Assembly: GCA_016209205.1 (NCBI GenBank)
Contig: JACQWQ010000197.1
Span: 1 to 64,000, forward strand
Direction of reading: 5' to 3'
Length of the DNA stretch: 64,000 nucleotides
DNA from: Chloroflexota bacterium
Lineage (GTDB): Bacteria; Chloroflexota; Anaerolineae; UBA4142; SHND01
In this document: one piece after another, positions 1-64,000 of the stretch
Layout of the letters: each line of letters begins with the position of its first letter
Numbering within the stretch: the stretch's first letter is position 1
Made by a program: the position numbers and the translations under genes
The notes under the pieces: generated by a model
The model's database searches: none
Told to the model about the DNA's origin: nothing
The model's input: only the letters and a program-made list of their open reading frames with translations

Positions 1-1
1 A

Positions 2-118
2 ACAGCCGTTTGGTACGAAGTGACTGAGCTCACCCCGCTGCAACTTCGCATTCTTCAACTACTGGGAGTCCCTGAATCTGTGTATGCTGCTCCCCCGGCG
101 GTAATTGATACCGGGTGA
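2..118 (+). CDS. C-terminal fragment of an unidentified protein (runs in from the left edge)
   Basis: An open frame enters the window and ends at a TGA whose bases overlap the GTG start of the next gene (GTGA), the usual arrangement of translationally coupled genes. The visible 38 residues include TPLQLRILQLLGVPE and end in VIDTG. I do not recognise the family. The motif faintly recalls C-termini of DDE transposases, but there is too little sequence to say so. Only the overlap and the clean reading frame support it as coding. Confidence 0.45.
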   Translation, partial: TAVWYEVTELTPLQLRILQLLGVPESVYAAPPAVIDTG

Positions 119-1485
119 GCAAAAATGACCGAAAGATGAGTATACACTCTAACTTTGCCGAATATTTCTCTGGACCCAGAAAAATACAGAACGATAGTCG
201 TGCCGAATTGCAAAGGCTAGTCGAATTCTATAATCATACTGTATGTGCTCAAAAGTATTCAAACGCTTTTTGGATACTATACTATCAACTAGAACCTGTG
301 CTTCTCGAGCATGGTGCTTTCCAATTGGCAATCGAACTAATTCGCGCTCTGTTTCCTAAAGGGGAAGATGTTTTACCACCGTTGTTCAACGATACTGCGA
401 GAGCGTGGGTTCTAAACCTGTTGGGCGGAGCGTACATGGTGACGGGCAGACCAAGGGATGCAATAAGTCTAGTTGAGAAACATAATAGCATAGCTAGGAA
501 AGGGTTTACATCAAGTTTGTTCTTTCGAGATAGAGCATACAGAAATCTAGCAAGAGGGCTAGTGAACCTAGCGTCGTGCCAGATATATGTTGGTGATCTT
601 ACCGAAGCAAAGCATAATCTGCAATGGGCAAATGACCTGCTGCATGTATTAAATGACAAGAGCGATAGCGCGATGGGACATCAAGAAATAGGACTTTTTT
701 TCCCCTATACTGGTGAATTTATGCAAGCTCACGAAGAGTTGAAAGTTGCAAGTGATATTTTTGACAGTATCGGACAAGATAAGGTTAGTACTGGTTCGCA
801 AGTATCGGCATATCGCGCGCAGCTCTTTCTGTTAATGGACAACGCGTCAAGTGCGATTAATGCGGCAAAAATAGCTCAGTCCTGGGCAATGGAATGGGCG
901 AAAAGCGGTACTCCCATTGAGCGCGATTTTGTTCAGGCGAGCTGGCTCATTGGGGCAAGCCTCGTCGCACAAATCTGCAAAGCGCCTGTGGTGGCTGTTG
1001 AGAATGAAAACAGAATTTTTCTTGAAGCGGAGTCTAATTTGACTGAGGCATTGGCGCGAGATAGACGAGCCAATTTGGTGGAATTTGAAGCGCCGATTTT
1101 GCTAGAGTTTGCAAAACTGCGGATGGCACAAGCGAGATTGCAGAGCACAGAACCCAAACAACCTGCGGCAGTCATCGGGCATGTAGACACAGTTTCATCG
1201 CGCACGGACGAAGCTTTGCAGTTTGCGAACGAAGCATTGAGCATCGCCGACCGCTGTGAGTATCGGTTGCAGCAAGCCGAGATTCACAATTTTCTGGCGG
1301 AATGGCATTGGCAGCGCGCGCAGTGGGTCAAGGGCGAAGTGTTTCTGCCACTGCGCGGTGCATTGCAACAAAAAGCGCGCGAGCACGCGGAACGCGCCAA
1401 GGAACGCGCGTGGTGCGACGGTCCGCCGTATTCTTACAAGGTCGCGTATGAAAGGGCGGAGGAATTGTTGAAAACGATTCAATGA
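115..1485 (+). CDS. TPR-like alpha-helical repeat protein of unknown function
   Basis: A 456-residue soluble protein, rich in Ala, Leu, Glu and Arg, with recurring helical hairpins spaced like tetratricopeptide units (for example around residues 135-165, 190-230 and 365-400). No catalytic motif, signal peptide or membrane segment is visible, so a scaffold or sensor role is only an inference. The GTG at 115 is chosen because it overlaps the stop of the upstream frame; an ATG at 136 is the alternative. The first two thirds (to about 1190) are clearly richer in A+T than the last third and than the rest of the window, which suggests a mosaic or acquired gene. Confidence 0.7.
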   Translation: MSKNDRKMSIHSNFAEYFSGPRKIQNDSRAELQRLVEFYNHTVCAQKYSNAFWILYYQLEPVLLEHGAFQLAIELIRALFPKGEDVLPPLFNDTARAWVLNLLGGAYMVTGRPRDAISLVEKHNSIARKGFTSSLFFRDRAYRNLARGLVNLASCQIYVGDLTEAKHNLQWANDLLHVLNDKSDSAMGHQEIGLFFPYTGEFMQAHEELKVASDIFDSIGQDKVSTGSQVSAYRAQLFLLMDNASSAINAAKIAQSWAMEWAKSGTPIERDFVQASWLIGASLVAQICKAPVVAVENENRIFLEAESNLTEALARDRRANLVEFEAPILLEFAKLRMAQARLQSTEPKQPAAVIGHVDTVSSRTDEALQFANEALSIADRCEYRLQQAEIHNFLAEWHWQRAQWVKGEVFLPLRGALQQKAREHAERAKERAWCDGPPYSYKVAYERAEELLKTIQ

Positions 1486-1492
1486 TTCTGTC

Positions 1493-1567
1493 ATTTCGAA
1501 CGGAGCGAACGCGGAGTGAGAAATCTCTCTCAGCAAAACCGAGATTTCTCGCTCCGCTCGAAATGAC
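1493..1567. repeat. Palindromic dispersed repeat, GTCATTTCGA family
   Basis: The arms GTCATTTCGA and TCGAAATGAC face each other, with an inner pair GAGAAATCTC / GAGATTTCTCG. The same architecture recurs at 36542-36639, and as the CATTCTGA variant at 6697-6857 and 62410-62489. It lies just past a stop codon and could also act as a terminator-like hairpin. Confidence 0.85.
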
Positions 1568-1697
1568 AGTTGGCGCGACTTTGCAACAGCCGTGGATGCT
1601 TCGTCCCAACGCGCGCAAAATCAACGCAAGCGCGGGTATAATTACATTCCCCTCTTTACTTGGCAGAGGGGCAAGGGTTATGTGAAGGAGGTACGAC

Positions 1698-1919
1698 ATG
1701 AAAGTGGCTACATACGAGGGCTTTGTCGAAAACGGAAAAGTTCAACTGCCAGAAAATATTTACCTGCCTGAAAAGGCAAAGGTCTATGTCATTGTGCCAG
1801 ACGTCCAAGCACAGGTCGTCCCGTACATGAGGAGCCCGCGCCTTGTGCATCCAGAAGATGCAAAGGATTTTGAGAAAGAAATTATTGAGGACTATTCGGG
1901 GGCTCTATCTTGTTCTTGA
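1698..1919 (+). CDS. Small AbrB/AF2212-like antitoxin-type protein, C-terminus altered
   Basis: A 73-residue protein opening with a beta-rich segment (EGFVENGKVQLPENIYLPEK) typical of small DNA-binding antitoxin-like proteins that begin 'x-x-G-x-V-E-N-G-x-I-x-L-P'. A strong Shine-Dalgarno AAGGAGG sits at about 1684-1690, 8 bases before the ATG. The C-terminal residues GALSCS look abnormal: the same DNA, in the next frame, carries the tail of an aspartic protease (1903-2007). I infer a deletion that fused the end of this gene onto the protease remnant. Function as an antitoxin is by resemblance only. Confidence 0.6.
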   Translation: MKVATYEGFVENGKVQLPENIYLPEKAKVYVIVPDVQAQVVPYMRSPRLVHPEDAKDFEKEIIEDYSGALSCS

Positions 1920-2007
1920 CCAAGAAGTAGGGATCTTGGGACGTGATGTTATCAACCATGTTGCGCTGTTGCTTGATGGACCGAATTTGAGTTGGAGCGA
2001 AGGATAG
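1903..2007 (+). pseudogene. Remnant of a clan AA retroviral-type aspartic protease (C-terminus)
   Basis: In the frame starting at 1903 the DNA reads VGILGRDVINHVALLLDGP and ends WSEG-stop at 2005-2007. The pattern I-L-G-R-D-x-x-N plus a closing LLLDGP is the hallmark C-terminus of bacterial clan AA aspartic proteases that pair with small antitoxin-like genes. The N-terminal part with the catalytic D-T/S-G is missing. It overlaps the last codons of the upstream gene, so the remnant appears to be what is left after a deletion. Confidence 0.6.
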
Positions 2008-2053
2008 GTCTGGAACACCGCACAAGCACAATCAGAATTTGGAGAGCATAATC

Positions 2054-3328
2054 ATGCAACTGCAATCACTCTGGTCTGCTGTCACGCCTGAACTCGACTC
2101 GTTCGCCAACCGTCCCCTTCCCGAACGCGCGGATGTTGTCGTGATTGGCGGCGGGTATACGGGGTTGTCGGCGGCGCTGCGGTTGGCGAAATTGGGCGCG
2201 CGGGTGACGCTGTTGGAACGCGAGACGCTGGGCTGGGGCGCGAGTTCGCGCAACGGCGGGATGGTGCTGACGGGACACAAACACGGCGTCGGCGAAATGA
2301 TGCAAGAATTCGGCGCGACCAAAGCGCACGAGTTGTGGGACGCGTCGCTCGCCGCGCTCGAATGTGTGGCGACGCTGGTGCAAGAGGAAAACATCGAGTG
2401 CGATTTTGCGCGGCGCGGGCATTTGGATTTGGCGTGGAAAGAAAAACATATAAAGCATTTGCAGTCCGCGCACGAACTCCTCTATCACGAATTCGATTAC
2501 CCGACGCTCCTCGTTCCCAAAACCGAACTGCGGAATGAAATTGACACGCAGATGTATTACGGCGGATTGGTGGACGAACGCAGCGCGGGCTTGAATCCCG
2601 CGAAATACGTGCGCGGCATGGCGCGCGCGGCGCAGCGCGCGGGCGCGGATTTGCACGACGGCGTCGCGGCAGAAGCGATTGAAAAAACGGCGAACGGGTT
2701 CAACGTGAAAACAGCGCGCGGTGCGATTGCGGCAAAAGATGTGTTCGCCGCGACGAACGGTTACACGGGACGGGCAACCCCGCAGTTTCAAAAACGCATC
2801 ATTCCCATTGGCAGTTTCATCATTGCCACCGAGCCGCTCGACCCGAAACTCGCGCAGCAGTTGATTCCCCATAATCGGATGATTTTCGATACAAAAAATT
2901 TCTTGTACTATTTTCGCCGTTCGCCCGACGACCGCATCGTGTTCGGCGGGCGCGCCGCGTTCTTTCCCGAAACGCCCGACACGGTTCGCGAGAGCGCCGA
3001 AATTTTGCGCAAGGGTATGTTGCAAATTTTTCCGCAAGTGGAAAAATATCCGACCGCGTACGCGTGGGGCGGTACGCTCGGTTTCACCTTTGACATTTTT
3101 CCGCACGCGGGGCAAATGGACGGCATGTATTACGCGATGGGTTACGCGGGGCACGGCGTCGCGCTGTCCACGTACCTCGGTCGACAATTCGCCAATCGCA
3201 TCGCGGGTCAAGAGTGGCACAATCCGTTTGAGGGCATGGATTTTCCGACAATGCCGTGGTATTCCGGCAACCCGTGGTTCTTGCCGTTCGCGATGTCGTA
3301 TTATCGGTTTATGGATTGGGTGGCGTGA
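2054..3328 (+). CDS. FAD-dependent amine/amino acid oxidoreductase (DAO family, PuuB-like)
   Basis: A flavoprotein of about 424 residues that should oxidise a C-N bond of an amine or amino acid. Near the N-terminus it carries the dinucleotide-binding signature VVVIGGGYTGLSAALRLA followed by LLERETLGWGASSRNGG, the pattern of the glycine oxidase / gamma-glutamylputrescine oxidoreductase group. A late GYAGHGVALSTYLG motif is the second FAD contact of this family. The ATG at 2054 is preferred over the TTG at 2039 because GGAGAG lies 7 bases upstream and the FAD motif then starts at the usual distance. Substrate is unknown. Confidence 0.85.
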   Translation: MQLQSLWSAVTPELDSFANRPLPERADVVVIGGGYTGLSAALRLAKLGARVTLLERETLGWGASSRNGGMVLTGHKHGVGEMMQEFGATKAHELWDASLAALECVATLVQEENIECDFARRGHLDLAWKEKHIKHLQSAHELLYHEFDYPTLLVPKTELRNEIDTQMYYGGLVDERSAGLNPAKYVRGMARAAQRAGADLHDGVAAEAIEKTANGFNVKTARGAIAAKDVFAATNGYTGRATPQFQKRIIPIGSFIIATEPLDPKLAQQLIPHNRMIFDTKNFLYYFRRSPDDRIVFGGRAAFFPETPDTVRESAEILRKGMLQIFPQVEKYPTAYAWGGTLGFTFDIFPHAGQMDGMYYAMGYAGHGVALSTYLGRQFANRIAGQEWHNPFEGMDFPTMPWYSGNPWFLPFAMSYYRFMDWVA

Positions 3329-3418
3329 GAGGGAGAGAGGGAGAGAGAGAGATTGAGAGAGAGAGAGATTGAGAGAATCACTCCATCACTCCATCACTCC
3401 ATCTCTCCATCATACACT
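3329..3418. repeat. GA-rich and octamer low-complexity spacer
   Basis: Between two genes lies a GAGAGA-rich stretch (3329-3375) followed by about four copies of an 8-base unit close to ACTCCATC (3379-3411). The ATG of the next gene follows directly, so the array lies in its leader. Confidence 0.8.
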
Positions 3419-3940
3419 ATGTCCGAACTGACCGAGTACCGCAAAACCAAAGACAATTTTTTCAAGCGTCATCCGCAGTCGCCGCTGAGCGCGGAACAGA
3501 AAGAAAATTTTACGGGGCTGAATTATTTTCCCGAAAACGACGCGCTGGATTTCACGCTCGCGTTGGAACGCTACACGCAGCCCGAACACGTTCCAATGCA
3601 AACGAGCAAAGGCGACGTGCGCGATTATCTCAAGGTGGGACAGATTCGTTTTCCGGTACACGGACAAGCGGTTACGCTGCAAGTGTACGAAGCGGAAGAC
3701 AATCCGGGCGAATATTTTTTGCCGTTCGTGGATGCGACCGCGCCGGAAGAAACGTACGGCGCGGGGCGTTATCTCGAGCCCGAACGTGTTGGCGCCAACT
3801 CCCTGCGCGTGGATTTCAATTTGGCGTATAACCCGTGGTGCGTGTACGGCGATCAATGGAGCTGTCCGATCCCACCGGCAGAGAACCGATTGCAGGTGCG
3901 CATCGAAGCGGGCGAGAAAAATTTTCAGGCACATTCGTAA
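3419..3940 (+). CDS. DUF1684 family protein
   Basis: About 173 residues. It has the family layout: N-terminal helix with KDNFFKRHPQSPLS, the F-x-G-L-x-Y-F-P element, a beta-sandwich core, and the conserved late block GAGRYLEPE followed by FNLAYNPWCVYGDQWSCPIPP. The family is common in bacteria but has no established reaction. The ATG at 3419 gives the canonical start; the open frame continues upstream through repeat DNA and should not be included. It ends 19 bases before the next gene and probably shares a transcript with it. Confidence 0.85.
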   Translation: MSELTEYRKTKDNFFKRHPQSPLSAEQKENFTGLNYFPENDALDFTLALERYTQPEHVPMQTSKGDVRDYLKVGQIRFPVHGQAVTLQVYEAEDNPGEYFLPFVDATAPEETYGAGRYLEPERVGANSLRVDFNLAYNPWCVYGDQWSCPIPPAENRLQVRIEAGEKNFQAHS

Positions 3941-3959
3941 ATCCCGAAACGAGGCAAGT

Positions 3960-4424
3960 ATGTCAAAACGAAAAAAACGACAGCCCATTCGTGGACAAAG
4001 CAAATGGGATCATTTCGCGCGTGATTTGCGCGCGGGAGGTTTTTCCGCCGACACAAAAATCATACAGAGCCCGCCCGGCGAATCGAAAATCTCTGCCGTG
4101 TTTTTGGAATTCATCGAACCGTTCAAGCAATACGCGGAAACGGGTCCAGCGTTGGAAAAATTGATCGTGCTGGGGATATGCGCGTGGAACGCCGCCCTGT
4201 TATCCGATGCCGAGCAGAACAAGTTCGTAAAGGAAATCATGGAAACTCTTCTGGGGCAAGCAGGCGAGGAATGGCGCAGCGATCTCGATTACCTTCTGAA
4301 ATCCTTACTCGAACGCAAAGCGCAATTCTTTGCGGGCAACCGGCGGTTCATCGTGAGCTATCATCTCGAACCGACCAGAACCGGGTATCAGCTCTCGATG
4401 GTTGCGACGGCGCCAGAGCCGTAA
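3960..4424 (+). CDS. Hypothetical protein, 154 residues
   Basis: A basic N-terminus ([12 protein letters not shown]) is followed by a mostly helical, soluble body with [11 protein letters not shown] and a C-terminal beta-strand pair ([20 protein letters not shown]). No known domain is recognised. GAGGCAAG just before the ATG at 3960 acts as ribosome binding site. It lies 16 bases upstream of the ABC transporter ATPase gene, which suggests co-transcription but gives no function. Confidence 0.6.
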
Positions 4425-4440
4425 GTGTAAGCCCTCGCGC

Positions 4441-5352
4441 ATGGATTCCATTGTCTCATTCCAGCACGTTTCCAAAACATTTGGCAGCAAGACCGCCGTG
4501 AACGATTTGTCTTTTACGGTGGAACGCGGCGAAATTTTTGGGCTGCTCGGTCCGAACGGCGCGGGCAAGACGACGACACTGCGGATGCTGCTCGGGCTGC
4601 TTGCGCCGGACGACGGCGACGTTCACGTTTTTGGCGGCGCGTTGGACGAGCGCAAAAAAGACCGCATCGGCTACATGCCCGAAGAGCGCGGCTTGTACAG
4701 CCAGATGCGCGTGTGGGATTGTTTGGTCTATCTCGCGCGGCTGAAAAATCTTTCGACCGCGCAGGCGCACACGCGCGTCGAGAATTTGCTCAAGCGTTTG
4801 GAATTGTGGGAACACCGCGCCAAAAGAATTCACCAGCTCAGTCGCGGGCTGGCGCAAAAGGCGCAGCTCGCCGCCGCGTTAGCGCACGAACCCGACCTGT
4901 TGATCGTGGACGAACCGTTTGCGAATCTCGATCCGGTCAATGTGCAACTCGGTCAAGAGCTCGTGCGCGAATGGCGCGCGCAGGGCAGGTCGGTCATTCT
5001 TTCCAGTCATCAACTGCACCTCGTCGAAATGTTGTGCGACCGCATTTTGTTGATGCAGGAAGGACGCGCCATCCTGTACGGTTCGCTGCGCGAAATACAA
5101 CGTGCGTTCGCGCCCAACGCGGTGCAGGTGCGCGGGCGCGGTGATTTTTCAAAACTCCCGCACGTCACTGCCGCCAGCGAAAACGCGGGCGTATGGCAGC
5201 TCACCCTCGCCGCTGCGGTCACGCCGACGGAATGGCTGCGTCAGGTTGCCCTGTGCAACGCGGTGACGCTGGAACATTTTCAAATTGCCGCCATGCCGCT
5301 CGACGAAATTTTCGTGCGCTTGGTGCGCGGTGAGTCCGCGCCGACATTTTGA
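4441..5352 (+). CDS. ABC transporter ATP-binding protein (NatA/CcmA type)
   Basis: Powers the two ABC-2 membrane proteins that follow. Walker A is GPNGAGKT (residues 37-44), Walker B LLIVDEP (153-159), and the H-loop histidine is at about 190 (SSHQ). The signature motif reads LSRGL (133-137) instead of LSGGQ, a notable departure at a position that contacts ATP, although 'LSRG' forms do occur in this subgroup. A C-terminal extension of about 90 residues, as in Na+/multidrug-type exporters, follows the nucleotide-binding domain. The ATG at 4441 gives the standard N-terminus. Substrate unknown. Confidence 0.9.
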
Positions 5353-5368
5353 CACCCCCGGACCGAAC

Positions 5369-6631
5369 TTGAACCGCGCACCCTTCTCCCCCAAACTGTT
5401 CGAGATTGCCGCGCAGACGTACCGCCAGCATCTGACGCGGCGCGGGTTTCTTTTTTTTGCGTTCGTGCTGCCTGTGTTGTGCCCGCTGCTGTCGTGCGCG
5501 TTCCTGTTCTGGTGGCTGCCCTCGCCGTCCAATCAACTCGCGTTTGGCATGGTGGACGAGTCCGGCTTGTTTGCCACACTCCGCGCCGGGGCTCCCGATT
5601 CCAGTTTTCGCATCCAACGTTTTGACGACGTCGCGGCGGCAGAAACCGCGTGGCGCGGCGGCGCACTCGACGGTTATGTGGTCGTGACACGCGATTATTT
5701 GCAGAGCGGACAGGTGCGCGTGGTGAGCCGCATCGAGACCGCGTTGTTTGCGCGCGGCGCGCTCGAACAATTTTTACGCGCGCAGCTCTTGAAAAAATCC
5801 GCGCCCGCGCAACGCGCGCGCATTCTCGACGGCACACTCGTTTTGCACGCGGCGTCAAAGCCAACCGAAAATTTTTCGTGGGAACGCGTGGGAATGCTGC
5901 TTGTCGCGTTGGGCTTGGTCCTGCTCTATTATTTCTTGAACCAGTTCACGCAGAGTTACTTGTGGCTGGCGGTCAGCGCCGAGCATGAAAACCAAACCAT
6001 CGAGATCATGCTGACCTCAGTCTCGCTCCAAGAATTTTTTGGCGGCAAAGTGCTGGGCATCGCGTTGACCGGCTTGACGCCAATCGTCGTGTGGGGCGGA
6101 CTCGGCGGGATGGTGTTTTTGCTCGTCGCCGCCTTTTTGCAGTGGTTCGAGCTGTCATTCGGCGCATGGTCGGGCTGGTCGCTTGTCGCAGTCGGCATCT
6201 TGATCCTTGTCCCTGCGTACATCATGCACGCGACCACAACCATTGTGGTAGGCGCGCTCTATGGCGGTTTGGAACAAAATCGTCCGCTCCCCTGGTTTTT
6301 GGATTTGTTTCAAACCATCGTGTTTTTTCCCCTCATGCTGGCGGGTCTGTTTGCGCCGGACAGCGCGCTCGCCGTGGGATTGAGTTTCATCCCGTGGACC
6401 GCGCCGATTGTTTTGATTATGCGTATGGGGCTGACGACCGTGCCGCTGTGGCAAAGCATTCCGGCGATTCTATTGACGTGGCTCGCCATGATTTTGACGT
6501 TCGCATTGAGCACGCGCGTGTATCGCCTGCTGCGCGCGGGACGCGCGAATCTGACATGGCGCCGCGTCGTAACGAATTTATTCGTTTCCCTCCCGCGCGG
6601 GGGAAAACGCAAATCCCTCAATGCTTCGTGA
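5369..6631 (+). CDS. ABC-2 type transporter permease (NatB-like), first of two
   Basis: About 420 residues. One N-terminal membrane span (FLFFAFVLPVLCPLLSCAFL) is followed by an external domain of roughly 130 residues and then five to six C-terminal spans, the classic ABC-2 export layout. The conserved ENQTIEIMLTS before the second span matches the permease motif that follows the coupling helix. No ATG is available near the start; the TTG at 5369, 16 bases after the ATPase stop, fits best. Forms an operon with the ATPase before it and the second permease after it. Confidence 0.82.
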   Translation: MNRAPFSPKLFEIAAQTYRQHLTRRGFLFFAFVLPVLCPLLSCAFLFWWLPSPSNQLAFGMVDESGLFATLRAGAPDSSFRIQRFDDVAAAETAWRGGALDGYVVVTRDYLQSGQVRVVSRIETALFARGALEQFLRAQLLKKSAPAQRARILDGTLVLHAASKPTENFSWERVGMLLVALGLVLLYYFLNQFTQSYLWLAVSAEHENQTIEIMLTSVSLQEFFGGKVLGIALTGLTPIVVWGGLGGMVFLLVAAFLQWFELSFGAWSGWSLVAVGILILVPAYIMHATTTIVVGALYGGLEQNRPLPWFLDLFQTIVFFPLMLAGLFAPDSALAVGLSFIPWTAPIVLIMRMGLTTVPLWQSIPAILLTWLAMILTFALSTRVYRLLRAGRANLTWRRVVTNLFVSLPRGGKRKSLNAS

Positions 6632-6870
6632 CCGGGCCATGCGAAGCATAGCGAATCAAAAAAGGGCATGGTTCAGAAATCAGAAGAGTTAGCTTGTCAT
6701 TCTGAGATGGTCAGCCCGCAGGGGCTGTATGAGCTCAGGACTGTCATATCGAACGGAGTGAGATATCTCGCTCCGCTCGATATGACAAGTCCTGTGCAGC
6801 GGAGCGAAGAATCTCTAGTTGGTTCAGTCAGAGATTCTTCGCTCCGCTCAGAATGACAGTGCAATAACCG
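6632..6870. repeat. Compound palindromic repeats between the two permease genes
   Basis: Nested inverted repeats: GTCATATCGA...TCGATATGAC (about 6742-6785) sits inside a larger pair with arms close to CATTCTGAG (6698) and CTCAGAATG (6856). The inner GCGAAGAATCTC / GAGATTCTTCGC is the same family as at 62430-62480. About 240 bases of such repeats split an otherwise tight transporter operon. Confidence 0.85.
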
Positions 6871-8664
6871 ATGCGTAAAATTTTTTTGATCGCCGTTCAT
6901 CACGTGCGCCAAATCGCGTTTTGGAAACCGTTTTGGCTTTCGCTGCTTTTTGCGCCGCCGCTCGTCGTCTTGGGCGCGAGTGTGATGGGTTGGCTGATGA
7001 ACGGCAACCCCGCCCAAGACGTGAACGCGGTCGTGCAGCAAATGCAAACGCAAATTACGCAAGACCGCGTCGAGGTGCAAACCATCGGTTATGTGGACGA
7101 CAGCGGCATTTTGGAAAGCGTTCCCGACGCGGAAACCTATCAACATTTTGCGCGTTACGCGAACCAAGAAGACGCGCAACGCGCGCTTGAAGCAAAACAG
7201 ATCGCGGGTTTTTTCTGGATTCCGCCAAACTATTTGAAATCCGGCAGAGTCACGTACTATACCCCGGAACGGAGCAATGGCGCAACGAACGATGCGTTGA
7301 TGGAACGTTGGCTAGTGTGGAATTTGGCGCAAGGCGAAGGCGCGCTCGTCGCGCAGCGGGTTCTCGACCCGTTACATATCGTACAGGACGAAACCGCCGC
7401 GCGGTTTGTCCCATCCGATTTTGAAATGTTTACGCTCACGCGCGCAATGAGCGCGGGGTTCGGCATCGCGGGCATTTTTGTTTTGGCGCTTTTGCTGGCA
7501 GGAAACGTTTTGTTGACGCCGTTGGTGCGCGAGCGTGAAGGGCGCATCATGGACGTAGTGCTCGGTTCCGTTTCCCCCGCGCAATTTTTGTCGGGAAAAT
7601 TTTTGGGCGCGCTCGTAATTTGCGGGATGCAGTTTGCAAGTTGGTTCGGATGGAGTTTGATCTTTAATCGCGGACAACCGCTGCCGCTGCCGGACGCGAC
7701 GACGGGATTGACGCTGGGCGCGTTAGCCCTTGCCGGTTTTCTGACGTACGCCGCGTTGTTCGCGCTGTTGGGCGCGCGGGTCGAGTTGTACGCCGAAAGC
7801 AGCCGCATCCCGCTCGTCGTCGGCGGAATCGCACTGCTGCCGCTGTTGGGCTTGCTCTTGAACAACGCGCGGCCGCAGGACGATGCAGCCGTGCTCTGGA
7901 GTCTCGTGCCGCTCTTTGCGCCGACGGTGATGGTGTGGCGCGTCTTGGTCGCGCCCGTGCCGTGGAACCAAGTGGCGGCGAGCATTGGCTTGATGGTGCT
8001 CTCGACCATGCTGCTCTTGTGGCTGGCGATCCGGTGGTTTGAACGCGGCGCGATGGCGGAACGCGGGATGGGATGGGGGAGGCGCGCAATGTGGAAAAAA
8101 ATTTTGGCGTGGGGCGCGGCGCTGCTTTGGCTGGCGACCGTGTTGTATTTCGCGTTGTTCAACGACGCGGAACCCACATGGGCAGATTTATTCGTCGCAT
8201 TGCTTTCGGCGACGGCGACGTGGGCTTGGATTGCGACGCATCATAACATTTTTACCGCGTGGCGCGTCTTGGGTTTGCTCGCGCTGGCGTTAGGGTTACT
8301 TGTATTTTGGCTGCAATGGCAAGCGGCGTTGTGGGATACCGCGCTGCGGAGCGTGAACGCGGTGTGTGTCTTGCTGGCGCTGGACGCGTTCGGCGCGCTG
8401 TTGGCAGTGTGGCTCTTGCTGCTGATTCGCCGCGACGCGAGTGTGTGGGCATTAGCCATCGCGTGGGTCGGCTGCCCGCTCGGTTTATTGTTGAGCATGT
8501 CGCAAGTGGCAACGTTTGATGGGCTTGAAAATTTGCCGCTGGACACCTCGAGCGTGATGTTGGCAGGAATGTGCTTGTTGGGATTTTTGGCGCTGGGAGG
8601 AACGGTCGCGTTCGGCGCGCATTTGCTGCGGCTGTTTTATTTGGAACTCGCGGGCAAGGCGTAG
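6871..8664 (+). CDS. ABC-2 type transporter permease, second subunit with enlarged membrane tail
   Basis: 597 residues. The first 400 follow the ABC-2 plan: one N-terminal span, an external domain, then a membrane block opening with LVREREGRIMDVVLGSVSP, the motif corresponding to ENQTIEIMLTS in its partner. Beyond about residue 405 there are five or six further hydrophobic spans that a standard permease lacks; their role is unknown. The paired permeases and one ATPase suggest a heterodimeric exporter. The ATG at 6871 is the only good start. Confidence 0.82.
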   Translation: MRKIFLIAVHHVRQIAFWKPFWLSLLFAPPLVVLGASVMGWLMNGNPAQDVNAVVQQMQTQITQDRVEVQTIGYVDDSGILESVPDAETYQHFARYANQEDAQRALEAKQIAGFFWIPPNYLKSGRVTYYTPERSNGATNDALMERWLVWNLAQGEGALVAQRVLDPLHIVQDETAARFVPSDFEMFTLTRAMSAGFGIAGIFVLALLLAGNVLLTPLVREREGRIMDVVLGSVSPAQFLSGKFLGALVICGMQFASWFGWSLIFNRGQPLPLPDATTGLTLGALALAGFLTYAALFALLGARVELYAESSRIPLVVGGIALLPLLGLLLNNARPQDDAAVLWSLVPLFAPTVMVWRVLVAPVPWNQVAASIGLMVLSTMLLLWLAIRWFERGAMAERGMGWGRRAMWKKILAWGAALLWLATVLYFALFNDAEPTWADLFVALLSATATWAWIATHHNIFTAWRVLGLLALALGLLVFWLQWQAALWDTALRSVNAVCVLLALDAFGALLAVWLLLLIRRDASVWALAIAWVGCPLGLLLSMSQVATFDGLENLPLDTSSVMLAGMCLLGFLALGGTVAFGAHLLRLFYLELAGKA

Positions 8665-8668
8665 TAAG

Positions 8669-8719
8669 CGTAGTAACGAATTCATTCGTTTCTCCCCAAC
8701 GAATGAATTCGTTACTACG
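8669..8719. repeat. Perfect palindrome between convergent genes
   Basis: Arms of 22 bases beginning CGTAGTAACGAATTCATTCG pair around a short loop TCTCCCC. The stop codon of the minus-strand protease gene (8715-8717) is inside the right arm. The core GAATTCATTCG recurs at 9608, 18490-18645 and 49340-49380. It could serve as a bidirectional terminator. Confidence 0.88.
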
Positions 8720-10607
8720 TGTTTGAGACCAGCCACGCGTTCAACGGCGCGCCGCAGTGTCCACAACGCATGCCCGGCGCGTATTCGGTAGTCACGATTT
8801 TTTGGCACTGCGGACAGCGCCGCGCGAGACGCCGTTCCAAAAGTACAAACAGCGCGACATGCGCGAGCGCAAATAATAAAACGGCGAACATGGGCGCGAC
8901 CACATTTGGCTCGAACGGGTGCGCGCTCGGAATCGTCACCCAATCTACAATTGGCAAAATCACAAAGATGAGCACGAGCGCCAGCAACGCAGTCACGTAT
9001 GCAAAAACAATCGCGGAATGGCGCGCCAAAATTTTCGCGCTGAACCAGTGCAACACGCGACGCTCGAGCCACAAATCCAAAAATACGTACGCGACGAGAA
9101 ACGGCGGCATGAAAAACGTAAACAAAATCGCGGGACGATAAATAAAATTTTCGAGAAACAGTCCGACCAGTTCCGCGCCTGTCCCCGGCGGCAAGGTGCC
9201 GACCACGAATCCCTCCAAGCTGCGCTGCAAGAGCTCCGGGTCCATGAGCACCGCGACGCCCAGCAGAATGCTCAAGAGATATTGCGGAATCAATTTGATG
9301 GCGGTGAAAATCAAAACGATGACGATCACCGGACGCAGCATTCCGCGCAGTGTACCTTGCCATTGACACAAGCGCGGCAGCAGCGAAAGCGCAATCACCG
9401 TAAAGCCCAACGCGAACGCGGGCACGCTATTCGGTCCGCGGAGGGTTGCGGAATAAAACTGCGACAGTAAATTCAGGTTCAAAAGCACCACCGCCGCGCC
9501 CGCCGTGAGCGCGATAGATAAATTATTCCCGTACACGTGATGTGGCGCGTCCAAACAGGCGCGGCGACGCGCCTCGCTTGGATGTGTGGCGAGCCACTGC
9601 TGCCGACGAATGAATTCGTTACTACGCGCCCACTCTCCAATTTTTTCGCGCCAGCGCGTTGGCGCCGCGCGAACCGCTTGCACGGTCATCGTCACTGCAA
9701 GTCCTCCCCACAACGGTTCGGGATCTCCCGCTTGCCATCCCACCACGCGCGCGTCGGCATACAATTCGCGCGTGCGCAAGAGCGCGCGCCAGAAAAACAC
9801 CAACAGCAATCCGCTGCCGACAATCAGCGGCGTGAACGCCGTGACGATATACATTTCATAGTCGAGCCAGCGCGCGGCAGCAATCGGATCCTCTGGGTCG
9901 AGTGCCTTGAGAATATCAGGATCGTCGCGCGCCAAGACGGCGATCAGTTCCGCCCACGGCGATTGTGTGAAATCAAAAAAAGTGAGAAAGCGATAATACA
10001 AAAACGGCGTCAGCAGGTGCACCAACAGTGCGAGCGACATAAAGCCGATCGTCGCTACGAGCACACTCCGCGCCATAGACGCGAGCCACACATCGTCGTG
10101 CCGAAAATGCGCCAACTCGTGCAGCACAATCGCGCGCGCCCGTTTGGCGGATTCCGCGCCCGCGCCCAGCAATCGTTCGATCTCGTGCGCCAACGCGTTG
10201 GAAAAACCGAGATACGCGCGGCGAAAGGTGCCAAACGCCCATGCGCCGTCCGCGTCGTTTGGAGCAAGCATCACGCGCGGCATTTCCACTTGCGCGTCGT
10301 GCGCCGCGTCCGCGACGGTTTGCGTTAACGCGGGGTGCGCCGCGTCCGCGGCGGTCAATTGATGTTGTGAAATCACGCGTTCGGGTTCGCGCAAAAAATG
10401 ACGCAGCGGCAGCAGCAGCATCCAAAACAAGAGGAACGGCGCGCACACGGGCGTTTTGCCCACGAGCGCAGCGACGAGCGGGGTATAAATGACAATGACG
10501 ATCAGCAAAAACAAAAGGGTCGTGCGGCTGGGCAGCGCAAAGAGGTTTAGACGCGGCGGGGCATCCGCAGTCGTTGGCGTAGGAGAGCAAGTATCATCTG
10601 GAATCAT
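8715..10607 (-). CDS. Membrane-bound M48-like zinc metalloprotease with C-terminal zinc ribbon
   Basis: 630 residues. Two N-terminal spans, then a catalytic block with VLHELAHFRHDD (HExxH, about residue 163) and a later RTRELYADARV supplying the third zinc ligand as in M48 peptidases. Two spans separate these two motifs, followed by several more, and the protein ends in a zinc ribbon CPQCQK...CGHCG. It is the last gene of the sigma/anti-sigma operon; its ATG overlaps the stop of the upstream fragment (ATGA). Known M48 membrane proteases degrade membrane or anti-sigma proteins, so a role in releasing the sigma factor is a fair inference, not shown. Confidence 0.85.
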   Translation of the reverse strand: MIPDDTCSPTPTTADAPPRLNLFALPSRTTLLFLLIVIVIYTPLVAALVGKTPVCAPFLLFWMLLLPLRHFLREPERVISQHQLTAADAAHPALTQTVADAAHDAQVEMPRVMLAPNDADGAWAFGTFRRAYLGFSNALAHEIERLLGAGAESAKRARAIVLHELAHFRHDDVWLASMARSVLVATIGFMSLALLVHLLTPFLYYRFLTFFDFTQSPWAELIAVLARDDPDILKALDPEDPIAAARWLDYEMYIVTAFTPLIVGSGLLLVFFWRALLRTRELYADARVVGWQAGDPEPLWGGLAVTMTVQAVRAAPTRWREKIGEWARSNEFIRRQQWLATHPSEARRRACLDAPHHVYGNNLSIALTAGAAVVLLNLNLLSQFYSATLRGPNSVPAFALGFTVIALSLLPRLCQWQGTLRGMLRPVIVIVLIFTAIKLIPQYLLSILLGVAVLMDPELLQRSLEGFVVGTLPPGTGAELVGLFLENFIYRPAILFTFFMPPFLVAYVFLDLWLERRVLHWFSAKILARHSAIVFAYVTALLALVLIFVILPIVDWVTIPSAHPFEPNVVAPMFAVLLFALAHVALFVLLERRLARRCPQCQKIVTTEYAPGMRCGHCGAPLNAWLVSNT

Positions 10608-10760
10608 TCGTGATTCAGCAGCGCAAGCAGCGGCAAAGGATCAGTGGCGACGCGCTGCGCATATTCGCGCGCCAGACGCGCCGCGAATAGAGTGTCCAGA
10701 CCGATGGCTTGCGCGGCGGTGTGAAATGCCTGTGTACGGAATGTTCGCCGTAACGTTCCC
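10604..10760 (-). pseudogene. C-terminal fragment of a second anti-sigma-like paralogue
   Basis: On the minus strand a frame reads AAQAIGLDTLFAARLAREYA and ends LLALLNHE at a TGA (10604-10606) that overlaps the protease ATG. It aligns end-to-end with the C-terminus of the intact gene at 10811-11581 (AAQQIGIPRKQAASFARAYA ... LKELLQ), so it is a paralogous tail without its front. The start of the similarity coincides with two direct repeats GAGGGAACGTTACGG and a palindrome around 10770-10810, suggesting that repeat insertion or deletion removed the rest. Confidence 0.6.
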
Positions 10761-10810
10761 TCCCCGTAACGTTCCCTCCCCGCGCGATGGAACGAAACGG
10801 CGTTCGTTCC

Positions 10811-11581
10811 CTACTGGAGTAATTCTTTCAATGCCGACGGGTCTTGAGCGATTTGTGCGGCGTACGCACGCGCAAAGGACGCGGCTTGCTTGCGGGGAAT
10901 GCCGATTTGTTGCGCGGCGTCCCGCGCGCGGGTTTCGACGTTTTGCGCGAACGTGCCTTGCGCCAGCCACGCGTCCAATTCTTGGCGCGTCGTTTGACTG
11001 ACCAATTGCTGCGTAGCGACATAACACGCGGCGAGCGTTTCCAATGCCGGGCTAGTTTCGCGGCGTCCGAGTCCCATGGCTTGCACCGCGCCCGCGCGCA
11101 ATTCAAAAGTTTTCAACGGCGCCACGCGCGTAAAAAATGTGTCGGCAATCACGGCAAGCTCGCGTTCGCGTCCGGGCGCAAAGGTCGGCAGCAAGCGGCG
11201 CGTCCATTCCAACACAATTTCTGGCAGTGAACGCGTTGACGGGGGTTGAGGCAAAAAAGAGAGGTCGGGGCGCGGCATCGCGCGCGGTTTCACCAGCGCG
11301 CCGCGTTGTTCCGCCCACGCGGTGTCGAGCAGTTCCGCGTATTCCCGTCCACATTCATCGCAGCGGTCGAGATGATGCTTGACGGCGGGATACAGTTTCG
11401 CCACCGCGTCGCCCGCCAATTCCGCGTCAACAAATTCCGGCAGCGCGGCGCGACACGCGGCGTGCGACAATTGTTCGTCGTCGGGATTCCACAACGCATC
11501 GCCCAGCCGTTGCAGCGACGGCGGAATTTTGTCGGCGTGCGCGCGCAGCAGGTTACGCAGTTCGTCAGGATTCGAGTCCAT
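10811..11581 (-). CDS. Zinc anti-sigma-like protein with helical C-terminal domain
   Basis: About 256 residues. The N-terminal third carries H-x3-C (HAACRAALPEFVDAELAG) and then HLDRCDECGREYAELL, i.e. the His/Cys pattern of zinc-binding anti-sigma (ZAS/zf-HC2) domains. The C-terminal domain is helical and unfamiliar; a partial copy of it lies just downstream. No membrane segment is visible, so it would be a soluble member. The ATG at 11581 is preferred over the overlapping GTG at 11584. Third gene of the sigma operon. Confidence 0.72.
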   Translation of the reverse strand: MDSNPDELRNLLRAHADKIPPSLQRLGDALWNPDDEQLSHAACRAALPEFVDAELAGDAVAKLYPAVKHHLDRCDECGREYAELLDTAWAEQRGALVKPRAMPRPDLSFLPQPPSTRSLPEIVLEWTRRLLPTFAPGRERELAVIADTFFTRVAPLKTFELRAGAVQAMGLGRRETSPALETLAACYVATQQLVSQTTRQELDAWLAQGTFAQNVETRARDAAQQIGIPRKQAASFARAYAAQIAQDPSALKELLQ

Positions 11582-11584
11582 CAC

Positions 11585-11697
11585 TCACCCGTTGTCAACG
11601 AATTGGGCGATGTGGTTCATCGCACGAATAAACGAATGGGCGTATGATTCATTCGTTAATTCGTTGCGATGCAGTTCAATCGCACTATTCGTTGACG
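11585..11697. repeat. Palindromic repeats inside the sigma operon
   Basis: Interlaced inverted repeats built from CAACGAAT / ATTCGTTG and GCGATG / CATCGC units fill the gap between the two anti-sigma genes. They belong to the same families seen throughout the window. Confidence 0.8.
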
Positions 11698-12024
11698 CTA
11701 GATCAAAAAACCAAGATCGGGACGCGGCAGCGTCGGCGGTCGGGGCAATTGGTGCTGTGCGTCCAACTGTGCGGTTTCGAGCAAATCCAAATACAGTGCA
11801 GCGCAGCGCGGACAGAGCAGCAAATGACGTTTCAGTTCCAAGAATTTTTCCGCGTGCGTTTGCTGCTCCAACTCGGCGTCAATGAATTCGGGCAATTGCG
11901 CCAGAACGCGTTCGTGTGAGGCGCGCGGCGGACGCACTTGGAAAATCGCGCCCGCCAGCGTCAAAATGCGGGCATCTGTTGAATTGGGCGCGCGGAGGGC
12001 GCGGCGAATTCTTTCCGGGTTCAT
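11698..12024 (-). CDS. Short zinc anti-sigma-like protein
   Basis: 108 residues with HERVLAQLPEFIDAELEQ followed by H-x3-C-x2-C (HLLLCPRCAALYLDLLE), the zinc-binding core of ZAS anti-sigma factors. It shares the motif PEF-(V/I)-DAEL and a C-terminal LPRPDL segment with the next gene (10811-11581), so the two are duplicates with different tails. The ATG at 12024 overlaps the stop of the sigma gene (ATGA), which decides the start and couples its translation to the sigma factor, as is usual for sigma/anti-sigma pairs. Confidence 0.75.
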   Translation of the reverse strand: MNPERIRRALRAPNSTDARILTLAGAIFQVRPPRASHERVLAQLPEFIDAELEQQTHAEKFLELKRHLLLCPRCAALYLDLLETAQLDAQHQLPRPPTLPRPDLGFLI

Positions 12025-12836
12025 GCCAGCCAGTCCTTGAAAAGTTCTTGCATCTCGGAACACGCGCGCAGTTTTTGCAAGACGCGCGATTTTATCACTT
12101 GCACGTTGAGCGGCGTGATTTGCAATTGCGCCGCCACCTCGCCAATACTCTTGTCATTCAAAAATAGTTCGACGAGCAGCGTGACGTGTCGTTCGTTTTC
12201 CAAACACGCGCGCAGCGCCGCCACCAACGCGTCCTGCATCGGCGCTTGCAAGGCGGCGGCGAACGTGTCTTGCGCGGCGTCGCTCAAAATTTTCTCTGCT
12301 TGTTTGGACTCGCCGCTCATTTCATCCTCTGCCAATTCTGCCAACCCAATTTCCTTTGCCACATAATCGTCCCCGCGTTCGGTCAGGCGGCGCTCGTACT
12401 GCGCCCGAAAGCGCTCGTAAATATCGTTCAGCAGAATTTGATCACACCAGCGTAAAAAATTGCCCGGGTCGCGGACCGTTGCGCGTTTCTCGAAAATTTT
12501 GAGCAGCGTTTGCTGCGTCGCGTCTTGCGCTGCTTGCCCGTCGTGCAAGCGATACACCGCAATCGGAAACAAATAGTCCCACAATTCCTCGAACGCCCGC
12601 GCCTGCCTCTCGCTCCCGTTTTGCCCGCACGTGTCATACAAGACGCGCGCGTAACAGCGCACCGTCGCGCGCGCAATGGCATCCGTGGGCACGGCAGCGA
12701 AATCATTATACCGCGTCCGCAGTTCTTGTACGACGCTCTGCAAAAATTCCGCGTCCGCCGCGACCAACATCCAACCGCGTTTGGACAATTCCGCGTCCAC
12801 CTCGGCGCGGCAGCGTTCCAGCCCCGAGTCAATCAA
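12021..12836 (-). CDS. ECF-like sigma-70 family RNA polymerase sigma factor
   Basis: 271 residues. Region 2 is visible at about 85-135 (FEELWDYLFPIAVYRLHDGQ then QDATQQTLLKIFE) and region 4 near 225-260 with a helix-turn-helix (IGEVAAQLQITPLNVQVIKS). An N-terminal extension of about 80 residues precedes region 2, longer than in typical ECF factors. The start is a TTG at 12836, with AGGAG ten bases upstream; there is no better ATG. It heads the operon sigma, anti-sigma, anti-sigma-like, M48 protease. Confidence 0.82.
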   Translation of the reverse strand: MIDSGLERCRAEVDAELSKRGWMLVAADAEFLQSVVQELRTRYNDFAAVPTDAIARATVRCYARVLYDTCGQNGSERQARAFEELWDYLFPIAVYRLHDGQAAQDATQQTLLKIFEKRATVRDPGNFLRWCDQILLNDIYERFRAQYERRLTERGDDYVAKEIGLAELAEDEMSGESKQAEKILSDAAQDTFAAALQAPMQDALVAALRACLENERHVTLLVELFLNDKSIGEVAAQLQITPLNVQVIKSRVLQKLRACSEMQELFKDWLA

Positions 12837-13147
12837 TATGGCTGTACTCCTAATGATGAATTCTAACGCGCTTTCCTCACAGCGAATTTAGACGCATCCA
12901 AATCTGAGCGCGCATGTGCGAATACGAGCGCCGTGCATCCGCTTATCCGCTTTCTCGCGCTGTATTCCAGCGCACAATCCGCTGACCGCTCTTCCCCCCA
13001 CTCCAAAAATTCATCGCGCCGTTTGTATGAATCGCGCGGGATTCTCCGTCCTTTTTGGTCGCACACGGTTAGACACGCGTCGCCGCCGAACGAAAAAACT
13101 CGTGAGCCGCTGTGCAAGGTCGCATTCACACCAGAAAGGAGGAATTG
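12837..13147. other. Divergent intergenic region, no gene recognised
   Basis: About 310 bases between the sigma gene (leftward) and the small secreted peptide (rightward). On the minus strand a TAGAAT hexamer lies about 12 bases before the AGGAG of the sigma gene and could be its -10 box, but no convincing -35 is seen. At the right end AAAGGAGGAATTG (13135-13147) is a strong ribosome binding site. Confidence 0.5.
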
Positions 13148-13234
13148 ATGCATCAACACGCCAGCGCGCCACACGCGGCGCGTAAGCGTACGGATGCGTC
13201 AGAATCCCTATGCAAACGTTCCGCAAAATTCTGA
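13148..13234 (+). CDS. Short overlapping upstream frame (28 residues), possible leader
   Basis: The best ribosome binding site of this locus, AAGGAGG, is 6 bases before the ATG at 13148. The frame encodes 28 residues (begins MHQHASAPHAARK, ends KRSAKF) and overlaps the first codons of the secreted peptide gene, in another frame. Either it is a translated leader that couples to the next start, or the two frames were once one gene. It is short and has no homologue I know. Confidence 0.35.
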   Translation: MHQHASAPHAARKRTDASESLCKRSAKF

Positions 13235-13395
13235 TTGGCGTGCTCGTCGCGCTCGCCGTGGTGATTCCGTTGGGCATCGCCGCCAGTGCAACCAATCCCA
13301 CGACCCAATCCGGTGTCGTTCACATCGCCGACCAACCCACACCGACGCCGACAACCAGCAATGGGCAAGGCGGCTGTATCGGTGGCGGTTGCTGA
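13210..13395 (+). CDS. Small secreted peptide with Cys-Gly-rich end
   Basis: 61 residues: an N-terminal signal peptide with hydrophobic core ILIGVLVALAVVIPLGIAAS, a Thr/Pro stretch and the end GGCIGGGC. After cleavage only about 33 residues remain, with two cysteines able to form a disulfide or to be modified. There is no SD directly before the ATG; translation may depend on the overlapping upstream frame. Followed by a strong hairpin at 13421-13457. Function unknown. Confidence 0.6.
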   Translation: MQTFRKILIGVLVALAVVIPLGIAASATNPTTQSGVVHIADQPTPTPTTSNGQGGCIGGGC

Positions 13396-13420
13396 GATAA
13401 ACACGCGCGTGCAGCCAATT

Positions 13421-13457
13421 GGACAGCCAAGTGGGGGCACCCCCATTTGGCTTGTCC
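13421..13457. terminator. Bidirectional hairpin between convergent genes
   Basis: GGACAGCCAAGTGGGGG pairs with CCCCCATTTGGCTTGTCC around a 2-base loop. It lies between the secreted peptide gene (+) and the corrected end of the CHAT gene (-). No U-tract follows, so factor-independent termination is likely but not certain. Confidence 0.65.
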
Positions 13458-15923
13458 TATGCTCCTGCCCCGATAGCCGCATAAGCCGCCCATTGGAACG
13501 GCGGCGCTCCCAGGTGCAACAATGGCGACGCCTCGATGAACGCCTTGATAAAAATGCGCCATCAAGTCACACGTTGCTGACTCGTCTTCCACTTCCCATT
13601 GGGTCGCCACCACGGTGCGCGCGCCCGCGTAAAAGAACGCACGCGCCAAAGTGACCCATTCATCCCCTTGTCCTCCCGTTCCCAATGCCGTCGCACAAGC
13701 CGAGAGCGTGACCAGACGCGCATCCAAACGCAAATCGAGAATATCGGCGGTGCTCAAGTCTTGGTCGGCGAGCAAAATGCGCGACCAGTGCGGTGCGCCC
13801 GGCTCGACAATGGCGTGGGTGGCAAAATGCAAAACATCAAACGCGCGCAGCGCGCCGCTGCGGTTGCGCGCCAGCAGTTCGGCGCGCGTGGCATCTTCAC
13901 CCCACAAGGTTGTAACCTTTCGTTTTTCCAGCGATTGCAGGGCGCGGACTTCGGCTTGGACAAAGGGCAGGCCGCGCGCCCGCTCACCAAAGTCATTCAG
14001 TCCACACAGCAGCATGCGCCGTGTGGAGGATTCGGGCGCGGCGTTCAATTGCGTCCACGACTGCAATGTCGGCGTATACAGAAAACCAAAGCGTTCCAAC
14101 AAATAACCTTGTTCGTCGCGCAGGCATTGGAAGGGAAGTTGATGCAGCAGCCCGTGCGGCGAAATCAAGAGGGTGGGGGCGTCGGTGCGCTGTCGAATGG
14201 CAGCGGGAATCAACCATTCGGTCAACGCGCTCATTTCCGCCGCAGTATCCTGATGGATGGGGATACCATGCAGGGTGCCGCGGTATTTGAGTTCGCGCAG
14301 ATCACGCCGCGTATCGCAATATTGTTCAAGCAAGAATTTATCCTGCCGCGACAAACGCAGGCGCTGGGCATACACGTTTTCTGCATCCAGTCCGACAATC
14401 AGCAAACCTTCACGCGAAAAGAAATACGTCAGCCCCGCCCACCGCTCGCCCCAACGTGCGTTCGCCTGTGCGCGCAAAGCTTGCAGCGAGAACGGCGCGA
14501 GGTCAGGCGCACCCTCCAAGCCATGCCGCATCAAGCGCAACTGCGCGACGGTCCGTCCATATTCCTCGCGCGTCGTTTGAAATTCTTGCAGCGCGTTCGA
14601 TGAATCTGCAATGCTGCCGCGCATGACCGAATAGTCGCTCGCAGGTGCTTGCGTCATCAGTGCGCCTTGCAGGGTCTCGAGGCGTCCCCGCAATTCTCTT
14701 TCGCGGGCATAGAGCGCCGCATCAATCCGGTTTTCCTCCTTTTCCGGTGGACGCCACTCGCGTCGCGCTAACGAGACCGACAGCAGGCGCGCTTTGGCGG
14801 CTTCGACAATGTCGAGCAGCGCGCTCGCGTGGCGTTGCGCGTACGCCACGCGCAACGCATGTTCATAGACCTGCCGCCGCGCTCCAAAAAAGGTATTGCT
14901 CCATTGCTCGGTCACAAGCGTTCCGCGCAGCTGTGCAATCAGCGCGACCGCTGTCTGGTAATGGGTCAATGCTTGGGGCGGCTCGCCTTGGGCTTGGGCA
15001 ACGCGCGCCAAGCCATATTCGGCGCGCCACGCCAAATCGGGCAAGCCGGAACCAAAACGCCGACGCGCGGCTGTGAACAACCTAGCCGCGCGCGGATAAT
15101 TGCGCTCTGCCAAAGCCAACTCTGCCGTTTCGAGATCGCACAAGCCGGTCTCGATAGGCTGCGCGGCTGCCGTCAAGACCTGACGGCTGGCGTCGAGATG
15201 TTTCCGCGCCGTGTTCAGGTCTCCCCCTTGGATGGACAGATGCGCCAGCAAGCGTTCGCACACTGCTGCATAGACCGGCTGTTGGGTTTCGGTGTAGAGA
15301 GCGTGCGCTTTTTCAAGCGCCCCGCGCGCCGCGCGGCGTTGTCCTTGTGCGGCATAGATTTGTGCCAGATACGTTTCGCACTCGGCGAGGTCGGCGCGGA
15401 GCTGTTCGGTCTGAAAGACGCGACGCGCACGTTCCAGGACGACCCGCGCGTGGGCAAATTGCCCCAACCGCAAATAAACCAACCCCTCATTCACATCGCA
15501 CAAGCGCGCCAGCTGGATGCGCAAGCCCGCCCGTTCATATTCCGCGCGCGCTTGCGCATACCACGTGAGCGCGTCGGCAAACCGCCCCTGTTTGGTGCGC
15601 GCCCAACCGATATTGACAAAGCAAAGCGCGCTTTTGGTGCGCTGCCCGAGTGCGAACGCGCGCTGCGCCGCTTGTTCGAGATAGGCAATTGCCTCGTCAT
15701 GGCGATTCTGCTCATTCAGGGTTGCGCCGAGGTTGATTTCGCAAGACGATGCATCGGAGTTAGCGCCGCAAGCGAGCAATTGCGTCCGTGCCTGTGTGAG
15801 ATGTGTCAACGCCGCCGAGTAATCATTCAGCCGATATTCGATAAAGCCGATCTCTAGATCAGACCACGCCACAAAAAAAGGCAAGCCCTGAGCGGCAAAG
15901 CGTGCCCCCGCTCGCGTTGACAA
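13457..15923 (-). CDS. TPR-CHAT protease-like protein, main part (frameshifted at both ends)
   Basis: The N-terminal half is a run of TPR units (ALTHLTQARTQLL, EAIAYLEQAAQRAFALG and others); the C-terminal half is a CHAT domain with the caspase-like dyad: His in VLHFATHAIV and Cys in LSACATALG. As read, the frame leaves the family after DLMAHF and runs on to 13320 through the terminator. In the next frame the expected end, FIEASPLLHLGAPPFQWAAY, appears and stops at 13457. Removing one T from the T5 run near 13546 restores it. The front end is also shifted (see 15854-16537). CHAT proteins are peptidases or scaffolds often found in defence or signalling systems; the partner here is unknown. Confidence 0.8.
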
Positions 15924-16537
15924 CGCGCAGCATGGAGCGGCGCACCGCCCGCACGCCAGTGCGCCATCAGTTGTGCGAATTGATCCGCCGCCTGCCGATA
16001 TTCACCTTGCTCGCACAACAGACGCGCATCAATCCATTGCTTGTACAGTAGGATCTCGCCGCCGTGTGCATCATCAACTCGATCAAGCAAGGAACGCGCG
16101 GTATGGAAATCGCCCAAATAGGAATGTGCCCACGCGGCTTCCAACCACACCCGCGCGACATTTTCAGCGTCATCCCCGCGCTTTTCAAAACGACGCGCGG
16201 CGTCGGCGCACAGGGCGAGGGCTTGCTGGAATTCACCGCACACGTTCAACGCGCGAATCAACGCGAGGTCTGCCATCGCGCGCAAACGCGTGTCGTGTGC
16301 GTGTATCACGATGGCGTGCAGCACACGCGCGAATGCCGAACCCAATGATGGGTTGTGGTCAAGCAACGCATCGAGTTCGTTCCAGAGCGCCGGAGGAATG
16401 GCGCGCACGTGGAGGTTTTCAATTTCGCCCGCGAGGTCGAGTTCTTGGCTTGGGCGCGTGGGGCGCGCGTCGTACCGTCGCACGTTTTGGCGCGCGAGTT
16501 TGCGGGCGAGACGGAGAATGGCGGAGCGCTGGTTCAT
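15854..16537 (-). CDS. N-terminal part of the TPR-CHAT protein (separate frame)
   Basis: About 227 residues of helical repeats (ALNVCGEFQQALALCADAAR, AWAHSYLGDFHTARSLLDRV). After HAARCQRERG the frame degenerates. One extra G in the G5 run (plus-strand C5 at 15905-15909) would join it directly to ARFAAQGLPFFVAWSDLE of the downstream frame, giving a single protein of roughly 1020 residues. I therefore read this as the first quarter of one gene. The ATG at 16537 is used rather than the TTG at 16558. Confidence 0.75.
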   Translation of the reverse strand: MNQRSAILRLARKLARQNVRRYDARPTRPSQELDLAGEIENLHVRAIPPALWNELDALLDHNPSLGSAFARVLHAIVIHAHDTRLRAMADLALIRALNVCGEFQQALALCADAARRFEKRGDDAENVARVWLEAAWAHSYLGDFHTARSLLDRVDDAHGGEILLYKQWIDARLLCEQGEYRQAADQFAQLMAHWRAGGAPLHAARCQRERGHALPLRACLFLWRGLI

Positions 16538-16599
16538 GCGCGGAAAAGGGTGCGCCAAGCTTGTACGAGGAGGAGTGGATTGTCAAATAAGCCAAGCCA

Positions 16600-16668
16600 C
16601 AGACCTTCGAGGTTTTTATCGCGGACGCCCAAATTGCAGACATTGTTGAAAAACCTCGAAGGTCTTGG
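16600..16668. repeat. Inverted repeat between menE and the CHAT gene
   Basis: CAGACCTTCGAGGTTTTT and AAAAACCTCGAAGGTCTTG form an 18-base stem around a 31-base loop. Placed after the menE stop; terminator or dispersed palindrome. Confidence 0.75.
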
Positions 16669-16692
16669 GGCTCACTAAACCACATTCGGGTC

Positions 16693-18318
16693 TCAAGGAC
16701 GCAGCGCGCGGCGCAACAATTTTCCCGCCGCATTGCGCGGCAGCGCCGCGACGAAATGAATCCGCGTCGGTATTTTGTAACGCGCCAACCGCGCGGTGCA
16801 GTGTTGCATCAAATCGTCCGCCGTCACCGGCGCCTCCTTTTCTATTTGCACGAACGCGACGGGCACACGTCCCCAGCGCGCGTCGGGCGCGCCAATCACA
16901 CCCGCGTCCAACACCGCCGGATGCGTGCGCAGCGCGGCTTCGATTTCCGCCGGATACACATTCTCGCCGCCAGAAATAAACAAATCGTCGCGGCGGTCGA
17001 GCACGTACAAATACCCGTCCGCGTCCACGTACCCCACATCGCCCGTGTGCAGCCAACCGTCATGCAGCACGCGCGCCGTTTCTTCCGGCTGGTCTACATA
17101 GCCCGCCATCACCGTCGGTCCGCGAATCACGATTTCCCCCGCCTGTCCGTGCTCCATTTCGATTCCGTCGTTTTCAATCCGCAGTTCCGTTCCAAACAAC
17201 GGCTTGCCCGCCGAACCGATTTTGCGCAAGGCGTCTTGCAGCGCGAGCGTGGCGACCTGTGACGCGGCTTCGGTCAAACCGTACGTCTGTACGACGGGCG
17301 CGCCGCGCCGCTGCGCCTCTTCCAGCAATGTGCGCGGCGCCGGACCGCCGCCGACCAACACCCCGCGCAGCGACGCGGGATACGGCTCATCGCCGCGCGC
17401 CTCGAACATGCGCTGCAGCATCGTGCTTACCACCGAAAGCATCGTCACGCCCTCGCGGTCAATCGCGCGATTCACTGCGGCGGCGTCGAACGATTCGTGA
17501 ACCAGCACCGTCATGCCATAAATCACGCCGCGCAAAAGAATCGCCAGCCCGCCGACGTGAAACAGCGGCAAACACGCGAGCCAACAATCGTCCTCGCGCA
17601 AACCCAAATTCAACGCCGACGCGATGGCGCTCCACCAGTGATTGCCGTACGTCAACACCGCGCCTTTGGGCTGACCGGATGTGCCGGACGTGTAGAGGAT
17701 GCTGTGAGGTACGTCGAGTTCGAAAGAGAGAGGGGAAATCGAGGACGGAGGACTGAGGACGGAGGACTGAGGATTGAGGACGGAGGACGGAGGATTGAGG
17801 ACGGAGGACGGAGGATTGAGGACGGAGGACTGAGGACGGAGGACGGAGGACTGAGGACGGAGGACGGAGGGCTGAGGATTGAGGACGGAGGACTGAGGAC
17901 GGAGGACTAGCGACTGATCACTGATAACTGATAACTGATCACTGATCACTGATAACTGATCACTGATCACTGATAACTGATCACTGATCACTGATAACTG
18001 ATCACTGCACAACAGAAATCGCGCGCGCACGTTTTCCAATTGCCAATGAATTTCGTGCGGCGTCAAGCGCGTGTTGATGGGGACGAGAATCGCGCCGAGA
18101 CGCGCGAGCGCGTGGACACAAAACACGAACGGCGCGCCGTTGTGCATCAACACAGCCACGCGTGCGCCGCGCTGTACGCCTTGCGCGTGCAAACTTTGCG
18201 CCAGCTGCGTTACCTGCGCGTCGAGTTCGCGAAACGTCCACCGCGCGTCGCCCACAATCAACGCCGTACGTTCCGGCGACAATCGCGCGCGCTCGGCAAG
18301 CCAATCGGGAAAAGACAT
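16693..18318 (-). CDS. menE: o-Succinylbenzoate-CoA ligase, with a repeat-encoded insertion
   Basis: Activates o-succinylbenzoate with ATP and CoA in menaquinone synthesis. The adenylate-forming motifs are present: ILYTSGTSGQPKGAV (P-loop), QTYGLTEAASQ (A5), GWLHTGDVGYVD (A7-A8) and a C-terminal lysine in PRNAAGKLLRRA (A10). Between FLLCSD and FELDVPHS sits about 90 extra residues made of SDQLSVI and SSVL(R/N)P(Q/P) heptapeptides, encoded by 38 perfect DNA heptamers (17741-18006). The rest has normal length. The ATG at 18318 (MSFPDWLAER) is chosen; the longer frame reads into repeat DNA. Last gene of the men operon. Confidence 0.92.
   Translation of the reverse strand: MSFPDWLAERARLSPERTALIVGDARWTFRELDAQVTQLAQSLHAQGVQRGARVAVLMHNGAPFVFCVHALARLGAILVPINTRLTPHEIHWQLENVRARFLLCSDQLSVISDQLSVISDQLSVISDQLSVISDQSLVLRPQSSVLNPQPSVLRPQSSVLRPQSSVLNPPSSVLNPPSSVLNPQSSVLSPPSSISPLSFELDVPHSILYTSGTSGQPKGAVLTYGNHWWSAIASALNLGLREDDCWLACLPLFHVGGLAILLRGVIYGMTVLVHESFDAAAVNRAIDREGVTMLSVVSTMLQRMFEARGDEPYPASLRGVLVGGGPAPRTLLEEAQRRGAPVVQTYGLTEAASQVATLALQDALRKIGSAGKPLFGTELRIENDGIEMEHGQAGEIVIRGPTVMAGYVDQPEETARVLHDGWLHTGDVGYVDADGYLYVLDRRDDLFISGGENVYPAEIEAALRTHPAVLDAGVIGAPDARWGRVPVAFVQIEKEAPVTADDLMQHCTARLARYKIPTRIHFVAALPRNAAGKLLRRALRP
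17741..18006. repeat. 38-unit heptanucleotide array inside menE
   Basis: Read on the plus strand: 24 units of GAGGAC(G/T) variants (17741-17908), one AGCGACT, then 13 units of GAT(C/A)ACT (17916-18006), all in perfect 7-base phase. Seven bases are not a multiple of three, so gain or loss of one or two units would shift the menE frame; three units would not. Confidence 0.95.
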
Positions 18319-18648
18319 CGTGCCATGGATCCACGAATTACACGAATCTCCACGAATGAGATTCCTCACTCCGTTCGGAATGACATGATTCGCGTTATTC
18401 GTGTAATTCGTGGATCGCCCTGTTTACCCATCTACCTATTTACCTGCCTACCCGCACTCTTTACGGCAAGCGCGGAAATTTCCCAAGTGTAGTGACGAAT
18501 TCATTCGTCAAGGCAAGCGCGGAAATTTCCCAAGTGTAGTGACGAATTCATTCGTCAAGGCAAGCGCGGAAATTTTCCAAGCGTAGTGACGAATTCATTC
18601 GTCAAGGCAAGCGCGGAAATTTTCCAAGCGTAGTGACGAATTCATTCG
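18319..18648. repeat. 47-bp tandem array and inverted repeat between menB and menE
   Basis: Five copies of GGCAAGCGCGGAAATT start at 18465, 18512, 18559, 18606 and 18653, exactly 47 bases apart; the last belongs to menB. Each unit contains the final menB codons, its stop and the palindrome GACGAATTCATTCGTC. Next to menE a second inverted repeat (GATCCACGAATTACACGAAT, about 18326-18345, against 18397-18416) frames a half GTCATTCCGA element. No gene here. Confidence 0.93.
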
Positions 18649-19473
18649 TCAAGGCAAGCGCGGAAATTTTCCAAAATCCGGTTTCCGTTTTTCCAAAAAC
18701 GCGTTCTTGCCTTCCTGCGCTTCTTCGCTCAAATAATACAACAGCGTCGCGTCGCCCGCGAGCTGCTGCAAGCCCGCCAGTCCGTCCGTATCCGCATTGA
18801 ACGCGGCTTTGAGCATACGAATCGCCAGCGGACTTTTTTCCAAAATCTCGCGCGCCCACTGCACGCCTTCGTCCTCCAACTTTTCGAGCGGCACGACGGT
18901 GTTGACCAATCCCATTTCAAGCGCCTGCTGCGCGTCGTATTGACGACACAGGTACCAAATCTCGCGCGCCTTTTTGTGACCCACGATGCGCGCCAAATAC
19001 CCCGCGCCGTAGCCGCCGTCAAAACTGCCGACCTTGGGTCCCGTTTGTCCGAAACGCGCGTTCTCGGCGGCAATCGTCAAATCGCAAACGATGTGTAAAA
19101 CGTGCCCGCCGCCAATGGCGTAGCCCGCGACCAGCGCGATCACCGGCTTGGGCATCAGGCGAATCAGCCGCTGCAATTCGAGCACGTTCAAACGCGGCAC
19201 GCCGTCCGCGCCGACATAGCCGCCCTTGCCACGCACGCTTTGATCGCCGCCGGAGCAAAACGCTTCGCCGCCCGCGCCGGTGAACAGCACCACGCCAACG
19301 CTAGCGTCTTCGTGCGCGTGCTTGAACGCGTCGAGCATTTCATGTACGGTCAGTGGACGAAACGCGTTGCGCACTTCCGGACGATTGATCGTAATTTTGG
19401 CAATCGCTTCGCCGTCCGCGTGCTCATACAAAATATCCGTGTACTGTTTTACGGGAATCCATTGGATGGGCAT
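18649..19473 (-). CDS. menB: 1,4-Dihydroxy-2-naphthoyl-CoA synthase
   Basis: Closes the second ring: o-succinylbenzoyl-CoA to DHNA-CoA. A crotonase-fold protein of 274 residues with [15 protein letters not shown] (oxyanion hole), [36 protein letters not shown] and the closing [14 protein letters not shown] typical of MenB. Length and motifs are those of the family. The last six codons and stop are repeated four more times downstream in a 47-bp array, so the 3' end seeded a tandem duplication. ATG at 19473. Confidence 0.95.
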
Positions 19474-19487
19474 TGATATTTCCTTTC

Positions 19488-19585
19488 AGTAATCAGTGAT
19501 CAGTCATCGGTGATCAGTCATCGGTGATCAGTCATCAGTCATCAGTAATCAGTGACCAGTGACCAGTGATCAGTCCTCAGTCCTT
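19488..19585. repeat. 14-unit heptanucleotide array at the menH 3' end
   Basis: Units of AGT(A/C/G)A(T/C)C type in strict 7-base phase. The right half encodes the last residues of MenH (HWSLVTDY) and the left half fills the menH-menB gap. Confidence 0.9.
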
Positions 19586-20378
19586 TTAACACAATTTTCT
19601 CAAATTCCATCGGTCGTTCCACATGCGCCGCGTGTCCCGCGTCGGCGATGGAAACGTGTCGCGCATTCGGCATGATTTCTGACATTTGGCGCGCGATGTT
19701 GGTAAATTTTTCGTCGAGCGCGCCAGTGATGAGCAGCGTGCGCGTGTGGATTTGCGGTAGGCGTTCCCACAACGATTCTTGCGCGCCCGTGCCCATGCCG
19801 CGCAAACTGTTTGCCAAACCGCGCGGGTTGTTTTGCAAACGCTGCGCGTGCAGCGCGTCGCGCGTCGCTTGCGACAAACGCGCTTGTGTCGCAAACAACG
19901 GCCGTTGTTCCCAATACGCGACGAACGCGGCAATCCCCTCGCGCTCGATGCGTTCCGCCAATACTTGATCGCTTGCGATTCGCGCCGCGCGTTCCGCCGC
20001 GTCCGCGATACCGGGTGACGCACTCTCCAAAATCAATGTCTCGATGCGTTCGGGATATTTGTGCGCAAAATGCAACGCGACGCGTCCACCCATCGAATAG
20101 CCGAGCAAGTGTACGCGCTGCAAATTTAATTTGTCAAAACACGCGCGCAAATCGTCCACGCCGCGCGTCATGCGATACCGTTCCGCGTCGGCAGGCGCAT
20201 CCGACGCGCCGTGTCCCAACAAATCAATCGCCGCCGTTTGAAAGTGTCTGTCGAACACCGCGCGGTGCGTCGTCCAATTCGCCGCGCTGCCGGTAAAGCC
20301 GTGCAGTAAAACAAGCGGCGCACCCGCGCCGCTTGTGATTACGTTCAATTCGATGTCGTTGATACGTATGCGTGTCAT
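19542..20378 (-). CDS. menH: SHCHC synthase (alpha/beta hydrolase fold)
   Basis: Removes pyruvate from SEPHCHC to give SHCHC. 278 residues with LVLLHGFTGSAANW (oxyanion), the nucleophile elbow LLGYSMGGRVALH and a late histidine in DAGHAAHVERP, as in MenH. The ATG at 20378 overlaps the menD stop (ATGA) and so is preferred to the start ten codons upstream. The C-terminal tail GLRTDHWSLVTDY is encoded by a heptamer array, so the original end was probably a few residues earlier. Confidence 0.9.
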   Translation of the reverse strand: MTRIRINDIELNVITSGAGAPLVLLHGFTGSAANWTTHRAVFDRHFQTAAIDLLGHGASDAPADAERYRMTRGVDDLRACFDKLNLQRVHLLGYSMGGRVALHFAHKYPERIETLILESASPGIADAAERAARIASDQVLAERIEREGIAAFVAYWEQRPLFATQARLSQATRDALHAQRLQNNPRGLANSLRGMGTGAQESLWERLPQIHTRTLLITGALDEKFTNIARQMSEIMPNARHVSIADAGHAAHVERPMEFEKIVLKGLRTDHWSLVTDY

Positions 20379-22165
20379 AGCATCAATAGGACTCTGACCA
20401 CTTTGCATTTAGTGTGCGCAGGCACACTTGGCGTAGTCGTTGCCGCGAATTCTATTCGCCTGATGGCGCTCCGCACCTGCCAGTGCATCGTCACATTCCG
20501 CGCGCGGTCGGTTCGTACCTGAACAATGTGCAAACCGTCGGATGCGATGCTCGTTTGCACCGCCGCGCGAAACTCCGCCCACGTTTGCGGTTCATGCCAA
20601 ACCGCGTCGTACATTTTCGCCGCATGCGCGGCTTGCGGCAAAAACGAAAAAATTCCCCCGCCGTCGTTATGAATCAAAACAATCGTCGCGTGCAAGCGAT
20701 GGCGTTTCGCGGCAAACAAACCGTTCAGGTCGTGATAAAACGCGAGGTCGCCAATCACCAACACCAACGGTCCCGCGCTCACCGCCCCCGCGCCCAACGC
20801 GCTCGACACCACGCCGTCAATCCCGTTCGCGCCGCGATTCGCCAGAAAACAAATCTCGTGCGCATTGCTTGGAAAAAACGTATCCAAGTCGCGCACGGGC
20901 ATACTGCTGCTCGCAAACAACGTCGCGTGTGCGGGCAATAAATCCGCCAACTCGCGCAGCACGCGTCCTTCAAACATTTCGTCGAATGCCGCGAGTTGTT
21001 CCGTGATGGCGCGCTGCGTCCGCGCGTTCGCGTCGCGCCACGTCGCAAGCCACGCGGAGGTTTCATTGCGCGGCGCAAGCGAACGCAGCAGCGCATCGGC
21101 AAACGCGCGCGCGTCGGCGTGGATGATATGTGCGGCGAGGCGCGTCGGGTCGTTCCAGCCGCCCGCGTCAATCAAAATCTGCTGCGCCTGCGGATACCGT
21201 TGTAAAAATTGCAGCACGGGTTTCGAGGTCGGCAGCGCGCCAAAGCGCAACACGATTTCCGGTTCCAGTCGCTCCACAATTTTCGCGTCGCGCAAAAACG
21301 CGTCATAGCTGTCCATCACATTCGCGCGTGAATGGCTGCCGCAGCGCGCGAGGGAAAGCGGGTCCGCCAACAGCGGATAACCGAGCGCGTCACTCACGGC
21401 GGCAATCGCGGCAGGTTCGTCGGGATGCGACTGGGGTCCGGCAATGACCAGTCCGCGTTCGACGTTTTGCCATTGCTGCGCGAGCGCGGCAATTTGCGTC
21501 GCGTCCGGCACGCGCACACTCGGCGTTATGCGCGCGAACGGCTGACCATTTTCGCGCCCTTCAAACGCGTCGCGTTCGCGCGCGTCGTATTCCATTTGCG
21601 CGGGTTCGGGAATCAACGGCTCGCGAAAAGGAAAATTCAAATGGACTGCGCCTGCGGGCGCGTTCGTCGCTGCCTCCACCGCGCGACACGCGATGGTGCG
21701 CGCATATCGCAGCAAGTCGGCGGTCGCTTCGGGCAGCGCCACTTCGACGAACCATTTCGCGTGGTCGCCGAACAATTTGATTTGGTCAATCGTCTGCGGC
21801 GCGCCGCTGTCGCGCAGTTCCGGCGGACGGTCGGCCGTCAATACGATCAGCGGGACGCGCGCGTAATGCGCTTCGATGATGGCGGGGAAAAAATTTGCGG
21901 CGGCAGTGCCGGAGGTACAGAGCAGCGCGGCGGGTACACCGGACGCTTTGCCGATGCCGAGCGCGAAAAACGCGGCGGAGCGTTCGTCGAGGTGCTGCCA
22001 CAGTTTGAAATCGGCGTGGGCGGCAAAACGCAGCGCGAGCGGAGTGGAACGCGAGCCGGGGCAAAAGACGAGCTGCTTGACGCCCGCGCGGGACAATTCG
22101 TCCACGAAAGCGTTCAGAAAAAAATACGCGGATTGCGGAACAGAGTAGGGGCGAAGCATTTGCAT
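20375..22165 (-). CDS. menD: SEPHCHC synthase, thiamine diphosphate enzyme
   Basis: Joins isochorismate and 2-oxoglutarate. 596 residues. Motifs: LVFCPGSRSTPLALRF near the start, TSGTAAANFFPAIIEA, and the ThDP-binding block GDLAFYHDLNGLFAA followed by HNDGGGIFSFLP. AGGGAGAG stands close before the ATG at 22165. The last 35-40 residues (after VTMHWQVRS) leave the family and are encoded by dispersed repeat DNA (GCGAATAGAATTCGCGGCAA), so the reading frame has been extended. The stop overlaps menH. Confidence 0.94.
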   Translation of the reverse strand: MQMLRPYSVPQSAYFFLNAFVDELSRAGVKQLVFCPGSRSTPLALRFAAHADFKLWQHLDERSAAFFALGIGKASGVPAALLCTSGTAAANFFPAIIEAHYARVPLIVLTADRPPELRDSGAPQTIDQIKLFGDHAKWFVEVALPEATADLLRYARTIACRAVEAATNAPAGAVHLNFPFREPLIPEPAQMEYDARERDAFEGRENGQPFARITPSVRVPDATQIAALAQQWQNVERGLVIAGPQSHPDEPAAIAAVSDALGYPLLADPLSLARCGSHSRANVMDSYDAFLRDAKIVERLEPEIVLRFGALPTSKPVLQFLQRYPQAQQILIDAGGWNDPTRLAAHIIHADARAFADALLRSLAPRNETSAWLATWRDANARTQRAITEQLAAFDEMFEGRVLRELADLLPAHATLFASSSMPVRDLDTFFPSNAHEICFLANRGANGIDGVVSSALGAGAVSAGPLVLVIGDLAFYHDLNGLFAAKRHRLHATIVLIHNDGGGIFSFLPQAAHAAKMYDAVWHEPQTWAEFRAAVQTSIASDGLHIVQVRTDRARNVTMHWQVRSAIRRIEFAATTTPSVPAHTKCKVVRVLLML

Positions 22166-22211
22166 ACACTCTCCCTCGAACAAAGCACGCGTTGGCGCAA
22201 ATGCTTCGCCC

Positions 22212-23684
22212 TTACCACAAAGCCGTGAGCATCGGCTTGAGTTTGAGCCGCGCTTCGGCGTACTCGCGTTTCGGGTCGGAATGCGCGACAATGCCGCAGC
22301 CCGCAAACAACGTCGCGGTGTCGTCGTGCACCAACGCGGAACGCAGCGCGACGACGAATTCGCCCTCACCGCACGCATTCATCCAACCGACCGGGCCCGC
22401 GTACCAACCGCGATCCAAACGTTCGTGCGCGCGAATAAATTCCAGCGCGACCGGCAGCGGGCGACCACCCACCGCAGGCGTCGGGTGCAAGCGCTCGACC
22501 AAATCCAACACCGTATGACCATTTGCCAGGCGTCCCGTAATCGGCGTGGACAAATGTTGAATGTTGCCGAGTTTGAGCAAGCCCGGCTGCGTGGGAATTT
22601 CCAACGGCGCGCACAATTCACTCAACGCTTCGACAATCGCCTGCACCACGAAAGCATGTTCCGCGCGATCTTTTTCGCTCTGCAAAAGGGCTTGCCCCAA
22701 ACGTTCGTCTTCGGCGGCGCCCTTACCGCGCGCAATCGAACCGGCGAGACTCATGGTCTTGACCTCGCCCGCGCGCAGCTGCACCAAACGTTCCGGCGTC
22801 GCGCCGAGAAAACACTGGTCGCCGCGCGCAATGGCAAACAGCGTACAGTCCGCGTAATTTTTCGTCAGCGTGCGCAGCGCGTGCGCGGTGTCGAACGGCG
22901 CGGACGCGCGCAATTGCGCGGCGCGCGCCAACACGACCTTGTCCATTTCCCCGCGTTGAATCGCTTCGACCGCGCGCGCCACATCGCGCTGCCATTCCGC
23001 CGCGGGGCGCAGATCGTGCGCGGCAAGCTGCGCGTGGTGCCCGTTCGACGCGCTGCGCGTGACCTTGACCGCGCGCGGCAATTGCGCCGCGCGGGCGTCC
23101 AACTGTTCCAGCAATTCATCCGCATCGCTGGCTGCGCTGACCAAGGCGTTGCGGGTGAGCCAACTGGCGGTGGGTGTTTGGGTGAAAACAAGTTCGGGCA
23201 AAATCATGCGCCCGTGTGGAAAGCCGCGCCACAATTCCGTCGTGGGCGATTGCGGATCAAAGGCAAAGCCGCCGAGCAATCGCGGGCCCGCCTCTGGAAA
23301 TTCGGACGGCTTTGTGATTCGCACATCCTCACGCGAGGGTCGAGCGACGTCAGCGTGAGGATGTGCGACAACGGCATCTTGCAGCAAGGTTCGCCACTGT
23401 GCGGCAGTTTCTTGAAAACGCTGCGGACCGGAGGTTTCGATAATGTGCGCCGCGCCGACGCCGAGGTGCGTTCGCCCGCGCGCGGGCTGTGACCAAAAAT
23501 AGCGTTCGGAGGTAAAGACGTGCGCCGCTTGATACAACGCGATCAGGTCGAGCGCATCCAGCTGCTCACTGACACTGACCAATACGGCGCGCGCCGTTTG
23601 ACGCGCGCGTAAAATGCCTTCCCGCAAGGGCTGCGCGCGGTGCAGCGTTTGCGGGGGTGCCGAAACAAATTCCAATTGCATCAT
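22212..23684 (-). CDS. menF: Isochorismate synthase, with a palindrome-encoded insertion
   Basis: Chorismate to isochorismate, first step of the pathway. 490 residues. The chorismate-binding domain shows KVVLARAAQL, FLGATPERLV, SLAGSIARGKG, HLSTPITGRL and LVERLHPTPAVGG, then WYAGPVGWMN. In the variable N-terminal half the segment HADVARPSREDVRI is encoded by a perfect palindrome (23319-23368) that looks inserted in frame. First gene of the men operon; the two consecutive ATGs at 23684/23681 are both possible starts. Confidence 0.94.
   Translation of the reverse strand: MMQLEFVSAPPQTLHRAQPLREGILRARQTARAVLVSVSEQLDALDLIALYQAAHVFTSERYFWSQPARGRTHLGVGAAHIIETSGPQRFQETAAQWRTLLQDAVVAHPHADVARPSREDVRITKPSEFPEAGPRLLGGFAFDPQSPTTELWRGFPHGRMILPELVFTQTPTASWLTRNALVSAASDADELLEQLDARAAQLPRAVKVTRSASNGHHAQLAAHDLRPAAEWQRDVARAVEAIQRGEMDKVVLARAAQLRASAPFDTAHALRTLTKNYADCTLFAIARGDQCFLGATPERLVQLRAGEVKTMSLAGSIARGKGAAEDERLGQALLQSEKDRAEHAFVVQAIVEALSELCAPLEIPTQPGLLKLGNIQHLSTPITGRLANGHTVLDLVERLHPTPAVGGRPLPVALEFIRAHERLDRGWYAGPVGWMNACGEGEFVVALRSALVHDDTATLFAGCGIVAHSDPKREYAEARLKLKPMLTALW
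23319..23368. repeat. Palindromic element inside menF
   Basis: Perfect 15-base arms TCGCACATCCTCACG and CGTGAGGATGTGCGA around a 20-base loop, within the coding sequence and without breaking the frame. Confidence 0.9.
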
Positions 23685-24420
23685 AAATTTGTGAATTTCA
23701 GTACAAAGAAATTATATCACTCACCGCACATTCCCTGAAATTGAGACCGCGTGGCACCACGGCTTTTGCAAAGTCCGGTGAATTGTCATTTCGAGATGGT
23801 CATCCCTTTTGGGATGTGTAACCACAGAAACTTTTCCAACGCGAATCAACACGAATCTTCGCCAAACCATGTCCTGAACGAACGTGAAGGATACGGCTCG
23901 AAGTATTGAGGGAATTGAGGGATTCGCGTTTTCCGTCCGATAACTCAAGTGGAGTACCGGAAGTTTCTGAGCAGATGTCCAGCCCACGCGGGCTGCGTGA
24001 GCGGAGAACTTGTCACATCGAGCGGAGCGAGATGTCTCAGTCCCTTCGACATGCCAAGTTCTGAGCAGCCCCTCAATCCTTCGTGCGATGAACTCCATCG
24101 CGAGTAAACTCCGCGAGAAATCTCTATGCGCGGGCACAAGCGAGATTTCGCCGATGAACTGCATCGGACACTCCGCCTTCGCTCCGTTCGAAAACTTGTG
24201 GCGATGCAGTTCATCGCACGAAGAATTGAGGGATGACATCGGCTGTCAAGCGACTTTGCAAACGCCCTACGCATGGCACAGACCCGAATAGATTTATTGC
24301 TTCAAGAATACGTTGTGGACAAGAATTTGAATCGTATGCAACAGGGATTACAATCGTCGTCTCATTCTGAATAGGAGCTCTCATACGCAAAACAATCCGG
24401 ACTCGACGCGCGCGCAGGCA
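23685..24420. repeat. 736-bp region of dispersed palindromes, divergent promoters for menF and menG
   Basis: No gene seen. It holds several interlaced repeats: GTCATTTCGAGATGG near 23789, CGCGAATCAACACGAATC-like units near 23838, the GAGCGGAGCGAGATGTCTC family near 24017, GAGAAATCTC / GAGATTTCG near 24115-24154, and GATGAACTGCATCG / CGATGCAGTTCATCG near 24152-24216. At the right end AGGAG (24373-24377) lies in front of the presumed menG N-terminus. Confidence 0.75.
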
Positions 24421-25089
24421 GTGCAAAAAATGTTTACAGGCATCGCCGCGCGCTATGACCTGATGAATCGTTTGATGACGGCGGGGCAAGACGTACGTTG
24501 GCGCAAGTGGGTGATTCAACGCGCGCAGCTGCAAAGAGGACAGCGGCTGCTCGATCTCGGCGCGGGCACCGGCGATCTCGCCCGCGCGGCGCGGGCGCAA
24601 TGTCCCAGCTGTTTCGTCCTCGCCGCCGATTTTACGTACGAAATGATGCGCGTCGGCAAAGTAAAACATGGCGAGCCGCGCCTGTGGTGTGCAAGCGACG
24701 CGCTCGCGCTGCCCTTTGCGGATGAGGCATTCGACGCGCTCGTGTCAGGTTTTTTACTGCGCAACGTGGTGGGCCTCGACGCGGCGCTGCGCGAGCAATT
24801 GCGCGTCTTGAAACGCGGCGGGCGCTGGGTGGCGCTCGATACCACGCGCCCGCAGAAAAATTTCCTCACGCCCGCGATCGAATTTCATTTGCGCACCATC
24901 ATTCCGACGCTCGGCAAACTCATCACCGGACACGCCGACGCCTATACCTATTTGCCGACGACTACCGCGAATTTTTTGTCCGCCCCCGAGCTCGCCGCGC
25001 GCGTGACGCAAGCCGGTTTTGCCCACGTGCAGTTTCAGCGCGTCATGTTCGGTACCATCGCGATCCATTGGGGCATCAAAGTAGCATAG
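24421..25089 (+). CDS. menG: Demethylmenaquinone methyltransferase (UbiE/MenG)
   Basis: Last step of menaquinone synthesis, SAM-dependent C-methylation. 222 residues with the UbiE opening MFTGIAARYDLMNRLM, SAM motif I LLDLGAGTGDLA, and FLLRNVVGLDAALREQLRVL. The start is uncertain: GTG at 24421 is the first standard start, but the frame stays open upstream and encodes HTQNNPDSTRAQAVQ, which resembles a genuine N-terminus and lies right after an AGGAG. No ATG, GTG or TTG exists there, so either a rare start codon is used or the start was mutated. Transcribed opposite to menF. Confidence 0.92.
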   Translation: MQKMFTGIAARYDLMNRLMTAGQDVRWRKWVIQRAQLQRGQRLLDLGAGTGDLARAARAQCPSCFVLAADFTYEMMRVGKVKHGEPRLWCASDALALPFADEAFDALVSGFLLRNVVGLDAALREQLRVLKRGGRWVALDTTRPQKNFLTPAIEFHLRTIIPTLGKLITGHADAYTYLPTTTANFLSAPELAARVTQAGFAHVQFQRVMFGTIAIHWGIKVA

Positions 25090-25103
25090 CGCCTTGTGCG
25101 CGT

Positions 25104-25556
25104 TTATGGGTCGAGCGTAGAGCGTGGGCGCGCGCCGCCGCTGTCCACCACCGCTAACGTCAAACGCGCAACGCACACGAGTTTGTCTTCGGCATTCACG
25201 ATGCGAATGTCCCAAATCTGCGTCGTATTGCCCAGATGAATCGGGCGCGCCGTGCCGTACACAAAACCTTCGCGCATCGGACGCACATGATTGCAGTTCA
25301 ATTCCAAGCCGACGACCGTTTTCGTCGTATAGTCAATGCAAAACGCGCCTGCAGCACTGCCCAGCGTTTCCGCCAACGACGCCGACGCGCCGCCGTGCAA
25401 AACGCCAAACGCCTGCACCGTACGTTCGTCCACCGGCATCCGCGCCGTCATAAAATCTTCACCGACCTCTGTAAATTCAATGCCGAGATGCCCCGCCAAA
25501 GTCCCCGGCGCAAACGAATTGAGCAGCTCGATGGTCGGCTCTATTCGCCAAATCAT
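25104..25556 (-). CDS. menI: Hotdog-fold thioesterase, probable DHNA-CoA hydrolase
   Basis: 150 residues with the hotdog signature FGVLHGGASASLAETLGS, including the helix glutamate used by PaaI/YdiI-type hydrolases. In that family YdiI releases 1,4-dihydroxy-2-naphthoate from its CoA ester. Placed between menG and menA, it supplies exactly the step between MenB and MenA, which supports the MenI call. ATG at 25556. It is probably co-transcribed with menA, which ends 55 bases upstream of it. Confidence 0.82.
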   Translation of the reverse strand: MIWRIEPTIELLNSFAPGTLAGHLGIEFTEVGEDFMTARMPVDERTVQAFGVLHGGASASLAETLGSAAGAFCIDYTTKTVVGLELNCNHVRPMREGFVYGTARPIHLGNTTQIWDIRIVNAEDKLVCVARLTLAVVDSGGARPRSTLDP

Positions 25557-25611
25557 TTTTCATCCATCCTTTATGTCATGGTTGGAATAGACCGGATTAA
25601 CAGGATTGAAT

Positions 25612-26520
25612 TTATATCAGTACCAAAACGCCGATGCACCACGACACGGCAAAAATCAAAACGAATTGCGCCTGACGCGCCAGCGCCTGATTTAACACGC
25701 GTCCTTGTTCCCTCCACACGATGCGCGTCACGCGCATCGCCAATGGAATGCTTAACCACGTCAGCAGCAAGCCAATCCCCGCTTGGCCGAGCAAAATCAG
25801 AATCACCGGCATCAGATACGCGCCGCAGAGCAGCGTCACAAATTCAACCCGCGCAAAGCGCGCGCCAAAACGTGCGGCGAGCGTCTTTTTCCCCGCCGCC
25901 CGGTCCGTTTCAATATCGCGCAAATTGTTGACGACGAGAATGTTCGTCACCAAAAAACCGATGGGCACGCCGGAGCCGACCGCGAGCACATTCACGCTGC
26001 CGGTTTGAAGATAGTACGTCCCCCCGACCGCAATCGGTCCGAAAAATAAAAACGCAAACAAATCGCCGAGACCGAGATACGCGAGCGGCAGCGGACCCGC
26101 CGTGTACGCCACCGCAAAGAACATTGCCAGAATGCCGATGACCAGAATCGGAATGCCGCCGACGTACACCAGGTACAAGCCCAATAGTCCGGCAAGCGCG
26201 AGCACAACGCCGAGACCCATCAACATTTGGCGCGGCGTGAGCCAACCCATTTGCGTCGCGCGCGGCGGACCAAGACGCGTATGTGTGTCCGCGCCTTTGT
26301 GAAAATCAAAAACGTCGTTCGCCAGATTCGCGGCGATTTGCAAAAGCAGCGCGGTCAAAATCGTTGCCAGCGCGGGCAGCCATTGAAATTGTCCGTCGTG
26401 CCACGCGACGCCAAGTCCGACGAGCACAGGCGCCAGCGACGCGGGCAGCGTGCGCGGGCGCGCGGCATTCAGCCAAATCTGTTGAATCGGTGGAACGGAT
26501 ACAGGGGATGGAGTAGTCAC
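25612..26520 (-). CDS. menA: 1,4-Dihydroxy-2-naphthoate polyprenyltransferase
   Basis: Attaches the isoprenoid tail to DHNA in the membrane. 302 residues, eight to nine hydrophobic spans, the UbiA-family first aspartate motif NLANDVFDFHKGAD and the second NNLRDIETDRAAGKKTLA. Opening RPRTLPASLAPVLVG is typical for MenA. ATG at 26520. No SD is obvious. Confidence 0.93.
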   Translation of the reverse strand: MTTPSPVSVPPIQQIWLNAARPRTLPASLAPVLVGLGVAWHDGQFQWLPALATILTALLLQIAANLANDVFDFHKGADTHTRLGPPRATQMGWLTPRQMLMGLGVVLALAGLLGLYLVYVGGIPILVIGILAMFFAVAYTAGPLPLAYLGLGDLFAFLFFGPIAVGGTYYLQTGSVNVLAVGSGVPIGFLVTNILVVNNLRDIETDRAAGKKTLAARFGARFARVEFVTLLCGAYLMPVILILLGQAGIGLLLTWLSIPLAMRVTRIVWREQGRVLNQALARQAQFVLIFAVSWCIGVLVLI

Positions 26521-27268
26521 GGGGAGAACATTATATTTCGCGCGGGGCGGGTGTCAACAATCATCCGTTGTTTGGAAAACTACGGCAAAAGAAAGGAGGA
26601 AAGAAACCACAGAAGGAAAAAGCGGCAAAAGGGAGGAAAGAAACCAAAGAAGGAAAAAGCGATGTACGTTTCAAGAAACAGTACCACAAGCATTCTTTGT
26701 CATACTTTAGAGCGGATTCCGAATTGATTGGTGGTGTCAGCGTAGGGGCGACGGCTTGTCCTCGCCCATTCCAGTTGGGCAACCACAAGGGATTGCCCCT
26801 ACCATCCCACAAACGAATCAGGAATTCGCTCTAGGCATTCTTTTGCCGATGAAATTCCATTCTTCGGTAGCTGCGACGCCAATTTGCCCCCACCGCGAGC
26901 TGTGGTAAAATCTACCGCACTGAGGTTGATAATGTTCTTGTGCTCGTATTTTGATTCGTCTTTGATGATGATGCCTGCGGCGCACCGAAATCGCGGCGAC
27001 GCGTACCGAGTGTAGTTTACTCGACGCGTCTGCCATCGGTGCGCCTTTTGCCGCTTGCTCGGAAATTCGTCCGACAGCGGCGTTTTTATTTCTGTTTGCG
27101 AATCGCGTATCGCGTATCGCAAATCGCGTCGTGTATCACGTTTGACGTTTCACGCTTCACGTTTGACGTTTGAGGTTTCACGTTTCACGTATTTTACTAT
27201 CGCACTATCGCACTATCTCACCATCGCACTATCTCACTATTGCACTATTGCACTACGGAGTTTTTACC
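26521..27268. repeat. 748-bp repeat-filled intergenic region between menA and metG
   Basis: From left: a 40-base A/G-rich tandem pair (CGGCAAAAG..., 26582 and 26623); a MITE-like element (26708-26833); a long hairpin with arms GGCGCACCGA / TCGGTGCGCC (about 26984-27048); twelve 7-base units such as TTTCACG and TTTGACG (27106-27189); and seven 8-base units ACTATCGC (27196-27251) that run up to the metG ribosome binding site. No gene is convincing. Confidence 0.8.
26708..26833. mobile_element. MITE-like element with terminal inverted repeats and TA flanks
   Basis: Ends TAGAGCGGATTCCGAATTG and its imperfect complement CAGGAATTCGCTCTA lie 126 bases apart with TA at both borders. Inside is the widespread palindrome GTAGGGGCGACGGC...GATTGCCCCTAC, which also occurs at 47016-47167. 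Too short to encode a transposase. Confidence 0.65.
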
Positions 27269-29158
27269 ATGACCGATAAAATTTTTGCCGCCCCCGCGTG
27301 GCCCTATGTGAATGGACCCCTGCATCTCGGACATTTCGCCGGGACCTTCGTGCCCTGCGACATTTTCATACGTTATCAACGGCTCGTCGGCAATGCGGTG
27401 TTGGCAGTCACAGGTTCGGATACACACGGCACGCCCGTTACCGTAACGGCAGAGGAAGAAGGCAGAACGCCGCGCGAGGTCGCGGAAGAATACCACGCGC
27501 TCGTGATTCAATCGCTCGCGCGGCTCGGCATCTCGCTCGATTTGTACACACACACCGACACGGAAAATCACTATCGCATCACGCAGGATTTCTTTTTGAA
27601 GTTGTATCGCGACGGCTACATTTTCAAACAGAGCGACCCACAGTTGTACGATGTGGACGCCGCGCGTTTCTTGCCCGACCGTTACGTCGAAGGCGAATGC
27701 CCGATTTGTCATTACCCGCGCGCGCGCGGCGATCAATGCGAGAACTGCGGCAACTTGCTCGATCCATTACAGTTGATTAACCCGCGTTCGCGCCTCGCCA
27801 AAGCGGGCGAGACACACACCCTCAAAGTGCGCGAGACGGAACATTTTTATTTCGACCTGCCTCAATTCAACAAGCCGCTGCTGGATTGGGCAAAACGACA
27901 GACGCACTGGAAACCGAACGTGTTATCGTTCACGCTGAATTACTTGCGCGGCGACGGCACAGATGAAAATCCCACCGGCTTGAAACCGCGCGCCATTACG
28001 CGCGACCTCGATTGGGGCGTGCCGATTCCGCCCGAAATCGGCGATTATCCCAACAAGCGCATCTATGTTTGGTTCGACGCCGTGATTGGCTATTACAGCG
28101 CGTCCGTCGAATGGTCGCAAGTCGTCGCGCAGAATGCCTATCTCGACGCGGATGCGCGACGACTTGCGAGGTCGCACGATTTCGATTTGAGCGACGCATG
28201 GAAAAAGTGGTGGACCGTACCGTCCCCCTCTCCCGTTGGGAGAGGGGCTGGGGGTGAGGGCGACGTGCGCGGCTATCAATTCATCGGCAAAGACAACATC
28301 GTTTTTCATACGGTCATTTGGCCCGCGATGCTCTTGGGTTACGGCGATGGGAAATTGCCATTACCCTATGACGTGCCCGCGCAAGAATTTTTGAATCTCG
28401 AAGGGCGCAAGTTCTCCAAGTCCGCACATTGGGCGGTGTGGGTGCATGAATTTCTCGCCGCCTACGATCCCGACCCGCTGCGCTATCTGCTTTCGGTCAA
28501 TATGCCGGAATTTGCGGACACGGATTTCAAGTGGAGTGAATTCGTGCGCCGCAACAATGACGAACTCGTCGCGACATGGGGCAATCTCGCCAATCGCGCG
28601 CTCACCTTCGCGTACAAAAATTTCGACCAGCGCGTGCCCGTGCCTGCCGCGTTGAACGACGCGGACAAGGCGCTGATCGAAAAATCCGAAAAGGCGCTCC
28701 ACGTCGTCGGCGACGCGATCAATGCGTGTCGTTTTCGCGACGGCATTCAACACGCGTTCGAGGTCGCGCGCGAGGCGAATTTTTATCTCAATCAGACCGA
28801 GCCGTGGAAAACCATCAAAGTAGATCGCGCCCGCGCGGGGACGAGCTTGTATGTGGCGCTGCGCGTGATTGATAATTTAAAGACCGCGCTGTATCCGTAC
28901 TTGCCGCATTCGTCCGCTGACCTGCACCGTCAACTCGGCTATGCGGGCGATCTTGCGGGGACGTTCGAGTTCCGGCGTTTCGAGGAAGAAACGCGGTCAC
29001 ACGAGGCGTTGACGTACATTGCGCCGACGGCGAACGCGCGCTGGGCGCCCAGCGTGCTGCAAGGCGGCGAACTGCTCGGCGAACCCAAAGCATTGTTCAA
29101 AAAACTCGACGAAAGCATTGTCGAGTTAGAAACAGCCAAATTAGGCAAGCCCCTGTAA
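27269..29158 (+). CDS. metG: Methionyl-tRNA synthetase, with an in-frame repeat insertion
   Basis: Charges tRNA-Met. About 629 residues. HIGH motif appears as GPLHLGHFAGTF, the zinc knuckle as CPICHYPRARGDQCENCG, and KMSKS as GRKFSKSAHW (FSKS, lysine kept). Between WKKWWTVP and DVRGYQFIGKDN there are 14 extra residues (PSPSPVGRGAGGEG) encoded by a palindromic element; this site is next to the conserved YQF-x-GKDN loop. The C-terminal tRNA-binding (EMAP) domain is absent. ATG at 27269; the upstream open frame is repeat DNA. Confidence 0.93.
   Translation: MTDKIFAAPAWPYVNGPLHLGHFAGTFVPCDIFIRYQRLVGNAVLAVTGSDTHGTPVTVTAEEEGRTPREVAEEYHALVIQSLARLGISLDLYTHTDTENHYRITQDFFLKLYRDGYIFKQSDPQLYDVDAARFLPDRYVEGECPICHYPRARGDQCENCGNLLDPLQLINPRSRLAKAGETHTLKVRETEHFYFDLPQFNKPLLDWAKRQTHWKPNVLSFTLNYLRGDGTDENPTGLKPRAITRDLDWGVPIPPEIGDYPNKRIYVWFDAVIGYYSASVEWSQVVAQNAYLDADARRLARSHDFDLSDAWKKWWTVPSPSPVGRGAGGEGDVRGYQFIGKDNIVFHTVIWPAMLLGYGDGKLPLPYDVPAQEFLNLEGRKFSKSAHWAVWVHEFLAAYDPDPLRYLLSVNMPEFADTDFKWSEFVRRNNDELVATWGNLANRALTFAYKNFDQRVPVPAALNDADKALIEKSEKALHVVGDAINACRFRDGIQHAFEVAREANFYLNQTEPWKTIKVDRARAGTSLYVALRVIDNLKTALYPYLPHSSADLHRQLGYAGDLAGTFEFRRFEEETRSHEALTYIAPTANARWAPSVLQGGELLGEPKALFKKLDESIVELETAKLGKPL
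28222..28263. repeat. 42-bp palindromic insertion inside metG
   Basis: CCCCTCTCCC (28225-28234) faces GGGAGAGGGG (28238-28247), followed by CTGGGGGTGAGGG. This CCCTCTCCC/GGGTGAGGG sequence is a repeat met between genes in many bacteria; here it is 14 codons long and preserves the frame. Confidence 0.85.
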
Positions 29159-29193
29159 AAAAAATCGTGCGACGGATGTCGCACGATTTTTTT
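29157..29193. terminator. Bidirectional intrinsic terminator, metG / DksA-like gene
   Basis: Stem ATCGTGCGAC / GTCGCACGAT with loop GGAT, flanked by A8 on the left and T7 on the right, so it terminates both convergent transcripts. Confidence 0.92.
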
Positions 29194-29692
29194 ACATTCT
29201 CAATCTGCGCGCTTCGCGTTCCACTGCGCTTTTGCAGTTGACGCACAGGCGCGCTTCGGGAAAAATTTTCAAGCGCTCGGGATCAATGGCATTACCGCAG
29301 CGTTCGCAAATCCCGTACGTGCCCTGTGTGGCGGCGCGCAGCGCGGCGTCAATCTCTTCCAGGCGCCGCTCGTACGCCGAAACCAAGCCAAGCGTTTTTT
29401 CGCGTTCGTAGACGTTCAGGTCTACCTCGTCGCCGGTCGTCTCGGGCGCTTCGAGCAATTCCGCGCGCAGCATGGCCAGTTCATTTTCGACCTGCGCGCG
29501 TTCCTTTTGCAGCTGTTCTTTGCCCTCTGGGCCCAGTACAAGCGGCGATTTCGTTCTGCCCTTGCCGTTTGCCGACACGCGCGGGGCGGCGCTCGACGGC
29601 GTCCGCGCGGCTTTTGTATTAGCGGGGCGGACTTGGGCGGGCGGCGTCCGCGCGGCTTTTTTCACTTTGGTTGTATTGCGTGATGTTGGCAT
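29192..29692 (-). CDS. DksA/TraR-type C4 zinc finger protein
   Basis: 166 residues. A basic, Ala/Pro-rich N-terminal tail of about 50 residues is followed by a coiled-coil hairpin (EQLQKERAQVENELAMLRAE) and the zinc finger CERCGNAIDPERL...CVNCK, a full C4 set. DksA-like proteins bind RNA polymerase through the secondary channel; the acidic coiled-coil tip needed for that is not clearly recognisable, so this may be a more distant TraR-type member. ATG at 29692. Confidence 0.85.
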   Translation of the reverse strand: MPTSRNTTKVKKAARTPPAQVRPANTKAARTPSSAAPRVSANGKGRTKSPLVLGPEGKEQLQKERAQVENELAMLRAELLEAPETTGDEVDLNVYEREKTLGLVSAYERRLEEIDAALRAATQGTYGICERCGNAIDPERLKIFPEARLCVNCKSAVEREARRLRM

Positions 29693-29852
29693 ACCTCTTC
29701 CTCGAGTGCTTTGTCACAGAGCTAGAGACCGGAGCAGCTCTAAATGGTGCGAGTGTATAGCATAATTTCTATCGCACGTCAAACCTTCCGCACAAAAACG
29801 CCGCTCTACCGCCGGATGCACCTCCTCGATCCCCAAAATCCTTATCGGCAAC

Positions 29853-31196
29853 CTATTTGTTGTCTGTCGCGCGCTGGACAAGCAGGATCAAACCCTCCGT
29901 CGCGACGACCTTGACGGCTTCGCCGGGGTTGATCGGCGGGTCTTGCGCGATGGCAGTCCATTCTTCACTTTTGACCATGACCGTGCCTTGCGGATTCAAA
30001 ATCGTCCGGGCAATGCCATCTGCGCCCAGGTAGGGCTTCATTCCCATAATCACTGGCGCATTGCGCGAGCGCAGCGCCGCGCCGATGATAAAAATAAAGA
30101 ACGACGCCGTGAACAACGCTAAACCCCCGATCACGAACGGCGACACACTGACATCGGGCGCGGTCGGTTCCGGCGGCGTGATGGGGCGGAACAAAAAGAA
30201 CGCGCCGAGCAAAAAGGCAATGATGCCGCCGATGGTCAAAGTAAAACCAGTCACTTTGATGTCGAGCACCATCATGCCGATGCCCACGAGAATCAAAAAC
30301 ACCGCGGCCCAATTCGTCGGCAAGCCGAACAAGGCCACCGCCGCGAGCGTGAGACAAATAATGCCGACGACTGCCGGAATGACCGCGCCCGGATTGTACA
30401 GTTCGACAATCAACGCGAGCGACCCGATGTTCAACAGAATCAACGCGATGTTCGGGTCGAGCAGGATGTGGAAAAATTGTTCAAAGAAATTCATTTCGAC
30501 CTGCCGTATGCTTGCGCCGCGCGTATTCAAGGTAACGTCGCGATTCTGCACCTTGACCGTTCGCCCGTGCGCCTGATTCAACAGATCATTCAAATCGGTC
30601 GCGACAATTTCGATGGCGCCCTTTTGCAGCGCTTCTTGATCGGTAATCGCGGCGGCGCTGCGTACGGCATCTTCACCCCACTGCGCGTTGCGTCCGCGCT
30701 GCGTCGCGATGGAACGAATCAACGCGGCGGAATCGTTGGTCACTTTGCTCTGCATCGTGCCGGTCAATTCGCCCGTCATGGCGACCGGACTCGCCGCGCC
30801 GATATTGGTGCCCGGCGCCATCGCCGCGAGATGCGCCGCGTACGTAATAAAAACGCCCGCCGACCCTGCACGCGCGCCCGAAGGCGAAACGTACACAATG
30901 ATCGGAACGGGCGATTCAAAAAAGTGTTCGACAATCGTACGCGTCGCGTCCAGCTGCCCGCCGGGCGTATCGAGCTGGAACACGAGCGCGTTCGCACCGT
31001 CTTCCGTCGCCACGTTGATGACCCGTTCGACATATCCTTCGGTGAACGGATCAACGACGCCGTCAATCGTGGCAACGTCCACCTTCGGCGCGGTGGATTG
31101 CGCGTAAAGCCAAGAGAACGAAACACTCGCCAGTGCAATGGCAACCCATAGTGCAACCAACACTCTGCGCGCAGCTCGGTCTCGCTTGCTGTTCAT
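29853..31196 (-). CDS. NfeD-type membrane-bound ClpP-class serine protease
   Basis: 447 residues. An N-terminal signal anchor, then a ClpP-class domain with LDTPGGQLDATRTIVE and YVSPSGARAGSAGVFI (oxyanion turn and nucleophile serine), four to five membrane spans (about 240-360), and a C-terminal OB-fold NfeD domain ending VVATEGLILLV. This is the long NfeD form that usually partners a stomatin/prohibitin; no such partner is adjacent here. ATG at 31196. Confidence 0.9.
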   Translation of the reverse strand: MNSKRDRAARRVLVALWVAIALASVSFSWLYAQSTAPKVDVATIDGVVDPFTEGYVERVINVATEDGANALVFQLDTPGGQLDATRTIVEHFFESPVPIIVYVSPSGARAGSAGVFITYAAHLAAMAPGTNIGAASPVAMTGELTGTMQSKVTNDSAALIRSIATQRGRNAQWGEDAVRSAAAITDQEALQKGAIEIVATDLNDLLNQAHGRTVKVQNRDVTLNTRGASIRQVEMNFFEQFFHILLDPNIALILLNIGSLALIVELYNPGAVIPAVVGIICLTLAAVALFGLPTNWAAVFLILVGIGMMVLDIKVTGFTLTIGGIIAFLLGAFFLFRPITPPEPTAPDVSVSPFVIGGLALFTASFFIFIIGAALRSRNAPVIMGMKPYLGADGIARTILNPQGTVMVKSEEWTAIAQDPPINPGEAVKVVATEGLILLVQRATDNK

Positions 31197-31361
31197 GTTT
31201 CGCTCAATCTTTCTTGAAATATGTCGGCGGACAAGTGACGCCTGACAGGATAGGTCTGCTTGCTTCTGTGCAACGTTGGATGTATATCGCGCCGCGTCTC
31301 GCGGATTTTATCGTCGCGCCGAAAGAGGCAGCGCGCAATAGGAAGAAGGCGCGGTGCGTGC

Positions 31362-32891
31362 TTAGCGTGTGCGCGTCCAATCTACAGTAATGTGACAACC
31401 CTGCACGTTCCCGCCGGGATAATCTACGTCCAAGATCGCGCTCGCGTGGCTGCCAAAATCATCCACGACGACGAGATGAAACACGCCCTTGTCCGAGCCT
31501 AACACAATTTCGTATTCACCTGCCGAATCGGTGCGCGCGTAGGGCGGCAAATATCCGAAATCGTTGTAAATTTTCACGCCCACGTTTTGCAATGGCTTGC
31601 CTTGCGCGTCTTGGACCGCACCTTTGATGTTACCCGTGCCTTTGCACTGCGCGTTCTGCCGCACGCGCACACGTGGTGTGTACACGATGCCTTTCACGGA
31701 AACCACGGGCAGCGGCGTCGCATAAGGATTGGGTGTGACCGCAATGGGCAAAGCCGTCGCGCCGCCTTCGAGCGTCGGCGTCGCAGTTGGCGTAGGATTG
31801 AGAATCGCTTGCTTGCAGCTGGCGTTCGCCGCCGCGGCTTGGGCTTGCACGCCTGCATCCGCGCCCAACGCAACCGCCGCGTTCAATTCGCGCGCGGCAA
31901 TGCAGAACGCGCCTTGCCTGTTCGCAAAATCGCCATAGCCGATGTGTGCGTCGCGCAGTTTTATTTTCACGTCCGCGAAATTCGGATCGCGCGCATACAA
32001 TTCTTGAAACGTCAAGACCGCGTTCGCCCAATCCGTGCCCATCGCCTGTACGCCGTGAAAGTACAGTAAAGCGCGGTCGCGCAGCGTGCGCGCCTCGGCG
32101 TGATTCGGGTCAACCGCCAACGCGGCATCAAAACGCCGTCGCGCCAGGTCTACGTCATTGGCAGTCAGCGCCAGTTTGCCCGCATTGACGTACGCAGTGA
32201 CCAGCAGCGCGTTGACCTCTGCCGAACGATAATCGCTTTTGACGCGGCGTAGTTCTTCGAGCAAGTCCACCGCGCCGTTCCAATCCTGACGCGCCCGCGC
32301 CGCTTGTGCGCCGTCGTACAACTGTTTCGCAATCGCCACGTCTTGCGGCTCGATCTGATTTTTGACGAGTCGCGCTGCCTTGAGCTGCTCCAGCTTTTGC
32401 CGCGCCGGTTGATAATCGGGGCGATATTGCAGCGCCAGATTCAACTCGGCAATCGCCAATTCGTCGTACGTTTCCGATTCGTACGCGAGCGCGCGTTGGA
32501 AATGTTCGAGCGCGGCGCGTTCGACAAATTGTTGACGGTCGCGATTGCCGAAATACACGCCGAGCGTAAAGGGAATCGTGAACGCGAGCGCGACGCCGAC
32601 AATTGCGAGCACGACGAACCACGCGAAAAAATGATTGCGCACGACCGACGGCGCGGCGGGGAAATGGAAGGCGTGCGGCGTCGCCGCGGCAATCGTCGCG
32701 CTGGGCGCGTACTCGTACGGCGCTTGCGCCGGTTCGCGCACCGGTTTTGGGTCGGGAAGCGGAACGGGGGGAGGGTGGCGGGGGGGGGGCTTGCCGGACG
32801 CCGACGACAGCGCGCGGTCGCGCCCACGCGGCGGCAGCGGTTTTTGACGCGGCGTAATCGGTTCGGGCAAATCAGACGGTGCGGAAGACAT
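31362..32891 (-). CDS. Membrane-anchored TPR protein with carboxypeptidase-regulatory-like end
   Basis: About 509 residues. A Pro-rich cytoplasmic head (KPLPPRGRDR, PPPVPLPDPKP), one membrane span near 95-115 (FFAWFVVLAIVGVALAF), then TPR-like helices (AIAELNLALQYRPDYQPA, DLARRRFDAALAVDPNHAEA), a Thr/Pro linker, and a C-terminal beta domain (GAVQDAQGKPLQNVGVKIY) like carboxypeptidase-regulatory modules. The ATG at 32891 is preferred to a TTG two codons earlier. A G10 run (32780-32789) lies in the Pro-rich head. Confidence 0.75.
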   Translation of the reverse strand: MSSAPSDLPEPITPRQKPLPPRGRDRALSSASGKPPPRHPPPVPLPDPKPVREPAQAPYEYAPSATIAAATPHAFHFPAAPSVVRNHFFAWFVVLAIVGVALAFTIPFTLGVYFGNRDRQQFVERAALEHFQRALAYESETYDELAIAELNLALQYRPDYQPARQKLEQLKAARLVKNQIEPQDVAIAKQLYDGAQAARARQDWNGAVDLLEELRRVKSDYRSAEVNALLVTAYVNAGKLALTANDVDLARRRFDAALAVDPNHAEARTLRDRALLYFHGVQAMGTDWANAVLTFQELYARDPNFADVKIKLRDAHIGYGDFANRQGAFCIAARELNAAVALGADAGVQAQAAAANASCKQAILNPTPTATPTLEGGATALPIAVTPNPYATPLPVVSVKGIVYTPRVRVRQNAQCKGTGNIKGAVQDAQGKPLQNVGVKIYNDFGYLPPYARTDSAGEYEIVLGSDKGVFHLVVVDDFGSHASAILDVDYPGGNVQGCHITVDWTRTR

Positions 32892-32894
32892 GGT

Positions 32895-33013
32895 CAATGG
32901 TCAATGCACAATGGTCAATGCACAATGCACAATGTCCAAACTCCAATCTCTAATTTCCAACTTCCAACTTCTAACTTCCAATTTCCAATTTCTAATTTCT
33001 AACTTCCAATATC
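32895..33013. repeat. 17-unit heptanucleotide array between two genes
   Basis: Units CAATGGT/CAATGCA (six) pass into CAACTTC/TAATTTC types, all in strict 7-base phase. The right end overlaps the last seven codons of the DUF5107 gene, the left end touches the start region of the TPR gene. Confidence 0.9.
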
Positions 33014-34641
33014 ACATTGCCATCGCGGTCTTGCAGCTGCAATTGCAGCGGGCGTTCTGTAATCGCAATTTGCTCTTGAAAATGCTGCGCGGGTTGGAAC
33101 GAAATTGACCAACGTTTGATTTCGCGTGCATCGTGTTTCAAAACCAACACCGCGTCGCGCCGCGCGGCAGCGTACGCGGTTAAAATTACGCGGTCGGGCT
33201 GCGTTTGCACCGTCATGGCAAAATCGCTCGTCGCCGCGCTCACACCATTTGTATCCGGTAGAGGCAAAATATATTCCGTCCACGCGCGCATTTCGCCCGG
33301 TTGCAGCGTCACGTCGTCGTCCGGGAAAAAGGTGCGCGTCATCCCCCCCCACAGTTCCAGATATTCGGAATCGTCGTCGGTGAATCTATCGCGGCAGCAA
33401 AAGTTCGGACCCCATGCAAAGAGCTTGACGCCGGGCGTTTGCTGCGGCGAAAAAATCCGCGCGATGCCCAAACGGTTCTCGTAATTATACGCGCCGACGA
33501 AAGCTTGCGCCAATTCAGGCGCGTGCGGGTTCGCGGCAAAAACGCCGAGATAATTATCCCAGTTCGCATACCAACGCAAATCGCGCCCCGCGAGGTTAGA
33601 AAAGGACACGGCTGCACTCGGCATGCGCGCGTTATCTTTTGGAATGACGTCGCCCGGAATCCACTCGTTCGCGGTACTGTGCACAAACACCGCGTCGGTT
33701 GGAAAAATAAATTCCGTCTGCGCCGGAATGCGCCCGGTCGCGCCGAGATTCAAGAGCGCATTCGTCCAGAACTGTAAACGCAGGGGCTGCGCGGTCGGAT
33801 TCTCGATGCGCGGCGAAATGGCGAGATACGCCGCGTGGGCAGGCAAGGTCACGCGCACTTGTACGCGCGGGCGGTCGTTCGCTTGCGAATCGGCCAGCAC
33901 GACGCTGACGCCATTCGCTTCGCGTAAAATTTGCGCGTCCCATGCCGCGTTCCATTCAAATCCGTGCTCTTGCGTCGGAAATGCCCATTCGATGCCGCCC
34001 GCCGCGAGCCAGCCGTCTTGCTGCGGCATCCCCCACGGGGTCGGCTTGAGGACTTGGTTGTTGTACAGCAGATTTTGTCCCGTCGGCTTGTACGTGATTT
34101 GAAAAATCCGTCCGCCGAGCGCGGGAATGAGCGTTACCTTGAGATATTCATTTTCAAGGACGATGGCGCGAAAGGTTTTGGGGTGTCTGCCCGACGCCGC
34201 CGCTGCGTTTTCGTACGCCGCGCGGTCGAATGCCTTGAAGATGATATTGGTTGCGGGATCGCGTTCGTCGCGCAAAAATGGTTCGTACGGATACGCGTCC
34301 AACCTCACACTGGCTTCGTACGCCATGATATTATTCTTGGGCGCGGCGGCGATGGGTTGCGATACATTCGTCGCAACGGGCGCAAGCGTCACCGGTACGG
34401 GAGTTGAGAGCAGAACCGACGCCGTGTTTGTCGGCGCGACAGTCGGCGTGCGTATCGGAATCACTGTCGCGCGGAGGGGCGGTGCGGTTTTCGTTGCAAT
34501 GTGTACGCGCGTGGGCACAGGGATGGGCGTTACAGAAACAGCACAGGCAACCAGAGCAGCGACTGTCACAAACAAGCTGGGCAACAAAAAACGGCTCGGT
34601 CGAACACACCACGCGAGCCGCTTGGAAAAACGGATTTGCAT
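32992..34641 (-). CDS. DUF5107 lipoprotein
   Basis: 549 residues. A signal peptide ending in the lipobox LVAC, then a Thr/Pro-rich linker, then a mutarotase-like DUF5107 domain: ENEYLKVTLIPALGGRIFQI with TGQNLLYNN, and later GGIEWAFPTQEHGF. The family binds or processes carbohydrates, but no reaction is established. It should be anchored outside the membrane. A C8 run (33343-33350) codes for the GG in LWGGMTRTF. The C-terminus EVRN is encoded by the heptamer array. Confidence 0.82.
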   Translation of the reverse strand: MQIRFSKRLAWCVRPSRFLLPSLFVTVAALVACAVSVTPIPVPTRVHIATKTAPPLRATVIPIRTPTVAPTNTASVLLSTPVPVTLAPVATNVSQPIAAAPKNNIMAYEASVRLDAYPYEPFLRDERDPATNIIFKAFDRAAYENAAAASGRHPKTFRAIVLENEYLKVTLIPALGGRIFQITYKPTGQNLLYNNQVLKPTPWGMPQQDGWLAAGGIEWAFPTQEHGFEWNAAWDAQILREANGVSVVLADSQANDRPRVQVRVTLPAHAAYLAISPRIENPTAQPLRLQFWTNALLNLGATGRIPAQTEFIFPTDAVFVHSTANEWIPGDVIPKDNARMPSAAVSFSNLAGRDLRWYANWDNYLGVFAANPHAPELAQAFVGAYNYENRLGIARIFSPQQTPGVKLFAWGPNFCCRDRFTDDDSEYLELWGGMTRTFFPDDDVTLQPGEMRAWTEYILPLPDTNGVSAATSDFAMTVQTQPDRVILTAYAAARRDAVLVLKHDAREIKRWSISFQPAQHFQEQIAITERPLQLQLQDRDGNVILEVRN

Positions 34642-34902
34642 CGCAAAGGATAGGTTGGAGCGACCGCCGCATTATATCCCGTTTGCGCCGTGCGCGCCAA
34701 AAGCGAGAACGAATGAGGCGATGCAGTTCATCGCACGTTACTACGTTTTCCCCGCGCCCCGTGCGAACGAATGAGGCGATGCAGGCGATGGGTGCGAGGT
34801 AGGCGATGTGCGATGTATTTCCATCGCCTACCTCGTACATCGCCTACCTCGTACATCACACGTTACTACGATGACTGATGACTGATGACTGGCAACTGCA
34901 TA
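34642..34902. repeat. Dispersed repeats upstream of the DUF5107 gene
   Basis: GCGATGCAGTTCATCGCACG-like units, GTAGGCGATGTGCGATG against CATCGCCTACCTCG, GTTACTACG ends, and four GATGACT-type heptamers at 34870-34897. No gene seen. Confidence 0.75.
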
Positions 34903-35026
34903 GGATGGTTGTCCCCTTTTTGATAGGTTAATCGTCCGTATCTTTGCCCGCAGCTTGTCGCTAAGCTGATAGGACGTTAGTTTCCCCTTACGATCCCTAA
35001 ATCAACCGTAGCAACAGGACTGTCGT
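34903..35026 (+). promoter_or_regulatory. Candidate structured leader RNA of the tungsten maturase gene
   Basis: The 125 bases before the radical SAM gene differ from the usual repeats and can fold: hairpin CAGCTT/AAGCTG (34951-34968), enclosed by TAATCGTCC/GGACGTTA, possibly enclosed again by GGTTG (34907-34911) with CAACC (35003-35007). I do not recognise a known riboswitch class. Folding was done by eye. Confidence 0.35.
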
Positions 35027-36277
35027 ATGAACCCGAAAACGCTTTGGGCGGAAGTAGATGAGCGGGGTCGGCTCGTCTTGCCCGCCGAATTGACCGCACA
35101 GTTTGACCTGAAACCCGGCGCGCGCTTGCGGCTCGATCAAGAGTTGAACGGGATGCGCGTGCACCGTCCCCTTACACAGCTGAACAAACTGTACATCGAA
35201 CCGACCGACCTGTGCAACATCGAATGCCGCACGTGTATGCGCAACACGTGGAACGAGCCGATGGGGCGCATGCGCCGCGAAACCTTCGAGCACATTGTAC
35301 AAGCCGTCGCCGCGTTGGAGCACAAACCAGCTGTCATGTTCGCGGGCATCGGCGAACCGACGTTTCATGCCCATATTGTCGAAATGATCCAACGCGTACA
35401 AGCCCTCGGCTGCTTTGTCGAAATCACGACGAACGGCACGACGTTGACCGCGCCACGCGCGCGCCAATTCATTGACGCGGGCTTGGATGTGTTGTGGGTT
35501 TCGCTCGACGGCGCGACGCCCGAAAGCTACGCGGATGTGCGGCTCGGCGCGGAATTGCCGCAAGTGCTCGCCAATCTCGAACGTTTCAATTCGATGCGCA
35601 AAGGCGGCCATTTCGCGCGTCCCGAAATTGGCATCGCGTTCGTGGCGCTGAAACACAACATCGCCGAACTGCCCGAAGTGATTGCGCTTGGCAAACGCCT
35701 GGGCGCGACGCGTTTTTCGGTGAGCAACGTACTGCCGTACTCGCACGATATGCGCGCTGAAATTTTGTACGGGCGCGCGTTAAAGGACATTGCGTACTTG
35801 TCTTCGCAATGGCTGCCGCGCTTGAGCTTGCCCAAAATGGATTTGCAAGGCGACGCGCGCGCGGCATTCCTCGCCGCGTTGGAAAGCGGGTGCAGCGTCA
35901 ATTTCGCGGGGAATCGTTTGAGCGGCGCGAACGATTCTTGTACGTTCATCGAAAGCGGCGCGCTGGCGGTTGGTTGGGATGGCAATGTCAGCCCGTGCCC
36001 GCCGCTGCTGCACAATCAAATCACGTATTTGAAACATCGCGAGCGCCGTTTGCGCAAACATTCGTTTGGCAACGTGAATGCGCGTCCGCTGCTTGACATT
36101 TGGAATGATTCCGCTTATCTTGCCTATCGCGAACGCGTGATGGGTTTTGCTTTTGCGCCGTGCACGTTTTGCGGCGGCTGCGAATTGCTGGACACGAACG
36201 AGACTGATTGTTTGGGCAATCCGTTTCCGGTGTGCGGCGGCTGTTTGTGGGCGCAGGGGCTGATTCAGTGCCCGTAG
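35027..36277 (+). CDS. Radical SAM/SPASM protein, probable tungsten-cofactor oxidoreductase maturase
   Basis: 416 residues. An AbrB-like beta domain opens the protein (WAEVDERGRLVLPAEL, residues 7-48), then the radical SAM cluster motif CNIECRTC (C63, C67, C70), then a SPASM-type cysteine-rich end (CTFCGGCELLDTNETDC...CGGC). A family of radical SAM maturases with this make-up is known beside tungsten-dependent aldehyde ferredoxin oxidoreductases, and an AOR gene follows here, so I infer that it matures that enzyme or its cofactor. ATG at 35027 is preceded by AACAGGAC. The exact reaction is unknown. Confidence 0.85.
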   Translation: MNPKTLWAEVDERGRLVLPAELTAQFDLKPGARLRLDQELNGMRVHRPLTQLNKLYIEPTDLCNIECRTCMRNTWNEPMGRMRRETFEHIVQAVAALEHKPAVMFAGIGEPTFHAHIVEMIQRVQALGCFVEITTNGTTLTAPRARQFIDAGLDVLWVSLDGATPESYADVRLGAELPQVLANLERFNSMRKGGHFARPEIGIAFVALKHNIAELPEVIALGKRLGATRFSVSNVLPYSHDMRAEILYGRALKDIAYLSSQWLPRLSLPKMDLQGDARAAFLAALESGCSVNFAGNRLSGANDSCTFIESGALAVGWDGNVSPCPPLLHNQITYLKHRERRLRKHSFGNVNARPLLDIWNDSAYLAYRERVMGFAFAPCTFCGGCELLDTNETDCLGNPFPVCGGCLWAQGLIQCP

Positions 36278-36682
36278 CATTTTGACCTGAAATCAACCAA
36301 ATTTGGACTTGTGCCTGTTACACGAAACGTACCCGAGTCCGACTGCAACTAGTTTTGTACCCTTTCGGCTCACCCAAGACGGATGCCAAGTGACGGCGGC
36401 AATTTGCCGATGCGGTTTGTTCCTGTCACCTGTTGCCTGACATGCGTCACATTTTCAGGAGCGTGGGCGGATGCCAAGTGACGTGGCTGGGTTGCTCGGT
36501 CACCTGACACCTGACACTTGTCACAGTACATCACAGTTTCACTGTCATTTCGAACCACTGCTGCGAGCGAAGCGTGGCAGGCTCCGTGAGAAATCTCTCT
36601 GCAAAACCGAGATTTCTCGCATCCGCTCGAAATGACCTCTGCCCAAATTGTGATGTCCTGTGTCACATTTCCAAGGGAGGCG
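36278..36682. repeat. 405-bp intergenic region with repeats upstream of the AOR gene
   Basis: Two copies of GGATGCCAAGTGACG(G/T) (36382 and 36470), a GTCACCTG/ACACCTG heptamer-like stretch (about 36508-36530), and a full GTCATTTCGA palindrome (36542-36639). The segment TGGCTGGGTTGC (36483) recurs before the response regulator gene near 51877. No gene seen. Confidence 0.75.
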
Positions 36683-36685
36683 ATG

Positions 36686-38506
36686 ATGCAGCTACATGGT
36701 TATGCCAATCGGTTGGCGCGAATTGATTTGACGACCAGGACGGTGGAATACGAACCAATTCCGGAAGAATGGGCGCTCAAGTATATCGGTGCGCGCGGGC
36801 TGGGCGACAAATTTGTTTTTGAAAATGGCCCGGCGGTCGAACCGCTTTCCCCTGACAATTTGTTGTGCTTTATGAATGGTCCGGTGACGGGCACGGAAGC
36901 CAACATGAGCGGGCGCATGGCGGTTGTTACCAAATCGCCTTTGACCGGAACATTGACGCACAGCCACCACGGCGGATGGTCGGCGGCGCGGATGCGCTGG
37001 GCAGGTTTTGACGGTTTGTTGTTCAAAGGCCAAGCCGACAAACCGGTCTATGCGTACGTGCACGACAATCAGGTTGATTTGCTCGACGCTTCCGAAGTGT
37101 GGGGCAAAGGCGTTCACGAGACGGTCAAATACTTTGAGTTCATGTACGGCGAAAAAGACCTCTCTGTTATCGCCATCGGGCCAGCGGGCGAAAATCAAGT
37201 CCGCCTCGCGTGCTGGATCAATGAAACGGATCGCGCGAGCGGACGCGGCGGCACGGGCGCTGTCGGCGGCAGCAAAATGCTCAAAGCCATCGTCATCAAA
37301 GCGGAAAAGCAGATGCCGAAACACGCGGCGGACCGCGAAGTTTGGAAAAAAGCGCACGAGCGCGCGCTCAAGACCATCATGGACGAAAAGAATGTCACCG
37401 CGCCGCGCAAAGGCGGTTTGTCGGTCTATGGCACCAACGTCTTGATGAACATTGACAATCGCATCGGCGCGTTGCCCGCGCGCAACGCCAAAGAAGCGTG
37501 GTTCGGCGAAGCCGGTGAATTGATCAGCGGCGAGTACGTCAACGCGCACATCCTCGTCGAAAATCCGACGTGCCATGCGTGTCCTGTGGCGTGCAAGAAA
37601 GAAGTCGAGATCAAAGACGGCGAGTTTGCGGGACTGCACATGGAAAGCGTCGAGTACGAGTCGGCGTGGGCATTCGGCGCCATGTGCGGCAACAAAGACG
37701 TACGCGCGTGCGCCAAGTTGATTGACCAGTGCAACGATTTCGGCATAGACACGATCGAAATGGGCGTCACGCTCGCAATGTACATGGAAGCCAGCGAAAA
37801 TGGTTGGACGAATGGCGGCGGCAAACTTGGTTGGGGCGATTACATGCACATGGTCGAATTGGTGGAAAAGACCGCCAAGCGCGAAGGCGTCGGCGATCTG
37901 CTCGCGGAAGGCGCAGAACGCGCGGCAAAGAAACTCGGTCATCCCGAAATCGCCATGACCGTCAAAGGGCAAGGCATTCCGGCGTACGACCCGCGCGGTT
38001 TGAAAGGCATGGGGCTTGGCTACGCAACCAGCAATCGCGGCGCGTGCCACTTGCAGGGCTACTCGCCCGCGAGCGAACTCGGTTTGATTCCGCTCAAGAC
38101 CGACCCGTTAGCGTGGAAAGGCAAGGGCGATCTGCTCAAGCTCTTGCAAGACCTGTTTGCGTTCATGGACTCGATGGACGTGTGCAAGTTCAGTTCGTTT
38201 GCCGAAGGCGGGGAAGAATTTGCCGAGCAGTATTCGGCAATTGTCGGCGTGCCGCTGACGGTAGATGAGTTGCTCAAGACCGGCGAGCGCATCTATAACC
38301 TCGAACGCTATTACAACAACCTCAACGGCTTTCGCGAAGGCAGCGACTCGTTGCCCGCGCGCTTTTTGAACGAACCGTCGCAAGCGCCGGGTTCCACAGG
38401 CAACATCTGCGAACTCGACTTGATGCTCGACGAATACTACCGGTTGCGCGGTTGGAACAATGGCGTCGTGCCCGAAGCCAAACTTCAAGAACTGGGCGTT
38501 CTCTAA
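36686..38506 (+). CDS. aor: Aldehyde ferredoxin oxidoreductase, tungstopterin type
   Basis: Oxidises aldehydes to carboxylic acids with ferredoxin. 606 residues. N-terminal domain typical: ARIDLTTRTVEYEPIPEEW, GARGLGDKFVF and the long GPVTGTEANMSGR / SHHGGWSAARMRWAGFDG stretch that binds the bis-pterin. The Fe4S4 cysteines are C-x2-C-x3-C in CHACPVAC (about 296-303) plus a cysteine in MDVCKF (about 499). AGGGAGG at 36674-36680 fits the second of two adjacent ATGs. With the maturase before it and MoaD after it this is a cofactor-plus-enzyme module. Confidence 0.93.
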   Translation: MQLHGYANRLARIDLTTRTVEYEPIPEEWALKYIGARGLGDKFVFENGPAVEPLSPDNLLCFMNGPVTGTEANMSGRMAVVTKSPLTGTLTHSHHGGWSAARMRWAGFDGLLFKGQADKPVYAYVHDNQVDLLDASEVWGKGVHETVKYFEFMYGEKDLSVIAIGPAGENQVRLACWINETDRASGRGGTGAVGGSKMLKAIVIKAEKQMPKHAADREVWKKAHERALKTIMDEKNVTAPRKGGLSVYGTNVLMNIDNRIGALPARNAKEAWFGEAGELISGEYVNAHILVENPTCHACPVACKKEVEIKDGEFAGLHMESVEYESAWAFGAMCGNKDVRACAKLIDQCNDFGIDTIEMGVTLAMYMEASENGWTNGGGKLGWGDYMHMVELVEKTAKREGVGDLLAEGAERAAKKLGHPEIAMTVKGQGIPAYDPRGLKGMGLGYATSNRGACHLQGYSPASELGLIPLKTDPLAWKGKGDLLKLLQDLFAFMDSMDVCKFSSFAEGGEEFAEQYSAIVGVPLTVDELLKTGERIYNLERYYNNLNGFREGSDSLPARFLNEPSQAPGSTGNICELDLMLDEYYRLRGWNNGVVPEAKLQELGVL

Positions 38507-38522
38507 TCACAGCAAGACGAAA

Positions 38523-38564
38523 CAAAAAATGGTGCGGGATTCAAATATCCCGCACCATTTTTTG
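38523..38564. terminator. Bidirectional intrinsic terminator, AOR / DUF1952-like gene
   Basis: Stem ATGGTGCGGGAT / ATCCCGCACCAT, loop TCAAAT, preceded by A6 and followed by T6. Confidence 0.92.
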
Positions 38565-38570
38565 TTTTTC

Positions 38571-38846
38571 TCATCCACCCGCGCGCAATGCCTTTTTTTC
38601 AAACGCGGCGATGACGTTATGAATGGATTCCGCGTCCGCTTGAAACACTACGCGAATTTGCCCGACGCGCAGCGCGCCGATTTCAAAATCCGGCGCGTCG
38701 TGCAGCTCTACGTGCCACGCGTCGCCTTGCACCAAATCCTCGCGCACGACGCGCCCGCCGATGCTTTCCAGATACTCGCGCGCCAACCACAGCGGCAAGC
38801 TGCGGTACACCTTTTCGATTTGGATAACGCCGTGTGTGCGCGCCAT
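38571..38846 (-). CDS. MoaD-related C-terminal domain protein (DUF1952-like)
   Basis: 91 residues: YRSLPLWLAREYLESIGGRV, then a beta-rich part EIGALRVGQIRVVFQ with the conserved 'G-x-L-x-V-G'. It resembles the domain fused C-terminally to MoaD in some bacteria; here it is a free protein 133 bases after moaD. That position and the AOR next door support a role in molybdo/tungstopterin formation. The first codons (MARTHGV) come from a 22-base sequence that is nearly repeated at the moaD 3' end. Confidence 0.6.
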   Translation of the reverse strand: MARTHGVIQIEKVYRSLPLWLAREYLESIGGRVVREDLVQGDAWHVELHDAPDFEIGALRVGQIRVVFQADAESIHNVIAAFEKKALRAGG

Positions 38847-38979
38847 TAGCCCCTTTTCATGTCATAAGGCAGCGGCAATGCAGACGCATTGCAGACTGCC
38901 GCCCGCGCGTCGCAGTGTGTTGCTCTTTAACACGAGCAACTTGCGCGTAAACACGCGAACGCCGCGTGTGCGCGCGCCA
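38847..38979. repeat. Palindromic insertion between moaD and the DUF1952-like gene
   Basis: GGCAGCGGCAATGCAG...GCATTGCAGACTGCCGCC and TTGCTC TTTAACAC GAGCAA belong to the family also found at 49249-49320. It is bordered by near-direct repeats GCCGTGTGTGCGCGCCATTAG (38831) and GCCGCGTGTGCGCGCGCCAT (38963). Confidence 0.75.
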
Positions 38980-39264
38980 TTAGCTCGCGCCGCCGCCGAC
39001 GGGCGGAAAGACATCCAGCTCGTCGCTCGCGTTCAGCGTCGTCTCGATGCCGTGCGGCAAATACGCCAATTCGCGCCCGTTCACAAACACTTTGATGTAA
39101 TCGCGCAGTTTGCCTTGTTCGTCCCACAACTCGCGCTCGAGTTTAGGTTTCAATTCGGTCACGCGGCGCAAAACTGTATTCACCGACGCGGGGGGGGGTA
39201 AATCTATGTGAACGATTTTGCCGTCTGCCGCCGCGCGCAGCGTGGCATAAAAATTGATGCGCAT
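38980..39264 (-). CDS. moaD: MoaD/ThiS-family sulfur carrier
   Basis: 94 residues with a ubiquitin-like fold: INFYATLRAAAD, LRDYIKVFVNGRELAYL, and the C-terminal DELDVFPPVGGG. MoaD must end in Gly-Gly to be thiocarboxylated; here the GG is followed by Gly-Ala-Ser, so the natural tail would need trimming or the repeat at the 3' end has added codons. A G9 run (39190-39198) codes for the PPP in IDLPPPASV. ATG at 39264. Supplies sulfur for the pterin dithiolene of the AOR cofactor. Confidence 0.85.
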   Translation of the reverse strand: MRINFYATLRAAADGKIVHIDLPPPASVNTVLRRVTELKPKLERELWDEQGKLRDYIKVFVNGRELAYLPHGIETTLNASDELDVFPPVGGGAS

Positions 39265-39648
39265 TCAAAAAAACTCCACGAAAATTTTTGCGGCGTAAGC
39301 GGCGCCGCATCCTTGCGCGTTCCGCTTACGCCGCTACATTATCGGGTGTTTACCCCCATCGTGTCAACACACATTCAAAACCTGTGAGGTCAGCGCAAAG
39401 CAGAGACCACACAGGTCTAGCCCGGCGTATTTTTTTATTTCGTGTTGGTAACACACGCTACCCAGTCTATGTGCAAGCAAGCTCTTTTTGACAGAATGAA
39501 GGCGATGAAGTGCATCGCAATTAACAGGATTATTTTTTCATCCTGTTAATCCTGTTAATCCTGTCGAATCCATTTACGCCTGCGCAAGGTGAATCTTTAA
39601 TCACAATGAAGCGGATACATTCGCCATTGAATGTATCCGCCTTATGTC
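39265..39648. repeat. 384-bp repeat region
   Basis: A palindrome GCGGCGTAAGCGGC / GCCGCTTACGCCGC-like (39290-39337), GGCGATGAAGTGCATCGC (39502), and ATCCTGTTAATCCTGTTAATCC (39540) of the widely dispersed 'aacaggat' family. The last part precedes the stop of the inhibitor gene. No gene recognised. Confidence 0.75.
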
Positions 39649-41133
39649 TTATTGCAGCAAGCCGACATCCACGTGAATTTGGAACGTGCGGTCCGGTTTG
39701 CCGCCTTCGTTGAACCACTGCTTGTAGCCGAGTTTCAAATCGGAGCTGCCGTTGCGCAGTGCGCGGAAGGTGCGAATGCACAAACCGCCCGCGCCGATTT
39801 CCTCGCCCTGCGTGCGCGAGCCGCCCATTTTCTCAAGCACTCGATCATTGTTGCGCATGATGCGCCACGAATAACCGGTCGTGCGATTGCAGTTGAGATT
39901 GATGACGATAACTTGGCCCTTTTCTGCGGCGATGCTCGAACCGTTGTCGCCTTCATCCAACTCGATGGGCGCGCCGAGCGTCAGCGGCATGTCGGCGGTA
40001 ATCGGCGATTCGACATTTACGGTCACGTCGAATGTTTTTTCCGGTTTGCTCGCGTCGTCCCACCAGCGCTTATAGGCGAGCTGCAAAGCGGACGCGCCGA
40101 CAGCATTTGCTTTGAATGTGAAAATGAACGTGCCGGGCGCGCCTTCCAGATTCGATTCGGGCGCATAATCCCAATCGCCGAGCGGAGCCAAGACATTCAC
40201 GTCATTCGACACAATGCCCCACGTGTATCCGGTCGTCGCGTTGCCCGGTAAACGGATGGTCAATGCGCCGCCTTGCGCGATTTCGACCGACTCGCCCGCG
40301 TCCTTGTCCGTAAGATTGACGATAGAGGGCGCGCCAGCTTGCGGCGTCGCGGCAGCGGTCGGCGCGGCGGGCGTGTTGACGGCGATGGTCGCCTCGAACG
40401 TCGGGTCTGGCTTCATTTCTGCGTCCCACCACTGCTTGTAGCCAAGCTTGAGCGCGGATGCGCCCGTGGCGATGGCGTCAAACGAAAACGTGCAGGTGCC
40501 GGGCGCGCCGATGGCGGTCGAAGATGCCTTGAATGCGACGTCGTTCACTTGCTTTAACACGGCGGTGTTGAGCGCGGTGATTTCCCACGAATAACCCGTT
40601 GACGGATTGCAGTCGAGCGCGAGCTCGATGCGGTCGCCGGTGTTGACGGCAATCGTTTTACCGTTGTCCGCTTTGGTGAGTTTCTTTTGTGCTTCTTGCG
40701 CGGGCGCGGTGACGACGGCAGAAATTTCAAACGTTTTCTCCGCTTTCATTTTTTCGTCCCACCACTGTTTATAGCCCAATGCCAAATCGGTCGTGCCTGC
40801 GCCGACGGCTTGAAATGTGAGCACGTATGTGCCTGGCGCGCCCGGTGTGTCGGACGACGGGGTATAGTCCCAACCGCCCACTTGTTTCAAAACACTTTCA
40901 TCCACACCGACGACGCCCCACGAATAGCCGGTGGTCGCGTTGCCGGGCAAAGTGATTTCAACCATATCGCCCGGTTTGAGCTGGACGGTCTTGCCATTAT
41001 CTTTGTCGGTCAATTTCAGCGGTTCCGTCGGCGCTTGCGCGAGCACCGATGCTGCCATGACTGTGACAAGCAATGCGCCGATCACGAGGGCGAGCCATAC
41101 GCGGAAATTGATTTTTCGTTTGGTGTTCATCAT
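39649..41133 (-). CDS. Secreted protein with four tandem chagasin-type (I42) inhibitor domains
   Basis: 494 residues. Signal peptide (WLALVIGALLVTVMAASVLA), then four repeats of about 105 residues. Each has the chagasin loops: NATTGYSW, NPSTGYSW, NATTGYTW, NRTTGYSW (L4-type loop), G-A-P-G-T/GAGG (L2-type), and LGYKQWW / LAYKRWW / LGYKQWF (L6-type). Chagasin-family proteins block papain-like cysteine proteases; most bacterial ones have one domain. The third and fourth domains are separated by short linkers with Thr/Ala/Pro. It would act outside the cell, possibly against predators, hosts or neighbours. Confidence 0.88.
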   Translation of the reverse strand: MMNTKRKINFRVWLALVIGALLVTVMAASVLAQAPTEPLKLTDKDNGKTVQLKPGDMVEITLPGNATTGYSWGVVGVDESVLKQVGGWDYTPSSDTPGAPGTYVLTFQAVGAGTTDLALGYKQWWDEKMKAEKTFEISAVVTAPAQEAQKKLTKADNGKTIAVNTGDRIELALDCNPSTGYSWEITALNTAVLKQVNDVAFKASSTAIGAPGTCTFSFDAIATGASALKLGYKQWWDAEMKPDPTFEATIAVNTPAAPTAAATPQAGAPSIVNLTDKDAGESVEIAQGGALTIRLPGNATTGYTWGIVSNDVNVLAPLGDWDYAPESNLEGAPGTFIFTFKANAVGASALQLAYKRWWDDASKPEKTFDVTVNVESPITADMPLTLGAPIELDEGDNGSSIAAEKGQVIVINLNCNRTTGYSWRIMRNNDRVLEKMGGSRTQGEEIGAGGLCIRTFRALRNGSSDLKLGYKQWFNEGGKPDRTFQIHVDVGLLQ

Positions 41134-41446
41134 TACTCCTCTTGTGTCCGAACGTACAAATTGGTTTATTACTGATTCATGTTACGCAGGGGAAAACCGG
41201 ATCGACAGGATTAAGGCGATGAAGGCGATGGGTGCGATGTATTCTCATCGCCTACATCGCACATCGCAATTAACAAGATTGAAAAACAATCCTGTTAATC
41301 CTGTTAATCCTGTCAAAACGGGCTTGTTTGTAAGCAAAGTGCATAACATGAATTACAGAGTGTGTTTTCATTCAGGAATGTGTGATTGGCGTTGCCGTAA
41401 GTTCACCTCGAGCGCAGTCGAAGGGTTTGGCTGACGCCAGCATAAC
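41134..41446. repeat. Repeat region between secreted-protein genes
   Basis: GACAGGATT and AATCCTGTTAATCCTGTC enclose GGCGATGAAGGCGATG / CATCGCCTACATCGCACATCGC. Nothing gene-like. Confidence 0.75.
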
Positions 41447-42604
41447 TCAGCGCCGCGCGCCAACGAAGGAGATGAGCGTTATGCTTACAGTCCCCGGCGC
41501 TGTTTGCGCTTCCCAGTGATTGCCGCCAACCCAGCGAAACAGCTTGCCGGGGGGCGCAGCGAGGTCGGAAGCCCAGGCATACTTGGTCCCGGCAGCCGAG
41601 ATGGCGTAACAATAATTCATGCCGCCACAACCAGCCGGAGTCTGCACCCAATCTCCACCGCCATTGGTCGTTCGATAAATGCCATTGTCGTGGGTAACCC
41701 AAACTCGGTCGCGCGTCACTGCCACGACCCGGTTCGTGTCATAATATCCCGGAGCCACCGGTTTGCCGACTGCGCGCCACGTGGCGCCGCCATTTACGGT
41801 TTTGAAGGGCGGACAGTTTGGACCGCCTACTGCCCACGCAGTGTCTCGATCCACCGCGCTGACGCCGATGAACGAGTTGCAATCCTTCGTGGAATGCGTA
41901 ATCAGTTGCGGCTGCCATTGTACGCCGTCGTAAAAAGCGATAGCAAGTCCGCCGCGTGGATCGGCGCCAGAGATGACTCCGCCGACTGCCCACGCGTGGG
42001 TCGCGTCCAGCGCATCTACGTCAGAGTATTGGATAGGCGGCAAGCTTGGACTCGTGGGCATTCTAGTCCACATCGCGCCATCTCTTGACCTGGTGCCGTC
42101 ACTTGTCTTGAGCAAGACGCCCAGATTCCCTACGGCAAAAGCCGTGACCCTATCAAGTGCCTTGACCTGAAACAACTCGAACTCTTTCGGCAGGTCACCG
42201 GGCAGCGATTGCTGCTCCCAAGTCAAGCCGCCATTTTGCGTATGTAGAATCACTTTACCACCCACAGCCCACGCATTTTGTGCGTCAACCGCACTCACGC
42301 CGTTTAGGTCTACGTTAGGAATGGCGCCAACGCGACCCTGGCGTTTCCACGTGACGCCGCTATCATCTGTGCGTAGAATCACCCCATATCCATCTGCCGC
42401 GTTACCGACTGCCCAGCCGACACAATATTGGCGGCAGGGCGCAGACGCGCTTGGCAAGAACGCTTGGTATCCACTTGTGGGGACAGCCGACGCTGCTTGG
42501 TTCTGTGCGCTTGCACTTGGCATGGACAGCGGTAGAAACGCCGCCAACAGCGCCACCGTTATGCCTAGAAGAATCGAACGGTGGAATCGAATGCACGTTT
42601 TCAT
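41447..42604 (-). CDS. Secreted YCF48/BNR-like beta-propeller protein
   Basis: 385 residues with a signal peptide (ILLGITVALLAAFLPLSM...ASA). Six or so repeats of the type 'D-x-x-x-A-W-A-V-G' followed by 'T-x-D/N-G-G-x-T-W': for example ILRTDDSGVTWKRQ, AVDAQNAWAVGGKV, ILHTQNGGLTWEQQ, ALDATHAWAVGGVI, TVNGGATWRAVG, YRTTNGGGDWVQT. These are YCF48/photosynthesis-stability-factor-like blades; in non-photosynthetic bacteria their role is unknown. ATG at 42604. Confidence 0.82.
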   Translation of the reverse strand: MKTCIRFHRSILLGITVALLAAFLPLSMPSASAQNQAASAVPTSGYQAFLPSASAPCRQYCVGWAVGNAADGYGVILRTDDSGVTWKRQGRVGAIPNVDLNGVSAVDAQNAWAVGGKVILHTQNGGLTWEQQSLPGDLPKEFELFQVKALDRVTAFAVGNLGVLLKTSDGTRSRDGAMWTRMPTSPSLPPIQYSDVDALDATHAWAVGGVISGADPRGGLAIAFYDGVQWQPQLITHSTKDCNSFIGVSAVDRDTAWAVGGPNCPPFKTVNGGATWRAVGKPVAPGYYDTNRVVAVTRDRVWVTHDNGIYRTTNGGGDWVQTPAGCGGMNYCYAISAAGTKYAWASDLAAPPGKLFRWVGGNHWEAQTAPGTVSITLISFVGARR

Positions 42605-42765
42605 TTTTCCTCCGGGAATGTATGGTTGATGTTACCTTGAGTTCCAACGTGCTTGTCAATTCTTGCACAAACTGAACCCACAATCACTCCCCTGCGTATC
42701 GTGACGAGTGACGGGTGACCAAATACTTGGCTCTGGCAAGTGACTCGTCACCTGCGCTAGTCCTG

Positions 42766-44442
42766 TTACTTGGAAATCTCGTACCAAAAATCGGCGATGA
42801 ACCCGCGTGCGTCCGCTTTGAAGAGCTGCTTGCCCGCTTCGGGTTTACCGCTTACGCACTTCCATTCGTACACCGTCGCGCGCCCGGTCACATACGCGGG
42901 AATGAAATCGGACGCGGGATTTGCTTTGCAATAATCGTTCATCGCCGCACTTGGCGTTTTGCTCAAGTCCGCTTTTTCCTGACACGGGATATTCGCGCCG
43001 ACGGTGCACGCATACACTTTGCTGCTCATGCAGCGCCAAAAGGTAGCTTGCATGAAAGGTTCGGTGGGCGCATCGGGCGCAAGCCCCATCGCTTTCATCA
43101 AACCGCGCACGACGGCGTCCGGCTTGTTCGGTCCGGTGTAGCGCACGTCGGGTGTGTCAATCGTGCCGACGGCACTGCAGTACGCGAACGGATCGGTAAA
43201 CGACGATGCAGCCGGTTTGGGCAAATTATCACAGTCGCCGTTGAAATTCGCGTCGTCGCGCGCAATCCAACCTTTCTGGTCTACGTTCAAACTGCTCGCT
43301 TCCAAATCCAATTGCAACCATTGATCGTTCGCCGCGATGACTTGCGCGTAATCTTCCGCTTTCGCATTTGCGACCACCGACGCGCCTTTTTTCGCTTCGG
43401 ACAAAATCGGCGTGGCGTCCATGAACATTTGATAGCACGCGGTCGGCGATAAACTGGCAACGACGGGCAATTGCTTGCACGCGCTCTTTTGTTTTAACGC
43501 ATCCGTCGCTTGAACCCAGCGCAAACGGAACGGTCCAACATTCGCGGCTTGCGCAACGCCGGGCTCAAAACCGAACCAGCCGTCTGCGGTCATCGCGCTG
43601 AATTCGAGCGTGTCACCTACTTGCAAATCCGCGAACTTGTCGGCTTGCAAACTCGGACGCGTGTACGCGGTGACGTCCTTGGTCACGACGAGTTCACATT
43701 TTCCCGATGCCGTTGACGCGGCGGCTGGCGCGCCCGCGATGTATTCGGTCAATTTCGCATCCACCTGCGCGGGCGTTCCAAAATGTTCGTAATGATATTC
43801 CGCGATGCCGAGTCCCGCGACGAATTGAATTGTCGTGCGGTCCGCGTTCGTCTGATACGTCAACGGGTACGCCACCTGCGCGTTGGCGGGGACGCCTTTG
43901 GCTTGCAGGTTCGCAATCGTTTCGTCGCCGACGATCCAGCAATACGCGCCGTCGCTGCGCGTGATATAGTCCGCCGCGCAAAAACGTTTGTCGGTCACGA
44001 GCGGCAAATCAAGCACGACGTTTTCATCGCTCACGACGCCCGCGAGAATATCATCGGGGTCTTGGAATTTTTTCAAATCGTCCATGCGCGCGGTGTAAAA
44101 ACGATTTGGCGCAATCTCGACCAGCAAATAATCGCCGGGCTTTTTGCCTTCGCTATAAAACGCGAGATCGCCGAGCGCGCCGCTCATTACGTACACGCGC
44201 ACGCTGCCGCGCTCGATGACATCTTTTACCGTTACCGTCCACGGCAATGTTTTTTCCAGCGTCTTGCCGTTCGCGTCGTATTTCACTTTTGCTTCGTACT
44301 TCCACGTAACGCCTTTCGCCAGCGGGTACGCGTTGTTGATTGACGTGGTTTGCGTGCGCGGCGCAGCCATGGCCACCCGGGCGGCAAATACTCCAATCGT
44401 CAAGACGACGACCAAACCGAGAATCCATTTTTTGTTTTGCAT
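42766..44442 (-). CDS. Secreted protein with SH3-like segments, unknown function
   Basis: 558 residues with a cleavable signal peptide (ILGLVVVLTIGVFAARVAMAA). The first 225 residues form an unfamiliar beta-rich domain. Next come two stretches resembling bacterial SH3 modules: VTAYTRPSLQADKFADLQVGDTLEF with WFGFEPG, and ATPILSEAKKGASVVANAKA with WLQLDLE. The C-terminal part holds many cysteines (about 10), suggesting disulfides. I do not recognise a full-length family. Downstream neighbour of the GH18 gene in the same direction. Confidence 0.7.
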   Translation of the reverse strand: MQNKKWILGLVVVLTIGVFAARVAMAAPRTQTTSINNAYPLAKGVTWKYEAKVKYDANGKTLEKTLPWTVTVKDVIERGSVRVYVMSGALGDLAFYSEGKKPGDYLLVEIAPNRFYTARMDDLKKFQDPDDILAGVVSDENVVLDLPLVTDKRFCAADYITRSDGAYCWIVGDETIANLQAKGVPANAQVAYPLTYQTNADRTTIQFVAGLGIAEYHYEHFGTPAQVDAKLTEYIAGAPAAASTASGKCELVVTKDVTAYTRPSLQADKFADLQVGDTLEFSAMTADGWFGFEPGVAQAANVGPFRLRWVQATDALKQKSACKQLPVVASLSPTACYQMFMDATPILSEAKKGASVVANAKAEDYAQVIAANDQWLQLDLEASSLNVDQKGWIARDDANFNGDCDNLPKPAASSFTDPFAYCSAVGTIDTPDVRYTGPNKPDAVVRGLMKAMGLAPDAPTEPFMQATFWRCMSSKVYACTVGANIPCQEKADLSKTPSAAMNDYCKANPASDFIPAYVTGRATVYEWKCVSGKPEAGKQLFKADARGFIADFWYEISK

Positions 44443-44462
44443 AAATTTTTCCGCTTTCGATC

Positions 44463-44504
44463 TGCGGCGCGCCGCGTCACGCTTTGGACGTGACGCGTGC
44501 GCCG
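44463..44504. repeat. Hairpin after the GH18 gene
   Basis: GCGGCGCGCCGCGTCACG and CGTGACGCGTGCGCCGC form an imperfect stem around CTTTGGA. Located between two same-strand genes; attenuator or dispersed palindrome. Confidence 0.7.
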
Positions 44505-44535
44505 CGAATTTATTCAGCCCGCGTGCATGGCGCGC

Positions 44536-45552
44536 TCATTGTGACATTTCGTCATACACCCAACCGGCGACCAAAAAACTGGGCGGGCCGCCCGGGGTGT
44601 TTTCATCGATCCTGCGCGTGTCATTATCGAGGCGCCAGGTATAGATGCCCGCCAGTCCATTCTTTTTTACAAAATCGGCTTTAGCCGCCACCGACGCGCG
44701 CATGTCGGCATCCACGTTGCCTTCCATCCCAAATTCACTTTCCACACCGACAATCATTTTCGCATAAGGAAACCCGGCGTCGTTGTATTCGACGGCGTAG
44801 GTTTCCAAATCATCCAGCCCACTATTGTACGTCATCAAGTTGATGCTATCTACAACATCGTTCAAACGCGCCACCGTTTCCGTCGTATGCACGCCGGGCC
44901 AAATCGTGTGCGTGATTTGGAATGATTTCCCGCGCGAATTCGGACCTGCTTGGCGAAACGTGTCGGAACAAGCGTTGAGCAGCGCATCTGCATAGTCATT
45001 GATGTCATGGCTTTCCCAGTCCATGTCATACCCGTCCAGATCGTGTTGTTCGAGATAGGCGCGCACGCTGTCGGCAAAATGCTGTGGGTTGGCAGCGGCT
45101 TGCAGATATTCCTCATCCACATCTTTATCGCCATAGTTGGAGGTGATAAAAATTTCACCCGCCGCGTTGCCTGCGCGGTACAGCTGGACAATGTTGTTAA
45201 TGCGATCCTCTGCTTCTTGTGTCGAGCCATTGACGGCTATATTTGTCAACTCGCCGTCTCGAATCGTCGCAAAGGCAATATACAGCCGATTGATTTTTTG
45301 CCACGGAATGTCGTCCGCAATGGACATGGTTTGCTCATAACCCTCGTCAAAGATGCCGAAATACGCCGCGATGATTTTCTCCGCCGGTTCGTCATCCTGT
45401 GTGCTCAAAAGTTCCGCTGTTTCCGATGCGCTTGCGGGAATTGGGATCGTCGGCGTGACTGTGCCATTTTCCCGGCGTGTCGCGCGACGGCGTTGGCACT
45501 GCCGTATCGGATGCAGCGTATATCGGCGTGACGGTTGTGGCGGCGGACACAA
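44536..45552 (-). CDS. GH18 glycosidase, catalytic part (N-terminus in another frame)
   Basis: The family signature D-x-x-D-x-D-x-E is present as DLDGYDMDWESHD with the catalytic glutamate, plus INLMTYNSGLDD and GLAGIYTWRLDND at the expected TIM-barrel positions. The true protein starts in the frame at 45392-45700; after the CCC/TTTT run at 45467-45473 the frame changes. Deleting one G from the coding-strand GGG gives SRDTPENGTVTPTIPIP, a natural linker. The residues read upstream of ENGTVTP in this frame are therefore not part of the protein. Substrate may be chitin or peptidoglycan-like glycans. Confidence 0.82.
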   Translation of the reverse strand: MCPPPQPSRRYTLHPIRQCQRRRATRRENGTVTPTIPIPASASETAELLSTQDDEPAEKIIAAYFGIFDEGYEQTMSIADDIPWQKINRLYIAFATIRDGELTNIAVNGSTQEAEDRINNIVQLYRAGNAAGEIFITSNYGDKDVDEEYLQAAANPQHFADSVRAYLEQHDLDGYDMDWESHDINDYADALLNACSDTFRQAGPNSRGKSFQITHTIWPGVHTTETVARLNDVVDSINLMTYNSGLDDLETYAVEYNDAGFPYAKMIVGVESEFGMEGNVDADMRASVAAKADFVKKNGLAGIYTWRLDNDTRRIDENTPGGPPSFLVAGWVYDEMSQ

Positions 45553-45700
45553 CGGGTTTGGCGGTAGTCACGGCGAATGCCGCGCGAGTTGGTGCAGAAG
45601 TGGGCGGCTTTATGGCTGCGCATCCCAGAACCACAAACACAAGCGCACTGGCGAGACAACTCCATTGCAGCAAGGGCAATCGTCTGCGGAAGCGTGTCAT
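45467..45700 (-). CDS. N-terminus of the GH18 lipoprotein (separate frame)
   Basis: MTRFRRRLPLLQWS then a hydrophobic core and lipobox VVLGC, followed by a Thr/Ser/Ala-rich linker (APTRAAFAVTTAKPVVS). This is the export and membrane-anchoring part missing from the catalytic frame. As read, the frame continues to a stop at 45392 with an unnatural sequence (KWHSHADDPNSRKR). ATG at 45700. Confidence 0.72.
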
Positions 45701-45730
45701 CGTGAATCCTTTACACGTTCGAGCGAACAC

Positions 45731-45862
45731 TTATGGCACATGTCCTTCATCACATGAATAATCATGCCCGTTGTAGTCTTGAATGCACGCAATGACCTTT
45801 TGCGGTTTTGGATCCGCGCCCAAATGCACAATCACGTACTTACAAAGTTGGGCAGGATTTTT
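45731..45862 (-). pseudogene. C-terminus of the Ig-like exported protein (shifted frame)
   Basis: In this frame the DNA reads NPAQLCKYVIVHLGADPKP and stops at 45731. It continues the upstream gene if one A is added to the A5 run on the coding strand (plus-strand T5, 45858-45862): AEAK then NPAQLC. It contains two or three cysteines that would pair with those in the main part. Confidence 0.6.
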
Positions 45863-46407
45863 GCTTCCGCTTGATCGGTAACCGGCGTATTGCCGCGCAC
45901 GCCGACGACGACGATGCGCGTCCGATTGCCTTCGCCGTTCCAATAGTAACGCACCATCACTTTCCACGAGCGCATGGCTTCTTTTTCCACCTTGACGCTT
46001 TCGATGCGACTCGGTTCAGAGGGCGGCGGCGGCGGGGGCAAGGGTCCCACACGCACCACGTTGACGACAACCTGCGCTTGCACCTGATGTCCTTTGCACC
46101 ATGCTTGCAAAGTGTAGGTGGTCGTATCGTTCGGGCGAACATTTTGCTCGCCCGGTGTCGCCACCCCTGCATTACCGTACGGCGTCACGAGCACGGCAGC
46201 GTCGGCATTGGCAACCAGTCCCCAGCGTAGGGTCGTACTTTCGCCATATTGAATCGTCGGCGGGTCTGCCCAAAAACCATTCAGCTGTGGTGCGCCGCGA
46301 CAGCCGCCGGCAGCGGCAACACTCGCGGGCGGCAATGCAAATGGCAGTGCGAGTCCCACGGAGATGACCAAACCGAAAACGATAGAAAACAAACGTGACG
46401 TACGCAT
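45832..46407 (-). CDS. Exported Ig-like protein (3' end frameshifted)
   Basis: About 191 residues as read. Signal peptide (IVFGLVISVGLALPFALP), then a beta-sandwich domain with the pattern NGFWADPPTIQYGESTTLRW ... NDTTTYTLQAWCKG, as in Ig-like modules that read 'P-x-x-I-x-x-G-x-x-x-x-L-x-W'. After a Pro-rich linker (VGPLPPPPPPSEP) a second beta region follows. The last residues ILPNFVST are the product of a single-base shift; the natural end is at 45731. ATG at 46407; the longer frame upstream is repeat DNA. Confidence 0.72.
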   Translation of the reverse strand: MRTSRLFSIVFGLVISVGLALPFALPPASVAAAGGCRGAPQLNGFWADPPTIQYGESTTLRWGLVANADAAVLVTPYGNAGVATPGEQNVRPNDTTTYTLQAWCKGHQVQAQVVVNVVRVGPLPPPPPPSEPSRIESVKVEKEAMRSWKVMVRYYWNGEGNRTRIVVVGVRGNTPVTDQAEAKILPNFVST

Positions 46408-46609
46408 GTTGTTTTTCCTTTCCATCGAATGGAATGACTCTGCTGGCGAACTCAGTGTCAACGAATCTGGCGATGTGCGATGAAGGCGATGTGCGATGTA
46501 TTCCCATCGCCTACATCGCACATCGCCTTCATCGCACGAATAAACGAATTGACGCGTGTTCCATTCGTTTATTCGTTCAAGATTCGGTGACACCAATTTA
46601 GTCTGAGCA

Positions 46610-47005
46610 TTACATGGCAAAGCGATGGGAAAACGATCCGGTGCTCAGCCACGTGCGAATCAGTTTTTCGTCCAGATAGTTTTTGACGACGACCTCCGCG
46701 CCTTGCGCTTGCAGCGCGTGCTCTTGTTCCGACGTCGCTGCCAGCACGAGACAAAGCAGGCGCAAGTGCTCGCGCTTGAATTGACGCGCCAATTCCGCCA
46801 CGCGCGTTTCGTCAAGGTCGGCGTCGAGCACAACAAAATCCACGCGCTGTTCGTTGACCAAAGCTTGAACCGTTTCCAGGGCATCGGTCAGCGCGACCAC
46901 CTGCACGTGCGGAATCGCGCGCAAGAGCGATTGCAATGAATCACGCATCAAGCCGGGCCGCGCCGCAATCACAGTACGCACCAGAGTGTTGTTGGAATTT
47001 ACCAT
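46610..47005 (-). CDS. Stand-alone response-regulator receiver domain
   Basis: 131 residues. A NarL-type receiver: [20 protein letters not shown] at the start, the phosphoacceptor region [14 protein letters not shown], and [10 protein letters not shown] containing the conserved lysine. There is no DNA-binding output domain, and the usual acidic pair near the N-terminus is replaced by AAR, so it may not bind Mg2+ or be phosphorylated normally. The longer upstream frame (GQPQGM repeats, Arg-rich) is repeat DNA and antisense to the next gene's 3' part. Either the ATG at 47005 or that at 47017 could start it. Confidence 0.68.
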
Positions 47006-47015
47006 TCGAGTTCCC

Positions 47016-47167
47016 ATGGTAGGGGCAATCCCTTGTGGTTGCCCCATCCCTTGTGGTTGCCCCATCCCTTGTGGTTGCCCCATCCCTTGTGGTTGCCCCA
47101 TCCCTTGTGGTTGCCCCATCCCTTGTGGTTGCCCCACCGTATTGGGCGAGGACAAGCCGTCGCCCCT
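47016..47167. repeat. Palindromic element with six tandem copies of a 20-bp core
   Basis: GTAGGGGCAATCCCTTGTGGTTGCCCC at the left and GGGCGAGGACAAGCCGTCGCCCCTAC at the right form the two halves of the element also seen inside the MITE at 26708-26833. Here the core CCTTGTGGTTGCCCCATC is repeated six times, about 20 bases per unit, instead of once. Confidence 0.92.
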
Positions 47168-49196
47168 ACGTGCCCGGCGGAGGTTCATCGGTCGGCTGAA
47201 TCGGCTCGTCGGTTGGCTCCGGCGCGAATGTCGGCGGTGGCTCGTCCGTCGGCGGCGGCGCGAATGTCGGCGGCGGTTCTTCGGTCGGCGGAGGTGCGTA
47301 CGTCGGTGGCGGTTCGTCCGTCGGCATGGGCGCGATCGTCGGCGGTGCAGGTTCCTCAATTTCACATGCCGCACGTAACGAAGTGGCGCGTTGCCCCGCC
47401 AAATCTTGGACGGTCGCAAAAATTTCTACCGTGCCTTGCCCTGCCGCTTGCCAATCAAATTCCGCGCGATATGTGTATTGTCCCCCGGCGTCGTCCGTGA
47501 AAATTGGCTGTGCCATCACACCGCTGTACTGGGCAAACACCTGGACCGAACTCAGACCAGCGTCGCCTTGAAATTCGGCAAGGACGTGCAGCGAATCATT
47601 TTGCTCGATGCGACAACCGAGCGCGGGCGAAATGATAGACGCGCTGGGTGCAGAAGGCAGCGCGGTGGGCGGCACATCGGTTGGCGGCACGTCCGTCGGT
47701 GGCACGGGCGAATGTACCGCGCAGCTCGTGTGCACCGATTCAGCGCGCTGTCCATTCCCGTCCACTGCGGTTGCAAAAATTTCGACGACGCCGCTCGCTG
47801 TCGGAACCCAATCGCGATTCAATACATATTCGCTCCGCCCATTTGCATCCACCACATCAATCACCTGCGCCATCACACCCTCGTACTGTGCGAACGTGGT
47901 CAATTGGCGCAAACCGACCGCGCTGTTGAATTGAATCGTGACGTGCAGCGCATCAGGCAATTCCACAGAGCAGCCCAACATTGGCGAAATGACTTGAATC
48001 GAAGGACCCGGCTGCGGCAGCGGCGTTTTGGTCGGAGGGCGCGGCGTAAACGTCGGCGGCACGCGCGTAAACGTGGGCGTCGGTTGATTCGGCGCGAGGA
48101 CGATGATCGTCGTCGCGGGCGAAGTGACGGTTTGATTCAACGCGTCGGTCACGCGCACGAACAGTGTATGATTGCCGACGACGTTCGAGGTCCAATGGCG
48201 CTGGAGGGTGATGGACGTTTGCAATCTTGGATTCGGCACGATGTAGGTGTCGTACACGGCATTGTCCGCCCACACTTGTACTGACGCGATGCCGCTCGTG
48301 TCCGCCGCGAGAATGGTGAGCGCCAAATTCGCGCCGCGCAAAATCGCGCCCGCGCTGTACGAAACGTTCACCACCGGCGTGTGCGAATCCACCACGTTGA
48401 CGCTGAGCGGGTTCGATACGCCGACGCGTTGTTGTCCGTCCGCCGCGCGGAACGAAAGGGTGTGTATGCCCGGCGTGCGTGAAACAAATACAAATGTCGC
48501 GGGGAACGGCGCGTGCGCTTTTTCGACGCCCGTCTGACTGTACGGTTGGTCGTCCACGTACATTTGCACTTGCGTGATGCCTTGCGGCGCATCGGCGACA
48601 ACGCGTATCGGGAGTTGCACACCGGCTTGCAAGGTTTGCGGACTCGCAGGCGCGAGAATTTGCACAACGGGCGTGGGTGCGCCAGCTTGGATACTGATGG
48701 TCAATGTGGCAGGCGCGCTGGGCTGGTTTGAGGTGTCGTACGCAATCGCCGCGAGAATGTGATTCCCAACGGCGGTGGATTTCCACGCAAACATCACGCG
48801 TACGGTCGGCGCGGGCAGCTGCGGTTTGGCGCTCTGCACGAGTTGATTGTCCGCGTAAAATTCCACACGCGCGATGCCCGCGTTATCCAACGCCGTGACG
48901 CCGACATTCACTGTTTCTCCCGGCGCAAATTGCGCGTTGGCTTGCGGGGATTCAAAAAACGCCAGCGGCACAATGCTTTCGGTCGGAACACGAGAGGCGA
49001 CAGGCGTGCTTGGCGCGGAGGTTACTGCCGGCGTTCGCGCTGACGTGGGCGGTGCAATCGCCGTCAAAGTTCTGGCGACCGCGGTCTCAAGCGGATTCAA
49101 GGGTGCCGGGGTTGGGGTCGCGCGTTCAAACAAACTGCAGCCGGCGGCAAACAAGAGAATCACGATCAAACCGCTCAACAGACAAACGCGTTTCAT
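47166..49196 (-). CDS. Large lipoprotein with multiple Ig-like domains and Pro-rich tail
   Basis: About 676 residues. Lipobox LLFAAGC after the signal sequence, a Thr/Pro linker, then three Ig-like domains with the pattern 'G-I-x-x-V-x-(F/V/M)-(Y/W)-x-D' ([33 protein letters not shown]), each followed by 'G-x-H-x-L'. Two further modules begin SPMLGCSVE and SPALGCRIE and share FAQY-x-GVMAQ. The last 55 residues repeat TDEPPPT(F/Y)AP. It is most likely a surface adhesin or binding protein. GAGGTG precedes the ATG at 49196 by 8 bases. Confidence 0.8.
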
Positions 49197-49538
49197 AATC
49201 ATCACCTCGTAGTAACGAATTCTTTTGTTTTCGGCGCGTTCCTGTTTTAAGGCAGTGGCAATGCATCCGATGAACTGCATCGGCGCGCATTGCTGCAATG
49301 CACTTCATTGCCACTGCCGTCAGCCAACGCGCAGTCCAACTGCGCTTTAACACAAGTAACAAATTCATTCGTTCAACATTCGCTCTCCAACATATCACGC
49401 GCGCATTGGTTTGTCGTCAGCGCGGCGACGATTTTTTTCTAGACGTTTTGTCTATAGGATTTTCGGCGCGGCGTCGAAAAATTTGGGTGGGTGAAAAGTA
49501 CGCTTGCGGTGCGCGCGCAGCAGGCGTAGGATAACGGG
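49197..49538. repeat. Divergent intergenic region with nested palindromes
   Basis: GTAGTAACGAATTC (49209), GGCAGTGGCAATGCA / TGCAATGCACTTCATTGCCACTGCC (49253-49319) and ACAAATTCATTCG (49358). The first part is the leader of the Ig-like lipoprotein gene. Toward the right no clear SD precedes the GTG of the sensor kinase. Confidence 0.7.
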
Positions 49539-51863
49539 GTGAGCTTTATACTCTTGCCAAGTGTGACCGGCATAAATGAAATTGCCCCGTACGCGTTTTT
49601 ATTTGGCGCGGCGGGTTTGGTTTCGCTCATCGTTGCGTTGATTGCACTGCTGCATCGCCAAGCGCGCGGCGCATTGCCGCTCATCGGTTTGATGCTGGCG
49701 AACGCGTCGTGGGCGTTTGGCAACACGCTCATGCTTGCCGCGCCCTCGGCTTTCGCGAAACTGTTGGGCTTTCATCTATCCGATTTTGGCTTTTTTACCT
49801 TTATCACTTTTTTCTTGATGCTGGTGCTGGATATTTGCGGCTACAGTTCACGCCTCACGCCGCGCCGTTTGCTCCTGCTCTGGCTCGTCCCCGCGTTAGC
49901 GTTGTCTTTGTCCCTCACCAATGCGTGGCACGGCTGGTTGTATTCTAACGTCGTCGTCGAATCGGAACACGCGGGCGCGTTAGAGTACACCACAGGAGTG
50001 TGGTTTGCCATCTATTATCCATACACCTATGCCCTCATCGGCGTCAGCGTGTTTTTGCTGCTGCGCAATTTGTTGTACGCGCCCGCGATCTACCGTCGTC
50101 AATTGGTGTGGCTTTTGGGCGCACTGGCGCTGCCGCTGGTTTCGGATTTTGGCACGGCGTTCGGTTTAGTCACGCCGACAGGCATGTCGCTGACGCCGAT
50201 TGCGATTGCCGCTTCGGGCATCGTGATGGCGCTTGCAGTTACGCGTCGTACGCTGCTCGATTTGGTGCCCGTGGCGCAATCGGTCATCTTGGAAACGCTG
50301 CAAGACGGCGTGCTGGTCATTGACGCGCAGGGACGTTTGGTGGAGCTGAATCGCGCCGCGCAACAGCTGCTCGACGCAAGCACGTCCGCCATTGGACAAC
50401 CGCTGGCGCAATATGCGCCGCACCTCGCGCGGGCGTGCGCGCACAATGGGATGCAGACCGAACTCGCGCTGGACGAGCTGCAAACGCGTTATGTGGACTT
50501 GCGCGTCTTGCCCTTGCGCGATTATCGCGGACAAGCCATCGGACATATCCTTGCGCTGCACGACATTACCGAGCACCGACGCCTGCGCGACGCGTTGGCG
50601 GAAATGAACGCGCAGCTGGAAAACAAGGTGCTGGCGCGCACGCAAGAACTCCAACAGACTATCGAACACTTGCACCAGGAAATCGCGGAACGGCAGCGCG
50701 TCGAAACGTCACTGCGCGCGATGGAAGAATCTTTGGCGCGGCGCGTCACCGACCAGAGTCACAAGCTCGCCGCGTTGTATGACGCGATTTTGTTTGGCGG
50801 GCAAGGGCTGGCGATTCCAGAGATACAGGCGCAGGCGCTCGCGTTGGTGTTGAATGTGATGCGCGCGGACGCGGGCGCGGTGATGGCGTACGACGCCGAC
50901 GCGCAAACCTTGAGCGTTGCCGCGCCGCGCGGTTTGTCGGACGCGCAGCAGATGCAGCTGACCCAATTGCCGGTCGCGTGGCTGCTGCAAGACCGCGTGC
51001 CGCGCACCGTGTTGCACTTGGCGCGCGAAGCGGAGATTCCTGCCGCGTTGTATTTGGAGGAAATGTCCGCGTCGTTGAGCGCGCCCGCGTATTTGCGCGA
51101 AACGCCCATCGGCGCGCTGCTCGTATTTTGGCGCACGACGCCGAGCTTGGCGGTACAGGATATTGCGTTGTTCAGCGCGATGGCAGACCAGCTCGCGATT
51201 CTGATCGAGAACGCGCGCTTGCGCGAACGCGCCGAAGCCAGCGCGGCGCGGCAGGAACGCCGCCGCCTCGCGCGCGATTTGCACGACTCGGTCACGCAAT
51301 CGCTGCATAGTTTGGTGCTGGCGGCAGATGTAGCGACGAATCGTTTGCGTCAAGGCAAACTGGAACGTCTGGAAGAATCGCTCGCGCAATTGACCCAAAG
51401 CGCGCGGCAGTCACTCAAAGAGATGCGGTTGCTGTTGTACGAACTGCGGCTCGCCGGACCCGACCAAATCAAATTGACCGAAACTTTGCCATTGCGTTTG
51501 GAGGCAGTGGAACGGCGCGCCGGCATCGAAACCGAATTTTGCGCCGACGACTTGGGCGCGCTTGCACCCGAATGGAACATCAATTTGCATGCCATCGCGA
51601 TGGAAGCGCTCAACAATTCGCTCAAGCACGCGCAAGCGACGCGTGTTGCGGTGCGGCTGTGCAAATTGCCGCGCGGCGTGGCGCTTGAAATTTCGGACAA
51701 TGGGCGCGGTATGAACGGCGCGTCCAATCTTTCGGGTGGGATGGGTTTGACGAGTATGCGCGAGCGCGCGGAACGCATCGGGGGAACACTGACGGTGACT
51801 TCTGCGCCCGCACAAGGCACGCGCGTACAGGTGCGCGTAGAGGATCGGACAAATGGCGAATGA
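49539..51863 (+). CDS. Sensor histidine kinase (7TM - PAS - GAF - HisKA_3)
   Basis: 774 residues. Seven hydrophobic spans (about 15-240) of the 7TM kinase type, a PAS domain (ILETLQDGVLVIDAQGRLVE), a coiled-coil, a GAF domain (about 430-575), then the HisKA_3 dimerisation helix RRRLARDLHDSVTQSL with the phosphoacceptor His, N-box EALNNSLKHAQA and G-box DNGRGMN. NarL-type kinases phosphorylate LuxR-family regulators, and one lies 57 bases downstream. The start is a GTG at 49539; no closer ATG precedes the first span. Confidence 0.92.
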   Translation: MSFILLPSVTGINEIAPYAFLFGAAGLVSLIVALIALLHRQARGALPLIGLMLANASWAFGNTLMLAAPSAFAKLLGFHLSDFGFFTFITFFLMLVLDICGYSSRLTPRRLLLLWLVPALALSLSLTNAWHGWLYSNVVVESEHAGALEYTTGVWFAIYYPYTYALIGVSVFLLLRNLLYAPAIYRRQLVWLLGALALPLVSDFGTAFGLVTPTGMSLTPIAIAASGIVMALAVTRRTLLDLVPVAQSVILETLQDGVLVIDAQGRLVELNRAAQQLLDASTSAIGQPLAQYAPHLARACAHNGMQTELALDELQTRYVDLRVLPLRDYRGQAIGHILALHDITEHRRLRDALAEMNAQLENKVLARTQELQQTIEHLHQEIAERQRVETSLRAMEESLARRVTDQSHKLAALYDAILFGGQGLAIPEIQAQALALVLNVMRADAGAVMAYDADAQTLSVAAPRGLSDAQQMQLTQLPVAWLLQDRVPRTVLHLAREAEIPAALYLEEMSASLSAPAYLRETPIGALLVFWRTTPSLAVQDIALFSAMADQLAILIENARLRERAEASAARQERRRLARDLHDSVTQSLHSLVLAADVATNRLRQGKLERLEESLAQLTQSARQSLKEMRLLLYELRLAGPDQIKLTETLPLRLEAVERRAGIETEFCADDLGALAPEWNINLHAIAMEALNNSLKHAQATRVAVRLCKLPRGVALEISDNGRGMNGASNLSGGMGLTSMRERAERIGGTLTVTSAPAQGTRVQVRVEDRTNGE

Positions 51864-51920
51864 TGACAAATGACGCGGCTGGGTTGCCCCGTCACCCGTC
51901 ACGTTTTCAGAGGAGGCGGC

Positions 51921-52586
51921 ATGAGCAAGCAACCCAGAATTCGCGTATTAGTGGTGGACGATCATCCGTTGATGCGCGAAGCATTGACGGCGGCGATTGA
52001 CGACGAACCCGACATGCAGGTGGTCGGCGAAGCGGCCGATGGAAACGCGGCCGTCGCGCAGGTGCAGGAATTACAGCCGGATGTGACCGTGATGGATTTG
52101 TTCATGCCCACGTGCGGCGGCGTACAAGCGATGATGCAGATTCACCACACGCAGCCGGATGCGCACGTGCTCGCGCTGACGAGCTCACAGGACGATGCCA
52201 TGCTCGCCGCCGCGTTGGAAGCGGGCGCGCTCGGCTATCTCGTCAAAGATTCGCCGCGCACGGAAATTTTGCATGCAATTCGTCAAGTGAGTCGCGGCAA
52301 CGCGTTCTTTCCGGCTCACGTGGCAAATAAACTGGCGCACCTGTCACGCGCAAACAAGAACACGGCGCAAGCCGATGTCGAACTACTCACCGACCGCGAG
52401 CGCGACGTGCTCCAACTCATCGGGCAAGGCGCGTCGAACAAGCAAATTGCGGAACAACTCCAGTTGAGTGAAAGCACGGTGCGCACACACGTGCAGCATA
52501 TCCTCGATAAATTGCACTTGGAGAATCGGAATCAAGCCATTTTATACGGCGCGCATTCTCCAAATTCATGGAACACAACTCCATAA
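51921..52586 (+). CDS. NarL/FixJ-family response regulator
   Basis: 221 residues. Receiver with VLVVDDHPLMREAL, phospho-Asp in VTVMDLFMPT and LGYLVKD, then a LuxR-type HTH: LTDRERDVLQLIGQG and NKQIAEQLQLSESTVRTHV. Cognate partner of the sensor kinase just upstream. GGAGG lies 6 bases before the ATG at 51921; the longer frame is repeat DNA. The stop lies within the inverted repeat that precedes the next gene. Confidence 0.93.
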   Translation: MSKQPRIRVLVVDDHPLMREALTAAIDDEPDMQVVGEAADGNAAVAQVQELQPDVTVMDLFMPTCGGVQAMMQIHHTQPDAHVLALTSSQDDAMLAAALEAGALGYLVKDSPRTEILHAIRQVSRGNAFFPAHVANKLAHLSRANKNTAQADVELLTDRERDVLQLIGQGASNKQIAEQLQLSESTVRTHVQHILDKLHLENRNQAILYGAHSPNSWNTTP

Positions 52587-52619
52587 AATTTGGGAAATTT
52601 GTGGAGTTGCAGGTATAAT
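52576..52619 (+). promoter_or_regulatory. Promoter with overlapping inverted repeat, likely leaderless transcript
   Basis: TTGGGA (52590-52595), 18 bases, TATAAT (52614-52619), then the ATG of the ATPase at 52626, about where transcription should start. An inverted repeat CAACTCCA...AAATTT-GGG-AAATTT...TGGAGTTG (52576-52609) covers the -35 box and could be an operator; it could equally terminate the upstream operon. Confidence 0.6.
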
Positions 52620-52625
52620 TTTGCC

Positions 52626-53771
52626 ATGATTACCCGCGCCTACGAACCCCTCGGCGCTCACGTGCATCCCGGCAAAGTGCTTGTGCTTTATGGTGCGCGG
52701 CGCGTCGGGAAAACCACATTGCTGCAGAATTTCCTCCGCGAGACCAAATTGAAATACAAGCTGGATTCGGGCGATAACATCCGAACGCAACAAGTCCTGG
52801 GTTTGCTGGATTTTGCGCAGGTGCTCGGTTATGCGGAGGGGTATGAACTGCTGGTCATTGACGAAGCGCAGGGGATTCCCAACATTGGCAAGGCGCTCAA
52901 GATTCTGGTAGACCAAGCGCCGCAGCTCGCAATCGTCGCCAGCGGTTCGTCGTCATTCGACTTGGCTGGGCAAGTGGGAGAACCATTGACCGGGCGCAAA
53001 CGCACGTTGACGCTTTACCCGATTGCGCAAGCCGAATTGCTCTACCCGACCTCACAACCCCATTTCAACCGCCACGAATTGCGCGAACGGCTCGCGGAAT
53101 TTCTAGTTTATGGAACGTATCCCGAAGTCATCGCCGCAACGCGCCGCAACGAAAAAATCGAAATCACCACTGAAATCGCCAACTCGTATTTGCTCAAAGA
53201 TATTTTGGCGTTTGACCGCGTGAAATCTTCGCGCACATTGTTGGACCTGCTGCGTCTGTTGGCATTCCAACTTGGCGGTGAGGTCTCGCTGAATGAATTG
53301 GCCACCCAGTTGGGGGTGGATACCAAGACGGTGCAGCGCTATTTGGATTTGTTGGAAAAAACGTTCGTGATTCTGCGCGTCGGCGGATTCAGTCGCAACT
53401 TGCGAAATGAAATCACCAACAAAGCGAAATACTATTTTGTGGATACCGGTATTCGCAACGCCTTGATTGCGCAATTTAACGAACCTGCGCAGCGCAACGA
53501 CACCGGCGCGCTGTGGGAAAATTTCGTGGTGCTCGAACGGTTAAAACTTCGCACCTACGCGCCGTTGTATGCGAATTTTTATTTTTGGCGAACGTATGAC
53601 CGGCAGGAAATTGATTTGGTCGAAGAGCGCGAGGGGAATTTGTTTGGCTACGAGTGCAAGTGGTCTCCTGCCAAAAACGCCGTCGCGCCCAAAGCGTGGA
53701 CGGCAGCTTACCCGCAAGCCGAGTACCGCATCATTACGCCGGAAAATTATCTCGAATTTGTTACGCCTTAA
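52626..53771 (+). CDS. AAA/DUF4143-type ATPase
   Basis: 381 residues. Walker A LYGARRVGKTTLLQNFL, Walker B ELLVIDEAQ, sensor region IVASGSSSFDLAG, and the C-terminal DUF4143-type nuclease-like fold with ALWENFVVLERL, IDLVEER and FGYECKW. These proteins are common in bacteria and archaea and are suspected to be mobile or defence-related, but no reaction is firmly known. It starts at an ATG with no SD, directly after a -10 box, so the mRNA is probably leaderless. Confidence 0.9.
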   Translation: MITRAYEPLGAHVHPGKVLVLYGARRVGKTTLLQNFLRETKLKYKLDSGDNIRTQQVLGLLDFAQVLGYAEGYELLVIDEAQGIPNIGKALKILVDQAPQLAIVASGSSSFDLAGQVGEPLTGRKRTLTLYPIAQAELLYPTSQPHFNRHELRERLAEFLVYGTYPEVIAATRRNEKIEITTEIANSYLLKDILAFDRVKSSRTLLDLLRLLAFQLGGEVSLNELATQLGVDTKTVQRYLDLLEKTFVILRVGGFSRNLRNEITNKAKYYFVDTGIRNALIAQFNEPAQRNDTGALWENFVVLERLKLRTYAPLYANFYFWRTYDRQEIDLVEEREGNLFGYECKWSPAKNAVAPKAWTAAYPQAEYRIITPENYLEFVTP

Positions 53772-53942
53772 CTCGGACGGGCCGAAACCAAACAAGAAAC
53801 CGCGAATCTCCGCGAATCTGCGCGAATAGTAAAAAAGATTCGCGTAGATTGGCGGTGGAAAAATTTTTGCTTTTTGTGCAAAAGATTTTGGTGGATAGTA
53901 CCAACAGCTGTTGGCGCAAACGTGCACGATAGAGCGCAGACC
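53772..53942. repeat. Intergenic repeat between convergent genes
   Basis: CGCGAATCTCCGCGAATCTGCGCGAATAG (53807-53829) faces AAGATTCGCGTAGATTGGCGG (53837-53857). A variant is found near 23833. No terminator with a U-tract is evident. Confidence 0.65.
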
Positions 53943-54926
53943 TCAGCACGCCAATAGTTTTTCAATCTCCTCATCGTCAACGCGTTTGAGCGCCTGTACA
54001 GCGCGTCGTTTTCTCAACGCGCGCGGCAACGACAAAATCCCCGCGAGCTGCCCGCGCAAACGCGCGCGCGCGGCTTCACCCCGCCATGCCTTGAGCGCGT
54101 CGCGCGTGATCGCCCACTGCGCGCTGAGAATCGCGCGCCAATATTTTTTCCATAAACCGCCGGGATAATTTCTCGCCAGCACGGCAATGAAATTGCGCCC
54201 GACGTAAAAACTCGCAAACTTGCCGCCGCCCGACGCGCTGACCTGATGATAGACAATCGCGCGCGGCGCAAAGGCGCAGGCGTAGCCCGCCAAACGCGCG
54301 CGCCAATTCAGGTCCACGTCCTCGCAGTTAAATTCCAAATCCTCGTCGAACAGACCGATTTCGTCCAGCATCGCGCGGCGATACGCGCACGCGCCGCCGC
54401 ACACGCCGAACAGGGGGGGGGGCAAATGCGGATCGTCGTACTGTCCCGCGTCCACTTGCCAGACCCCGCGATTGCCGGGCACTCCGTCCACGCGATAAAA
54501 ATCGCCCGCGCTGTGCAATTTTTCGCGCGCGTCAAAGAGCCGCAGTTTTGTCGCTGCCATTCCGGCGCGCGGCTGCGCGTCGAACGCGCGCAATAATTCT
54601 TGCAGCCACGTCGCTTCCGCTTCCGTGTCGTTATTCAACAACACGACGATTTCGCTTTGTGTGGCGCGAATGCCGTGATTGACCGCGCCCGCGAAAAAAC
54701 GATTCACGTCGAGCGGCAACACGCGCACGGCGGGAAAATCGCGCGCGAGCAAGGCGCGTGAATCGTCGCGCGAAGCATTGTCCACGACGACGATTTCAAA
54801 ATCGTGAAACGTCTGTTTTTCCAGCGCGCGCAAGCACGTCGGCAGCAAATGTGCGCCGTTCCAATTCGGAATGATCACTGAAACGCGTGCTAAAGGGGGG
54901 GGGAAAGGGCGAACGCTCAGTGGCAT
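53943..54926 (-). CDS. Family 2 glycosyltransferase
   Basis: 327 residues. GT-A fold: VSVIIPNWNGAHLLPTCLRAL, VVVDNASRDDS, the DxD-like LLNNDTEAE, and CGGACAYRRAMLDEIGLFDE with ED acid motif FNCEDVDLNWRARLAG, as in rhamnosyltransferase-like enzymes. Two G/C homopolymers lie inside the coding sequence: 9 bases (54895-54903) at codons 8-11 and 10 bases (54413-54422) encoding the PPP before LFGVCGG. Length changes in either would truncate the enzyme, a known mechanism of phase variation. Likely works on surface polysaccharide with the RfbD enzyme nearby. Confidence 0.9.
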   Translation of the reverse strand: MPLSVRPFPPPLARVSVIIPNWNGAHLLPTCLRALEKQTFHDFEIVVVDNASRDDSRALLARDFPAVRVLPLDVNRFFAGAVNHGIRATQSEIVVLLNNDTEAEATWLQELLRAFDAQPRAGMAATKLRLFDAREKLHSAGDFYRVDGVPGNRGVWQVDAGQYDDPHLPPPLFGVCGGACAYRRAMLDEIGLFDEDLEFNCEDVDLNWRARLAGYACAFAPRAIVYHQVSASGGGKFASFYVGRNFIAVLARNYPGGLWKKYWRAILSAQWAITRDALKAWRGEAARARLRGQLAGILSLPRALRKRRAVQALKRVDDEEIEKLLAC

Positions 54927-55117
54927 AGCTCGCGCTGATGAAAACCAAAATCGAGCGTAAAGAATGTTGGATGACGGAGCCGATGGAGCAATGGAATGAT
55001 CGCTTCGTCTTGAATCCCTTTACGACTTGTGTCGTAGCCGATATGATGAATTGGAATATTTCAACTCTTCAAACGTTCGCGCTGTTCTTCGGGAATGTGT
55101 TCATCCAGAATGTTCAT
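54917..55117 (-). pseudogene. DUF5615-like (PIN-fold) toxin, interrupted and truncated
   Basis: The ATG at 55117 overlaps the stop of the DUF433 gene (ATGA). The frame reads MNILDEHIPEEQRERLKS, then TGA (55061-55063), then NIPIHHIGYDTSRKGIQDEA and HRLRHPTFFTLDFGFHQREL before a final stop at 54917. DEHIP and the late LDFGF acid are as in PIN-like toxins that follow DUF433 antitoxins. The in-frame stop and missing C-terminus make it non-functional as read; a TGG to TGA change would explain the first. Confidence 0.72.
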
Positions 55118-55458
55118 GCTGGGATTGGCTCGACAACGTACTTGGGCGCGTGTTCGAGGAACGCTTGACTTGATAAGCGTACTGCTTCGGCGATTGCTTC
55201 TTTTGGAATGCTTCCGCCCCATCTCTCACTGATGCTTACCCAATCCATCCCTAGCGCCACTTGGGCCAACACTTGGGAAACCATAATGCGCGTACCGCGA
55301 ATGGTTGGTTTGCCGTGACAAATCTTGGGGTCTGCGACGATGTAGCGTCCCAGCATCAATCGCTTGCTCTTTATCGTGGAAACTCGGCTTTTGCGAGCCA
55401 GCGCGCCTCTCGCTCGCATTCGCACACTGGTGGATGATTTCTTTCCGTTCTGGCTCAT
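55114..55458 (-). CDS. DUF433 antitoxin-like protein
   Basis: 114 residues. A basic N-terminal tail of about 35 residues, then the DUF433 winged-helix core: YIVADPKICHGKPTIRGTRI, SQVLAQVALGMDWVSI and SIPKEAIAEAVRLSSQAF. GGAGGG precedes the ATG at 55458 by 6 bases, which decides against the upstream start. DUF433 genes are normally followed by a DUF5615 toxin; here that toxin is broken, so the antitoxin is orphaned. Confidence 0.85.
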   Translation of the reverse strand: MSQNGKKSSTSVRMRARGALARKSRVSTIKSKRLMLGRYIVADPKICHGKPTIRGTRIMVSQVLAQVALGMDWVSISERWGGSIPKEAIAEAVRLSSQAFLEHAPKYVVEPIPA

Positions 55459-55549
55459 CGTATTCCCTCCATCCTTCTTCAGGGCGGTATTGTACACGAA
55501 ATCGTGATGGCGCGCTATCACTAGCTTCTGGTGAGGTCACACATCAAGA

Positions 55550-55722
55550 CCTTCGACCTAGATTTTGCCCAAATTGGGCTACAAATCATCGGAAGAGTCG
55601 TATGCTTGATACCATTAGCGAGGACGTGCCAATGTTTTGTGTGACTGGCGATGTCCTTCGGTCAACAACTTGTCTTCAACACTGAACGATGTTCAGAATT
55701 TGGGCAAAATCTGGGTTCGAGG
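55550..55722. mobile_element. MITE-like element with 22-bp terminal inverted repeats
   Basis: The arms CGACCTAGATTTTGCCCAAATT (55554-55575) and AATTTGGGCAAAATCTGGGTTCG (55697-55719) are nearly perfect complements around a 120-base interior without an ORF. No clear target duplication was found. Confidence 0.6.
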
Positions 55723-55748
55723 TTTGTGGCGATGTAATCATAGCGCCA

Positions 55749-56648
55749 TCACGCCGCGCGAAATTTTTTCCAGTAGCGATATACGCCGTCGGCGGACATG
55801 TCCGTGCCCGCCGCATCGCCATAGACGCTGACCTCGCTCAAACTGTATCCGTCCGCGCGAGCGAGCTCAGCCATCAAAGCGGCAAAGTGTGCGCGAAACA
55901 CTTCGGGCGTCGGCGGGTCGCGCATTTCTTGGACCATCCAATTTTCAATCGCGCCTAGATTGGACGCGAGCGCGTCGAGATGGCGCGTTTTGTCCGCGTG
56001 CAAACCAAAGTGCGTGGGCGCGATGATTTGAAACGCGGCTTGCCGTAACCGCGCAATGCTCGCGCGCCATTTTTCGAAATGAATTTCCGGCGGGGGTGTC
56101 GGCGGACGCACGTGCGTCAACCCGCCGACGCGCACGCCGCCCACATCGCCCGAAAAACACACGTCCTCGAACAAATAGGCAAAATGATGCTCGGCATGAC
56201 CTGGCGTGTCCAGCGCCACGAATGTGCGCCCACCAATTTCAATCGCATCGTCGTCGTGATGCTCAATCAACTTGTCGGCGGGCACGGGCAAAAAAGAGCC
56301 CCACAGGCGCTGCATGTCCGCGCCGTAAATCCGCTGCGCGCTCGCCAATAATTTTTCGGGATTGAGCAAATGCGGCGCGCCGACGGGGTGCACGTGAATG
56401 CGCGCGCCTTGCTGCGCCCACCACCCCGCCGCGCCCGCGTGGTCGAGATGAATATGCGTGAGCAAAACATCGGTCACATCCTGCGCCGTAAGGTCGTGCG
56501 CGCGCAGCGCGTCCAACAAAACGGGCAGCGTCGAGCCGGGGCCGCAATCCACCAGGACGATGCCGTCGCGATGCTCGATGCAATAGACGCCGATGATGCC
56601 GGGCTTGTTATCAAAGTGAACGTCAAGTGTTTGAACTGTGGGATACAT
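55749..56648 (-). CDS. MBL-fold metallo-hydrolase
   Basis: 299 residues. Metal site: LLTHIHLDHAGAAGWW (HxHxDH), a histidine in DTPGHAEHH, an aspartate in CFSGDVGG, and a late histidine in APTHFGLHAD. The arrangement is that of glyoxalase II-like/lactonase-type hydrolases. Substrate cannot be told. It may be co-transcribed with rfbD upstream, 84 bases away. ATG at 56648. Confidence 0.88.
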   Translation of the reverse strand: MYPTVQTLDVHFDNKPGIIGVYCIEHRDGIVLVDCGPGSTLPVLLDALRAHDLTAQDVTDVLLTHIHLDHAGAAGWWAQQGARIHVHPVGAPHLLNPEKLLASAQRIYGADMQRLWGSFLPVPADKLIEHHDDDAIEIGGRTFVALDTPGHAEHHFAYLFEDVCFSGDVGGVRVGGLTHVRPPTPPPEIHFEKWRASIARLRQAAFQIIAPTHFGLHADKTRHLDALASNLGAIENWMVQEMRDPPTPEVFRAHFAALMAELARADGYSLSEVSVYGDAAGTDMSADGVYRYWKKFRAA

Positions 56649-56732
56649 GTCTTCCAGATTTTACGCGAAATGAGATTTTCGACAGGATTAACAGGATTAA
56701 CAGGATTTTTCGCCCAATCCTGTTAATCCTGT

Positions 56733-57563
56733 CTATTCCCTAAAATACGCGGCGAGCGCGGCTTGCCACGAACGTAGTTGGATATTTAGAACCGTCGCCG
56801 CCGCAAAATTTTCGAGCGCGCCGTTGGGGGGGGGCGTCGACGCGCGGCTGTATTCGGCGCGGGTGATCGGTTTCACGGGACGCGGCATGTCCGCCATCCG
56901 CAAAATTTCGACCGCCCATTCGTAACGCGAACACGAACCGGCGTTGACGAGATGATAGACGCCGTACTGTTCCGTCAAGACCAGCTGCGCGAGCGCGTCC
57001 GCCAAATCCGGGACGTACGTCGGCGAACCGATTTCATCGCGCACGACATCGAGGACGGGCTGCCGCGCTGCCAATTCCAAAATTTTGTCGGGGAATTTTC
57101 CCCCCCCCTTGCCATATAACCACGCAGTGCGCACGACATAAAATTTTTCGAGCAAATGCTGCACGTACCATTCGCCCGCGAGTTTGGATTTGCCGTACGC
57201 GTTGACGGGATTCGGCGCGTCGAATTCGAGATACGGCGTTGGTTTGTTGCCGTCAAAGACTTCGTTCGTGCTGATATATACCAGCGCGGCGTCGCAGCGC
57301 TGACACGCCAGCGCGACATTTTGTGCGCCGAACGCGTTGACACGAAAAGCGGCAACGGGATCGCGCGCCGCGCCGTCCACATCCGTCATTGCCGCGCACT
57401 GAATTACAACCTCCGGCGCGAGCTCTGCCAAACGCGCGATGTTGGCGCGGTCCGTAATATCAAATTCGGGGCGCGGGAGAGCAATCACTTGGTGCTGTGT
57501 TTCCAATACGCGCGTCAAGGCGCGTCCGAGTTGTCCGTCACTGCCGGTGATTGCGATTTTCAT
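56733..57563 (-). CDS. rfbD: dTDP-4-dehydrorhamnose reductase
   Basis: Makes dTDP-L-rhamnose from the 4-keto sugar with NAD(P)H. 276 residues of the extended SDR family: MKIAITGSDGQLGRAL (cofactor), CAAMTDVDGA, YISTNEVFDG and the catalytic YGKSKLAGE (YxxxK). LYGKGGGKFPDK follows the active site and is encoded by a C/G run of 9 (57100-57108); a second run of 9 (56826-56834) encodes PPP near the end. In most RfbD the position is RTxWxYG; here RTAWLYG. Supplies rhamnose for surface glycans. Confidence 0.9.
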   Translation of the reverse strand: MKIAITGSDGQLGRALTRVLETQHQVIALPRPEFDITDRANIARLAELAPEVVIQCAAMTDVDGAARDPVAAFRVNAFGAQNVALACQRCDAALVYISTNEVFDGNKPTPYLEFDAPNPVNAYGKSKLAGEWYVQHLLEKFYVVRTAWLYGKGGGKFPDKILELAARQPVLDVVRDEIGSPTYVPDLADALAQLVLTEQYGVYHLVNAGSCSRYEWAVEILRMADMPRPVKPITRAEYSRASTPPPNGALENFAAATVLNIQLRSWQAALAAYFRE

Positions 57564-57621
57564 TGGTTCAGTGTAGTAACGATTTCAATCGTTCGTGCTG
57601 GACCCGCGCAAGCAGAACGAA

Positions 57622-57748
57622 TAAGGACTCGTCCATAAATAAGTTGAGCACTTTTCCACAAAAAGCCGGCATGAAATCGTTTACAATGGCGATTCTTGGG
57701 GCACTTTAATGGCAAACTGCTCAAGTTATTGTTGGACGAATCCTAAGG
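57622..57748. mobile_element. MITE with 26-bp terminal inverted repeats and TA(A) flanks
   Basis: GGACTCGTCCATAAATAAG (57625) and CAAGTTATTGTTGGACGAATCC (ending 57743) are imperfect inverted repeats; both ends are bordered by TAA. Body about 119 bases, no ORF. The TA-type flanks and end sequence suggest mobilisation by an IS630/Tc1-mariner-type transposase elsewhere in the genome (inference). Confidence 0.7.
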
Positions 57749-57776
57749 CGATGAAGTGCATCGCACGTTACTACGA

Positions 57777-58892
57777 TTACACATCCAATTTATAAACATT
57801 CAGTTTGCCGGTGCCGCCTTTAAGCTCCATTTGGAGCGCGAGCGTCGCGGCAGCGGAACCATTCAATGCTTGATACACATTTTCGGTAAGATAAATCGAA
57901 TCCGCGGGCGCGAGACTCGCCAAATGATACGCCGTGTTGACCGGCGCGCCAATGGCGGTGTATTCGAGCCGTTTCGGCGAACCGACGTTGCCGCAGACCA
58001 CCTCGCCCGCGTCAATCGCGATGCCAATATGGAGCGGCGCCAAACTCTGCGCGGCGCGCTGCGTATTCATCGCGGCGACGGCGGCTTGCATCGCACGCGC
58101 GGTTTGCAGCGCGCGTGCGTTCGCGTCGGGCTGGCTCACGGGCGCATTGTACAAGACCACGATCGCGTCGCCGATAAATTTATTGACCGTGCCGTCGTAC
58201 TGCGCGATCACGTCAATCATGCGCGTGAAATAATCATTCAGCGTCCGCACCACTTGTTCCGCGCCGAGATCCTGGATCATGCGCGTGAACCCGCGAATGT
58301 CGGAAATCAAAACGGTCGCCGTGCGCGTTTCGCTTTGCAGCAGTGCGCCGCCCGACGCGTCGAGAATGCGCTGCGCGATGGATTCGCTGACGTATTGTCC
58401 AAAAATGACGCGGGTACGTTCTTTTTCGGCGCGCTCGCGTTCTTTGGCCAGCCGCTGCGCGTGCAATGCGTCCGCCGCAAATCCAATAAACGGCATCAAG
58501 CCCGCCACGCCAATGATATACCACAAATTCAGCGGGTCCGTCCAGGGACGATGCAGTGGAAATAACTGATTGGCAAGCCACACTCCCGCGCCGGCGAACG
58601 CGCCCGCCGTGAAATACATCACGTAACGACGCAGGTCGTGATCCGCGCCTTGCGTTTGAGGAACGAGGCGCAGCGCGAGCGGCACAAAGAATGGGGCGAG
58701 TGCTCCGGCAAGCGCGCCCAGCAAAATTTCCTTGAGGACAAAGGCGGCGTCACCGCTCACCGCTGCCAAACCCAACCCCAAACCAAAACCGAGCAGCGGA
58801 CCATAGATGAGCGTAAAGCGCCACAGCAAGCGGCGCGGGGCGGCGGAAATCAGTGGAGCTCCGAGCGCGCCGTCGTCGGAAAAAATTTTCAT
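57777..58892 (-). CDS. Membrane class III adenylate/guanylate cyclase
   Basis: 371 residues. Four N-terminal spans (about 25-150), then the cyclase domain: VLISDIRGFTRM (first metal Asp), NKFIGDAIVVLYN (substrate Lys and second metal Asp), LHIGIAIDAGEVVCGNVG, and RLEYTAIGAPVNTA. The K...T pair at the purine-recognition positions is typical of adenylate cyclases of the Chloroflexi/cyanobacteria type. The product is probably cAMP. Confidence 0.88.
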   Translation of the reverse strand: MKIFSDDGALGAPLISAAPRRLLWRFTLIYGPLLGFGLGLGLAAVSGDAAFVLKEILLGALAGALAPFFVPLALRLVPQTQGADHDLRRYVMYFTAGAFAGAGVWLANQLFPLHRPWTDPLNLWYIIGVAGLMPFIGFAADALHAQRLAKERERAEKERTRVIFGQYVSESIAQRILDASGGALLQSETRTATVLISDIRGFTRMIQDLGAEQVVRTLNDYFTRMIDVIAQYDGTVNKFIGDAIVVLYNAPVSQPDANARALQTARAMQAAVAAMNTQRAAQSLAPLHIGIAIDAGEVVCGNVGSPKRLEYTAIGAPVNTAYHLASLAPADSIYLTENVYQALNGSAAATLALQMELKGGTGKLNVYKLDV

Positions 58893-58955
58893 GGCGAGGG
58901 CTGCGCGTCATTATACAACATTCAATGGGGGAGTATCTGGTGATGACTTCAAATA

Positions 58956-59843
58956 TCAAAAGGCAGTGGCAGAGAGCCGACGCTGCGCCTGAATTTGGGT
59001 GAGCGCGGTTTGAATGTGGCGGCGCAGCTCGTACGGGGTAAACGGCTTTTGCAAAAAACCATTGAGCGGGATATTGCCAAAACGCTGCGCGGCATCTTGT
59101 TCGCTATAGCCGGTCATCAAAACCACGCCGATGGTCGCATCCAACCGACGCAGCGCGCGCAGCGTCTCTTCACTGCTCAAACCCGGCATCGTCAAATCGA
59201 GCAGGACGCAATCGAACGGCGGGTACGCCGCCGCCAGTTCGACCGCACGCGCGCCGCTCTCCGCCGATGCTGTCTCGTATCCGAAATACTGCAAGACCTC
59301 GACAGAAATTTGGCGCACCGTCGCTTCGTCGTCCACGATCAAAATTTTGCCGTGATCCTTGAGCTCCAGCTGCACCACCGCGGGCGCGGTTTCGGAGGTA
59401 ATGACGAGCGGCGGAAAGAGCAGGCGAAAAGTCGTGCCTTGATTGGGCGCGCTCGTGAATTGAATCGCGCCGTGATGCCCGCGCATAATGCCTTGCACTG
59501 CCGCCAACCCCAAACCACGCCCCGTGAACTTGGTCGTAAAGAACGGTTCAAAGATCCGCGCGCGCGTTTCCGCGTCCATGCCGCAGCCCGTATCCGCGAC
59601 TTCCACAAAAACATATTCCCCGGCCGGCAGATCCTCCAGCGGTTGAATGCGCGCCAGTTCGAGCCGGTCTACTTGCATCGCCCCGGTGCTGACGGTAATC
59701 GTCCCGACGTGTTCGCCGAGCGCGTCCGACGCGTTCGTAATCAGATTCATGATTACTTGACGCAGCTGCGTCACATCGGCGGAAATGAACGGCAGCCCGG
59801 GCGCGAGCTCGAGTTGAAACGCGGCTTGGCGGGAGATGGACAC
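58956..59843 (-). CDS. Histidine-kinase ATPase domain plus receiver domain (C-terminal part of split kinase)
   Basis: 295 residues. N-box QVIMNLITNASDAL, G1 DTGCGMDAETRARIFEPF, G2 TGRGLGLAAVQGIMRGH, then a receiver: ILIVDDEATVRQIS, phospho-Asp LLDLTMPG and the lysine in FLQKPFT. The dimerisation/phosphoacceptor helix that should precede the ATPase is missing. Upstream (59771-60889), in a different frame, are two GAF domains of the same kinase; the join lies at about 59845. I read this as one hybrid kinase with an internal deletion. The start codon given (GTG) is nominal. Confidence 0.8.
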   Translation of the reverse strand: MSISRQAAFQLELAPGLPFISADVTQLRQVIMNLITNASDALGEHVGTITVSTGAMQVDRLELARIQPLEDLPAGEYVFVEVADTGCGMDAETRARIFEPFFTTKFTGRGLGLAAVQGIMRGHHGAIQFTSAPNQGTTFRLLFPPLVITSETAPAVVQLELKDHGKILIVDDEATVRQISVEVLQYFGYETASAESGARAVELAAAYPPFDCVLLDLTMPGLSSEETLRALRRLDATIGVVLMTGYSEQDAAQRFGNIPLNGFLQKPFTPYELRRHIQTALTQIQAQRRLSATAF

Positions 59844-60889
59844 ACGTACCAGCGCGGGTCGCTGTGCGTATCAAACACCACTGCCGTTTCGCGCGTTTGC
59901 AGCGCCCACTGCTCGACGCCTTGCGCCAGCAGCCGTTTCGCGAGATCGAGCCGCTGTGCGTCGTCCCAATCGGCGCGCAGCGGGAAATTACTCTTGAAGG
60001 AAATCGGTTCGTCATTTTCCAAAACGAGCACATACCCGAACTCGGCGTCAAGGCGCGGGGCAAGCATCAAAGCCGCCTCCCACACGCCGTTAAAACTCAT
60101 TTGCGCTGCCAAGCTCCGCCCGATATGATTGGCGAGCAAGAGATAGGCGCGTTCTTGTTCCAAATCGCCGTACAGCTGCGCGTTATCCAGCGCCTGTCCG
60201 ACGGCCGTGGCGACATTTTGCACTAACGAAATCTCTGCCGGCGTAAATTCGTGCGGGACGTACGAATCCAACCCGAGCGTCCCAATCACGCGGTCACGCA
60301 CAACCAGTGGAACGAGGAGCATCGAAGTCACGCCGCGCGCCAGCATCACTTGGCGCACGAAACCGAGCTGTTCATCCTGTCGCGCATCGGCAATGGCAAA
60401 CGGTTTGCGCTCGTACAAAACACGTTGTGTCGCCAAATTATATTCGACCGGGATAAGCATCCCGAGCGCGCTGGGTTTGCCCGGCGGTTGATGTGCCGCG
60501 ACGATGGTGAGACGATCCTGAGCGTCATTCAGGATTCCGATGCCGCCCTGGGGCAGGGCGAGCGCCTCTGCAATTTCGACCATGATTCTTTGCAGAACCG
60601 CATTGACATTCCGCATCGTCGAAACCGCAGCCAGCACGCGATTCACGAGCATGGTCTCGCGCAAATTTTGCTGCAACGTGTACGCCGCGCGCTGACTTGC
60701 GGTCGCCAATTCTTGCGCAGGGCGCGTCAGCGATTGTGCCACACCCTCACGGTTCAAGTCCGCTTGGATGTACGCTTCATTCACCGCGCGCAGGAATGGC
60801 TCCCAGCCGGGGGGAAACGGATCATTGCCGCTAAAATACTGGTCCAGCTGGCGGCGCAGGAGAGGATGTAAAAAATCAGGAGCAAGCAC
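59771..60889 (-). CDS. GAF-domain N-terminal part of the split sensor kinase
   Basis: 372 residues as read. A GAF domain is complete (TMRNVNAVLQRIMVEIAEAL ... LGTLGLDSYVPHEFTPAEIS ... VGQALDNAQLYGDLEQERAY), a second starts (GRSLAAQMSFNGVWEAALML) and is cut at SDPRWYV, after which the frame turns into nonsense ending at 59771. In GAF kinases DPRW is followed by about 50 more residues and a HisKA helix. The start is a GTG at 60889, one base after the stop of the AAA ATPase gene, so the two are one operon. Confidence 0.8.
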   Translation of the reverse strand: MLAPDFLHPLLRRQLDQYFSGNDPFPPGWEPFLRAVNEAYIQADLNREGVAQSLTRPAQELATASQRAAYTLQQNLRETMLVNRVLAAVSTMRNVNAVLQRIMVEIAEALALPQGGIGILNDAQDRLTIVAAHQPPGKPSALGMLIPVEYNLATQRVLYERKPFAIADARQDEQLGFVRQVMLARGVTSMLLVPLVVRDRVIGTLGLDSYVPHEFTPAEISLVQNVATAVGQALDNAQLYGDLEQERAYLLLANHIGRSLAAQMSFNGVWEAALMLAPRLDAEFGYVLVLENDEPISFKSNFPLRADWDDAQRLDLAKRLLAQGVEQWALQTRETAVVFDTHSDPRWYVCPSPAKPRFNSSSRPGCRSFPPM

Positions 60890-60890
60890 A

Positions 60891-62219
60891 TCAATACAGC
60901 TTTACAAAATAAGCGTCCACTGCCGCGTCAATCAATTCTTTTTCGAGACGCGGCTCTTTTTGCAAATAGCGCGCAATGTCAATCATCTGGTCGAGCAAAT
61001 CGCGCGGGTGCACCGATTTGGGTTCGCGTTTGACTTTGACATAGTGCTCGAGCACGAGATATTTGAACATTTCTTCATCGTATACGATGCGGCGCTGACT
61101 GCAATTGAGTTGAAAGATGGCGCGAAAATCGTCCCACGACGGATTCGGGATATTGATCTTGTAGCGAATGCGCCGCAGGAACGCTTCGTCCACCAAATCG
61201 CGCGGTTCGAGGTTCGTCGAAAATACGATGAGCACGTCAAAGGGAATTTCAATCTTTTTGCCCGTTTGCAGCGTGAGAAAGTCATAGCGCTTTTCGAGCG
61301 GCACGATCCAGCGATTCAACAATTCTTGCGGGCGCATCTGCTGGCGTCCGAAATCGTCAATCAAGAACATGCCGCCATTGGCTTTCATCTGGAATGGCGC
61401 TTCGTATGTTTTCGAGACCGGATCAAAAATGAGGTCGAGCGTTTCGAGCGTGAGTTCGCCGCCGACGATGATGCACGGGCGTTGACAAATCACCCAACGC
61501 TGGTCACGCCGCGCCAATTCACCGGTCACGCCGCCGCGCTGGCTATCTTCGAGGGCTTTGTGATTGAGCTGATCGTACACGCGAATGATTTGCCCATCGG
61601 CATAGACCGCGTGCGGGAGATGAACTCTGCCGCCCAACAAGCGCGCCATGCGCTCGGCAATCGTCGTCTTGCCATTGCCGGGCGGACCGTACAGAAAAAT
61701 GGAACGCGCCGAATTGACGGCGGGGCCCACCCGGCGCAGCATCGCGTCCGAAATCACAATGTCGCTAAATGAATTGCGGATCGTGTTTTGGGCGACGGCG
61801 ATGGTGCCAATGCCCTGGCGGCGCATGACCTCGTTATACACCGCGAGCGGAATCGGCGCAGGTCCCGCATATTGACTCCGCGCCAATAGTTCTTGCGCCT
61901 TGGCGCTCCCCTTTCCGGTGACGACGTAACGATACGCGCGTTCGCTATAGCCCGTCGCGCCGGTAATCTGGCAAAATTCTTCTTTGACGAGAAACGCCAA
62001 CGCATTTTCGACGATGTTGGTGTGCGGCAGGCGCATTTCTTCGGCAACCGCATGCGCCTGAATTTCGCCCGCGAAATAAATAATCTTGAGGGCGAGGTCC
62101 TGGATAAAGCTGGCGGGTAGTCCGGTGTCGGCAATGGATTGGGGCGGCGCAAAATTCAGTCCCCCGGCGTCGGTAGCCAGGGTAGGCGGTGGGGCAGTTG
62201 GAACAAAAGTTGCAGCCAT
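60891..62219 (-). CDS. AAA ATPase with N-terminal winged-helix domain
   Basis: 442 residues. An N-terminal winged-helix-like part (FIQDLALKIIYFAGEIQAHA) is followed by an AAA core: Walker A LYGPPGNGKTTIAER, Walker B GGMFLIDDFGRQQ, sensor 1 VLIVFSTNLEP and an arginine finger region LVDEAFLRRIRYK. The layout resembles MoxR-like regulatory ATPases conserved in Chloroflexota. The partner could be the GAF sensor kinase that begins one base after its stop. ATG at 62219. Confidence 0.85.
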   Translation of the reverse strand: MAATFVPTAPPPTLATDAGGLNFAPPQSIADTGLPASFIQDLALKIIYFAGEIQAHAVAEEMRLPHTNIVENALAFLVKEEFCQITGATGYSERAYRYVVTGKGSAKAQELLARSQYAGPAPIPLAVYNEVMRRQGIGTIAVAQNTIRNSFSDIVISDAMLRRVGPAVNSARSIFLYGPPGNGKTTIAERMARLLGGRVHLPHAVYADGQIIRVYDQLNHKALEDSQRGGVTGELARRDQRWVICQRPCIIVGGELTLETLDLIFDPVSKTYEAPFQMKANGGMFLIDDFGRQQMRPQELLNRWIVPLEKRYDFLTLQTGKKIEIPFDVLIVFSTNLEPRDLVDEAFLRRIRYKINIPNPSWDDFRAIFQLNCSQRRIVYDEEMFKYLVLEHYVKVKREPKSVHPRDLLDQMIDIARYLQKEPRLEKELIDAAVDAYFVKLY

Positions 62220-62553
62220 GCGCTCTCTTTCGGAATAGATTCAGTGCGCGTGCATAAACGAAGGCATGACAACGAGGGCGCCTGCGCACAAGCATCTGCC
62301 GCGTTCTGCGGCAGACGCCGCGCGCGACAAGTGTAGCGTATTTTACGCCGCGTAGGGCATGTGCGCAAGAGGACATTCAGGTCAGTCAAGGCGCATCCAA
62401 TGGAGAAGGTGTCATTCTGAACGGAGCATGGCGGAGTGAAGAATCTCTACCTTGTCCCACCCAGAGATTCTTCACTCTGTTCAGAATGACCAGCACCCCC
62501 CGCCGCGGCTTTGGGAACACCCTGCTGAACACCCGTGCACCCGTGCCTGGAAC
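62220..62553. repeat. Divergent intergenic region with a GTCATTCTGA palindrome
   Basis: A full GTCATTCTGAAC...GTTCAGAATGAC element with inner AGAGATTCTTCACTC (62410-62489), and CACCCGTGCACCCGTGCC (62531) as a short direct repeat. No gene. Confidence 0.75.
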
Positions 62554-62581
62554 TTGACCAATAAAGTTTCAGTGCTAGAAT
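62554..62581 (+). promoter_or_regulatory. Sigma-70 type promoter of the MarR gene
   Basis: TTGACC (62554-62559), a spacer of 16 bases, and TAGAAT (62576-62581), 25 bases before the ATG. Confidence 0.65.
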
Positions 62582-62606
62582 ATTTGCACGCTGGAAATAT
62601 ATCGCA

Positions 62607-63125
62607 ATGAAAACAAAAGCACCTTCCCACATCTTGCTCGCCCAAGTCGAGCAACTGAAGCACATTTGGCAAGACCTGCTCGGTTTGCAGGGGCAATTAC
62701 AATCCGCACTGCCCGCCGCGTTGGTGCGCGCCAAAGCGCGGCTCGGCGCGGCGGAAAGCGAAACGCTGCGCGGCCCCGGGTATCATCTGCCCTTTCTGCG
62801 TCTCGCCAACGTTTTCGCCCAGCAAGTCCGACCATTGACGATGGGAGAAATCAGCGAAGCCCTCCACGTCCCGCTCAGCACCGCGACGCGCATGGTGGAT
62901 TCGCTGGTCGAGCATGGTTATGCCGAACGTTTGCCCGATCCGCAAGACCGCCGCATCGTACGCGTGACCCTCAGCCCAAGCGGCAAAGAATTGTACGCAA
63001 TGGTGAATCATTTCTTTAGCGAGCGGATGTATGAATTTCTCTCGCACTTTAGCCCCGCCGAGCGCAAACAATTGCTCGCCCTGTTCGAGAAAACGGTTAC
63101 GGTTTTGCGACAAATGAATTCTTGA
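62607..63125 (+). CDS. MarR-family transcriptional regulator
   Basis: 172 residues. Winged helix-turn-helix: LTMGEISEALHVPLSTATRM (recognition helix) and the wing RLPDPQDRRIVRVTLSPSG with the D-x-R-R signature. N- and C-terminal helices form the dimer interface. It stands directly upstream of an efflux membrane-fusion gene, the common arrangement for a repressor of a drug or metabolite exporter. ATG at 62607. Confidence 0.9.
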   Translation: MKTKAPSHILLAQVEQLKHIWQDLLGLQGQLQSALPAALVRAKARLGAAESETLRGPGYHLPFLRLANVFAQQVRPLTMGEISEALHVPLSTATRMVDSLVEHGYAERLPDPQDRRIVRVTLSPSGKELYAMVNHFFSERMYEFLSHFSPAERKQLLALFEKTVTVLRQMNS

Positions 63126-63279
63126 GCTCTGAACGTTACGGCGCTGAACGTTGCGGCGAATGTTCACTACCTTTCTGCACAGACCGTCGCACGCGACGGC
63201 GCGGCGCAGCGCCGATTTTTTGTGCTGCCCAAAAATTGGCAACGCACACACTCACTCTCAATCATGGAGGAATTTCCAA

Positions 63280-64000
63280 ATGCTGTTCAAACCTCAGGTG
63301 GTCTTCAAGTTTAACCGGCTCGGCTTGGGCTTGATGACTCTACTCGTCAGTTCCCTTGTCTTGCTCGGAGGCTGCGCGCAGGTCCAAGCCCAGGCGCAAC
63401 CTGCCGTCCCCACTGCGGTCATCGTCGCCGCGCAACCAACCGCTGCCGCGCGCGCGGCAACTGCAACACCCATTTCGAATGCGAACGACGGCAGTACCGG
63501 CGGCGCGCGCGTCACCGGCAGTTTTCTTTCTGCGAGTCAAGCCGCGCTGGCTTTTCAAACACCCGGACGCATTAAAGAGTATTTGGTCAAAGAAGGCGAC
63601 AAGGTGAAAAAGGGCGATACGCTGGTTTCCCTCGATGCCACGATCATCGAATTTCAAGTCGCGCAGGCAGAAGCGGCGTTGAATCTTGCCAAGACGCGCT
63701 TGAAGCAAACGCAAACGCCGTTGACGCCAGAACAACAAGCTGCTGCCCAAGCCGCGCTCGCCGCCGCTCAAGCCAATTTCGCGCGCGTCTCCAAAGGACC
63801 GCTACCCGATGAAATTGCCGCCGCCAAAGCGAATCTCGACCGCGCGCAAGCGCTTCTCGACCAAGCCCAAGCCGCGTACGACAAAGCCGGCGGCGCAAGC
63901 AATCCGTACGCGGGGCTCCTGCCCACCTCCGTGAATTTGCAGCAGGCGACCGCCGGTTACGAAGCCGCGCTCGCGCAATACAATCTCGCCAAAAATCATC
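63280..64000 (+). CDS. Efflux RND/ABC membrane-fusion lipoprotein (HlyD/AcrA family), 5' part
   Basis: Open to the right edge (240 codons seen). Signal with lipobox VLLGGC, an Ala/Gln/Pro linker, the first half of the lipoyl-like hairpin (ALAFQTPGRIKEYLVKEGDK, then VKKGDTLVSLD), and a long coiled-coil (VAQAEAALNLAKTRLKQ, QAALAAAQANFARV). The adaptor would link an inner-membrane pump to the outside. ATGGAGG precedes the ATG at 63280 by 9 bases. Direct repeats CTGAACGTT(A/G)CGGCG (63128-63160) in the leader are possible MarR sites. Confidence 0.88.
   Translation, partial: MLFKPQVVFKFNRLGLGLMTLLVSSLVLLGGCAQVQAQAQPAVPTAVIVAAQPTAAARAATATPISNANDGSTGGARVTGSFLSASQAALAFQTPGRIKEYLVKEGDKVKKGDTLVSLDATIIEFQVAQAEAALNLAKTRLKQTQTPLTPEQQAAAQAALAAAQANFARVSKGPLPDEIAAAKANLDRAQALLDQAQAAYDKAGGASNPYAGLLPTSVNLQQATAGYEAALAQYNLAKNH

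Follow-up and report, generated by a model that had tools for sequence, protein, structure and literature searches.

Short tandem repeats of constant unit length have been described from several bacterial groups, and heptamer repeats are over-represented in bacteria, where they have hardly been studied (PMC4692102). TAACTGA direct repeats occur in Beggiatoaceae, Cyanobacteria, and Bacteroidetes (MacGregor 2015, PMC4679880). In a Beggiatoa genome most of them are placed directly before start codons, and those that fall in proteins are mostly at the ends; in reverse orientation, TAACTGA repeats encode LSVISYQ heptads in some ORFs (PMC4679880). The G-rich heptamers of Xanthomonas and Nostoc are dispersed and depleted in coding regions, with one G-quadruplex-forming motif per group (PMC4692102), and Bacillus has tandem repeats of constant length and variable sequence, with a unit of 52 or 20–21 nt (Subirana and Messeguer 2021, PMC8161180). 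A heptanucleotide repeat can also control a gene. The phase-variable neuO of E. coli K1 carries repeats in its 5′ region, gives a full-length product if the number of repeats is a multiple of three, and is OFF in 65.6% of 64 genomes (PMC13001214).

The window analyzed here (64,000 nucleotides of a Chloroflexota draft genome) contains a heptamer array inside menE. Like the TAACTGA repeats (PMC4679880), the arrays of this genome are 7-bp tandem units that are dispersed and mostly intergenic (152 of 253). In part of the menE array, CAGTGAT is mixed with CAGTTAT, which is TAACTGA reverse-complemented and rotated. Unlike those repeats, the menE array is inside a gene, many other arrays are inside core enzymes, arrays at gene edges favor 3′ ends (58 vs. 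13), and the units are far more varied. Dispersal and depletion from coding regions are shared with the Xanthomonas and Nostoc heptamers (PMC4692102), from which our arrays differ in having many unit types, most of them not G-rich. One dominant unit length with many unit sequences (here 69 types) recalls the Bacillus repeats (PMC8161180), except that the unit is 7, with fewer of 8, 9, and 10. As in neuO (PMC13001214), the menE array lies in coding sequence and its repeat number modulo 3 sets the frame; unlike neuO, it is imperfect, has a 21-bp superperiod, and sits deeper in its gene, and almost all arrays related to it keep the frame.

We think it probable (roughly 0.8) that the menE array is a tolerated, frame-filtered repeat invasion of a surface linker of MenE, neither a switch nor a purpose-built domain. 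The array is one member of a genome-wide family of dispersed 7-bp tandem repeats. It would have grown in a naturally variable linker that runs from the last N-terminal strand to the P-loop, and comparison with sister genomes shows that it has taken the place of most of the native linker. A structure model predicts that the surplus residues are disordered, lie at the surface, and do not disturb the enzyme core. Purifying selection would then retain only array changes in multiples of three units, a filter that would keep the frame open and give rise to a 21-bp superperiod; this last step is drawn from statistics over the genome's coding arrays and is extended by us to menE.

The array in menE and its gene cluster

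MenE, o-succinylbenzoate–CoA ligase, is an enzyme of the vitamin K2 (menaquinone) pathway. The gene (16693–18318, minus strand) was identified by scores above the NCBIfam cut-offs (PRK03640, 614.6 bits vs. 556; TIGR01923, 447.1 bits vs. 330.15), by conserved columns, and by a fold match to structure 5x8f. Of the 87 columns with 98% or more conservation among 55 homologues, its product keeps 86, the exception being T231S in the P-loop; for the best segments of this product, the highest identities among named records are to Chloroflexota MAGs. The ORF is open up to a GTG at 18369, although the alignment makes the ATG at 18318 the likely start. The gene ends the run menD-menH-menB-menE, all on the minus strand and all with family scores above cut-off: menD (20375–22378, start uncertain; TIGR00173), menH (19542–20408; TIGR03695), and menB (18649–19473; TIGR01929/PRK07396). 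The P-loop (YTSGTSGQPK, 17665–17694, minus strand) follows shortly after the repeat-encoded linker in alignments. A sequence-only reading of this DNA had placed the array ahead of the P-loop in an otherwise complete menE, and both points hold.

In the draft assembly the array occupies 17741–18006 on the minus strand and consists of 38 slots of 7 bases (24 + 1 + 13) with no break in phase. Block A (17741–17908, minus strand) has 24 units spelled GAGGAYK on the plus strand, that is, of the type GAGGA(C/T)(G/T), with one GAGGGCT among them, and encodes (Q/P)SSVL(R/N)P heptads. An odd unit, AGCGACT (17909–17915, minus strand), joins it to block B (17916–18006, minus strand), whose 13 GATMACT units (plus-strand spelling) read CAGTGAT (8 of 13) or CAGTTAT (5 of 13) on the coding strand and encode DQLSVIS heptads. 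CAGTTAT is the TAACTGA unit, from which block A differs. The slot count and phase are as the sequence-only reading gave them, but its word "perfect" is wrong, because Tandem Repeats Finder gives the heptamers a match of 83% in A and 90% in B, compared with 91% and 98% for 21-mers. The better period of the array is 21 bp: the longest exact tract is 81 bp at that period and 20 bp at a period of 7. A long exact heptamer tract, as looked for in slippage of the neuO type, is thus absent from the menE array, where 20 bp is the maximum. The menE array is far above chance level: 400 kb of Markov-simulated sequence contained 0 heptamer arrays.

Across the 89 array codons there is no stop in the menE frame. 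Block B is open in this frame only, the other two having stops, mostly every 21 nt, and CAGTTAT replaces CAGTGAT wherever the TGA of the unit would land in the menE frame. When array changes were simulated, gain or loss of one or two units cut the protein to 124–305 aa and a change of three units left it at full length, in agreement with the earlier remark that only three-unit steps keep the frame.

Two further repeats were seen within the cluster. A heptamer array of the CAGTGAT family (19486–19584, minus strand), which has its canonical unit in common with block B, spans the 3′ end of menH and supplies the final residues and stop codon of that gene. A 47-bp unit, present about 4.5 times in tandem at 18465–18674, lies in the menB-menE gap and overlaps the last menB codons.

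Heptamer arrays across the genome

The genome is a 6.38-Mb draft in 279 contigs (the menE array is on contig C126), of which we sampled 2.33 Mb. Arrays with a 7-bp unit dominate this sample (253), followed by units of 8 (76), 9 (31), 10 (13), and 6 (2), with 0–5 arrays for each remaining unit length within 5–12. It should be noted that the density of about 109 heptamer arrays per Mb is biased somewhat upward, because some contigs were chosen for holding CAGTGAT arrays; the comparison of genic with intergenic arrays is less affected by this choice. The 253 heptamer arrays comprise 69 distinct unit types, 68 of which fall in one single-mismatch network, vs. a mean of 20 and a maximum of 50 in random GC-matched sets. 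Defining the family by one unit was tried and dropped; CAGTGATCAGTGAT is absent from the five same-genus genomes.

Using our own codon-score gene caller, we placed 152 of the 253 arrays between genes, 71 at gene edges (58 at 3′ ends and 13 at 5′ ends), 8 near gene ends, and 22 in gene interiors. Intergenic placement is therefore the usual one here too, as the sequence-only reading had noted for the STRR-type heptamers of filamentous cyanobacteria, and only 22 arrays are interior even though 81% of the sampled DNA is coding. Octamer arrays, the second commonest, have 0 of 76 in gene interiors, compared with 22 of 253 for heptamers. By extrapolation there are about 60 coding arrays genome-wide, and an array inside a core enzyme, which the sequence-only reading had taken to be new, is not unique in this genome: carA, carB, a gene for a fadB-like two-domain protein, a RecQ-type helicase gene, and others have them. 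In these four, as in hosts of the xanthine-dehydrogenase large-subunit type and the CO-dehydrogenase-flavoprotein type (all recognized by Pfam domains), the array lies between annotated domains, touching the edge of one domain in the xanthine-dehydrogenase-type host; the arrays of a glycosyltransferase and of MenE fall within a domain. Unrelated proteins encoded by this genome also have heptads like those of MenE. Judged from match coordinates only, same-genus genomes are without the inserts of carA and the fadB-like gene, being shorter there by about 63 nt and 165–168 nt, respectively.

The loci of 29 relatives (115 kb) contain 16 heptamer arrays, and the units of 15 of these are absent from the sample of this genome. 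Of 199 genomes of the class, 32 have GTGAAAC triplets. Within the class, then, the unit length is common and the unit sequence mostly is not. A broader proposal, which we offer tentatively, is that a process making and dispersing specifically 7-bp (less often 8-bp) arrays is active in this Chloroflexota class with largely species-specific units, and that genes filter its products for three-unit changes, so that it would be a recurrent source of heptapeptide-repeat linkers in core enzymes.

Frame preservation was tested by applying the same criteria to both flanks of each array. Of the intragenic arrays, 19 are in frame (17 interior and 2 near gene ends) and 2 are out of frame, with a binomial probability of about 1e-7 (hand calculation) if one in three were expected to be in frame; 6 more same-frame cases are adjacent genes. 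Fifteen out-of-frame candidates had been considered as split genes, and on reading the sequences we judged 13 of them to be neighboring genes (including menH/menB). The 2 that look like split genes are C116:10868 and C48:1377. At the former (G000:C116:10868-10895, L216), a heptamer array apparently divides a xanthine-dehydrogenase-type gene with a change of frame, so that the gene looks broken or OFF; at the latter (G000:C48:1377-1571, L242), a long heptamer array and a frame change seem to replace the expected P-loop region of an ATPase-like ORF.

The period of the arrays points the same way. In arrays of at least 49 bp (just 13 coding ones, and 89 intergenic), the excess of identity at lag 21 over lags 14 and 28 has a median of 0.036 for coding and −0.002 for intergenic arrays. 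A Mann-Whitney test gives p = 0.0006 for this difference, and p = 0.0015 if menE is left out. The effect is stable for minimum lengths of 42–70, and coding arrays show no enrichment at lags 14 and 28. Some intergenic arrays do have a superperiod, and we considered that 21 bp might be common to all arrays; the comparison of coding with intergenic arrays rejects this. A 21-bp superperiod in coding arrays is as expected if a filter passes only three-unit changes, and we infer that such a filter causes both this superperiod and the frame bias.

The MenE linker and the weighing of alternatives

Aligning MenE homologues, which the sequence-only reading had recommended, places the array in a linker of variable length. 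Measured from the last N-terminal strand to the P-loop in 56 sequences, this linker is 30–105 aa long (median 49), and the longest is that of the array-bearing MenE. Because the linkers of three same-genus orthologues have 52, 66, and 51 aa, compared with 105 here, the array is not a net insertion of 90 residues, as it had been called: it does cover 89 codons, but the net gain is only about 40–54 residues, with about 35 native linker residues displaced. None of the 55 homologues has the array-encoded segment; in sisters the same place is filled by different sequences. Sister G002 has its own small (TTCGTCA)n heptamer array in the same linker (L034:1490-1516), independent of the array at 17741–18006, and sister G004 has there the stretch NQKLVPSAVEGSK, which we take to resemble the product of another dispersed repeat. 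Because of this mini-array and this repeat-like stretch, the linker is, on sequence comparison, a recurrent target.

An AlphaFold2 model of MenE (56 sequences) has a mean pLDDT of 84, with values below 50 at residues 1–13 and 154–207 only. Its best fold match is B. subtilis MenE (5x8f; TM 0.80 by query, 0.91 by target), so the fold is predicted to be kept, with most of the array disordered. The sequence-only reading had asked whether the insertion is a surface loop; the first repeat residues, about 30 in number (122–151), are modeled with moderate to good confidence as a helix-strand-helix that replaces the native helix-strand-helix. This stretch of the array may therefore have a structural role and not be inert. 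Model and sequence together suggest that MenE tolerates the insert.

That the heptads are a selected regulatory or oligomerization element of MenE would accord with this helix-strand-helix and with 89 stop-free codons. We nevertheless consider it unlikely, given the low pLDDT of residues 154–207, the absence of the segment from 55 of 55 homologues, the different sequences in the linkers of sisters, and the similar heptads in unrelated proteins. Slippage by single heptamers, which had been proposed to switch the gene, would turn MenE and hence menaquinone synthesis on and off as in neuO (PMC13001214), an established heptamer switch; the truncation of MenE by one- or two-unit changes, with three-unit changes sparing it, is what such a switch would need. 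It is very improbable, however, for an array that lies about 300 nt into the gene of a core pathway enzyme, with an imperfect 7-bp tract (longest exact run 20 bp) and a frame-neutral 21-bp repeat as its best one (81 bp exact), in a genome where such arrays stand at 19 in frame vs. 2 out, when the freely switching neuO is near two thirds OFF (PMC13001214).

An assembly error in the length or position of the array deserves mention in a draft of 279 contigs, since short reads resolve long tandem arrays poorly. It is extremely unlikely here, as the array connects the two halves of a full MenE with the frame kept, and many other genes show the same pattern, with in-frame length differences from sisters. 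Tolerated invasion under a frame filter remains our preferred reading of the menE array.

Consequences and other repeats in the window

The genome allows one repeat family to be compared inside and outside genes, and the density of arrays (about 109 per Mb) and the number of coding arrays (about 60, extrapolated) allow selection to be tested directly. In the 21-bp superperiod of coding arrays one could read how selection has held repeat length to frame-preserving values, and the host proteins reveal where core enzymes accept added sequence. If the proposed combination of a 7-bp array process and a gene filter is true, core enzymes would have a recurrent supply of new heptapeptide-repeat linkers. 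Elsewhere in the window, more heptamer and octamer arrays with other units lie at 27098–27255, 32890–33010, and 34870–34891, and an exact 18-bp repeat is present in about six copies at 47028–47136.
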